A DNA stretch of 36,608 nucleotides. Source: Myxococcales bacterium. GTDB taxonomy: Bacteria > Myxococcota_A > Polyangia > Polyangiales > Polyangiaceae. Shown here in pieces: positions 1-36,608 of this stretch. Within the stretch, counting starts at the first letter, position 1, and every line of letters begins with the position of its first letter. The notes beneath the pieces are model-generated. The model ran no database searches. It was not told where the DNA came from and worked only from the letters and a program-made list of their open reading frames with translations. The stretch spans positions 1 to 36,608 of the forward strand of contig JAAFHV010000066.1 of NCBI GenBank assembly GCA_013297655.1. Reading direction: 5' to 3'. Both the position numbers and the translations under genes were made by a program.

Positions 1-1
1 G

Positions 2-718
2 CTCGTCGATCTGCGCGCCGCGGGAGGGCGGAGGCTCACGATCGACGGAGCGCACGCGGGGCACTATTACTTGGAAGATGCACGGGGTGTGCGGCTCGCC
101 GACGTGCACAACACGCGTGGCACCGACCTCTACCTCGTGCGCCCGGCCCCCACCGGCCACGCGTACCTTCGGCGTGTATCGGACGATCGTGAGCTCCTCT
201 TGCCGCCCGGCGACGAAGCCGTGAGCGTCGCTGCGCTCGAGGAAGGCGCGCCCCGCGTGGCGTCGCGAGGGGCGGCGCACGAGGCGTTCTCGAGCCTATT
301 TTCCCTCTCGTTCGACGCGAGCGTCGTCGCTTCGTACTCGGAGGCACCGTTCCCTCCGCCGCTCGCACCGGCCCCCGACGAGCCCCCACGCGCGCAGAGC
401 TTCGACTCACGACGCGCGCTCGGCGTCGGCACGTTCGCGCTCGGCGCAGTCCTCGCCGGCACGGGCGTCGCGTTCGGCGTATCGGCGGGCTCGGCGAGCG
501 TGCCGCAGGGGGCGTCGCAGCTCGACGTGGTGAGCGCGAACGATCGCATCGCGCGCGACAACGCGCTCACGGCCGTCTTCCTCGGCGCCGGAGTGACGGC
601 CCTCGTAGGCGGCGCGCTCCTTTACCTGTGGCCGAGCACCAGCGCTCCGCGGACGGTTTCGTTCGGTGTCGCGCCGGGGGGGAGAGGCGGGTTTGTTTTT
701 GCGGGGGCGCGCTTTTGA
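2..718 (+). CDS. C-terminal part of a membrane-anchored, possibly caspase-family protein (5' end outside window)
   Basis: The reading frame is open from base 2 to a TGA at 716-718, so this is the 3' end of a gene that begins before the window. The first ~100 residues are a beta-rich stretch (GHYYLEDARG, then a segment ending in YLRRVSDD) of the kind that, from memory, follows the peptidase domain in myxobacterial caspase-family (C14) proteins. The catalytic part would be upstream and is not visible, so that family is an inference. Near the C-terminus there are two hydrophobic segments (around ALGVGTFALGAVLAGTGVAF and FLGAGVTALVGGALLYLW), separated by a short polar stretch, which suggests a membrane hairpin. 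The frame fits the local GC bias well. No function is claimed. Confidence 0.7.
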   Translation, partial: LVDLRAAGGRRLTIDGAHAGHYYLEDARGVRLADVHNTRGTDLYLVRPAPTGHAYLRRVSDDRELLLPPGDEAVSVAALEEGAPRVASRGAAHEAFSSLFSLSFDASVVASYSEAPFPPPLAPAPDEPPRAQSFDSRRALGVGTFALGAVLAGTGVAFGVSAGSASVPQGASQLDVVSANDRIARDNALTAVFLGAGVTALVGGALLYLWPSTSAPRTVSFGVAPGGRGGFVFAGARF

Positions 719-851
719 GCTGACCCGAGTCCGGGAAACTTTCTTGCCACCCCCGTGCATCAGTCCTCAACGGACCGTGTCATGGCCCGAGCGACGAGCT
801 CTCTCGGCGCGCGGTGCGCCCAGCGACTCACCCACGCTCGAGGGGTTATCC

Positions 852-1673
852 ATGCAAACACGAATCGTTCGGTCGTTCCTTGGGGTCGTATCGGCCGCTG
901 CCATGCTTTCGCTCGTGGGGTGTGCCGTCGACACCGAGAGCCAGGGCGCCAACGGCGCGGGGGAGGCCGGCGAGACGATCGGGCAGACCTCGCAGGCCTT
1001 CAGCTACAGCAATTATGTCCAGGCGGTGTGGTCGAACAACGGCCAGGGGAACACCCCTATCGCGAGCATTCCGTCGAGCCGGCCGGCGTTCCTCTCCGGG
1101 CTCGCGGGCAACCTCGCCGGTGGTGGCGAAGCGGCGATTCACGGTGTGGGTGGGGTGGCCAATCTGTGGGGCAATAGCAGCGCCAATAATACGATCGTCG
1201 TCCGGGGCGGCGGTGTCACGACGGGCACGCTGACCACGGAGGTTCATTACGGAAACAACGGGCAGAGCCCGGCGGCGGCGAAACAAATCCTCGCGCCGAA
1301 GACCGCCAATTCGTTCTGTTTCCTCACCCAGGTCTACAACTACACGGGCGACAAATTCGCAAACGCGAACGACCGCCTCCAGATCACGAGCGACGCGACC
1401 AACTGGTACCTCGGTGGCCAAGGCCGGGTATCCGGCGCCGCGCGCTGTGCGACGGTGCCGGGCTTCGTGATGCACGGAGGCGACGGAGGCGGACAGGGAA
1501 CCCACGGGCTCGGCGGCGTCGTGGACGGCAAGGCCTGCTGGCTCGTCTCGATTGGTGGCTCGTTCCGAACGGACACCCAGAACGATGGTGTATTCATCAG
1601 TTACGCGCCGCCGACTGGCTGGAGAATTACCGTCTCGTCTGGCAAGTGGGGCACTGCCATGTGCGGCAAGTGA
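852..1673 (+). CDS. Secreted lipoprotein of unknown function, full-length copy of a duplicated gene
   Basis: The protein has 273 residues. I chose the ATG at 852 because GAGGGG lies just upstream and because it gives a clean lipoprotein signal peptide (MQTRIVRSFLG... LSLVGC, lipid Cys24). The frame is open further upstream, but that part does not look like protein. Residues 25-50 are a low-complexity linker ending in TSQAFSY. The rest is Gly/Asn-rich with pairs of cysteines (SFCFLTQVYNY, AARCATVPGF, GKACWLVSIGG, TAMCGK), which suggests disulphides outside the cytoplasm. I do not recognise the family. A second copy lacking the N-terminal third lies at 6142-6648 and is about 80% identical in protein. 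Nothing downstream on this strand is close enough to be a clear operon partner. Confidence 0.85.
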   Translation: MQTRIVRSFLGVVSAAAMLSLVGCAVDTESQGANGAGEAGETIGQTSQAFSYSNYVQAVWSNNGQGNTPIASIPSSRPAFLSGLAGNLAGGGEAAIHGVGGVANLWGNSSANNTIVVRGGGVTTGTLTTEVHYGNNGQSPAAAKQILAPKTANSFCFLTQVYNYTGDKFANANDRLQITSDATNWYLGGQGRVSGAARCATVPGFVMHGGDGGGQGTHGLGGVVDGKACWLVSIGGSFRTDTQNDGVFISYAPPTGWRITVSSGKWGTAMCGK

Positions 1674-1835
1674 CGGGAGCGTAGACGGAACGAGGGCCTT
1701 CCCGACGACGTGTCGCACGGGACTGAAAAACGCGCATCCTCGAGGGCGGATATCGCCTTCGGGGATGGTCGCGCCGGCGGAGAGGCGGTCCGTCACGGCC
1801 GGGGCGGCTCGTGTTCGACGACGCTTTCGTCCGAA

Positions 1836-2123
1836 TCAAGGACTCGCCTCGGGTGCGCAAACACACTCGAGCGCGAACCGTCCCCCGATCGCGACGACTG
1901 TGAGCCTAAACTCGACCTTCCGGTCACCGTCGCAGGTCTGCGCAGAGTCGCATTTGGCGAGACATTCTTCCTTACCACTCGAGGCGAACACGAAGCGACA
2001 CGCCGGGGCCGCGTCGCAGTCCTTTACCGTGTACGCGGCGCACGGGTCGGCCGAGCTTCCGCAGGCCGTGACCACCGCGGACACGAGAAGAAAAGCAAAG
2101 ATGGACCTGCGGATCGTCGCCAT
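1836..2123 (-). CDS. Small Cys-rich lipoprotein
   Basis: The 95-residue product starts at the ATG 2123-2121. It has a typical lipoprotein signal (MATIRRSIFAFLLVSAVVTAC, lipid Cys21) followed by DPCAAYTVKDC, PACRF, EECLAKCDSAQTC and a C-terminal ECVCAPE. The frame runs open far upstream, but the signal peptide fixes this start; no good ribosome-binding site is visible. The cysteine layout, in particular ECLxxC....C and the final CVCAP, is shared with the lipoprotein at 36019-36402, so the two probably belong to one small family. It faces away from the gene at 2455. Function unknown; it is probably a disulphide-bonded outer or periplasmic surface protein. Confidence 0.7.
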   Translation of the reverse strand: MATIRRSIFAFLLVSAVVTACGSSADPCAAYTVKDCDAAPACRFVFASSGKEECLAKCDSAQTCDGDRKVEFRLTVVAIGGRFALECVCAPEASP

Positions 2124-2454
2124 AGGGGCGCTTACGATACGTGAGATCGGAGCTCCCTCGGCGAACGTTCGTCGTCCACGTCGACACCGTCGCGATAAGG
2201 GGGAGCATGTCTCTCTCCGCGATCGTCCTGTTCGGGACGACCCGCCGAGCTCGACGAGTGCGCGCACGCCACCCTTCGCGCGGCGACGGAGCGCCGGCAC
2301 GGTCTCCGCTTCGGCTACCCCTCTGCCACTCGCTCGGGCAACGCTCGTCCCATCACGAGGCACATTCCGTTCTCCTTCGCGCTGGCGGTCCCCTCGAAAT
2401 TTGGCCTCGAAGCGCGGGGATCGAGTTGGCTGATAAGTTGCACCATGTAGGGCA
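2124..2454. other. 331-bp divergent intergenic region
   Basis: This is the space between the minus-strand lipoprotein (start 2123) and the plus-strand heme lipoprotein (start 2455). No convincing gene is present; the frames that cross it lack the local third-position GC bias. The only signal I see is the -24/-12-like element at 2426-2442. Confidence 0.6.
2426..2442 (+). promoter_or_regulatory. Possible sigma-54 (-24/-12) promoter
   Basis: TTGGC at 2426-2430 and TTGCA at 2438-2442 place GG and GC exactly 10 nt apart, the sigma-54 spacing, and match about 10 of 13 consensus positions. Transcription would start near 2453, only about 2 nt before the ATG at 2455, so the message would be almost leaderless. 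That oddity, and the chance of random matches, keeps confidence low. Confidence 0.35.
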
Positions 2455-3675
2455 ATGTCCCATGTCGCCCATCCTGGAGGCCTTCGCAGGACGCTCGCGC
2501 TCGCGACCCTCGGCGGTGCGCTCGCTTGGGTCGCCAGCGGCTGCAGCGGGGTGCACGGCACGGCCGCGGCCACGCCGCCCGAGACAGAGCTCCAAGAGGC
2601 AGACGGTCGCGTCGCGCTAGAAGACGTCGCCATTCTCCTCCCGCTCCCGACGAAGACCTCGCGCGAGCTCGCGTGGCCCGCCGCTGCCGAGGTGGCCCCT
2701 GGTCGCGCGCTCCTGCCCCGCGACCTGGCAGCGCGCTTCCCATTGCTCCAGGAGGATCCCTCTGCCACTTACGACAGTCTGCATGTCGTGGCCGTTCGCC
2801 TCGACCCATGCGCTCCAGCGCCCGGTGGCGGCGCGAGGTGTGAGCCCGAGCTCCGCTTCGTGATTCAGCCGATCGTAGCCGGGGCGGACGGAGAGCCGAC
2901 GACTCACGACGCCGCCGTACACCTCGCCTACCGAATCGGGATCCCGCCATTTCTTGCTCTTCTCGGCTCCCTTCTCGTTGCGCAGAGTCGCCACGCGCGA
3001 AGCAACCTTGGTGTGCATTCAGGCTTCGTGGCGACGAGCGACGGGCGCGCGTTCGGGGCGATGGTTCGTGCAGAGGCGCACGAAGCCGCCGCCGCGGGGC
3101 AGCTCGTTCAGGCCACGTTCATGACCCTCCGCTCGCGCGGCAACGAGTGGCAATTCGGTGGTGTCGATATCACTCGAGAGCACCCCCTCGGCGTCCCGAT
3201 TCGAATCTTCCAGACCGAGGCCACGGTGCAGTCCATCGTTCTCCAGGAGACCGCGAGCGCGTTTTCCAAGTCTGTCTTTCCGCTGCCGTCGGACACCGAC
3301 CTTCTCCCTCTCTTCAGCGACCGGACCATGCGCTCCGCTCCCGCGGAAGACCTCGCGCGCGCGCTACGGGCAGCGAACCGCACGAACAACCCGAATATGC
3401 GCACCTCCGAAGATACCGACTGCGTCTCGTGCCACACCGCGCACACTTCGGCCTCGTGGGCCGCGCGTGAGATCGGGCTCACGGCCGACGACGACCGCTA
3501 CGTGTCGCCGACGTTCGACCTGTCTCCTCTCTCCCCCGCTCCGAGCGACGTCGGCGTCCTTCGAGCCTTTGGCTACCAGGGCCGGCTGCCCGTGGTGAGC
3601 CCTCGGACCGTTCATGAAGCCGCGAAAGCGGCTCGGCAATGCAACTGGCTCCTCCAACACCCGCAAGGCTCATGA
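2455..3675 (+). CDS. Lipoprotein with a single c-type heme motif (CxxCH)
   Basis: The protein has 406 residues. Its signal peptide contains RRTLALATLGGALAWVASGC, with the lipid cysteine at residue 30. Most of it has no recognisable domain, but CVSCH at residues 323-327 is a classic covalent heme attachment site, preceded by a low-complexity stretch rich in Asn and Thr. The stop codon overlaps the start of the next gene in an ATGA (3672-3675), so it is translationally coupled to the copper radical oxidase. Similar lipoproteins annotated as hypothetical occur in myxobacteria, from memory. Likely role (inference): an envelope redox partner of the oxidase, or a peroxidase-like protein. Only one heme site is seen, and no distal ligand can be assigned. 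Confidence 0.85.
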   Translation: MSHVAHPGGLRRTLALATLGGALAWVASGCSGVHGTAAATPPETELQEADGRVALEDVAILLPLPTKTSRELAWPAAAEVAPGRALLPRDLAARFPLLQEDPSATYDSLHVVAVRLDPCAPAPGGGARCEPELRFVIQPIVAGADGEPTTHDAAVHLAYRIGIPPFLALLGSLLVAQSRHARSNLGVHSGFVATSDGRAFGAMVRAEAHEAAAAGQLVQATFMTLRSRGNEWQFGGVDITREHPLGVPIRIFQTEATVQSIVLQETASAFSKSVFPLPSDTDLLPLFSDRTMRSAPAEDLARALRAANRTNNPNMRTSEDTDCVSCHTAHTSASWAAREIGLTADDDRYVSPTFDLSPLSPAPSDVGVLRAFGYQGRLPVVSPRTVHEAAKAARQCNWLLQHPQGS

Positions 3676-6098
3676 CGATGCGTACGCTCCTCGCTTTCCC
3701 GATGTTTGCTCTCTTCGGCGCTGTCGCCGCGTGCTCGGCCCCCGCCGACACGCTCGGCGAGCTGACAGAGAATTTCTCCGAGGGTGGCCAAGACTCGTGG
3801 GGGCCCAGCCTTCGGCTGCGTGACACCACGGACACGTTCTCCGGGAAGCCTGCTGGCGGCTGGTACGTCTCCCCGATCCACGCGACGCTCTTGCCCGACG
3901 GGAAGGTGCTGGTAACCGGTTGGAGTCGCTCTCAGCTCGATCAGTGCCAGTTCCCGGAGGGGAGCCGCGCCAACGGCGAGTCGTTCGTGCTCGACCCGTC
4001 CGAGCTCGGGCGGAGAAACGCTCCCGGCGAGGTCGCCATCCAGCCCATCGACGAGGTCGTCGATCGCGACTTTCGCTTGAAGCCCGCCGACGCGCCGAAC
4101 CAGTGGTCTCGCGAAGTGCTCTATTGTGCAGGGCATACGCCGACTGCAGGCGGGGTGCTCTACACGGGAGGGTCGCGTTATCAGTATCTCGGGCAGCAGG
4201 GTCGCGAAATCGAAATTGGCATATCGTCGGCCCGAATGCTCGACTACACGACGGGGCGCTTCCGCAAGCTCGCTGCTCCGATGCTGGGGGGAGCGGCGAA
4301 CGAGACGGTCGAAGGAGCACCGTCGTTCGGCCCCGTGAGCCAGCGCGGGTGGCGGTGGTATCCCACCAACACGCGTATGCCCGACGGCTCGGTGCTCGTC
4401 ACCGGTGGCTTCTCGAGCATCAAGCGCCCGAACTTGTCGGTCGAGTCGTTCGATCCGGCGCGGGGCTCGTTCTCGGTCATGGTCCAGCACGACGACGCGA
4501 GCGTCCCTGGGTTTCGTGACCTGATGGCGCCGGGCCTAAAGGACTATACGCATACCTTCTTGCTCCCCCGCCCGGTGACGGTAGGAGGCAAGACGCGGTC
4601 GATCGCGATGATGGGGTGGAATGGGCGAATCCTCACGATGAGCACCGACGCGGCGACGCCGGCGGGGCAGCGCTTCGCCGAGCCTCGGAACGGCGCACGG
4701 CCTGGCGGAGCGCAAGGGTGGGACTCGACGTCTGCCCTTCTCCCGGGCGGTCGTATCCTCGTCATGGGCGGCACCAACAATCCGGCTGTCGCGCAGCGGG
4801 CCGACGTCTACGACCCCGCGACCGACACCTGGACTCGGGCCGACTCGGGTATCGGGCGCCGCAACGCATCGAGCGTGCTCCTCCCCGACGGCACGGCGCT
4901 CGTCGTGAACGGTTGGGACGAAGATGGCAACCTCGCCGGAGACCGTAAGCGGCCGCAGGTGTTCTTGCCCCGAACAGGCAAGTTTCAGACGTTCGCGGCC
5001 TCCCCGAACGACCCCTTCGAGCGCGGATACCATAGCTTCGCGATGCTCTTGAAGGACGGCTCGGTGCTCCTCGGCGGCGGCACCACCCCCGTCGTCGACG
5101 GCAAGGCGGTTGCTAGCATTGGCTGCGAGCGCACCGACGTGCGCATCTACCGACCATCGTACCTGACGAAGGGGCCGCGCCCAGTGATCGAGGCGCCCGA
5201 GCCTATCGACCTCACGATCGCCTCCGGCTCCGAGACGAGCCTTCCCTTCAGCGGGGCGACCCTCGCGAGCGGCGACGAAGCCGGAGTGGTGCTCATGGCG
5301 CTCGGCTCCACCACGCATAGCTTCGATCAGAACCAACGCTTCGTTCCGCTCGCGCATCGCGTCGACGCCGGTCGTGTCGTCTTTCGCGCACCGGAAGATG
5401 CCAATGTCGCGCCGCTGGGCGACTACATCCTATTTCTCGTCAGCCGCGAGGGTACGCCTTCCGTCGGGAAGCACGTGCGCCTCGCCCCGCGCGCCGAAGC
5501 TTCGGGAGCCGACGTCCGCCGGACCGTGCTCTTCATGTACGGCCAGACGTCACCTGGTCAGGACATGTTCCTCCGCGGCGGCATCGACCACCGTTATGCT
5601 CAGGCCGCACTCGGGCGCACGTGTACGGCGCCCGCCGGCAGCGTGCCATCGAACTACGCGTGCGCCATTCCACTCGTGCACCGCAACCTGAAGAACGCGA
5701 CCACCGCTCCCCTGAAGCGGGGCGACGCTCGCCTCGACTGGTACGGCGCCGAGCCCGGTCAAAACGGCGACGCGGTAGGCACGCCCGCCGACTGGACGAC
5801 GAACACGTGGCCGACGAGCTTCGGTCCACAGAAAACCGTTCAACTGGATGGGTTTGGCGTAGAGCCTCTAAACACCTACGGCCAGCACTATTGGATGGTC
5901 GACGTCGATATGGACTGCGCGGCGACAGCCGGGGGGTGGTTCGAGGTGAAGTCGTTCGTGTCGAACGGCCCGGGGTGGGAGGCCGACGTCACTCAGGACG
6001 GAGCGCCCTATGCCTCGGGTAACCACTTCGCCCGCTGTGGGAGCGTGAACGTATTCCGCCGCGGAGAGCCGGGAGCCGTGATTCGCCCGCTGCCTTGA
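3672..6098 (+). CDS. Galactose/glyoxal-oxidase-like copper radical oxidase lipoprotein with extra C-terminal module
   Basis: The product has 808 residues, starting at the ATG that overlaps the previous stop. The lipobox is FGAVAAC (Cys21). Residues ~50-480 form a kelch-type propeller with repeated PDGxVLVTGG motifs; residues ~485-605 match the DUF1929/early-set domain of galactose oxidases. The copper radical site looks complete: Cys152 (LYCAGH) and Tyr230 (RWYPTNTR) for the Cys-Tyr cofactor, Tyr453-His454 (RGYHSF) and His549 (TTHSFDQ). By family this enzyme oxidises a primary alcohol or aldehyde with O2, giving H2O2; the substrate is unknown. From about residue 618 (VLFMYGQTSPGQD) there is an extra ~170-residue Trp- and Tyr-rich module with paired Cys that resembles, from memory, modules at the end of secreted bacterial amylases, so it may bind polysaccharide. 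This is longer than GlxA-type enzymes. Confidence 0.9.
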   Translation: MTMRTLLAFPMFALFGAVAACSAPADTLGELTENFSEGGQDSWGPSLRLRDTTDTFSGKPAGGWYVSPIHATLLPDGKVLVTGWSRSQLDQCQFPEGSRANGESFVLDPSELGRRNAPGEVAIQPIDEVVDRDFRLKPADAPNQWSREVLYCAGHTPTAGGVLYTGGSRYQYLGQQGREIEIGISSARMLDYTTGRFRKLAAPMLGGAANETVEGAPSFGPVSQRGWRWYPTNTRMPDGSVLVTGGFSSIKRPNLSVESFDPARGSFSVMVQHDDASVPGFRDLMAPGLKDYTHTFLLPRPVTVGGKTRSIAMMGWNGRILTMSTDAATPAGQRFAEPRNGARPGGAQGWDSTSALLPGGRILVMGGTNNPAVAQRADVYDPATDTWTRADSGIGRRNASSVLLPDGTALVVNGWDEDGNLAGDRKRPQVFLPRTGKFQTFAASPNDPFERGYHSFAMLLKDGSVLLGGGTTPVVDGKAVASIGCERTDVRIYRPSYLTKGPRPVIEAPEPIDLTIASGSETSLPFSGATLASGDEAGVVLMALGSTTHSFDQNQRFVPLAHRVDAGRVVFRAPEDANVAPLGDYILFLVSREGTPSVGKHVRLAPRAEASGADVRRTVLFMYGQTSPGQDMFLRGGIDHRYAQAALGRTCTAPAGSVPSNYACAIPLVHRNLKNATTAPLKRGDARLDWYGAEPGQNGDAVGTPADWTTNTWPTSFGPQKTVQLDGFGVEPLNTYGQHYWMVDVDMDCAATAGGWFEVKSFVSNGPGWEADVTQDGAPYASGNHFARCGSVNVFRRGEPGAVIRPLP

Positions 6099-6107
6099 GG
6101 CACGAGC

Positions 6108-6144
6108 CACTCTCGTCCTGGAGGAGCCCGCTCCGGGACGAGTG
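6108..6144 (+). terminator. Hairpin after the oxidase gene, possible terminator
   Basis: Ten bases after the oxidase stop, CACTC..GTCC and GGAC.GAGTG pair around an inner GGAG/CTCC stem with a 7-nt loop (GAGCCCG), interrupted by a 2-nt bulge. No T-run follows, so termination is plausible rather than certain. Confidence 0.4.
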
Positions 6145-6648
6145 CTCCGTGGGGTAAGTGACCGTCAGGTGCGTTGGGGCGGCGGGGTGACCACCGGCAC
6201 GCTGACCCCGGAAGTGCACTACGGGAATAGCGGGCAGAGCCCACCGGCGAACAAGGCCGTGCTCGCGCCGTACACCAGCAATTCGTTTTGCTTCCTGACC
6301 CAGGTTTACAACTACACGGGCGACAAATTCGCGAACGCGAACGACCGCCTTCAGATTACGAACGACGGGACGAATTGGTACCTCGGCGGCCAGGGCCGGG
6401 TATCCGGCGCCGCGCGCTGCGCCACGTTGCCCGGCTTCGTGATGCATGGAGGAGGCGGCGGCGGGAGCGGAACGAGCCCCCACACGCTCGGCGGGGCCAT
6501 TGCGGGCAAGGCGTGCTGGCTCGTCTCGGTCGGCGGCTCGTTCCGAACGGACACCCAGAGCGACGGAGTCTTCATCAGCTACGCGGCGTCGGGGTGGAGC
6601 TTGAACGTGTCGGCGGGAAAGTGGGCGACGGCCATGTGCGGGAAGTGA
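6142..6648 (+). pseudogene. 5'-truncated duplicate of the 852-1673 lipoprotein gene
   Basis: From about base 6175 the sequence matches the 852 gene from its residue ~119 (GGGVTTGTLT) through the last codon and a few bases past the stop. Long blocks are identical (NSFCFLTQVYNYTGDKFANA, YLGGQGRVSGAARC, GGSFRTDTQ), overall about 80% protein identity. The signal peptide and first ~118 residues are missing, and bases before 6175 do not match. An in-frame GTG at 6142 would allow a 168-residue product, but without an export signal the disulphide-type domain would stay in the cytoplasm. The frame is intact with no stops, so it could be a recent partial duplication, or could be fused by readthrough. 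I favour a non-functional remnant. Confidence 0.75.
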
Positions 6649-6779
6649 TGGGAGGATAAGCGAGATAGCGCGTCGCGCTCGAACACCGCGAGGTGCGCGC
6701 GTGTGGAGAGGCACGTTCCTCGGCGCGATGGCGGAGCGTGCCCTTCGCGCGGATCGAGGCGCGGACAGGGCGCGCGACG

Positions 6780-7811
6780 TCATAGCGGCGTCACGAGCCC
6801 GTCCTCGTCGGCAGCATAGACTCCTCCGGCCAGCAGATCGTCGCGGTACCTCGCTAGCCACGCGGTGAACGTCCGTGACCGCAGGCGGGCCACTTCACTT
6901 TGGCACCCACTTTCGCGTTCGAAGGAGACGACACCGGGGGATTCTCCCACGTCGATGCAGAACAGGTTCCCGCAACCGTCGCTCGCGAAGGGGATGAACG
7001 TTCGTCGCCACGCGGGGTCGACGGCCGCCATGCCCTGCGCGACCGAGCTCACGCTGTCCGCGCGGAGGTACTCGTAGCCGCCCAGCGATCCTCCGCCATC
7101 GTGGCGAGCGAGCGACGCGCGGTAGTCGGCCGGCAACGTGAGGCCGAGCTGGTCCGAGAGCTCGTCGAGCAACGCATCGGTGGCGCCCTCGCGGAGCCCC
7201 TCTGCTGCCCGGGGAGCGTGCTTGCGCAACCAGCCCTCGACGTCCGCCCAGATCCGATCGAGCGCTAGCGTTTCGATTGCCAACGGAGCGCGCCCCGGGT
7301 CCATGAGGTCCACCTTCGTTCGATGCGACAAGCGCATGATCTCGATGTCGCCCAATAACGTCGCCGCGTCGGATTCCGACGAAAACAGAGGCCACACGCT
7401 AAGCACGCGAACGCGCCCGGCAGGTGCTGCCAGCCACTCTATCTCGCCCGGCACATAGTCAGCCACGAGCACGGCCGGCATGCGGTCGAACGGCGAGAGC
7501 CCGTCGAGCGCGAGCACGCGCCCGGGCATCGGCCCCATGCCGCCAAGAGCGACCAAGCGGTTACCGAGCCCCGCGAGCTCGCCGACGGTATGACGTCCTG
7601 CAATGGCAATCAGAAGCTCGAACGCGTTGGCCCCTGCGGCGTCGCTGAGTCCGACCGTCGCCAAATACGAAAAGGGCTCTTCGTCTGGCGGCGGCTGAAT
7701 GACCAAGACCTCGACTCCGAGGTCAATCTCGAGCGTGGCCACCGGCGTCCCGAGCAACTCGCGCCACGCGGCCCCGATCGCAGCCCTATGGTCGTGCCCT
7801 GTCGTGTTCAT
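6780..7811 (-). CDS. SUFU-domain + SUKH (SMI1/KNR4) fusion, immunity-type protein
   Basis: The protein has 343 residues. Start is the ATG at 7811-7809 with AAGGAG 10 nt upstream; a longer frame exists but lacks support. Residues ~15-175 look like a suppressor-of-fused (SUFU) domain (PFSYLATVGLSD, a segment near RMPAVLVADYV, and LSVWPLFSSE before it closes). Residues ~185-325 match SMI1/KNR4-SUKH: LPADYRASLARHDGG, GGYEYLRAD and IPFASDGCGNLFCIDVGE. Both families are established as immunity proteins in polymorphic toxin systems, so this is probably a cytoplasmic antitoxin-like protein that binds a toxin domain. No toxin gene is visible nearby, so the partner may be elsewhere. It is convergent with the pseudogene at 6142-6648. 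Confidence 0.8.
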   Translation of the reverse strand: MNTTGHDHRAAIGAAWRELLGTPVATLEIDLGVEVLVIQPPPDEEPFSYLATVGLSDAAGANAFELLIAIAGRHTVGELAGLGNRLVALGGMGPMPGRVLALDGLSPFDRMPAVLVADYVPGEIEWLAAPAGRVRVLSVWPLFSSESDAATLLGDIEIMRLSHRTKVDLMDPGRAPLAIETLALDRIWADVEGWLRKHAPRAAEGLREGATDALLDELSDQLGLTLPADYRASLARHDGGGSLGGYEYLRADSVSSVAQGMAAVDPAWRRTFIPFASDGCGNLFCIDVGESPGVVSFERESGCQSEVARLRSRTFTAWLARYRDDLLAGGVYAADEDGLVTPL

Positions 7812-8056
7812 GAGGGTCTCACTCCTTCTGGCGCGGCGCTCTCGGGAGAGAGCGTGGCCCATGAGCTTACGTTACGCAATCGAGGATTGGCCTCGCCGCG
7901 AACAGGCGCAACGTCGCTTTGCGTCCAAGCCCGGTCCGGGCGCGCCCAGCGGACGACGAACGGTCGGCGAGTGACGTCGACGAACACGGCACACACCGCC
8001 ACCTTGCGTCGACCGGCGCCGTCCAATCGGACCACCGCGCCGCAGGAGGCACAATC

Positions 8057-11000
8057 ATGCGTGCAGCTACGATTCGTACGTTACTCCCATCTTCGCGGGC
8101 CTCGTGGCTGCTGCTCGTCGCAGGCGCGGCGGCGACGGCGTGCTCGTCCGCTCCCGAGCCGGAGGAGGCGGCATCCCCCCCTCTCGGGGTAATCTCGCAG
8201 GCGCTCTACAGCGACCTCGTCGGCGCAGGGAAGCTCAACGGGGTCGAGTGGCAAGCCGACGCGCCCTGGCGTCTGGAGCCCGTCTCGACGAATGGCGGCT
8301 ACGATGCGATCCCGATCACCATCACGTTTCACGACGTGTCGAGCCAGGACGGAGGCGAACGGGCGTTGCTTCCGCTCGGTCAGTTTTGCGGGTTGTACGT
8401 CATCGACGACCAGTTCGGGCCGAGCGGGGCTGGCCGCCGCCTCACCCACTATGCGCCGGCGCAGTTCCACGAGCTCGAGGCCTCGCTGCCATGGCTCCCT
8501 TCCGGACGGCTCCAAGCTCCAGCAGGGGGCGCTGCAGCGCACGCGCTCGCGCGGGTTTGGCAGGGCGACAATCCGACGAGCCTGCTCACGATCCGCAACT
8601 GGGCAGAGTGGCACGGCACGGTCCTTCACCGTCCCGCCGCCACCGCGCCCGGCTCCGACGCAAAGCTCATCGTCGTCGCCAAGATCGCGCGTCGAGAAGC
8701 ATCCGACACGGCGGATCGCTGCGGACCGGGGACGACCGAAACAGCCGACTCGATCCTCATGCAGCTCAGCAACGGGCGCGTGAGCGGGCGCGGCGCCGGC
8801 GCGCCCACCACCGGCCCTCGCGCAGTACAAGAGGGGGATAGCCGCTATTACTTCGGCGATTTCCTCAAAGTGCACCTCGCCGAGGCTCCGCTGCCGCGCT
8901 TCGGCCGCGGCTGGGTCTACGGTGACCTTCACTATCACTCGCAAGGCACCGACAACGAGGGAGAATCGGGAACGAACTACCGCGGTGTCATTCAGTCCAT
9001 GAAGGCGATGGGGCTCGACTACGCGTTCGCGACGGAGCATGCCTCCGACTCGCAGCAGCTCGCAGGCTATCAGCAAGCCTTCTTGGAGAACCTGTCCGAC
9101 CTCGCTCCGTGGTGGGTACCCGACGTGATCGTCGACTACGCTGTCCGTGAGGTACAATCGAGAGGTCCGTTCGTTCCTATCCTGTATTCGCGCGCGTATC
9201 GCGACATGAGCCCCGAACGGTTTGCACACCTTCATGGTTGGCTCGGCAACCCGGAGGGAGTCAACGCTCAGGTGCACTCGAGCGGCGGCTCGACACGATC
9301 GCCGCAAATTTTCCTCGGGGGGGAAGTCGACGTCGTGCCCGAAGTGTCCGACGCCGAGGCCCTGCGCGGCCGATTCACCTATGCGAAGCTAAAAACCTAC
9401 GACTTCAAAGCCGCTTGTCACGAGCTCCCGAGCGAGCTCGTTCACTATACGCAATACGAAAATGTGTGCGAGTCGTTGGTCGTATCGGAAGGGTCGGCGC
9501 CGGGGCAAAAGACGGTCAACGATCCCCAGGGGCTCGTCACGATCGCGGCGGCGAGGCAGCACCTCGTCTACCTTCCTCACGCTCACGGAGGATCCGAGGA
9601 CGGTCCCGACGCGTTCGTTTCGAGCAAGACGACGACGTTCGGCGGCGCGTTCCACCCTCTCGGCCCGCTCCTTCACGAGCAGCTCGACGTGAAGAAGAAG
9701 GGATATGCGTTCCTCGCTCACCCCGTCGAACGAGCGTCGGGGAGCGACGCGGGCAGGTTCGGCCCCGATATCATCCCCTATTCGGACACCCAGCTCCGCA
9801 CGGCATTTGCATCGGAGCACGTGCTCGGGCTGCAGCTCTGGAACGAAGATACACGCGAGAAGTCGACGACGGATTCTCGTGCGTTTCCGTTCCTGTATGG
9901 GCAAGGCCGTCGTGACCCGGAGCTCCCGAGCCAAATCGTCCTCGATCCGTTCCAGTGGGCTTGGGAGTCGGTTGCGTCGACCGCCATGCTCGTGGAGCTC
10001 ACCGACGGCACGCGAATGTGGGACCAGATGCTGCGCTGGGGGATCTCGCCGGACAAGACGCAGGGCCTCTCGTGGCTCGCGCCGGGCGCGCCGCGGAGAG
10101 TGTTCGCGGCAGGTGGCTCCGACGCGCACGGTGACATGAACTTCCGGCGCACGGGTCGAATCAGTGGCTGGTCCGGCGCGGGCGACACCGCCCTCGGCAA
10201 GCCTCGGAACCTGAGCTACGTCGGGGACGCCCGCCTAGGTGCGAGCGGCGGCGTGAGCCAAGGTCAGGCGGTCGAGGCGCTGATCTCGGGCGAGTTCACC
10301 GTCACGGACGGACCCGCGCTCCGCATCGCGATCGACGCGAACCACAATGGGATCATCGATCCGGGTGACGTTCCGATGGGCGGGAGCTATGCCGCGACGG
10401 ACGGGATTGTTCCGGTCCTCGTGGAGTGGCTGTCCAGCGCGGAGTTCGGCGCTGTCGAGCGTGTCGACCTCTACGTCGGAGGTCAGGCCGGCTCGAACGA
10501 TGGCGTCGTGTACGCCCCGGCTACTCACGGCCAGGCGGGCGGCGGTACGTGCGAAGGCGGGGGAGCAGCGACGGACGGAACGTCTCGAACCTATTGCCCC
10601 ATGTCCGACGGCTACGTGCGCGACGACACCGGCAAGCTCGCGTTCTCCGTTCCGCCCGCGAGCGGCCTCGGAGGAACGAAGAAGATCGCGCTTACGGCCG
10701 CGGACTACACCACATTTTCGAGTGTGGACTGTGGTTCTGGATGCCGTATCAGGGAACCGCAAGCTCCGTCCCGCCTCTACGTGCGAGCGTATGCGCAGAC
10801 CAATCAGTTACCCCTCGTCGCGCTAAAGAAGCGATACGCGTACACGAACCCGATTTGGATAACTTCGCCCAATCGACCAGCGAGTCCTCCGGAGCTGTCG
10901 CTCAGTCGCCTCTCTTGCTCGCCTAGGACGGTGTTCGGCGGAAGCGACACCAACACGTACTCGGTCGGCTCCGGGGCCGGGGCCGTCGCCGGTGTCCTCT

Positions 11001-11443
11001 CCCCGCTCGAAATGCGAACCGGGACCGGCGCGTGGGTTCCGGTATCGGGCGGCTCGTTCGCCGTCGCCGGAGGCACTACCGGCTCGGTCCGCGCGCGTGC
11101 CTGCAACGAAGTAGGATGCAGCGGATACGCGGTGCGGGCGTTCGTGGCGCCGACGTGCGCGCCGCCGGTTCCCCCGCCGCCGTCGGTGCACGTCGAGCAT
11201 ACCCGGTGCGCGAGCGGGACGAACTCGTTCGCCGTCTCGGTGAGCCCGACGTCTCCGACGGAGATCAAGATCGGCACTGGCGGATGGACCTCGTACACGG
11301 GGACGACGGTCAACGCGGGTAGTCGGATCGCCGTGTCCGCTCGAGCGCGCGCTTGCTCGCCAGGAGGGTGCAGCGGGTACGGCTCGTCGACCGCTCCTGG
11401 TCCCACGTGCACGGTCGGTGGCGGCGGTGGCTCGCCGTTCTGA
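8057..11443 (+). CDS. Very large PHP-domain lipoprotein (DUF-type secreted metallohydrolase)
   Basis: The protein has 1128 residues. The ATG at 8057 has a perfect AGGAGG 7 nt upstream and a lipobox (LLLVAGAAATAC, Cys29), followed by a linker ending in ISQALYS. Residues ~285-740 carry the four PHP motifs: GDLHYHS (His292, His294), ATEH (Glu327-His328, where TDH is usual), FLAHPVE and GGSDAHGD. PHP proteins are metal-dependent phosphoesterases; here the enzyme would act outside the cytoplasm on an unknown substrate. At residue 760, DANHNGIIDPGD fits a dockerin/EF-hand-like calcium loop. The last ~130 residues hold two tandem ~60-residue repeats (xGTGxW..., ARACxxxGCSGY, then PTC), likely disulphide-linked surface modules. 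It stands alone, ending at a shared hairpin with a convergent gene. Confidence 0.85.
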   Translation: MRAATIRTLLPSSRASWLLLVAGAAATACSSAPEPEEAASPPLGVISQALYSDLVGAGKLNGVEWQADAPWRLEPVSTNGGYDAIPITITFHDVSSQDGGERALLPLGQFCGLYVIDDQFGPSGAGRRLTHYAPAQFHELEASLPWLPSGRLQAPAGGAAAHALARVWQGDNPTSLLTIRNWAEWHGTVLHRPAATAPGSDAKLIVVAKIARREASDTADRCGPGTTETADSILMQLSNGRVSGRGAGAPTTGPRAVQEGDSRYYFGDFLKVHLAEAPLPRFGRGWVYGDLHYHSQGTDNEGESGTNYRGVIQSMKAMGLDYAFATEHASDSQQLAGYQQAFLENLSDLAPWWVPDVIVDYAVREVQSRGPFVPILYSRAYRDMSPERFAHLHGWLGNPEGVNAQVHSSGGSTRSPQIFLGGEVDVVPEVSDAEALRGRFTYAKLKTYDFKAACHELPSELVHYTQYENVCESLVVSEGSAPGQKTVNDPQGLVTIAAARQHLVYLPHAHGGSEDGPDAFVSSKTTTFGGAFHPLGPLLHEQLDVKKKGYAFLAHPVERASGSDAGRFGPDIIPYSDTQLRTAFASEHVLGLQLWNEDTREKSTTDSRAFPFLYGQGRRDPELPSQIVLDPFQWAWESVASTAMLVELTDGTRMWDQMLRWGISPDKTQGLSWLAPGAPRRVFAAGGSDAHGDMNFRRTGRISGWSGAGDTALGKPRNLSYVGDARLGASGGVSQGQAVEALISGEFTVTDGPALRIAIDANHNGIIDPGDVPMGGSYAATDGIVPVLVEWLSSAEFGAVERVDLYVGGQAGSNDGVVYAPATHGQAGGGTCEGGGAATDGTSRTYCPMSDGYVRDDTGKLAFSVPPASGLGGTKKIALTAADYTTFSSVDCGSGCRIREPQAPSRLYVRAYAQTNQLPLVALKKRYAYTNPIWITSPNRPASPPELSLSRLSCSPRTVFGGSDTNTYSVGSGAGAVAGVLSPLEMRTGTGAWVPVSGGSFAVAGGTTGSVRARACNEVGCSGYAVRAFVAPTCAPPVPPPPSVHVEHTRCASGTNSFAVSVSPTSPTEIKIGTGGWTSYTGTTVNAGSRIAVSARARACSPGGCSGYGSSTAPGPTCTVGGGGGSPF

Positions 11444-11493
11444 CCGCGCTCCCGTGTCCGAATGCGCGCCGCCAACCGCGCTGCGCCACTTTC

Positions 11494-11519
11494 TGGGCCA
11501 CGTTGATGAACGTGGCCCA
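11494..11519. terminator. Bidirectional hairpin between convergent genes
   Basis: A perfect 11-bp stem (TGGGCCACGTT and AACGTGGCCCA) closes a 4-nt loop (GATG). It lies 50 bp after the PHP gene and about 150 bp after the end of the converging racemase-family gene. Neither side has a T-run, so it may act as a strong stem or with Rho. Confidence 0.6.
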
Positions 11520-11669
11520 CTGGCTCGCTCAACTCAAGCGGCCGTGCCTAGGTGGTGCTCGTTCGGTTTCGTAGCCCATCGAAGGACGAGCCGAACCACT
11601 CGAGCATGGATCGGACGGCGTCCGACGTCGCGGATGGCCAGCCACCATCGCACTCATGAGCGGGTAGGT

Positions 11670-12653
11670 TCAATGCTCCCGCAAGAGACGGCCCGCCCTG
11701 GCGAGCTGCGCGTGGATCCCATTGTCGCGAAGGGCGTGCCAGAACGTGACCGCGTTGATGCCGAGGATCGGTATGCCGACGACGGGCTCGAGCTTCTCCG
11801 TGACGGGGACAAGGCTCATGTTGGTGCCACACTGCACGATGGCGTCGAGGCGGTTCGCGGGAGTGGCCAAGAGCTCCATGATCGCGCGCTCTTTCGCGGC
11901 GTTCGGCACGTGGGCGATGTCCAGCGCATTCGCGCACGCGAACCCCACCGTCGAGACCACCTCGAAGCCGAGCTCCTCGAACATTCGGCTCGCGTTGCGA
12001 TTGCCAATTTCGTCGAAGGGAGTCAAAAGTCCGATTCGTTTCGCTCCCACCGCGTTTAGAGCTCGGGGGGCGGCGTCGTGCCACGTCGCCCAAGGCGTTC
12101 GCGATCGACGGCGCGCCTCCTCTGCGACCGCGCGAATAGGCTCGAGGCCGTAGAGGACGTGCTCGAGGCTCATCCCCATCACGAGGCGATCCGGCTCCGC
12201 GAGAAGCGCATGATCGATCGCAGCCCCCAGCCCGGCGACGAACTGGCGTCGGTACTCGTTCAAGTCTTCTTCGGTCCGCAGCACCGGGCGCGGGGTGACG
12301 ACTGGAGTCGTATGAATGCCCACGCCATCGAGCGCGTCGCGGTTGTCCGCGATGATGCGCCACAGCTCCGCCTCCGCGCTCGTGTTGGTCGCCGGCACGA
12401 GCAGACCGAGCTTCGTTCGGTGGCTCAGCACGTCCGGGTGACGGATGGCCGGATCGATCCCGAACGCGCCGAGCGCGCGCCCATCGTGAACGACCCCGGT
12501 GGGACCGAGGGCAGGCATCGGCCGCCCAGCCATGCCTCCCCGAGCGTCGTGCGCCGCGGCGGGCGCGCGCACGGTGGACGGGGGGCGCGTGGGGCCGCAG
12601 GCGGACAGGCCAGCCGCAACCGAGCCGGCGAGAAACGCGCGTCGCGTGGTCAT
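11670..12653 (-). CDS. Arylmalonate decarboxylase / maleate isomerase-like protein (Asp/Glu racemase superfamily), exported
   Basis: The product has 327 residues and starts at the ATG 12653-12651 with GGAGG in front. The N-terminus MTTRRAFLAG fits a Tat signal, and AGLSAC at 14-19 gives a lipobox. The core fits the Asp/Glu racemase fold: VPATNTSAEAE (86-96), MGMSLEH (159-165) where arylmalonate decarboxylase has a GTS motif, QCGTN with Cys275 matching the single catalytic cysteine of that enzyme, and FWHALRDNG near the end. The first cysteine that maleate isomerase uses is absent, so it is closer to the one-cysteine decarboxylase type, although the Thr and Tyr of the oxyanion pocket appear changed to Met161 and Phe213. 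Substrate unknown. It overlaps the DoxX gene in an ATGA, so both are in one operon, divergent from a LysR gene. Confidence 0.8.
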   Translation of the reverse strand: MTTRRAFLAGSVAAGLSACGPTRPPSTVRAPAAAHDARGGMAGRPMPALGPTGVVHDGRALGAFGIDPAIRHPDVLSHRTKLGLLVPATNTSAEAELWRIIADNRDALDGVGIHTTPVVTPRPVLRTEEDLNEYRRQFVAGLGAAIDHALLAEPDRLVMGMSLEHVLYGLEPIRAVAEEARRRSRTPWATWHDAAPRALNAVGAKRIGLLTPFDEIGNRNASRMFEELGFEVVSTVGFACANALDIAHVPNAAKERAIMELLATPANRLDAIVQCGTNMSLVPVTEKLEPVVGIPILGINAVTFWHALRDNGIHAQLARAGRLLREH

Positions 12654-13111
12654 CGGGCCACCTCCGCGCGGCGAGGGCCTATGACGAGCGCGCCAGGGCC
12701 CAAGAGCGCGATGGCGACGAGGAGCGCGGTTAGCGCGAGTGGAAACTCGGCGCCGCCACGCTGCACGTCGAAGCCGTTCCGCGACGACGCTGCGGTCGCG
12801 ACCACCATCGTGAAGACCACTGGTGGAAGGGCGCGGAAGCCACGGCCCGAGCAGAGTACGAGAGCACCCCCTACCTCGCTGACGGCGGCGAGGAGCGCTG
12901 CGAGCGTGGGCATCGGGGCTCCGAGGGTCTCCAGGTAGCCAGCGAATCCGGTGAGCCCGCCGCCGCCGAACCAACCAAAGAGCTTTTGAGTGCCGTGAAA
13001 CCCGAGCGGCAGCGCGGCGGCGAGGCGCAGGACGAGGAGAGCGACATCGTCCTTGCCGATGTGCGCTCGGTCGAGAACGGAAGAAGGAGCGGAAGGTGTG
13101 GGGTCGGTCAT
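12650..13111 (-). CDS. DoxX family membrane protein
   Basis: The product has 153 residues from the ATG at 13111-13109. It shows the DoxX pattern: LVLRLAAALPLGFHGTQKLF, then a Gly-rich loop, FAGYLETLGAP, and four hydrophobic segments (LPLGFHGT, LAALLAAVSEVGGALVLCSG, PPVVFTMVVATAA, LTALLVAIALLGPGALVIG). DoxX proteins are small inner-membrane proteins linked to redox and thiol stress in some bacteria, but their exact activity varies. The stop overlaps the start of the racemase-family gene by 4 nt, so translation is coupled. The divergent LysR regulator starts 88 bp away and probably controls both. Confidence 0.85.
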   Translation of the reverse strand: MTDPTPSAPSSVLDRAHIGKDDVALLVLRLAAALPLGFHGTQKLFGWFGGGGLTGFAGYLETLGAPMPTLAALLAAVSEVGGALVLCSGRGFRALPPVVFTMVVATAASSRNGFDVQRGGAEFPLALTALLVAIALLGPGALVIGPRRAEVAR

Positions 13112-13145
13112 CGCCTGACAATGCGTCCCTCGCGCGCGCTCCACA

Positions 13146-13184
13146 ATTGAACCAATCCCACGCGCACCTTCTACGATTCGTAGA
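13146..13184. promoter_or_regulatory. Likely LysR-type operator region between divergent genes
   Basis: In the 88-bp gap between the DoxX and LysR starts there is a perfect 15-bp palindrome, TCTACGATTCGTAGA at 13170-13184, containing T-N11-A spacings expected of LysR-type binding sites. A second short palindrome, ATTG-N3-CAAT, lies at 13146-13156. The 15-bp site is just 15 nt before the LysR start, so autoregulation and control of the DoxX-racemase operon are both likely. Confidence 0.5.
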
Positions 13185-13199
13185 TAGTGTGACCGCCGC

Positions 13200-14114
13200 A
13201 TGAATGTCGTCGAGTGCATGCGCGCGTTCCGCGCGGTGGCAGAGGTCGGGAGCTTCGCGGCGGCGGGGCGCTCGCTTCGAATCAGTACGGCGTGGGTGAG
13301 CGCGCGCGTCGCTCAGCTCGAAGCGCACCTCGGCGCGCAGTTGCTCGTGCGAACCACTCGCCGCGTCGCTCCGACCGACGCGGGACGCGTATACCTGGAG
13401 CGCTGCGTGAAGGTGCTCGACGATCTCGAAGCGGCGGAGCGCACCGTCGCCGAGCTGCAATCGTCACCACGAGGTCGTCTCCGCGTCTCCGCGCCGATGT
13501 CGTTCGGAATTTTGCGCGTCGCGCCGCTGCTCGCGACTTTTCGCGCCGCGTATCCGGAGGTCGAGGTCGACGTCGTCTTCGACGACCGCGTGACCGATCT
13601 CGTCGAGGGAGGTATCGACGTGGCGGTCCGCATCGGCGCGAGCCTGCGCGACAGCTCACTCGTCGCCAAGGCGCTCGGGACCGGCGAGCGCTTCGTATGC
13701 GCGTCGCCGTCCTATCTTCGCGCGCGCGGCACCCCGCGGCATCCGCGCGATCTCGTCGGCCACGATTGCCTTCACTACGTCCTCCACGCCACACCGGGGC
13801 GGTGGTCCTTCGTCGGCCCCGATGGCACCACCACCGTCGACGTCGAGGGACGGGTCCGCGCCAACAACAGCATCGCGCTCGCGGCCGCCGCGCTAGCCGG
13901 CGCGGGGATCGTGCTCGTCCCCGACTTCGTCGTCGAGCGCGATCTCGCCACCGGCGCGCTCCAGCGAGTCCTCTCCGCCTACCGCCCTTCGGCGTACCGG
14001 ATCTTCGCCGTCTCGCCCCCGGCACGCTTCGTTTCGCCCAAGGTCCGCGCGTTCGTCGATTGCCTCTCGAAGGCACTGCGTGAGTCGCGGGGGCTGAGTA
14101 AGGCCAAGACCTGA
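13200..14114 (+). CDS. LysR-type transcriptional regulator
   Basis: The protein has 304 residues. Residues 1-60 form the family winged helix-turn-helix (MNVVECMRAFRAVAEVGSFA, then STAWVSARVAQLEAHLG and TRRVAPTDAG), and residues ~90-295 the periplasmic-binding-like effector domain with DVVFDDRVTDLVEGGIDVAVR. No ribosome-binding site is visible before the ATG; the start follows the normal LysR N-terminus and lies 15 nt after the palindrome. It is transcribed away from the DoxX/racemase operon, which it probably regulates in response to a small molecule related to that enzyme. Its stop is 14 bp from the converging FHA activator gene. Confidence 0.92.
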   Translation: MNVVECMRAFRAVAEVGSFAAAGRSLRISTAWVSARVAQLEAHLGAQLLVRTTRRVAPTDAGRVYLERCVKVLDDLEAAERTVAELQSSPRGRLRVSAPMSFGILRVAPLLATFRAAYPEVEVDVVFDDRVTDLVEGGIDVAVRIGASLRDSSLVAKALGTGERFVCASPSYLRARGTPRHPRDLVGHDCLHYVLHATPGRWSFVGPDGTTTVDVEGRVRANNSIALAAAALAGAGIVLVPDFVVERDLATGALQRVLSAYRPSAYRIFAVSPPARFVSPKVRAFVDCLSKALRESRGLSKAKT

Positions 14115-14128
14115 ATGTGAGCTCGTCC

Positions 14129-15523
14129 TCAGCGTTTCCGCGTCGTAGGCAGTCCGTACCTCTGGGCGAGCTGGTGCAAATACATGCGGTCCATCTGCGC
14201 TTCGCGTGCAGCCTTGCTCACGTTGCCCGCCGCGCGCTCGAGGAGCGGAGCCAGGTACGCGCGCTCGAACCTCGCGACCGCGGCTTCCTTCGCGTGGCGG
14301 AATGGGAGGCCGAGCTCGGGGGCGTCGGTCTCGGTGGCAGACTCGCCCTGCCTCGGCACGAGCGCGGCGTCGCCGAGGACGATGCTTCGCTCGACGTGGT
14401 TTCGGAGCTCGCGAATGTTGCCGGGCCAGTCGTGAGACTGCAGCTCTTGCAACGTCGATGCTCCGAAGAGCCCACCTTCGTTGGTCTCGTCCAAACGGTT
14501 GGCGAGGCTCAAGAACCGACGTACGAGCGCAGGGATGTCGTCGACGCGCTCGCGGAGTGGCGGGACGCGCAAAACGATCTTTGCCAATCGAAAATAGAGA
14601 TCTTCACGGAACCTGCCGCGATTGACCTCCCGTTCGAGGTCACGGTGGGTCGCGGCGAGCACGCGAATATCGAGGCGGGTCGCCTTCGTTTCGCCCACGC
14701 GGCGCACCTCGCGCGCTTCGAGCGCACGGAGCAGCTTCGGCTGAAGGGCGAGAGGAAGCTCACCGATTTCGTCGAGCAGCACGGTGCCTCCGTTCGCCGC
14801 CTCGAGCGCGCCCTCGCGATCACGATCGGCGCCGGTGAAGGCCCCGCGCACGTGCCCGAAGAGCTCACTTTCGATGAGCGAAGGAGAGATGGCGCCACAA
14901 TCGACCACCACGACGGGGCCCTCGCTGCGAGCGCTGCGTTGCACGAGCTCGGCCGCGATGAGCTCCTTTCCCGTGCCGCTCTCTCCGGTGATGAGCACGT
15001 CGAGCTCGCTCGCCGCGACGCGCTCGAGCAACGTGAAGAGCTGCCTCATACGGAGGCTCGAGCCCACGATGCTGCCGAAGGTGCTCGGGTGGTCGACGCT
15101 CTGCCGCGAGCTCGCGATCGAGCGAATCCGAAGGCGCGACTCCCCCAACGTGACGACCGTCTCGGAGTCGAGGTGAGCCTCTAAAATGTTGATAGTCCCG
15201 AGACGAGTGCCGTTTCGTGAGCCACTGTCGCCAATCTTCCACCCGGTACCATCACGCCGAATGCGGCAGTGGAACCGAGACACGGTCGGATCGTCGAGCA
15301 CGAGATCGTTCGCGGCATTGGAGCCTATGCGAAACACGTCTTGCTCGATCGCCATGACCGCCGAGCTGGGTCTTCCCGCGACCACTTCGACGCGCACCTC
15401 GAGGCGCGAAAACTCGACGAGCGCGCCCGCCGGCGTCGGAACGGAGAGCTTTACCCGGGTAATGTTCTCGCTCCACTCTTCCTCGCGCGGCATGGGCCTA
15501 GCGTAGCTCAAACGGCGCGACAT
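14129..15523 (-). CDS. Sigma-54-dependent activator with N-terminal FHA domain
   Basis: The protein has 464 residues. Residues ~40-135 are an FHA phosphothreonine-binding domain (RIGSN at 65-69, VSRFHCR at 81-87, GSRNGT at 101-106). Residues ~145-380 are the AAA+ domain: Walker A GESGTGKE at 180-187, the sigma-54 contact loop GAFTGA at 227-232, Walker B GGTVLLDE at 245-252, and arginine-finger region GRFREDLYFRL. Residues ~425-455 form the Fis-type DNA-binding helix-turn-helix (AAGNVSKAAREAQ). So it should activate sigma-54 promoters in response to a phosphorylated protein. An alternative start at 15493 (MPREEEW) is possible; neither has a clear ribosome-binding site. The neighbouring operon encodes a Ser/Thr kinase (19098-20633), a natural input for the FHA domain. 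Confidence 0.93.
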   Translation of the reverse strand: MSRRLSYARPMPREEEWSENITRVKLSVPTPAGALVEFSRLEVRVEVVAGRPSSAVMAIEQDVFRIGSNAANDLVLDDPTVSRFHCRIRRDGTGWKIGDSGSRNGTRLGTINILEAHLDSETVVTLGESRLRIRSIASSRQSVDHPSTFGSIVGSSLRMRQLFTLLERVAASELDVLITGESGTGKELIAAELVQRSARSEGPVVVVDCGAISPSLIESELFGHVRGAFTGADRDREGALEAANGGTVLLDEIGELPLALQPKLLRALEAREVRRVGETKATRLDIRVLAATHRDLEREVNRGRFREDLYFRLAKIVLRVPPLRERVDDIPALVRRFLSLANRLDETNEGGLFGASTLQELQSHDWPGNIRELRNHVERSIVLGDAALVPRQGESATETDAPELGLPFRHAKEAAVARFERAYLAPLLERAAGNVSKAAREAQMDRMYLHQLAQRYGLPTTRKR

Positions 15524-15977
15524 CCGTCGTGTGTCGACGATGGATCACCTCACCCCACCGCGCGCTCGGTCTCGCACCCGGCCATCCGGCGCCGCCATCG
15601 CGAGCGAAACGGCGACGCGCCCACGCGTACGCGCGCGCGGGAGGACGAGGACGGAAAAATCCGGTCGTGGTGCGCGAGCCGAGGTCACGCAACGTCGCGC
15701 GCGTGCGCGAGGGCTCCAGGGACGGCATGTGTATCGGTGCGGATAGCGCCACGCCAAAAGAGCTGTGGGTACGCGCGTTGCACCATGGGCCCTCATGGCG
15801 AAAGTGAGTCTCGAATCGGCGTGCAAAAGGCAGCGCCGGCTCATGTCGAGCACGAACATGCGTAGCGTTGCCCGCATGCCCCTTGCGGGCGACTACACGC
15901 ATGACCCGAAGTGCGACCATGACGAGGAGCCGGAGGCGACTGGCTCGTCTCTGGCGATCGAGCGGAGCGAGGGAGCC
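15524..15977. other. 454-bp intergenic region, no gene seen
   Basis: This region lies between the divergent activator gene and the receptor-kinase operon. The frames that cross it do not show the local third-position GC bias and contain no recognisable protein. It must hold both promoters; one -24/-12-like element is at 15940-15956. Confidence 0.55.
15940..15956 (+). promoter_or_regulatory. Possible sigma-54 promoter of the receptor-kinase operon
   Basis: CTGGCTCG at 15940-15947 followed by TCTC and TGGC at 15952-15955 gives GG and GC exactly 10 nt apart and about 10 of 13 consensus matches; the -12 box has G for T. Transcription would start near 15967, leaving a short leader with GGGAG before the ATG at 15978. 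It faces the FHA sigma-54 activator gene. Confidence 0.3.
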
Positions 15978-17579
15978 ATGAAGTGGGTGCGTACCGCCCT
16001 CACGTTCGCGGCGCTTTCGGTCGCCAGCGCCGGATGTGCGCTCGCCTACGGTCTCGACGACTACGCCATCGTCGAGAAGAAAGAAGGCTCGGCCCTCTCG
16101 CCCTCCCCGGACGCGCGCGATGCGGCAAAACCGGAGCCGGACGCTTCACCGGCTGGGTGCGCGAGCAACGCCGAGTGCGCCGCGGCTGCACGTCGGGACG
16201 GACACGACGAGGCCGTCGTTTGTGTGCGGTCGAAAGGAAAATGCGTTCCGCTCCGCAGCAGCGACTGCAACACGATCTCCGGCGACTACCGAGACGAGGA
16301 CGCGGTCGTCGTGGGTGCTCTCCTCCACGACGAGCGCGACCCTTCTTTGGAGCGCGCGAGCTTCCTCGCGGCAGACGAAATCAACAGTGTAGGGCTCCCC
16401 AAATTGGCAGAGTCGGGCCGCGCTCGTCCGCTCGTGGTGGTGAGCTGCGATGGGCGCGGCGACGTCGTACGCGCGGCGCGCCATCTCGCGGAAGATCTCG
16501 GCGTCGTCGCGATCGTGGGTCCCGTCGCCGACGAGGACGCCGTCCGCGTCACGCAGCAAGTCACGTCGCGATCGGGCACGCTCCTGCTCTCCCCCAGCGC
16601 GGCGGCTTCGTCGCTCTCCGAGCTGTCCGACAACGGCCTCACCTGGCGCAATCTGCCTTCCGACAGCCAACGGGCGAATCTCCTCATCGATCAGCTGAAC
16701 GAGCTCGAGACGCTCCTCCGGTCGACGCGGAGCCTGACGAGCGTCAAGTTCGCGCTGCCTCACGCGAGCGATGTCGGTGGACAAAGCGTCCGTGACTCCA
16801 TCGCCACGAAGCTCCTCCTGAATGGCCGCTTCCTGAACGACGCGTTCAACGCCGGCTTCGTGAGCGTCGACGCGTACGGCGCGCCCGCGGACGTGGCACA
16901 GAAGGCGCTCGCGACGAAGTACGCCGATATCTTCAAGCCGGACCTCGTCATGGTGACCTCCGAGGACCAGATCCAAAACCTGGTAATTCCGCTGGAAAAA
17001 GCGCTCACCGCCGCGCGTGTCACGGTCAGGCCATATTACGTCGCGGTCGGCGCACTGAAGACGCGGGCGCTGCTCGATGCCATTCAGTCCGGAGAGCTAC
17101 CGGCCGACATCAAGCGCCGCATCCGTGGCGTAGGCTCGAAGGCCGACACCGACTCCGAGCCGGTGCTCGCGGCGTTCGTTGCGGCGTACACGGCGAAGCA
17201 CGGCGCTCCGCCTGCACCGACGCGGATAGCTCCTGCCTACGATGCCGTCTACGCGATAGCGGCCGCCGTATCTGCCACGCCGAAGCTCGCGCCGACCGGG
17301 GCGAGCGTAGCCGAGGGGCTTCGCCAGATTGGCGTAGGCCCGCCGGTCGGCGTCGGCGCGAGCGAGGTCGAAGCGCTGCTCCGTGGCGCTGCGAGCGGCG
17401 CTCTGTCGCTCCGAGGCACGCTGAGCCCCATGCGTTGGGATCCGAACGGCGACATCTTGGGAGGCACTCTTGAGGTTTGGTGCATCGGAGGCACGACGAG
17501 CAGCACGTTCGGGAGCTCGGGGAGAGCGATGGACGTTCAATCGCAGGTTATCGGTGGACGGTTCGTTCAATGTCAATAA
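15978..17579 (+). CDS. Ligand-binding lipoprotein, Leu/Ile/Val-type periplasmic binding (ANF receptor) family
   Basis: The product has 533 residues. I chose the ATG at 15978 (GGGAG in front) over a longer frame because it gives the signal MKWVRTALTF...ASAGC (Cys20). Residues ~55-100 contain a Cys-rich insert (GCASNAEC, CVRSKGKCVPL, SDC) seen, from memory, in similar myxobacterial receptors. Residues ~100-520 fit the Peripla_BP_6/type I binding fold: VVVGALLHDERD, ASFLAADEINSVG, VVAIVGPVADED, TLLLSPSAA and the second-lobe PTRIAPAYDAVYAIAAA. No transporter genes follow; the operon continues with a Cys-repeat lipoprotein, a PEGA-like protein and a kinase. It is therefore likely a sensor that presents a ligand to a signalling complex, not an uptake protein. 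Confidence 0.85.
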   Translation: MKWVRTALTFAALSVASAGCALAYGLDDYAIVEKKEGSALSPSPDARDAAKPEPDASPAGCASNAECAAAARRDGHDEAVVCVRSKGKCVPLRSSDCNTISGDYRDEDAVVVGALLHDERDPSLERASFLAADEINSVGLPKLAESGRARPLVVVSCDGRGDVVRAARHLAEDLGVVAIVGPVADEDAVRVTQQVTSRSGTLLLSPSAAASSLSELSDNGLTWRNLPSDSQRANLLIDQLNELETLLRSTRSLTSVKFALPHASDVGGQSVRDSIATKLLLNGRFLNDAFNAGFVSVDAYGAPADVAQKALATKYADIFKPDLVMVTSEDQIQNLVIPLEKALTAARVTVRPYYVAVGALKTRALLDAIQSGELPADIKRRIRGVGSKADTDSEPVLAAFVAAYTAKHGAPPAPTRIAPAYDAVYAIAAAVSATPKLAPTGASVAEGLRQIGVGPPVGVGASEVEALLRGAASGALSLRGTLSPMRWDPNGDILGGTLEVWCIGGTTSSTFGSSGRAMDVQSQVIGGRFVQCQ

Positions 17580-17592
17580 GCGGAGGTACAGC

Positions 17593-18075
17593 ATGAAACG
17601 CCTAGTCCTGTTCGTGATCGGGTTCGCAGCCTTGGTCGCTTGTGCCGACTCCGAACCGCCCTCCGGTGTCATCGCCTCGCCCCTCGAGGGAACTGGCAAT
17701 TCCTGCTCGCACGCGACGTGTGCGGCGGGGTCCGCTCTCGTCTCCGGGTGCTCGCCCTGCGCGACCACGGTGTGTAGCGCCGACCCGTATTGTTGCCAGA
17801 CCGCGTGGGACGAGACGTGCGTCGGTGAGGCCAAATCGCTCTGCGCGGGTGGCTGCGAGAGCGCACCGGTGCCCGATGCCGGCACGGACACGAGCGCCGA
17901 CTCCGGTTCGCCCGCCTGCCTTCACCCGGTTTGCCAAGCGGGCGCTTCGCTCACGGCCTCGTGCAGCACGTGCGCGCAGACCGTGTGCGGCGCCGACCCC
18001 TATTGTTGCTCCACGGCGTGGGACACGACCTGCGTCGGAGAGGCGGGGTCGCTTTGTGGAGTCTCGTGCCCATGA
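17593..18075 (+). CDS. Lipoprotein with two Cys-rich DPYCC-WD repeats
   Basis: The product has 160 residues; the ATG at 17593 has GGAGG just upstream. The lipobox is FAALVAC (Cys19). Residues ~35-85 and ~110-160 are two copies of the same module: HxxCxxG, CxxC, VCxxDPYCCxxxWDxxCVGEA and SLC, joined by a DAGTDTSADSG linker. With eight or more cysteines per repeat, each is likely a small disulphide-locked domain. From memory, this repeat is frequent in myxobacterial secreted proteins, but its role is not established. It starts 13 nt after the receptor gene and overlaps the next gene in an ATGA, so it belongs to the receptor-kinase operon. Confidence 0.85.
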   Translation: MKRLVLFVIGFAALVACADSEPPSGVIASPLEGTGNSCSHATCAAGSALVSGCSPCATTVCSADPYCCQTAWDETCVGEAKSLCAGGCESAPVPDAGTDTSADSGSPACLHPVCQAGASLTASCSTCAQTVCGADPYCCSTAWDTTCVGEAGSLCGVSCP

Positions 18076-19085
18076 AGCGCCGCGTTTTTTGCCTGTCCAA
18101 AACGAAGCTTCTTGCACTCGTCTTGGCTCCGGCGTTCTTCGCTGGCGGCGTTCTCGTCGCTCGGCCTGCCCGCGCCGACGAAGCCGCAGACGTCGCGATG
18201 GCAAGAACGCTGGGAGTCGAAGGGTTCGTCCTCGCCGAAGGAGGAAACTGCAAAGAGGCAATCGGAAAGCTCGAAAAGGCGGAGAAGCTGCACCACGCCC
18301 CGACGACGGCGACCCGCCTCGGGGAATGCGAAATCGACCGTGGGCTCCTCGTCGCGGGAACGGAGCGCCTGCAACGGGTCGTTCACGAGCCGCTCCCCCC
18401 GAATGCACACCCTGCGTTCGTTTCGGCGGTCGCGCGCGCACGGGCGACATTGGACGCGACTCTGCCTCGGCTCGCGTCCATTCGAACGCAGGTGAGCGGG
18501 GCGTGCACGAGCCCCACGCTCACGGTGGACGGCGAGTCGGTCTCGGAGGCCGCCATCGGCGCCGAGCGCCACATCGATCCGGGCGCCCATCGGCTCCGCG
18601 TGACGGCCACCGGCTGCTACCCGTTCGAGGCGTCGCTTCACCTCGCGGAAGGGCAGTCGAAGGTCGTCGAGGTGGTGCTGCGCGCGGATCCCTCCGCCGC
18701 GCCGCGCGCGGGCCTACACCCGGCCTCTGGTGAGGTGCGGCGAGACGACTCCGAGCGGGGCACGATCGTCCCTGCGCTCGTCGCCTTCGGGCTCGGCGCG
18801 ATTGGAGCGGGGGTGGGGATCGCTGGCGGCGTCGTCGTCGCTTCGAGCACGTCGTCGCTCGAAGGGGCGTGTGAAAACAAGGTCTGCCCGCCTGCCGCGA
18901 GCGCGGATCTGGACCGCGCGAAGACGTGGGCGACCGTCTCGACCGTCGGTTTCGTAGCCGCCGGCGCGTTGGCGGCGACGGGCCTCACGCTCTTGTTGAT
19001 ATCGCCGAAGACGGATGGAAAGCAGACGATGCGAGCGCAGGCCACCTTCGGTCTCGGGAGCGCTGGGCTCTCGGGACAGTTCTAA
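18072..19085 (+). CDS. PEGA-like envelope protein with two C-terminal membrane segments
   Basis: The product has 337 residues. The ATG at 18072 overlaps the previous stop. A signal peptide (LLALVLAPAFFAGGVLVA..., cleavage near RPARADEA) is followed by a helical TPR-like region (residues ~40-120: EAIGKLEKAEKLHHAP, GECEIDRGLL), then a beta-rich PEGA-like region (~140-210: LTVDGESVSEAAIG, DPGAHRLRVTATGCYPFE), and two C-terminal hydrophobic helices (VAFGLGAIGAGVGIAGGVVV and VGFVAAGALAATGLTLLLI) flanking a short Cys-containing loop. Proteins of this shape sit next to Ser/Thr kinases in many myxobacteria (from memory) and probably link periplasm and inner membrane. Twelve bases separate it from the kinase start. 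Confidence 0.85.
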   Translation: MKRRVFCLSKTKLLALVLAPAFFAGGVLVARPARADEAADVAMARTLGVEGFVLAEGGNCKEAIGKLEKAEKLHHAPTTATRLGECEIDRGLLVAGTERLQRVVHEPLPPNAHPAFVSAVARARATLDATLPRLASIRTQVSGACTSPTLTVDGESVSEAAIGAERHIDPGAHRLRVTATGCYPFEASLHLAEGQSKVVEVVLRADPSAAPRAGLHPASGEVRRDDSERGTIVPALVAFGLGAIGAGVGIAGGVVVASSTSSLEGACENKVCPPAASADLDRAKTWATVSTVGFVAAGALAATGLTLLLISPKTDGKQTMRAQATFGLGSAGLSGQF

Positions 19086-19097
19086 GTGGAGGAAGCA

Positions 19098-20633
19098 ATG
19101 CCCTATCCCGAAGACGATCGATTGGAGGAAGAGCCGGCCTCTTCGGAGCGTCGTCTCTCGCATGTCGGCGCGCACGGACGTTATGTCGCAGTAGGTGATC
19201 TCGTCTTCGGAAAGTATCTCGTCGAAGGCGTTCTCGGCGCGGGAGGTATGGCGTTCGTGCTCGCCGCGAGGCACATCGACCTCGACCAAACCTTCGCCCT
19301 CAAGTTCTTGAACGCCGAGTTTCTTGGCAATAAACCCATCGTCGAGCGCTTCATGCGAGAGGCGAAGGCGGCGTGCAAGATTCGCAACGAGCACGTCGCG
19401 CACGTGCACGACGTCGGATTCCACGATGGCGCGCCTTTTTTGGTCATGGAGCACCTCGTCGGCGACGATCTCGCCAACGTGCTCGCGCGGCAGGGCCCGT
19501 TGCCCGTCCAGACCGCGGTGGAGTACGCGATTCAGGCGTGCGATGCGCTCGCGGCGGCGCATGCGTTCGGCTTCGTGCATCGCGACGTCAAACCAGAGAA
19601 TCTCTTTTTGCTCGATCGGCCCGGCCCGCCCACCATCAAGTTGCTCGACTTCGGCATATCGAAGGCGGTCGCCGAAGAGGGCGTATCGAAGCTCACCGGC
19701 CGGCTCACCCTCGGAACACCGCGCTACATGTCTCCGGAGCAGATCCGGTCGACGACGATGGCGGACCACAGCTCCGATCTTTGGTCGCTCGGCGCGGTGC
19801 TCTACGAGCTCTTGACCGGCTCGGTCGCGTTTCCGGGCGAGAGCGTGACCGAGCTCTGCGCGGCCGTCCTCGAGCTCGAGCCTACGCCGGTGCGGGACCT
19901 TCGTCCGGACGTGCCTGTCGCGTTGTGCGCGGTCGTCTCCAAGTGCCTAGAGAAAGATCCCGCGAATCGCTGGGCGAACGTCGCCGAGCTCGCGCAAGCG
20001 CTGCTCCCGTTTGCGCCGAGTCGCGCTGTCGTCTCGGCCGAACGCTCGTCGTCGTGCATGAGGGTCGGCTCGGCGCTGCCGCCGCCCGAATCCCAGGAAG
20101 GCGCGGTCTCTTCCGTCGCCGGGCTCTCGGTCGAGGTACGAACGCCGCCCGCTACGCTGACGCTTCCCGTCGCTCTCGGTGCCCGCGCGCCGAAGAGGGC
20201 GACCCGGCCCTGGCGCGGCGTCGCGCTCGTCGCTCTCGCGATGGTCGCGGTAGGAGCGATGGCATTCTACGGCTCGCGCCGAATGGCAACGACCGCGGGC
20301 GCAAAAGAGGGCACGCCGCCCCCCACGGAGACACCGTTTCGGTCCGCTCCGGCGACCGCGGTGCAGTTCGCGGAGAGGCCCGCTGCGCCTGCCGCGGTCG
20401 AAACGACGCCCGTGTCTTCAGCGAAGACGCAAGGGGCGGGAGCCCATGCGGAGCGCGCGGCTTGGGTTGCTCCTCAGGCGCCGCGCGGGCAAGCCGCGGC
20501 GAAACGGGGAGGAGCCGCGCCGAGCGCGAGCACGCTCGGTTCTTCGGTTGGGAGTGCCGCTGGGAGCACGAGTGTGACCGCGCCGCCGAGCGAGGCGTCG
20601 AGTGATCGTCCTCGGGTGGAGCTGGGGTATTGA
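19098..20633 (+). CDS. Hanks-type Ser/Thr protein kinase with one transmembrane segment
   Basis: The product has 511 residues. GGAGGAA at 19088-19094 fixes the ATG at 19098. The kinase domain spans ~35-305 with all key motifs: Gly loop GAGGMAFV (47-54), Lys69 (FALKFL), catalytic HRDVKPEN (161-168), DFG at 184-186 (LLDFGISK), and GTPRYMSPEQ (206-215). After a linker, residues ~374-391 form one membrane helix (GVALVALAMVAVGAMAFY), followed by ~120 low-complexity Ala/Pro/Ser residues outside. It is the last gene of the operon with the ligand-binding lipoprotein, so it likely transmits an envelope signal to cytoplasmic targets. The FHA sigma-54 activator upstream is a plausible phosphothreonine reader. 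Confidence 0.93.
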   Translation: MPYPEDDRLEEEPASSERRLSHVGAHGRYVAVGDLVFGKYLVEGVLGAGGMAFVLAARHIDLDQTFALKFLNAEFLGNKPIVERFMREAKAACKIRNEHVAHVHDVGFHDGAPFLVMEHLVGDDLANVLARQGPLPVQTAVEYAIQACDALAAAHAFGFVHRDVKPENLFLLDRPGPPTIKLLDFGISKAVAEEGVSKLTGRLTLGTPRYMSPEQIRSTTMADHSSDLWSLGAVLYELLTGSVAFPGESVTELCAAVLELEPTPVRDLRPDVPVALCAVVSKCLEKDPANRWANVAELAQALLPFAPSRAVVSAERSSSCMRVGSALPPPESQEGAVSSVAGLSVEVRTPPATLTLPVALGARAPKRATRPWRGVALVALAMVAVGAMAFYGSRRMATTAGAKEGTPPPTETPFRSAPATAVQFAERPAAPAAVETTPVSSAKTQGAGAHAERAAWVAPQAPRGQAAAKRGGAAPSASTLGSSVGSAAGSTSVTAPPSEASSDRPRVELGY

Positions 20634-20764
20634 TCGGCGAAGGTGGCAGTCGCGAGCGCCCGTGCCCGAGAGCGAGCCGGAGTGCTACGCCTCGGTGCTC
20701 CGGCCTTGCTTGAAGCTCGATCGACAAGGGCAAGTGCGGCTGGCCGTCAGGCGAGGTGGAGCCT

Positions 20765-21343
20765 CTATCGCCGCTCGCACCGCCAGGAGCCCGAGCCTTG
20801 CGACACGAGGATTTCTCCGGAGGAGCAACTCGGCAGTATCGTTTGCGGACGACAGCGCCACGAGCCGCTGCCCTCCGAGACGAGGATCTCGCCAGACGAG
20901 CAGCTCGGCATGGGGCTCTGACGACAGCGCCAGGAGCCGCCACCCTCCGAGACGAGCACCTCCCCGCTCGAGCACGCGGGGAGGAGCGCGCGGGAAGTGG
21001 ACGACGACGAGCCGGCCCCGCGCTGGCAGCGGAGACCGCCGAACGCATCCGTCACGACGACGTCTCCCTCGCTGCAGCCGGCGAGGCGAAGCGCGGGCTG
21101 CGCGCGTTCGCAGGTGAATCGCCCACCACCGGCCGAAACGACGAGATCGTTTTTGTCGCAGCTCGTGGGCAGCATCGGCGGCGGCGCTGCTTCTGCGTGG
21201 ACCACGCGGGTCGCCGCGAACATCGCGAACCCGGCCGCCGCGATCGTGAACGCGAGCACCAACGCGCGTCCGCGCCCGGGCCCGCGACGCGCGGCCATCT
21301 CCGGGGGGCGTGCCGTGATGGAGGAGAGAGGATTCGTGGCCAT
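20765..21343 (-). CDS. Membrane-anchored protein with tandem CSSGE-type Cys repeats
   Basis: The product has 192 residues, start ATG at 21343-21341. Residues ~25-50 are one hydrophobic helix (ALVLAFTIAAAGFAMFAATR), which would anchor it or serve as a signal. The rest is five repeats of a ~24-residue unit with two cysteines: CDKNDLVVSAGGGRFTC, CSEGDVVVTDAFGGLRC, then three close copies of CSSGE(V/I)LVSxGxGSWRC at residues 124-192. The last three are also similar at the DNA level (20768-20974). Each unit probably forms a small disulphide-closed beta turn. I do not recognise a family; no ribosome-binding site is visible. It converges on the kinase gene with 131 bp between stops. Confidence 0.7.
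   Translation of the reverse strand: MATNPLSSITARPPEMAARRGPGRGRALVLAFTIAAAGFAMFAATRVVHAEAAPPPMLPTSCDKNDLVVSAGGGRFTCERAQPALRLAGCSEGDVVVTDAFGGLRCQRGAGSSSSTSRALLPACSSGEVLVSEGGGSWRCRQSPMPSCSSGEILVSEGSGSWRCRPQTILPSCSSGEILVSQGSGSWRCERR
20768..20974 (-). repeat. Three tandem ~72-75-bp coding repeats
   Basis: The three units encode CSSGE(V/I)LVSxGxGSWRC plus a short variable spacer. They are the newest-looking part of the five-unit protein repeat at 20765-21343, as the two upstream units are more diverged. Confidence 0.7.
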
Positions 21344-21453
21344 GAAGGAGTCTACGCGGGTGGGGGCGGGGGGCTTCCCTGGTGGTGATGCTTACAGGGA
21401 CCGCGCGGCACTCGCTTCGCGAGCGAGAGCCCCAGTGCTACGCTGATCTGACG

Positions 21454-22140
21454 ATGAGCCAGCGCCCCCAGTCGACCCCGCGCCCGTAGCTCCGGTACAC
21501 GCGAGCGCCGGTGCCGCTGCACTTTCCGGAAGAGGCCGAGAGGCCGGAGGGCAAGACGCACCTGACGCTGCGTACGTTCCTGTATCAGCTATTGAAGTAC
21601 GCCTTGGGCCCGTCTCACAGCGCGGGATCCGAGCAGTTCGTGTACTTCAATGCCGCGGATCCCAAGAAGTCCGTGGCGCCGGATGCGTTCGTGAAGTTGA
21701 ACGTGCCGGATACCCAATTTGGCACTTGGAAGACCTGGGAGCGAGGCGGTCCGCCGGACCTCGTGGTCGAGATCGTGAGCCCGAACGAAGACGCCGAGAG
21801 GGACTGGAGCGAAAAGCTGGCCAGCTACTTCGAGTGCGGAGTCTCGGAGGTCGTACACTTCGACCCTGCCGCGCCCGAGGGCGCACGCCTCCGCGTGTGG
21901 GACCGACTCGACGACGACTTGGTCGAGCGCGTGGTGACCTCGGACCGAACGACCTGCGTGACGCTGAACCTCGGCTGGGTGGTCAGGCCCGTTGCAGAAG
22001 AGCCGGTGGGCCTTCGCCTCGAGCGCGCAAACGGCGACCTGGTGGAGACCGCCCGAGAGGCTGCCGTGCGGGCGCGCGAAGCCGCCGAGACGCGGGTTCG
22101 GGAGCTCGAGGAAGAAGTGCGTCGCTTGCGGGGTGGGTGA
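21454..22140 (+). CDS. Uma2 family protein (PD-(D/E)XK nuclease fold), copy 1, N-terminus interrupted by stop
   Basis: This is a near-duplicate of the gene at 28030-28704. Both start with ATGAGCCA, but here codon 12 is TAG (21487-21489) where copy 2 has GAC. The probable usable start is GTG at 21511, giving 209 residues. The fold motifs remain: PDLVVEIVSP (the D and E of the PD-(D/E)XK core), EKLASYFECGV with its Lys, and SEVVHFDPA. Uma2/DUF820 proteins are predicted nucleases of uncertain role, often multicopy. The C-terminus is a coiled coil (RANGDLVETAREAA... RVRELEEEVRRLRGG), longer here than in copy 2. No ribosome-binding site is clear. Whether the shortened form is active is unknown; the catalytic core is intact. 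Confidence 0.75.
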
Positions 22141-22206
22141 AGGCGGCGGCGGGAGCGCGTAGCAAAAACGGATTTGCGGCCCTCGCCGCGCTACGCGGAG
22201 CCAACT

Positions 22207-23925
22207 TCAGAGATCGATCGTGTACTTGCCGCTCACACGCGCCGTGGCAGCGCAGGCTGCAAACGGACGGTACAGCGTGCCGTCGAAGCACCTCACCGCG
22301 CGGGCCGCGGTGGCCTCGTCGCCGAAGAGCTCCACGGTGCCATCGGGGTAGCGCGCGACGGCCGCGTTGGTGAGGATAAGCACGCGCGTCTGCATTCGAC
22401 CGGTGGCAACGTCGAACGTGGTGAGCTCGTTCGTGAACCATCGGTACGGCGGCGGGGAGTAGAGCCTCGCGTGAGCGCCTGCGGCTTCGAGCGTCCACGC
22501 GCCGGGCACCGGAAACATGGGCGGCGCCGTTGGCTCGAAGCCCCCGTCGGCGCTCGGAAGAGGACGCCGCTGTCCCCTCGGATCGACGCCAGCGTCGAAG
22601 GTCTCGACCTGTCCGCTTCCGATGCGAAGACGCATCGTCACCGAGGGATTCCCAAGCGGGCCTGGAAGGCGCATCACGTCGAGCCCACGCTCACGTACCC
22701 GAGCGCTGACCGCGCCCTCGTGCTGACCTTCGGGTCCCCAACGCGCGACCTCTTTGCCGTCCTCCGCGTCGACGCGGAGTGGCCACGCCGCGCGGTCGGA
22801 CAGCGTGCGACGACCGTGCGGCGCCTTGGCCTTGTCCGCGTCTTCGAGCTTGTGATCGTAGCGGAGCTCGCGCCAAGGCGTGGTCGCGGGGACCTCGTGG
22901 AACGTGTGGGTGCCAGGCGTGAGCGCGAGCAAGCGCTGGTCGTGGATCTCGTAGCCGTGAATCACGCGACCTACGCGAACGAGGATGTCCTTTCCCGACC
23001 GCGACAGCGCAACGCCGACCGTGCTCTCGCCTGCACGCAAGGGGACCGCCAGCTTTTCCCGTGTTCCATCGACCAGTGAGACGACCTCGATGGATCGCTT
23101 ACCATCGCATTGCGAGATCGCGCGGGCGCCTTCGGTGTCGATGTCCGGCTCGTCCGCGCACATGGGAAAACGCTTCGTGTCGCCCGTTCGCGGATCGTAG
23201 AGGCGCACCGCCTTGGGCTCGATCAGTGCGGCGCGGTCACCGACCCAGCTGTCGAAGCGCGCGCCATGGAGCTCGTAGTCGGGGCCGCCGTAAAGCGGAG
23301 TGATGCGATCGTCGGAGGCGACGAAACGCGACGTAGGGTCGAACGTCACGAAGGTCTCGAAGACGCGGAATGGCGCTCCGGTGGTGGCATCGCGCACGCC
23401 CATCGCGCGCCGAAACTTGCTGTCCACGACGTCGAGCGATATCCACTTTCCGTCGTCGGACACATAAACGGAGGCGGGTCCTCCCGTGCGCCCGAGATTC
23501 ACGAAGGGCCCTCCTCCACGGGACACGAAGAGCTGGCGGTTGGTCGTGACGACCGCGACCACGTCTGCCTTCTGCGACGCCGCGAGTCGCGAGCCCTCCA
23601 AAGATTCAGGGAGTGCGAAGAAGCGCGCGGGCGCGTCGGTCTCGGGTGGAAAGCGCAACACGCCGCCATGAACCATCGCGACGACCTCACCGCCGAAGCC
23701 CCACTGCGCATCGGCCAGATCACGCTCCGTCGCGAGCAGCACCGTTTGCATCGGCGGAGGTGCGGCGGCAATCGTGGACGCGGAGGCCGTCGCGATAGCC
23801 GGTGGAGGACCCGCCTCGGCTCGAACGTGCGAGACGGGCGCCGACTCACCCGCGCGACAGGCAGCCAGCGCAGTGACCATCGCGAATCCGGCCCATCGTC
23901 TGCTGCCTGTCCGAAGGTCGATCAT
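22207..23925 (-). CDS. Lipoprotein with beta-propeller-like repeats
   Basis: The product has 572 residues from the ATG at 23925-23923. A signal peptide with lipobox (FAMVTALAAC, Cys23) is followed by a Pro/Ala linker and then about 450 residues of alternating short beta strands, with recurring blade-like phrases: GEVVAMVHGGVLRFP, KADVVAVVTTNRQLFVS, DDGKWISLDVVDS, VGVALSRSGKDILV and PVPGAWTLEAAGAHARLYSP. This resembles WD40/YncE-type propellers but no single family is certain. Function unknown. The region of opposite-strand open frames is a shadow; only this frame carries the signal peptide. No operon partner is evident: the HAD gene starts upstream on the same strand but 209 bp separate them. 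Confidence 0.75.
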   Translation of the reverse strand: MIDLRTGSRRWAGFAMVTALAACRAGESAPVSHVRAEAGPPPAIATASASTIAAAPPPMQTVLLATERDLADAQWGFGGEVVAMVHGGVLRFPPETDAPARFFALPESLEGSRLAASQKADVVAVVTTNRQLFVSRGGGPFVNLGRTGGPASVYVSDDGKWISLDVVDSKFRRAMGVRDATTGAPFRVFETFVTFDPTSRFVASDDRITPLYGGPDYELHGARFDSWVGDRAALIEPKAVRLYDPRTGDTKRFPMCADEPDIDTEGARAISQCDGKRSIEVVSLVDGTREKLAVPLRAGESTVGVALSRSGKDILVRVGRVIHGYEIHDQRLLALTPGTHTFHEVPATTPWRELRYDHKLEDADKAKAPHGRRTLSDRAAWPLRVDAEDGKEVARWGPEGQHEGAVSARVRERGLDVMRLPGPLGNPSVTMRLRIGSGQVETFDAGVDPRGQRRPLPSADGGFEPTAPPMFPVPGAWTLEAAGAHARLYSPPPYRWFTNELTTFDVATGRMQTRVLILTNAAVARYPDGTVELFGDEATAARAVRCFDGTLYRPFAACAATARVSGKYTIDL

Positions 23926-24134
23926 GTCCGCCCCATCCTACGCGGAGCTGGAGCAGTCGATTCCGGTATCGGCGCGAATGCCCGGTCGGATCGCCGTCGG
24001 ATCGGCTCTCCAGAGCGCAATTTCGCCAAAAGCAGCGCGAGCGCGATCGGCGAGGCGTCACCCCGATCAGGCGTGAACGACACGGGCGGGGTGCGCGTCT
24101 GAGCGGCCGTACCCGAGCTCGACGTGTCGGTGCT

Positions 24135-25016
24135 CTAGACCGGCTCGGCGAAGCGCGCGAGCACAGCGTCAGGGCGTATCCCGGCACGGAGGAAGAGCGC
24201 TTGCAGCCGCGCGTCGTCAGGGGCGAGGCCGAGCTCCAACGCGTGAACACCCGAGTCGAGCACGAGCACGGCGTGCAGGCTGGCGCGCCGGGCGCCGAGC
24301 ACATCGGTCTCGAGCATGTCGCCGATCGCGACGACACGCGCGGCAGGAAGGCCGAGGCGCTTCATTGCCTCGAGGTAGATCGGGGGATGTGGCTTGCCAT
24401 AAAGGAAGGTCGGCCCCCCGATCGTCTCGTACACCTGGGCTACTGCGCCGGGCGCGATATGAAGCCCCGTCTTGGAGATGACGACGCGATCAGGGTTCGT
24501 ACAGACGAGCGGTGTGCCTCTCGCAGCAAGCGGAGCGAGGCGGTCACGAAGCTCGAGGAGCGAGCCTTCGTCGGCCACTGTTCCAGTCGCCACGACGAGG
24601 TCGGCGAGGTCGAACGAATCGACGAAGGTGAAGCCGAGCTCGAAGAGCCAGGGCACATAGGCCGGGTTTCCGATGTGGAGTACACGTACATCCTCGGGGA
24701 GACCTCGGAAAACGGCTGGATCGCGCTCGATGAGCGCGCGGCGTGTCACATCGCCGGAGGACACGACCTCGGTGAAGAGCGTTCTTGGGATCCCCAGCGC
24801 GACGAGGTGATCCGCCAGGAGCGCGCCCAGGCGCGAAGAGTTGCTGAGAAAGCACAGCTTGGCGCCTCGATCGGCCAGCGCCCCGAGCGCGTCGACGACG
24901 CCGGGAAAGAGCTGCTCTCCGTCATGGACGACGCCCCAGAGATCGACAAGAAACCCATCGAACCGAGCTCCGAGCTCGAGCGGTCCCGTAAGTCGCGTGA
25001 TCGAGTGTGTCGTCAT
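24135..25016 (-). CDS. HAD superfamily class IIA phosphatase (TIGR01459-like)
   Basis: The product has 293 residues from the ATG 25016-25014 (a TTG at 25034 is a less likely start). HAD motif I is FLVDLWGVVHDGE, with the first catalytic Asp; motif II is LCFLSNSSR (Ser), and the C2A cap includes FTFVDSFDLADLVVATGT; motif III Lys is in LYGKPHPPIYLEAM, and the acidic motif IV is VVAIGDMLETDVLGARRA. This matches the NagD-like IIA group that hydrolyses small phosphate esters (sugar or nucleotide phosphates). Substrate unknown. Its start lies ~220 bp from a 27-bp tandem repeat array. Confidence 0.9.
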   Translation of the reverse strand: MTTHSITRLTGPLELGARFDGFLVDLWGVVHDGEQLFPGVVDALGALADRGAKLCFLSNSSRLGALLADHLVALGIPRTLFTEVVSSGDVTRRALIERDPAVFRGLPEDVRVLHIGNPAYVPWLFELGFTFVDSFDLADLVVATGTVADEGSLLELRDRLAPLAARGTPLVCTNPDRVVISKTGLHIAPGAVAQVYETIGGPTFLYGKPHPPIYLEAMKRLGLPAARVVAIGDMLETDVLGARRASLHAVLVLDSGVHALELGLAPDDARLQALFLRAGIRPDAVLARFAEPV

Positions 25017-25236
25017 CGGGGTCTCGATACTCAAGCACGAATCGGTGCCATGCGATGCAGCGACCGAACGGGTCGAGGAAGCTCGAGCGGGAAGAGAAGC
25101 CCTCTGTGGGGCCCCGAAATATTAGTAAAATACAGGCTTGGAGCCACTAGAGCATCCGACGGGGGAGACTGGGAACGCCTCCGCGCTCGTGCCGCGCGAC
25201 GGCGTTCCAACCGCGCGGAGCCGACCGGCAGGCTTT

Positions 25237-25371
25237 CCTTTCGTTCGCTCCAAAGGCGCGAGGCCTTTCGTTGGCTCCAAAGGCGCGAGGCCTTTCGTTC
25301 GCTCCAAAGGCGCGAGGCCTTTCGTTCGCTCCAAAGGCGCGAGGCCTTTCGTTGGCTCCAAAGGCGCGAGG
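25237..25371. repeat. Five tandem copies of a 27-bp repeat
   Basis: Units begin at 25237, 25264, 25291, 25318 and 25345, with a decayed sixth at 25372. Each starts CCTTTCGTT, then C or G, GCTCC, and ends in AAAGGCGCGAGG. The only variable base alternates C, G, C, C, G. Within and across units AAAGGC and GCCTTT can pair around a 5-nt loop (GCGAG), so the array could fold into a chain of hairpins. The 27-bp period keeps all frames open but no gene starts or ends cleanly in it. It lies between the HAD phosphatase and the 3' end of the next lipoprotein gene. Confidence 0.9.
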
Positions 25372-25379
25372 CCTTCGCG

Positions 25380-25862
25380 TCAGGGCGCGGTCTCGACCTC
25401 GATGCCCTCGAACCGTATCGATTGCCGGCAAACGTTGCTGACGCAGCCCGCGCCCACACAGGTCGACGTGACCTCGATGTCGACGGTACCGCTGGCGCGC
25501 TCCGCGACGGTGGTGAGGGAGATCGTGGCTTTGCTCGTGTAAGAGGCCTTGTACGGCTGGGTCACGGTGGTGCCCGTGAGCGCGTAGGTGTCACCGGCCT
25601 TCGACCCCGTGTAGGCAGTGCCCCCGACGTCGAGCGCGTAGTCGCTGGGGCCCGTGCGCACGAGGCTCGCGTACTCGACGTTGGAGAAGGCTTCGCTCAC
25701 CGAAGCGGCGGCGACATCGCTGAGGGGTCCTTGCGTACACGTGAAGGTGCGCTCGAGCGGGAAGGAGAGCCGATAGACGGTCTGCGCGTCGGCGCCCGAG
25801 CAGTGAACGCTGCCGAGGGCGAGCACGGTCGTGGCGAGCAGAGTCACCAGGTGACGAGTCAT
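25380..25862 (-). CDS. Lipoprotein of unknown function
   Basis: The product has 160 residues; the ATG at 25862-25860 has AAAGGA upstream. The signal is MTRHLVTLLATTVLALGSVH with lipid Cys21. The mature part is beta-rich, with cysteines at TCTQG, STCVGAGC and NVCRQS that probably form disulphides. Phrases such as YALDVGGTAYTGSKAGDTYA and SKATISLTTVAERASGTVDI look like a small beta sandwich or barrel. No family recognised. Its 3' end abuts the 27-bp tandem repeat array. Confidence 0.75.
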   Translation of the reverse strand: MTRHLVTLLATTVLALGSVHCSGADAQTVYRLSFPLERTFTCTQGPLSDVAAASVSEAFSNVEYASLVRTGPSDYALDVGGTAYTGSKAGDTYALTGTTVTQPYKASYTSKATISLTTVAERASGTVDIEVTSTCVGAGCVSNVCRQSIRFEGIEVETAP

Positions 25863-26003
25863 TTCATGTCCTTTCGTAGAGCGTTGCGTTCGGCTTCCCA
25901 CACGCGCCTTCCTAAGCAGACGATGTGCCATACGAAACCGTAAGAAAACTCGGACGCGGGAGGCGCTTGTGGTCGGAGGTTCACGTCGCGCGCGTCGACG
26001 CGA

Positions 26004-26165
26004 TTACGCGCCGCACGATTTGCGGTCAGCGTCTGCGCGTGGTCGCTCGTAGGAAACGACGAATCCGTTTCTGTCCCGGAAGAGAACCTCTACGCGGTCG
26101 CATCTGCGACCAAGGAACACGAACAGGTGGCCTTCGTACGGGTCGATCTCTCCCTCATGGATACG
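26004..26165 (-). pseudogene. Remnant of an IS66 family orf2 (TnpB) gene
   Basis: The translated minus strand reads IHEGEIDPYEGHLFVF, then LGRRCDRVEVLFRDRNGF and VVSYERP. This is the C-terminal half of the IS66 TnpB/Orf2 family (GHLFVFxxRRxDRVKxLxWDRNGFxxWYxRL). The N-terminal half (DMRKGxDGL) is missing and no other IS66 gene or terminal repeat is visible next to it, so it is a decayed fragment. An open frame from 26219 runs through it but the first ~18 residues do not belong to the family. Confidence 0.75.
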
Positions 26166-26304
26166 AGCGACTGAGGGCGGCCGTGCGCGTGCTCGAGGAG
26201 CCAGCGGCGGCGTCGCCACCTTTCAGGAGCGACCACGCGACGTCGACGATTGGGCTGCCGTCGTCGCGGGGCCGATGTGGCCGCGGAGGTGTACGTTCGT
26301 TTCG

Positions 26305-27954
26305 ATGAAGCGTCCCGCGGTCACCCTGCCAGTGACGAAGTTCTTCGACGGAACGCTGCTCGATCACCGCGGAGGGGCGCGGTTCGACGGCGTCTTCTTC
26401 CTCGATGATCGCCGCCTCCTCGTCCTCGGGCGATCGCGGACCGAGGTCGTCGCGCACCTCTACGAGTTGGACGACGACGGGTGGCGCTGGACGGGACGCC
26501 GGAACGCGCTCCCGCGCAAGACGGCCCCCGAGATCGGCTTCGGAGGCTCGTTCTTCGTCTGCGAGCCGATCGTCGCGCGCCTCGACGACGAGCGGTTCCT
26601 CTGCGTCTGGGTGGGCAGGGCGGAGGCGCAGTCGGCGGTGCTGGACGTTCGTGGCCGTACGCTCACCGACGTCGAGCTCGAGGGGGCGCGTGGCTTCGGG
26701 CAATGTCTCGAAGGTCGAACCTTCGAGGGCGAGGTGGGTGCCCTTCCCATCGTCTTCACCGATCGCACGGACGAGGTGGACCACGCGCCGACGCGGATCA
26801 CCGCGCCAGGCAAGCCTGCGATCGAGGTGGCGGTACACCTGAAGCCGGGCGTCCTCCGGTGGCGCGAGCACCTCGTGGGCTGCGCGGGGTCGACGGTTTA
26901 CGCGGTCGATATGGCGGACGGCCGCGTCGCGCGCACGTGGGACCTCGACCTCCCGAGCGTCTTCATTCGACGCGAAGGTGACCACCTGGTGGCTCGCTCG
27001 CCGCATGCGCAACACGAGCTCGTGCTCTCGTGGGATGCGCCCTCGCGCACGCGTGCGCCGACCGACCCCAACGCCGACGACGATCGGGTCGGCGACCTGC
27101 GTCACGGGCGCGATCCCTCGGGCAAAGGCTGGCAGGTGCGCAACGCGGAGGACGAGGTGCTGCTCGAGGTTCGATCCAAGAGCCGCGTGAGCCCCGCGTA
27201 TCTTCGGTGGGTCAGTCCGACGGGGCGGTGGTGGGCCTTCTGCAACACGCTCGACGACTTCGCGCTCCTCGAGCGCACCGACGCGGGCTTCCGGCTGGTC
27301 CCCCGGACCCACGAGCCCACACCCGAGCAGCGCGCGCGGCTGTCGTACCCCGGCTTCACGCTCGACGCGCGGGCTCCGCTGCGGACCAAGGCGCCGCTCG
27401 GTCTCGCGCTCTTCGAAGCGCTGGTGGAGGCAGGGCTGGCGGAGCCGTTCTCGCTTTCGGCCTTCGCGTTGGCGTTTCCCGATGCGCGTGTGCGTCCCGA
27501 ACGGATGGCGCTCGTGAAGGACGCGGTGCGGTGCGTTCACGTTCTCGCGGAGCAGTCGCCGCGGCTGGCGGAGCTCCGCACCGTGCACCACGAGGTCAAC
27601 GGCAACGCGCTCCACGCGGAGCTTTTTCCCCACTGGGACGGCGAAGACGAGACGTTCGACGTGACCGATCTTTCGGGGATCGAGGTCGCCTCCGGGCTCT
27701 GCGAGGTGTCGCTCGCGCTCGGCGGCTTCGAAGGCCGCGTGGTGGACGTGTCGCCCCTCGCGAAGCTGCCGCACCTGAGGCGGCTCGAGCTGCGTGGTCT
27801 CGTGAAGGGTCTCGAGGCGCTGTCGAGGCACGCGGGCGCGCTCGAGCTCATCGTGCTCGACGAGCCGCCGCCCCCGGCGGTCACGGCAGCGTTGCGAGCA
27901 TCGGGCGTCGAGGTCGTCGTGCGAAGCGCGTCACCGGGCGCCACGGGCCTTTAA
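26305..27954 (+). CDS. Large protein with N-terminal propeller-like and C-terminal leucine-rich regions
   Basis: The product is 549 residues from the ATG 26305 (an ATG at 26275 is also possible). No signal peptide is seen, so it is likely cytoplasmic. The first ~330 residues have repeated beta strands (ARFDGVFFLDDRRLLVLGRS, RFLCVWVGRAE, GSTVYAVDMADGRVARTWDL, YLRWVSPTGRWWAFCNTL), suggestive of a propeller. Residues ~370-440 are helical, and ~470-540 contain leucine-rich-repeat-like phrases (VVDVSPLAKLPHLRRLELRGL, ALELIVLDEPP). This layout resembles TIGR-type multi-repeat myxobacterial hypotheticals, from memory. Function unknown. It is followed 75 bp later by the second Uma2 copy on the same strand. 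Confidence 0.7.
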   Translation: MKRPAVTLPVTKFFDGTLLDHRGGARFDGVFFLDDRRLLVLGRSRTEVVAHLYELDDDGWRWTGRRNALPRKTAPEIGFGGSFFVCEPIVARLDDERFLCVWVGRAEAQSAVLDVRGRTLTDVELEGARGFGQCLEGRTFEGEVGALPIVFTDRTDEVDHAPTRITAPGKPAIEVAVHLKPGVLRWREHLVGCAGSTVYAVDMADGRVARTWDLDLPSVFIRREGDHLVARSPHAQHELVLSWDAPSRTRAPTDPNADDDRVGDLRHGRDPSGKGWQVRNAEDEVLLEVRSKSRVSPAYLRWVSPTGRWWAFCNTLDDFALLERTDAGFRLVPRTHEPTPEQRARLSYPGFTLDARAPLRTKAPLGLALFEALVEAGLAEPFSLSAFALAFPDARVRPERMALVKDAVRCVHVLAEQSPRLAELRTVHHEVNGNALHAELFPHWDGEDETFDVTDLSGIEVASGLCEVSLALGGFEGRVVDVSPLAKLPHLRRLELRGLVKGLEALSRHAGALELIVLDEPPPPAVTAALRASGVEVVVRSASPGATGL

Positions 27955-28029
27955 GCCGTCGCGAGCGGCAGGTCGGGACAGCGCGCCACGAGCCCCGCGA
28001 GCGAGAGCCGCAGTGTTACGCTTCGGACG

Positions 28030-28704
28030 ATGAGCCATTTGCCGCAGCGCCCCCACTCGACCGCGCGCCCGGACCTCCGGTACACGCGTGCGCCGGTGCC
28101 GCTCCATTTTCCGGAAGAGGCCGAGATACCGGAAGGCAAGACGCACCTGACGCTGCGTACGTTCTTGTATCAACTGCTGAAGTTCGCGTTGGGCCCCGCG
28201 CATAGCGTGGGGTCCGAGCAGTTCGTCTACTTCAATGCGGCCGACCCGAAGAAGTGCCTGGCGCCTGATGCGTTCGTGAAGTTGAATGTTCCGGATACGC
28301 AATTTGGCACTTGGAAGACCTGGGAGCGCGGCGGTCCGCCGGACCTCGCGGTCGAGATCGTGAGCCCGAACGAAGACGCCGAGAAGGACTGGAGCGACAA
28401 GCTCGCCCGGTACTTCGAGTGCGGAGTCGTGGAGCTGGTCCGTTTCGACTCTGCTGCGCCCGAGGGCGAGCGCCTTCGCGTGTGGGACCGAATCGACGAC
28501 GACTTGGTCGAGCGGGTGGTGACCTCGGACCGAACGACCTGCTTGACGCTGAACCTGGGCTGGGTGGTCGCGCCCGTCGCAGAAGAGCCGGTAGGGCTTC
28601 GCCTCGAGCGCGCCAACGGCGAGCTGGTGAAGACAGCCGGAGAGGCTGCCGAGGCGCGCGTTCGAGAGCTCGAGGAAGAAGTGCGCCGCTTGCGGGGTGG
28701 GTGA
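28030..28704 (+). CDS. Uma2 family protein (PD-(D/E)XK nuclease fold), intact copy 2
   Basis: The product has 224 residues from the ATG 28030, with an intact N-terminus (MSHLPQRPHSTARPDLRYTR). The core is PDLAVEIVSPNED with the catalytic Asp and Glu, DKLARYFECGV with the Lys, and VELVRFDS. The C-terminus is a coiled coil (RVRELEEEVRRLRGG). It is about 88% similar to copy 1 at 21454, and similarity extends ~60 bp upstream of both starts (cgagcgagagccgcagtg here), so the promoter was copied too. Uma2/DUF820 proteins are predicted endonucleases of unclear function, common and often multicopy in cyanobacteria and myxobacteria. Confidence 0.85.
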   Translation: MSHLPQRPHSTARPDLRYTRAPVPLHFPEEAEIPEGKTHLTLRTFLYQLLKFALGPAHSVGSEQFVYFNAADPKKCLAPDAFVKLNVPDTQFGTWKTWERGGPPDLAVEIVSPNEDAEKDWSDKLARYFECGVVELVRFDSAAPEGERLRVWDRIDDDLVERVVTSDRTTCLTLNLGWVVAPVAEEPVGLRLERANGELVKTAGEAAEARVRELEEEVRRLRGG

Positions 28705-28754
28705 GGGGGGCGGGCGCGCATAAAGAAAAGAGCCCCGCGTTCGTAGGCACCGCC

Positions 28755-30242
28755 TCAGCGAATGAGCTGCGCCACCTTCGCCTGGAAGTTGCGTCGCGGA
28801 AGGCCGACGTCGCCGAGCTCGTCGGCGGCGCTCACCCCGAACGCGGCAACGCTCGACAATGGGTTCGTCCTTAGCTCGCGTGCTTCGATTCCCGTGACTG
28901 CGGTGATGTTCGCCGAGGGCTCGCCCCACGCGAGCTGGTCGAACTTCGTGGCCGTGCGCACGACGTCGGGGAGGACGAGACCGCGGACGCGATTCTCGGC
29001 AGTCCTCGTCGTGAGCGTCAGCCACGCAGACAGGGATGCGCCCCCTTCGGCCTCGCTCCCCAGGACAGTCGTCAGAAATACAGTCCCCGCCGGAAACACG
29101 GCCGAGGGCTGAAATGCGAAGTCGACTGAGCCTGCCGTTCCGCTCGCCCTCCCGTTGAGGAAGTGAGGCCCGATGGTGCCGAGATCGGTCGTGAGGGTGG
29201 CGGACGGGCCCGTCCGGTCGATCAACATGCCGAGGCTGGCGACGTCTTCACCCACGGGCGGGGGGAAGCCAACGGCGACCCAATGCAGCTCGCCATCGTT
29301 GAAGCCGGCGGGGGGACGAATGAACGTTAGCTTGCGCGGGTCGCCTTCGACGCCGCCCACGCTCTGGCGTGGCACGAACGCGGGGAACGCTCCCGCCATC
29401 GTGCTCTGCGTGAAGACGGCATGGGCGCTGAGGGCCAAGGCCTCGGCCCCGGGCGCGCTTCCGGAGAACGTCCACGTCGTCGGTGCGGGCGTCGTCCACG
29501 TGAAGGCCGCGAGCGGCGGGGTGCCGCCGTCTCCAACGTCTACGACCGCGCTGCCGATGGCGCCCGCGGGGAAGACGTCGCCGCCTCCCGCGACGTGCGA
29601 GGTCACGAGAAACCGCGCCTTGCCTCCGGGCTCGACGCAGGCGCGCGCGAAGGTCTGGGGCACGGGCGTGTTGTTCGCCTCTTCGTCCGGCACGTTACCG
29701 AACGCGTTGCACGACCAGAATCGCTTGTGTCGATCGGCAGGCACGGAGGGCGGGACGCTTCGGAGCACGGAGAGCGCAGGGCCGGTGGGGAAGAGGATAG
29801 GGGGCTCGGAAAGCTCCACCGTTTCGCCCGGAGCGACGTCGTCGACCTGGACGATGGTGGCGCCGGCGACGGCGGCGGCCGCGAAGATCACATGAGCACC
29901 GTCGGGCAGCGTCTTGGTCACGGTTTCTCCGGCGGCGATCGGCTCGACGACGGGTTTGTCCGGGGTCTTTAGCGGGTAGAAGACAACGTAGTTGGTAGTC
30001 TTCTCGCCGCCCGCCCTGAGGTTCATGTGCACCGAGACCGTGGTGGGCGGAGGCGGGGCATCTTCTGCCTCCACGCCCGCGTCGGCAGCCGCTTCGACGG
30101 TGGGTGTGGGGTCCGCTCCCGTTCCCGCTTCCGGCGTAGGAGTCGCGTCGACGGCGTCGCTACCACAAGCGACCAGGTGCGATGCGAGGAGCGCGCTGCC
30201 GAGCACCGCGCCAGCGAGCAGAGAACGTCGAGGTGAGGACAT
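28755..30242 (-). CDS. Large lipoprotein of unknown function
   Basis: The product has 495 residues; the ATG at 30242-30240 has GGAGA 8 nt upstream, and a longer frame lacks support. The signal reads SLLAGAVLGSALLASHLVAC (Cys26), followed by a Pro/Thr/Ala linker (~30-70) and then a beta-rich secreted region with few cysteines (FWSCNAFG, RACVEPGG). Phrases such as VSVHMNLRAGGEKTTNYVVF and DDVAPGETVELSEPP suggest immunoglobulin-like or jelly-roll folds. No catalytic motif is visible. It ends 50 bp after the Uma2 gene on the other strand (convergent). Confidence 0.75.
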   Translation of the reverse strand: MSSPRRSLLAGAVLGSALLASHLVACGSDAVDATPTPEAGTGADPTPTVEAAADAGVEAEDAPPPPTTVSVHMNLRAGGEKTTNYVVFYPLKTPDKPVVEPIAAGETVTKTLPDGAHVIFAAAAVAGATIVQVDDVAPGETVELSEPPILFPTGPALSVLRSVPPSVPADRHKRFWSCNAFGNVPDEEANNTPVPQTFARACVEPGGKARFLVTSHVAGGGDVFPAGAIGSAVVDVGDGGTPPLAAFTWTTPAPTTWTFSGSAPGAEALALSAHAVFTQSTMAGAFPAFVPRQSVGGVEGDPRKLTFIRPPAGFNDGELHWVAVGFPPPVGEDVASLGMLIDRTGPSATLTTDLGTIGPHFLNGRASGTAGSVDFAFQPSAVFPAGTVFLTTVLGSEAEGGASLSAWLTLTTRTAENRVRGLVLPDVVRTATKFDQLAWGEPSANITAVTGIEARELRTNPLSSVAAFGVSAADELGDVGLPRRNFQAKVAQLIR

Positions 30243-30273
30243 GATGCGATCTCCGGTTGGGGCTCGGAGGACG

Positions 30274-30776
30274 CTAGCGGCACGCTGGCGGAGACCGGAA
30301 CGGCAATGGCATTCTGTCCGAATTACGATCCTCTCGCGCGCGCGATGGGATCGCAATCTGGCTCTTCGTCAGGTCACACGGACTTTGCATCACGGCGCGG
30401 GCGGCGAGAAAAGCGTTGAGCGCGAGGCCGAGCCCGTTCGGCGTGGTGGCGGTGACCTCGAGCCCGCACCAGTATCCCCGCGCGGCCGCATCCTGGCGAA
30501 CTGGCGCGTCTCGTCCGTGACGACGACGTCGGGGAGCGGCGCGAGCGATTGGAGGAGCGGGCCGGCCATCGCGGCCGACACGTCGAAGAACACGGACGCC
30601 GGCCAGGAGCTCGGAGGCGGGGAGAACACGAGCGCGATGGGTTGGCTCGTGCGGCTATCGCGGTAGTGGCTGCCGTAGAGATGCTTCCAAAGCCGCGAAG
30701 AAGAGAGCGGCGAGCTCTCGTCCATGGGCGGCGGCCCGGAGATGTCGGTGTCGGCGGCGCTCTTCGTGGACTTCAC
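30274..30776 (-). pseudogene. Frameshifted hypothetical gene
   Basis: On the minus strand the frame starting GTG 30776 (MKSTKSAADTDISGPPP, then SSRLWKHLYGSHYRDS and SVFFDVSAAMAGPLLQSL) has strong third-position GC up to about 30480. The bias then moves to the next frame, which continues AARGYWCGLEVTATTP and LGLALNAFLAARAVMQSP to a TAG at 30274. One missing base in the run of four C (plus strand 30476-30479) would join the two parts. No family recognised. A further GC-biased piece upstream (30773-30874, VFLDFHAVCPG) could mean a second break. The shift could be a sequencing error. Confidence 0.4.
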
Positions 30777-31006
30777 GGTGTCACCGATGCGCTGCGAGCG
30801 TTCGCGGCAGCGGCGCCTGGGCAGACCGCGTGGAAGTCGAGGAAGACACCGCGGCGACCGGAGAGAACAGGCAAGCACGCACAGGACGCAAAAGGCTGGG
30901 CTCGCCTTTTGTTCGAGCCGCCGTGGAGGATGCGATCGCAGCGCGCAGAAAACGTTGCGCCGTCCAGCCGATAGCTCGATTTCCATGCTCCTGCTATGAC
31001 CGATGC

Positions 31007-32986
31007 ATGGAACCGCTCACGCCGAGGGCTGCCGCGGATGTCGTGCTCGAGGGACTCGATGCGCAGAAGCGTCGGTTCTCGATCGTAGGCCGCCAGGGTT
31101 CTGGCAAGTCGTCTACGTTGGACGCGATCGGCGCGGGCCTTCGCGACCGGGACACCTACTTCGTCCGCGTCGGCCTCTCTCACGACCAGGACGCGCCGTT
31201 CGCGGCTCTCGTCGACCTGGCATCCCAGCTGTCGCGTTCCTCGTTCGAGCTCCTCGACCTGGTGTGCAATTCGAGGGTGAGCTGGCGCGACAAGCTGACG
31301 GCCGTGACGAACGCGCTCGTGGCTGCCGCGCCTGTCGTTCTGTTCGACGAGCCTCGTTCGCCCGGGACCTCCCTCGGGCGCGGCGTGTTCGCCAGTTGTG
31401 CACACGAGCTGAGCCACGCCATCCTCTCGGCAGAGAAGCTCCAGGTGGTCGCTGGAGAGCAGACACATGGCACCTTCGTTCCTTCGCACACGGTCGTGTC
31501 CGTGCGGCCTACGTCGCTCCCCCGCCAGGTGCTGGAGCGCAACTGGTCGAACAGCGATCTGGCGGCCGCAGCAGCCGACCTTTTGAAGCAGGATGTCGAG
31601 GGGCTCGAGCGCTACTCGCCGCTCGAGCTGCGCCTCGCCGTCGCGTCCGTCGCCCGCGGGACGAGCGCGCGTGACCTCGTGAAGAAGCGGTGGAGCCCGC
31701 CGGAGCTCGTTCGAACAGCGATTGACACGGACGCGCTTCGCACGGCCGTAGCCGAGCTGGCGCTCTACCGCATGGGAGCGCCGCTCGAGGTCGTGCAGGA
31801 GCAGTACGCCAAGGATGGGCTCTTCGCCTTTCTCAGCGATGTTGTCTTCATCGAATCGCCGGCCGGTGCGATCGTGCACGACGTCATCGCCTACGAGGCG
31901 CGCGACCACCGCTGGCTCCCTGAGCCTGGCTCCGAACGAGCGCACGCGAAAATTGCCGCCTGGCACAAAGAGCAGTTCGAGTCCGCGCGAAATGTATCGG
32001 ACGTCGTCAAGGCCACGCGACACGAGATGGAGGTGATTCACCACCTCACCGAGTCTCGCGACGCCACGGCGGTTCTCTCGGCCTCCGTGTTCTTCTCCGA
32101 GCAGTACGATTTGCTCGGCAAGGAGCTCAGCATCGCCAAACGGTACGACGACGCCGTGACGGCATACGAGCGGGCGCTCGAGCACGACTCGAACGACGCG
32201 TACGCACACCACTATCTCGCCTACAACCTCGACGCGCAGGGGAAGCAGCCGAGCCGGGTGAAGACCGCCTACGAAAAGGCTCGCGAGCTTCGTCCCGAGC
32301 GCGCGCGCTACCATGGCCGCTACGCGACTTTCCTCGTCACGGTCGGTCGCATGGGCGAGGCCCAGGACGCGTGGGCACAAGCGCTGAGCCAGCTCGCGTA
32401 CGACGATGGGCTCGACCCGGCCCTCCTCGTGCAGCAAATCTACGCGCCGCTCGCAGCCTTGTTGCTGCACCGCGGGGAGCTCGATTTTGCCGAGCAAGTG
32501 CTCTGCGCGTTTCCCCGTTTCTTTCGCGAGAAGGCGGCGTATCGCGCGCTAGAGCTCCGGCTCGAGCTCCTGCGCGAGGTCGAGGACGAGACAAATGTGT
32601 TTCCTCCTGCTCTCGCGCGAGAGCTGCGCTGGAAGCAGCCCGCGCTCTTCGACAAGCTCGATTCGCGCAAGATCGTTCGGTACCGGCCTGGCCGGATCTG
32701 CAGCGTGACGGAGCGCGGCGTCCGTGTGCTCATGGCGGAGCGCATCGGAGGCGACCCGCCGGACTACGCGTACGTCGACTTTACGGCTGCAGAGCTCGTA
32801 GCGCTCAAGGCCGAGAGGCGAAGCGGCTTTCCGCTCGCCGTAGGAACCTTCGTCGAGCACGTCGTGCTGGACGATGGCAGCGCGCTTCTCTTGGCCTGGC
32901 AGCCGCAAGCGAACGCGCTCCCGCCCCTCGATCTCGGCTTCGCGCCCGACCGCTATATCCGTGCCGCTACCGCAGCTCAGGGCTGA
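31007..32986 (+). CDS. STAND-like P-loop NTPase with TPR-like repeats
   Basis: The product has 659 residues from the ATG at 31007. Walker A GRQGSGKS is at 28-35 and a Walker B-like VVLFDEP at 110-116. Residues ~180-290 look like the helical and winged-helix part that follows STAND/AAA modules (WSPPELVRTAID, RMGAPLEVVQEQYAKDGLFA). Residues ~365-520 contain TPR-like pairs (AKRYDDAVTAYERALEHDSN, GKQPSRVKTAYEKARELRPE, RGELDFAEQVLCAFP), a common sensor arrangement. The last ~100 residues are beta-rich, possibly an OB-like fold (ICSVTERGVRVLMAERIG). The C-terminus overlaps the next gene by 26 nt. The combination suggests a switch NTPase working with the metallo-beta-lactamase-fold protein. Confidence 0.75.
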   Translation: MEPLTPRAAADVVLEGLDAQKRRFSIVGRQGSGKSSTLDAIGAGLRDRDTYFVRVGLSHDQDAPFAALVDLASQLSRSSFELLDLVCNSRVSWRDKLTAVTNALVAAAPVVLFDEPRSPGTSLGRGVFASCAHELSHAILSAEKLQVVAGEQTHGTFVPSHTVVSVRPTSLPRQVLERNWSNSDLAAAAADLLKQDVEGLERYSPLELRLAVASVARGTSARDLVKKRWSPPELVRTAIDTDALRTAVAELALYRMGAPLEVVQEQYAKDGLFAFLSDVVFIESPAGAIVHDVIAYEARDHRWLPEPGSERAHAKIAAWHKEQFESARNVSDVVKATRHEMEVIHHLTESRDATAVLSASVFFSEQYDLLGKELSIAKRYDDAVTAYERALEHDSNDAYAHHYLAYNLDAQGKQPSRVKTAYEKARELRPERARYHGRYATFLVTVGRMGEAQDAWAQALSQLAYDDGLDPALLVQQIYAPLAALLLHRGELDFAEQVLCAFPRFFREKAAYRALELRLELLREVEDETNVFPPALARELRWKQPALFDKLDSRKIVRYRPGRICSVTERGVRVLMAERIGGDPPDYAYVDFTAAELVALKAERRSGFPLAVGTFVEHVVLDDGSALLLAWQPQANALPPLDLGFAPDRYIRAATAAQG

Positions 32987-33977
32987 CGCGCTGACGGTGT
33001 TCGTGCTCGGGCCGGGCACGGGCGAGTCGGTCGTAGTGCACGCGCCAGACGGCGCGTGGATGGTGGTCGATAGCTGCCGCTCGAAGCGAAATGGCATAGC
33101 GCTGAAGCTTCTCAATCACTACGAAGCGCGCCCGAGCTTGCTCGCGCTCACCCACCCGCACCTCGATCACGCTTCGGGCTTCGGGGAGCTGGTGAACACG
33201 TACACGAGGGATAGTGACAGCACCTGGCCGAAGCTCGGTGTCGTGCCCGCGCCCGATACCAAGAAGGCAGACGGTTCGTGGGACTTGGAGCCCGCGCTCA
33301 AGAACGGCCAGGTCGAGCAAGCGATTGCATCGGTGCTCACCCGCTGGGAGCAACGGCCGGTGTCACGGTGGGACATGAAGCAGGGCGACAGCGAGGCGCT
33401 CGGCTCCGCCACCGTCTGCGTCATCTCGCCTAGCCCTGCCGAGCGCGCCGCCGCCTTCAAGGCGTGGAACACCGATGGCAACTACGACTTCAACCGCGCG
33501 TCTTCGGCGTTCATCGTGGAGTGGAGCGGGCGCAGCGTGCTCCTCGGCTCCGACTTGGTCGAGCACCCGGGCAAAGGATGGACGGACGCGACGACCGCAT
33601 ACGCGCGAGCGGCGTCCCACGACGTGTACAAGCTCGCGCACCACGGCTCCGAGGGAGCGAGAGGTCCGCAGCTCGGAGCAGCCAAGGGCGCCTCGCGGGT
33701 CTGGATCGCGACCCCGTTCGCGCGCGAGGGCTTGCCAACGGCCGACGGGCTCGTGCCGCACCTCGCGATTGAGCCGGAAGTGCACCTGACTGGCCTACCC
33801 GTGCCTTACGCGCAGCAGAGCAACGGACACCGCGCGACGCCCGTCGGGGGCCTCGGGGGGCTTGGCGCAACGCCCCCTCCGTCAGGGTTCCCGGATTGCT
33901 TCGTGTGCGTGGTGATTCCGGCGACCGGGCCGAGCCAGGTCATCTTCGGTTCCGGCGCGGTTACGGTTACGCCCTGA
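32961..33977 (+). CDS. MBL-fold metallohydrolase (ComEC/Rec2-like type)
   Basis: The product has 338 residues from the GTG at 32961; an earlier frame is open but lacks protein-like sequence. The N-terminus LTVFVLGPGTGESVVVHAPD with WMVVDSC is the pattern of stand-alone ComEC-like MBL proteins. The metal motif is HPHLDH at 65-70 (HxHxDH), with Asp198 (LLGSDLVEHP) and HHGSEG at 227-232. These proteins hydrolyse phosphodiesters or related bonds, often on nucleic acids. It overlaps the NTPase gene by 26 nt, so the two are co-translated and probably act together. The C-terminal ~50 residues include a Gly/Pro-rich stretch. Substrate unknown. Confidence 0.85.
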   Translation: MPLPQLRADALTVFVLGPGTGESVVVHAPDGAWMVVDSCRSKRNGIALKLLNHYEARPSLLALTHPHLDHASGFGELVNTYTRDSDSTWPKLGVVPAPDTKKADGSWDLEPALKNGQVEQAIASVLTRWEQRPVSRWDMKQGDSEALGSATVCVISPSPAERAAAFKAWNTDGNYDFNRASSAFIVEWSGRSVLLGSDLVEHPGKGWTDATTAYARAASHDVYKLAHHGSEGARGPQLGAAKGASRVWIATPFAREGLPTADGLVPHLAIEPEVHLTGLPVPYAQQSNGHRATPVGGLGGLGATPPPSGFPDCFVCVVIPATGPSQVIFGSGAVTVTP

Positions 33978-34429
33978 AGCGCGAGTGTGTCGACCGCCGA
34001 TCGTGGGAGCGCATTACAGCGTACGCGGGCCGGGTCAGGGCAAACGCTCCTGCAGGCGCCGAAGAGCGCGTTTCGTGGGAGTAGGGCACCATGCATGCGG
34101 TCGATGGCGGAGACATGGCTCACTGACGACCGCCGTGAGTGCGCATCGGTCGGATCCCCGCGCGAGCGTGCCGCGGCCCTTCGCCGGTTCGCTCCGTGGC
34201 GCGGCCGCGAGCGGCCTTGGAACCTACGTGAAAGCGTGTGGGGATTGACGATGGACGTCGCGGAATCGGGACGCGCTATCCCGAAGATGGGACCCGCGGC
34301 GAGCCCTGCGCGCGCAGCGGCGAGCGACACCGTTGCGCGAACTGCCGAACTTTCGCGCTCACCAATCGCGCGGTGCGCCTTCGTGTGTCGCGATTGAACG
34401 GGTGGCATGTCGGTTGCGATGGACTGGCC
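33978..34429. other. 452-bp intergenic region, no gene seen
   Basis: Open frames cross this stretch on both strands but none has the local codon bias or any recognisable motif. No clear promoter or repeat was found. Confidence 0.5.
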
Positions 34430-34987
34430 ATGAGCTTCTCATTCCTTGGTCGTTCTCCCTTCGGATCCCGCGCTCGCGAATCTTTCGCCGCGCCTCCTCG
34501 CGCACGCGAAACGCAGGCGCGTGTAGTCACCGTGGCCGTCGAAAGGCGCGCGCAAACCCGGTTCGCACGGATTCTCCTCATCGGTTCCGGCGTGCTCACA
34601 TTCGCGAGCGCGGTCGCCTGTGGAGGAGCGATCGAACCATCGCCCGATCCCGAGTCTGGAGAGCCTTCGACAGGCTCGAGCGCGCCTTCGAGCCCGAGGG
34701 CGACCTGGAAGAACGGCTGCCGGCCCGCGGCGCCCATTCGCTACACGATCGCGAATACAGACCCTCTCAAAGACGACACGTACTCGGCCTGCGAGACACT
34801 CCCCGAGCGATGCAAGCCCGCTGAGGTCATCGACGATCCACGCGACTTGAGCGCACAGCGCACCTGCGTGAGCGCCGCGAAGACCACCCGAAACAACACC
34901 GGATCGACGATGTGCCCCGGCAACGGTCCGGTCTACTGCGATGTCCTATCGGACGGCTCGCTCTCCTTCAGGTGCCCTTCGCCCTGA
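34430..34987 (+). CDS. Small Cys-rich lipoprotein with N-terminal extension
   Basis: The product has 185 residues from the ATG at 34430; a GTG at 34532 would give a more typical lipoprotein signal (MAVERRAQTRFARILLIGSG, then FASAVAC). The mature part has cysteines spaced in short loops (NGCRPAAP, YSACETLPERCKP, RTCVSAAK, STMCPGNGPVYCDVL, FRCPSP), so it is probably a small disulphide-rich secreted protein. No family recognised. It stands alone, with 350 bp of non-coding DNA after it. Confidence 0.65.
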   Translation: MSFSFLGRSPFGSRARESFAAPPRARETQARVVTVAVERRAQTRFARILLIGSGVLTFASAVACGGAIEPSPDPESGEPSTGSSAPSSPRATWKNGCRPAAPIRYTIANTDPLKDDTYSACETLPERCKPAEVIDDPRDLSAQRTCVSAAKTTRNNTGSTMCPGNGPVYCDVLSDGSLSFRCPSP

Positions 34988-35338
34988 GCGGGCAACGACG
35001 CACGGCGCCCGTGGCGACTGCGCAGTGCGGCCGGAGATTTCCCTGCAGCTCTTCGTACACGTCGAACTGTGGGGCTTCGGCTGCGGCCGGGCACGCACGG
35101 AATCATTCATATGCGACGAGGGGGAACAGAGCGGCGAGGTTCGGCGACGCTCGAGCTCGTGTTCACGAAAAAGTAAGCCCGCCAGGTGAGGCGGGCTCGC
35201 GCGTTTGAGTCCTCGCGCACCTAAGGGGGCGCGGATGTTTCTCTGCGCGGACCAATCGCTGCTGCCACTGCTCGAAGCGTCGAGCGTGATGCGTCGTCGC
35301 TCGCGTCGACCGCCGCATCACGCTCCGAGCGTCGCCCC
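34988..35338. other. 351-bp intergenic region with hairpins
   Basis: No gene is supported here. It contains the hairpin at 35176-35197 and a 117-bp inverted-repeat element at 35224-35340 that reaches the end of the macro-domain gene. Confidence 0.6.
35176..35197 (-). terminator. Intrinsic terminator for the macro-domain gene
   Basis: An 8-bp stem (AGCCCGCC and GGCGGGCT) closes a 6-nt loop. Read on the minus strand it is followed by TACTTTTTC, a short T-rich tract, as expected of an intrinsic terminator for the gene ending at 35339. Confidence 0.6.
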
Positions 35339-35340
35339 CT
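35224..35340. repeat. Inverted-repeat element at the end of the macro-domain gene
   Basis: AGGGGGCG at 35224-35231 pairs with CGCCCCCT at 35333-35340 (8 bp, ends of the element). Inside, GAGCGTGATGCG at 35282-35293 pairs perfectly with CGCATCACGCTC at 35314-35325 (12 bp, 20-nt loop). It may be a small MITE-like element or a stable 3' RNA hairpin; the gene's stop codon lies in its right end. Confidence 0.55.
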
Positions 35341-35941
35341 AAACCGAAGTCCGCAGCTTCTGATGAATCGCGTGAATACTCGCGAAGCTGGGAATTCGCG
35401 CAGGCCCCGACACTTGGTCGAGGGCGATGCGCATCTGAGCGGCGCAGCGGCGCGGGTCCATCATGCCGATTCCGGTGCCGAGCCCGGGAACGAGGAGCGA
35501 CGCGATTCGATGCGGGTGCGAGCCTGCCTGGTTGTGCCGAACGACGGCGAGGAGGGCAGCGCGGAAGGCGACGTATGCGTTCACGGTGGAGGCGACGCTC
35601 TCCGGCACGCGCATGGTGGGCGCGACGACGAGGAAGGGCCAACGCTCGCTCGTGGTCTCTACGACTTCGGCCGCGCCGACGTGGAGCTCACCGTGGTGCC
35701 TCTCGAGGATGACGCGTCGAACGGCGCCCTCGATAGTGCCGCCGAGCGCGTCGCGAATCGCGGCGTCGAGCCCGCCGTCCATGTTACCGAAGCTGTTGGC
35801 GGGGCTCACCATCGCGTCCGCCTCGTGAGCGAAGAAGTCGCCTTCGATGGCAGTCACGTTTTCGTGATTCGCGAACACCTCCGACCACGCGCGGACGAGA
35901 CTGGGCGTGCGGTCGACGAGGAGGATTTTCGCGGGGAGCAT
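35339..35941 (-). CDS. Macro-domain protein (ADP-ribose binding)
   Basis: The product has 200 residues from the ATG 35941-35939, chosen because MLPAKILLVD matches a typical domain start; the frame is open to 36004. Macro-domain motifs: TAIEGDFF, DAMVSPANSFGNMDGGLDAAI at 42-62 (Asn and the MDGG loop), and VPGLGTGIGMM at 151-161, the phosphate-binding loop. Macro domains bind or hydrolyse ADP-ribose and related nucleotides. The gene may take part in ADP-ribosylation reversal or NAD-derived signalling; the actual activity is not determined. It ends at the inverted repeat and terminator below 35340. The lipoprotein at 36019 is divergent. Confidence 0.85.
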   Translation of the reverse strand: MLPAKILLVDRTPSLVRAWSEVFANHENVTAIEGDFFAHEADAMVSPANSFGNMDGGLDAAIRDALGGTIEGAVRRVILERHHGELHVGAAEVVETTSERWPFLVVAPTMRVPESVASTVNAYVAFRAALLAVVRHNQAGSHPHRIASLLVPGLGTGIGMMDPRRCAAQMRIALDQVSGPARIPSFASIHAIHQKLRTSV

Positions 35942-36018
35942 GAGGCGTGGGGGTGTAGCACGCGGAGCTCCGGCTCGCGCGGCACCGGCATTTGACGTCG
36001 ACATCCGATCGCGCCACC

Positions 36019-36402
36019 ATGGCGACGATGGCTCGTCTCTCGTCCGGCCGAACGGCGCCTACGGCCCTTGCAACGAACGCGACACCGACCCGTGCTCCGC
36101 GAGCTTGGCTCTCCAAGGTCGGTTTCGTTGCGGCGGGGCTGGCCATCTTCGTCGCTTGCGGCGGCGCGGTAGATGCGGAATGCGAACGGATGGGCGGGGG
36201 CGATTGCTTCCGCGCGTACGGGACCTGCGGCTACGCGAAGACACGCGACTTCACAGGCGACGAGTGTCTGCCCACGTGCGGCGCTTCGCGAGAGTGTCCG
36301 GAGGGCCGTGCGGCCGAGGACCGCGCTGGCGCTGAGAATCCGGAATCGAACGTTATCACGGGAATGGTCTCGCTCTGCGTTTGTGCTCCGCAGCGGAAGT
36401 GA
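36019..36402 (+). CDS. Small Cys-rich lipoprotein, related to the 1836-2123 product
   Basis: The product has 127 residues from ATG 36019 (a TTG at 35992 is an alternative). The signal is long, with a basic N-terminus and WLSKVGFVAAGLAIFVAC. The mature part has CERMGGGDCFRAYGTCGY, DECLPTCGASRECPEG and the C-terminal LCVCAPQRK. The ECLxxC spacing and final CVCAP match the lipoprotein at 1836-2123, so they look like members of one family. Function unknown; likely disulphide-bonded on the cell surface. Confidence 0.7.
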   Translation: MATMARLSSGRTAPTALATNATPTRAPRAWLSKVGFVAAGLAIFVACGGAVDAECERMGGGDCFRAYGTCGYAKTRDFTGDECLPTCGASRECPEGRAAEDRAGAENPESNVITGMVSLCVCAPQRK

Positions 36403-36455
36403 GCGCCGATCGCGGTCACCTAGACGCGCCTCCCCCCGTTTGCCATGCTCCCCGC

Positions 36456-36608
36456 ATGACGCCCTTGCGCACCTTGCTCGCCCTGGGGCTCGTCGGCTCC
36501 CTCTATAGCTGCGCATCGCCCCCGCGCGAACCGGCTACGGCGAGGGTGCCCACCGCGAGCTGGGCGCGGGAGATTGAAGCGACCAAGGTGCCCGAGACGT
36601 GCGCGGGC
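36456..36608 (+). CDS. Start of another lipoprotein gene (3' end outside window)
   Basis: The ATG at 36456 opens a frame of 51 codons running off the window: MTPLRTLLALGLVGSLYSC, a clear lipobox with Cys19, then a Pro/Ala-rich linker. Only the N-terminus is visible, so the family cannot be named. Confidence 0.65.
   Translation, partial: MTPLRTLLALGLVGSLYSCASPPREPATARVPTASWAREIEATKVPETCAG

What the first reader, a model, noticed from the sequence alone, without database searches (positions are those of the whole stretch)
31007..33977. NTPase-MBL gene pair, candidate compact defence or conflict module
A STAND-like P-loop NTPase with TPR-type repeats overlaps by 26 nt a ComEC-like metallo-beta-lactamase-fold gene, so the two proteins are almost certainly made together. 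TPR-bearing NTPases commonly act as sensors and MBL-fold proteins as nucleases. From memory, type I AVAST systems combine an MBL protein with a STAND NTPase and a protease; here the NTPase is short and no protease is visible, so this would be a reduced variant or a different system. The defence role is inference.
Basis: partly seen in the sequence, partly recalled or inferred. Interest (0 to 1): 0.75.

Follow-up and report, generated by a model that had tools for sequence, protein, structure and literature searches.

The report
Sensor-nuclease gene pair, DISARM-nested defence
Two overlapping bacterial genes, a predicted molecular switch and a predicted DNA-cutting enzyme, travel together between mostly myxobacterial genomes and are found inside a known antiviral operon in three of them, so they are very probably a compact antivirus system that I could not find described.

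Summary
In detail: a P-loop/TPR protein (31007-32986) overlaps a ComEC-type MBL gene (32961-33977) by 26 nt. In 17 further loci a like NTPase is followed directly by the MBL start, overlapping in 17 of all 18. The proteins co-diverge (r 0.95, 15 pairs). Distribution is patchy (12 of 377 phylum genomes match the NTPase profile, fragments included). Decisive: in three genomes the pair lies between drmMI and drmA of a class-1 DISARM operon (about 0.001 expected by chance). That interval is a cargo slot: over 1.5 kb in 20 of 28 operons, against 1 of 26 and 0 of 27 for its neighbours. MBL ligands never vary in 15 proteins; the NTPase's Walker-B acid is missing in 9 of 18. All 18 barrel-bearing NTPases have the MBL; of five barrel-less relatives one has. 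Best reading: a protease-free STAND-like switch that restrains and releases an MBL nuclease, alone (as here) or as DISARM cargo. Not AVAST type I: no protease found, reversed order. Nuclease activity, trigger and phage protection are inferred.

The parts
31007..32986 (+). NTPase gene (659 aa): P-loop domain, helical middle, TPR-type repeats, C-terminal beta-barrel
   Evidence: one match in own genome
31088..31111 (+). Walker A / P-loop, residues 28-35 GRQGSGKS
   Evidence: sequence; alignment of 21 relatives
31334..31354 (+). Walker B-like VVLFDEP, residues 110-116 (acid kept in the window's clade, missing in the other)
32087..32587 (+). TPR-type helical repeats, residues about 361-527
32672..32896 (+). 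C-terminal small beta-barrel, residues about 556-630; region present in all 18 MBL-paired NTPases of the family proper
   Evidence: model confidence there only 54-80
32961..32986 (+). 26-nt overlap of the two ORFs (translational coupling, inferred)
32961..33977 (+). ComEC-type metallo-beta-lactamase-fold gene (338 aa, GTG start), predicted nuclease effector
33153..33170 (+). HPHLDH metal-binding motif, residues 65-70
   Evidence: HPHxDH in 15 of 15 aligned
33552..33554 (+). Asp198 (GSDL), presumed metal ligand
   Evidence: kept in 15 of 15 aligned
33639..33644 (+). His227-His228 (AHHGS)
   Evidence: HH kept in 15 of 15 aligned
33261..33320 (+). low-confidence segment, residues 101-120, in the region that is longer than in ComEC; candidate gating loop (inference)
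33801..33890 (+). low-confidence segment, residues 281-310; candidate second gating loop (inference)

Best explanation
A two-gene, protease-free antiviral (or anti-mobile-element) module. The upstream protein is a STAND-like switch: P-loop domain, helical region, TPR sensor/scaffold and a C-terminal beta-barrel. The downstream protein is a ComEC-type MBL nuclease. The two are translated together from overlapping ORFs so that the nuclease is made in complex with its partner. In the resting state the barrel/TPR part holds the MBL inactive; recognition of an infection signal by the TPR part changes or oligomerises the NTPase, and this frees the MBL active site to degrade DNA. The module works alone (as in the window) or as cargo in the drmMI-drmA slot of class-1 DISARM operons. 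SHOWN here by computation: conserved pairing, overlap, co-divergence, invariant MBL ligands, barrel-MBL association, location inside DISARM operons. INFERRED: nuclease activity, inhibition by the barrel, infection sensing, phage protection.
For: (1) 18 loci in 17 genomes have a barrel-bearing NTPase followed by the MBL start; overlap 1-28 nt in 17, a 7-nt gap in one, with the start chosen by me. (2) Distances of NTPase and MBL correlate at r 0.95, p 0.0001, 15 pairs. (3) Three class-1 DISARM operons carry the pair between drmMI and drmA: G253 (same strand; DrmD, DrmMI, DrmA, DrmB, DrmC by PADLOC), G478 (same strand, transposase-like ORF beside it) and G455 (pair inverted); rough chance expectation 0.0013 pairs in such slots, 3 seen. 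One lies in one deep NTPase clade, two in the other (split 100/100); the MBL tree needs 3 changes of context on well-supported branches; the NTPase tree alone, tested only against the labelled rows, forces 1. A solo pair (L040) and a DISARM pair (L164) are sisters at 100/100 in both trees. (4) Other pairs adjoin a DruE-like helicase split over two frames (L009) and an Mrr/type-IV-like nuclease (L043). (5) Patchy: 16 of 183 (order), 18 of 317 (class), 12 of 377 (phylum sample) genomes at E 1e-15, barrel-less and fragmentary hits included. (6) MBL HPHxDH, Asp and HisHis kept in 15 of 15, whereas the Walker-B acid is kept in 9 of 18 and the Walker-A Lys in 12 of 18: the MBL is the indispensable catalyst. 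(7) Barrel and MBL go together: 18 of 18 against 1 of 5 barrel-less relatives (p 0.0006). (8) MBL proteins of this broad kind are activated nucleases in AVAST, Hachiman and Canu (PMC12799240: abstract, passages, sections 4 and 8).
Against: The window's own copy is not in a recognised defence island: of its five neighbours scanned only the Uma2 gene has a weak PADLOC match (PDC-S03, 2.7e-5), and the genome has no DrmA match at E 1e-30. For most solo pairs I have no clear defence neighbour; the scan of 78 neighbours printed only 25 of 74 matching families, mostly kinases and DrmMI, so it neither shows nor excludes more. Matches of the window proteins to defence models are weak (NTPase: SspC 9e-4; MBL: LmuA 2e-5, RTasMBL 2e-3, Avs1a 0.046). 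Nine partners lack the Walker-B acid, so an ATP-hydrolysis switch cannot be general. L173 has an MBL beside a TPR protein with neither recognisable P-loop nor barrel, so the barrel is not strictly required. One of 15 pairs (L044) falls on opposite sides of the two trees on supported branches. The defence MBLs in PMC12799240 are unlocked by a protease; none is visible here, but one search is only a motif scan.
Confidence: 0.62

Rival explanations
1. It is a defence module, but the MBL is not a nuclease: it hydrolyses a signal or small molecule (as Apyc1-type or phosphodiesterase MBLs do), and the NTPase-TPR protein is the target or transducer.
For: MBL folds are catalytically promiscuous (general knowledge); Foldseek also lists phosphorylcholine esterase and Apyc1.
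Against: Best sequence and fold match by a margin is the ComEC MBL domain (Z 24.6 against 20.5 for the next); the defence MBLs tested in PMC12799240 are DNases.
Confidence: 0.15
2. It is a toxin-antitoxin-like or addiction pair carried by mobile cargo; the NTPase is the neutraliser of a toxic MBL and there is no infection sensing.
For: Overlapping two-gene operon, one enzyme always intact in its ligands, partner's Walker B missing in half the members; patchy distribution; slot contents include transposase-like and non-defence-like ORFs (named by eye).
Against: A 659-aa P-loop-TPR-barrel partner is far larger than usual antitoxins (general knowledge); insertion in operon orientation between two DISARM genes in two of three genomes argues for co-expression with defence. 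It differs from the best explanation mainly in the trigger.
Confidence: 0.15
3. It is a housekeeping DNA-uptake or DNA-processing pair (ComEC-like).
For: ComEC is the closest solved relative.
Against: No strongly hydrophobic segment (maximum 19-residue hydropathy 1.49) and no Competence domain; found in about 3 to 9% of relatives; nested in DISARM in three genomes.
Confidence: 0.03
4. It is a reduced AVAST type I system.
For: STAND-like NTPase with TPR plus MBL.
Against: No peptidase domain in either protein, no trypsin-type motif in 21 loci; MBL lies downstream, while in AVAST it is upstream of the protease-fusion gene (PMC12799240); Avs1a profile E 0.046.
Confidence: 0.05

Closest known systems
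AVAST type I (Avs1a MBL + protease + STAND NTPase)
   Same: STAND-like NTPase with repeat sensor paired with a ComEC-like MBL
   Different: No protease found; MBL is the downstream gene; two genes only; NTPase ends in a beta-barrel
Canu (caspase-nuclease, CanABC) and HamMAB Hachiman, as described in PMC12799240
   Same: ComEC-like MBL as the dedicated effector, controlled by a neighbour gene; in Canu the nuclease gene is downstream of the caspase gene
   Different: There the nuclease is unlocked by a caspase or trypsin; here the only partner is a P-loop/TPR/barrel protein
SAMD9 family (PMC5445408, abstract read: AlbA, Sir2-like, STAND-like P-loop NTPase, TPR, OB-fold)
   Same: Order P-loop, TPR, small C-terminal barrel; weak Foldseek match (9zjr, E 1.1e-3)
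   Different: No AlbA or Sir2 part; effector is a separate MBL gene; homology not established
6mfv, STAND protein with TPR sensor
   Same: Best solved fold match of the NTPase model (E 1.7e-5)
   Different: 13% identity, TM 0.25, rmsd 18; no MBL partner known to me
DISARM class 1 (drmD-drmMI-drmA-drmB-drmC)
   Same: Three pairs are embedded in it, between drmMI and drmA
   Different: The other 15 loci, the window included, showed no Drm genes in the stretch fetched where this was searched

Membership tests
AVAST type I | MBL protein of the Avs1a family | tested here: not met
   PADLOC Avs1a E 0.046 over 70 residues; NCBIfam Avs1a 12.3 bits against cut-off 420
AVAST type I | trypsin-like protease component | tested here: not met
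   no peptidase domain in either protein; pattern G[DN]S[GA]G[PG] absent in six frames of 21 loci (motif recalled, a crude scan that would miss other protease types)
AVAST type I | MBL gene upstream of the protease/NTPase genes | tested here: not met
   MBL is downstream in 18 of 18
STAND NTPases | P-loop NTPase followed by repeat sensor, STAND fold | tested here: inconclusive
   Foldseek top hit 6mfv E 1.7e-5 but TM 0.25; VIA rows cover mostly residues 305-535; Pfam AAA_16 8.6e-4, below cut-off
STAND NTPases | intact Walker A and B | tested here: met
   Walker-A Lys and Walker-B acid both in the window and in all 9 members of its clade; the acid is missing in all 9 MBL-paired members of the other clade
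ComEC-type MBL nucleases | MBL fold with HxHxDH, Asp, HHGS | tested here: met
   9ic4 Z 24.6, 251 residues, rmsd 2.8
ComEC-type MBL nucleases | DNase activity | not testable with these tools
   needs purified protein
protease-gated defence MBLs (HamM, Avs1a, CanC) | two disordered insertions over the active site with protease sites | tested here: inconclusive
   two low-confidence stretches (101-120, 281-310) and about 50 extra residues between motifs compared with 9ic4; position over the active site and cut sites not examined
DISARM | drmA and drmB core | tested here: not met
   window genome: no DrmA match at E 1e-30; met for the G253, G478, G455 loci
ComEC/Rec2 DNA uptake | membrane-embedded Competence domain fused to MBL | tested here: not met
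   no such domain, no strongly hydrophobic segment
SAMD9 family | AlbA and Sir2-like domains before the P-loop | tested here: not met
   P-loop strand starts at residue 22 and no such domain is listed at E up to 1

The most novel reading that the evidence does not exclude
A previously undescribed family of stand-alone immune modules in which a STAND-like P-loop/TPR/barrel protein controls a ComEC-type MBL nuclease directly, without proteolysis; the barrel is the plug-in adaptor for the MBL and can be exchanged, together with the downstream gene, for another effector; and class-1 DISARM has a dedicated cargo slot between drmMI and drmA that recruits this and other effector modules. If so, DISARM is a platform whose sensing can be wired to interchangeable effectors.
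Probability: 0.4. Interest if true: 0.85.

Novelty: new variant of a known kind. Interest (0 to 1): 0.7.

Why it matters
MBL nucleases recur as weapons of bacterial immunity, and those tested in the paper read here (PMC12799240) are switched on by a protease. A conserved protease-free pair would show a second way of controlling the same weapon. Its presence at one point inside three DISARM operons points to a cargo slot in a well-known system and makes a direct test possible: does DISARM sensing drive the inserted effector?

Tried and rejected
Relatives on plasmids and phages: none for either protein by tblastn at E 1e-5. Viral contigs: no NTPase relative; 11 weak MBL matches, none with the NTPase in the stretch held.

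Homology of the NTPase barrel with the small protein encoded before related MBL genes in Scalindua, Brocadiaceae, Desulfobacula and others: HHalign probability only 3-4% over 21-27 columns; the score (21.0) exceeds all 200 column-shuffled decoys (max 15.1) but covers little more than one strand. I treat it as a lead.

ATP-hydrolysis switch as a general mechanism: rejected for clade 2, which lacks the Walker-B acid. AVAST membership and DNA uptake: rejected as in the membership table. PADLOC hits PD-T4-6/mad6/MkoA among neighbours I read as generic Ser/Thr kinases and did not count as defence evidence.

Neighbour scans are incomplete: of 105 neighbour ORFs listed, 10 were scanned one by one and 78 as a batch, whose list stops at 25 of 74 families; nine of those 78 were rescanned singly. 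So absence of defence genes beside solo pairs is not shown, except for the proteins. VIA-align of the NTPase model lists mostly TPR proteins; other parts are barely tested.

Rows dropped: L041 (MBL reads on for about 40 residues, then breaks), L042 (contig end; its NTPase is also split over two frames) and L166 (MBL split over two frames) count as pairs but were left out of the MBL alignment, Mantel and MBL tree; L172 (contig edge), L174 and L175 (fragments) were not counted as pairs; 14 of 42 DISARM loci did not show both drmMI and drmA and were not used in the slot count. One drmD-drmMI value there (L223) looks like an artefact of a helicase in the slot. Without the two loci chosen because they hold the pair, the slot count is 18 of 26. 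The seeds of the NTPase profile were all chosen for barrel and MBL, so the barrel-MBL association is partly biased by how relatives were found.

Literature: in the listings of searches (open-licence library, capped lists) I saw no description of this pair or of a drmMI-drmA cargo slot; the original DISARM paper is not held, so the slot may be in print there. Kaur et al. 2020 (PMC7159879): passages only. DISARM structure paper (PMC9142583): passages only; it speaks of 'additional auxiliary genes'.
Full report
WHAT IS THERE. The NTPase ORF (31007-32986, 659 aa) and the MBL ORF (32961-33977, 338 aa) overlap by 26 nt. The NTPase has a P-loop at residues 28-35, a Walker-B-like VVLFDEP at 110-116, TPR-type repeats (Pfam TPR_1 370-397, NCBIfam TPR-type model 379-467 at 2.9e-10, both below cut-off) and, in the predicted structure, a five-stranded C-terminal barrel at about 556-630 (mean pLDDT 72.6, four sequences in the alignment, barrel confidence 54-80). 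Its best match among solved structures is a STAND protein with a TPR sensor (6mfv, E 1.7e-5, TM 0.25). The MBL is of the ComEC type by profile and by fold (9ic4, Z 24.6, 251 residues, rmsd 2.8). Neither protein matches a defence family strongly (SspC 9e-4 for the NTPase; LmuA 2e-5, RTasMBL 2e-3, Avs1a 0.046 for the MBL).

THE PAIR IS CONSERVED. NTPase relatives occur in 16 of 183 genomes of the order, 18 of 317 of the class and 12 of 377 of a phylum sample at E 1e-15 (fragments and barrel-less forms included). An MBL scan of 84,980 species genomes, capped at 80 loci, gave three loci with the pair: Myxococcus qinghaiensis, Sorangium cellulosum So ce26 and a single MAG labelled UBP9. So ce26 is also G477 of the first set (shared sequence), which is in the same family as the window's genome; NCBI places Sorangium in Polyangiaceae, Myxococcota. 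Altogether 18 loci in 17 genomes have a barrel-bearing NTPase followed by the MBL start; in three of them (L041, L042, L166) a gene is cut or split over frames. A plausible MBL start, chosen by me, overlaps the NTPase ORF by 1-28 nt in 17 and lies 7 nt behind it in one. Pairwise distances of the two proteins correlate at r 0.95 (15 pairs, p 0.0001). The trees agree in outline, but L044 falls on opposite sides of the main split in the two, so one partner exchange or a tree error is possible.

WHICH PART DOES THE WORK. In 15 aligned MBL proteins HPHxDH, the Asp of GSDL and both His of HHGS never vary. In the 18 partners the Walker-A Lys is kept in 12, is Arg in 5 and is lost in 1; the Walker-B acid is kept in 9. 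On the NTPase tree one clade of 9, with the window, keeps Lys and acid throughout; in the other clade all 9 MBL-paired members lack the acid (split 100/100). So the MBL is the indispensable enzyme, and the NTPase part is probably a scaffold or nucleotide-bound clamp in the second clade. Three NTPase relatives without the barrel (L047, L170, L171) have no MBL in the stretch held; in L170 and L171 the next gene overlaps and codes for another protein of 162-168 aa without a family match; L047 ends in a short contig without a clear partner. Two more distant TPR relatives lack both P-loop and barrel: L173 has an MBL next door, L048 has none. Barrel and MBL thus mostly go together: 18 of 18 against 1 of 5 (p 0.0006), with the sampling bias noted under rejected points.

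DISARM. Scanning neighbours gave the decisive context. In G253 the order is DrmD, DrmMI, NTPase, MBL, DrmA, DrmB, DrmC, all on one strand (PADLOC E 8e-77 or better for each). tblastn with these proteins found the same order in G478 (same strand, with a transposase-like ORF, named by eye, between DrmMI and the pair) and in G455 (pair inverted). A rough chance expectation for pairs in such slots is 0.0013; 3 of 18 were seen. One of the three lies in the window's NTPase clade, two in the other; the MBL tree needs 3 changes of context on well-supported branches, while the NTPase tree, tested only against labelled rows, forces 1; a solo and a DISARM copy are close sisters. So the module has moved between solo and DISARM settings. 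I then looked at DISARM itself: 55 of 356 genomes have a DrmA match. Of 42 loci examined, 28 show both drmMI and drmA; the interval between them exceeds 1.5 kb in 20 of 28 (18 of 26 without our two), against 1 of 26 for drmD-drmMI and 0 of 27 for drmA-drmB. Of 17 slot proteins that I picked for scanning, 12 had a family match in one of the two libraries tried: above cut-off GmrSD, AAA_21/AAA_15 ATPases, a GHKL ATPase, PLD and TIGR04255; below cut-off a Ser/Thr kinase, dGTPase-like, Fic-like and CbiR-like proteins. Some slots hold transposase-like or lipoprotein-like ORFs instead (by eye). The interval looks like a slot rich in defence cargo, and the pair is one of the cargoes.

HOW IT PROBABLY WORKS. 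MBLs of this broad kind in Hachiman, AVAST and Canu are pro-nucleases unlocked by a protease (PMC12799240: abstract, passages and sections 4 and 8). Here the operon has only two genes, no peptidase domain and no trypsin-type motif in the loci scanned. I infer that the STAND-like partner restrains the MBL by contact through barrel and TPR and releases it on an infection signal. Two low-confidence stretches in the MBL model (101-120, 281-310) and about 50 extra residues between motifs compared with ComEC could be gates, but this was not tested. In DISARM-nested copies co-transcription would supply the module whenever DISARM is made; whether DISARM sensing triggers it is unknown.

LIMITS. The window's own copy is solitary: neighbours are a Uma2 gene (weak PADLOC match PDC-S03, 2.7e-5), two genes without family match, a macro-domain gene and a DUF6892 gene, and the genome has no DrmA match. 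Of the solo pairs, G024's adjoins a DruE-like helicase and G115's an Mrr/type-IV-like nuclease; for the rest the batch scan is incomplete. All function is inferred. Novelty in print could be checked only in the open-licence library.

Noticed in passing
L210-L249, L045, L164 (DISARM loci): Class-1 DISARM operons of this phylum have a variable interval between drmMI and drmA (over 1.5 kb in 20 of 28; 1 of 26 and 0 of 27 for adjacent intervals), holding GmrSD, AAA_21-type ATPases, a GHKL ATPase, kinase, Fic-like, PLD and others.
   Followed up: partly
L170 10260-10763, L171 8237-8722: Barrel-less NTPase-TPR relatives are followed by a different small protein (162-168 aa, no family match): an apparent exchange of effector or adaptor.
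   Followed up: partly
L051, L053, L054, L055, L060, L061, L069: Distant MBL relatives are the third gene of a three-gene operon: a 214-244 aa protein, a 166-205 aa protein often with a W-x-x-G-x-V start, then the MBL; the small proteins scanned (from L053, L060, L069, L057) had no match above cut-off. L057 has the second gene and the MBL.
   Followed up: partly
L235 9090-12341 (-): A DISARM slot holds a TIGR04255 protein next to a small protein similar by eye to the second gene of those operons, with an aspartic-protease-like protein (by eye) instead of an MBL.
   Followed up: no
L173 1-2664 (-), G575: A TPR protein without recognisable P-loop or barrel overlaps an MBL gene; the similar L048 protein has no MBL neighbour.
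   Followed up: no
L174 5809-6974, G085: NTPase and MBL fragments in overlapping frames, with a stop inside the NTPase match: probably a decayed pair.
   Followed up: no
window 35342-36004 (-): Macro-domain protein near the pair (Pfam Macro 8.7e-10).
   Followed up: no
window 28030-28701 (+) and 26275-27951 (+): Uma2-family nuclease-like gene (weak PADLOC match PDC-S03) and a DUF6892 protein upstream.
   Followed up: no
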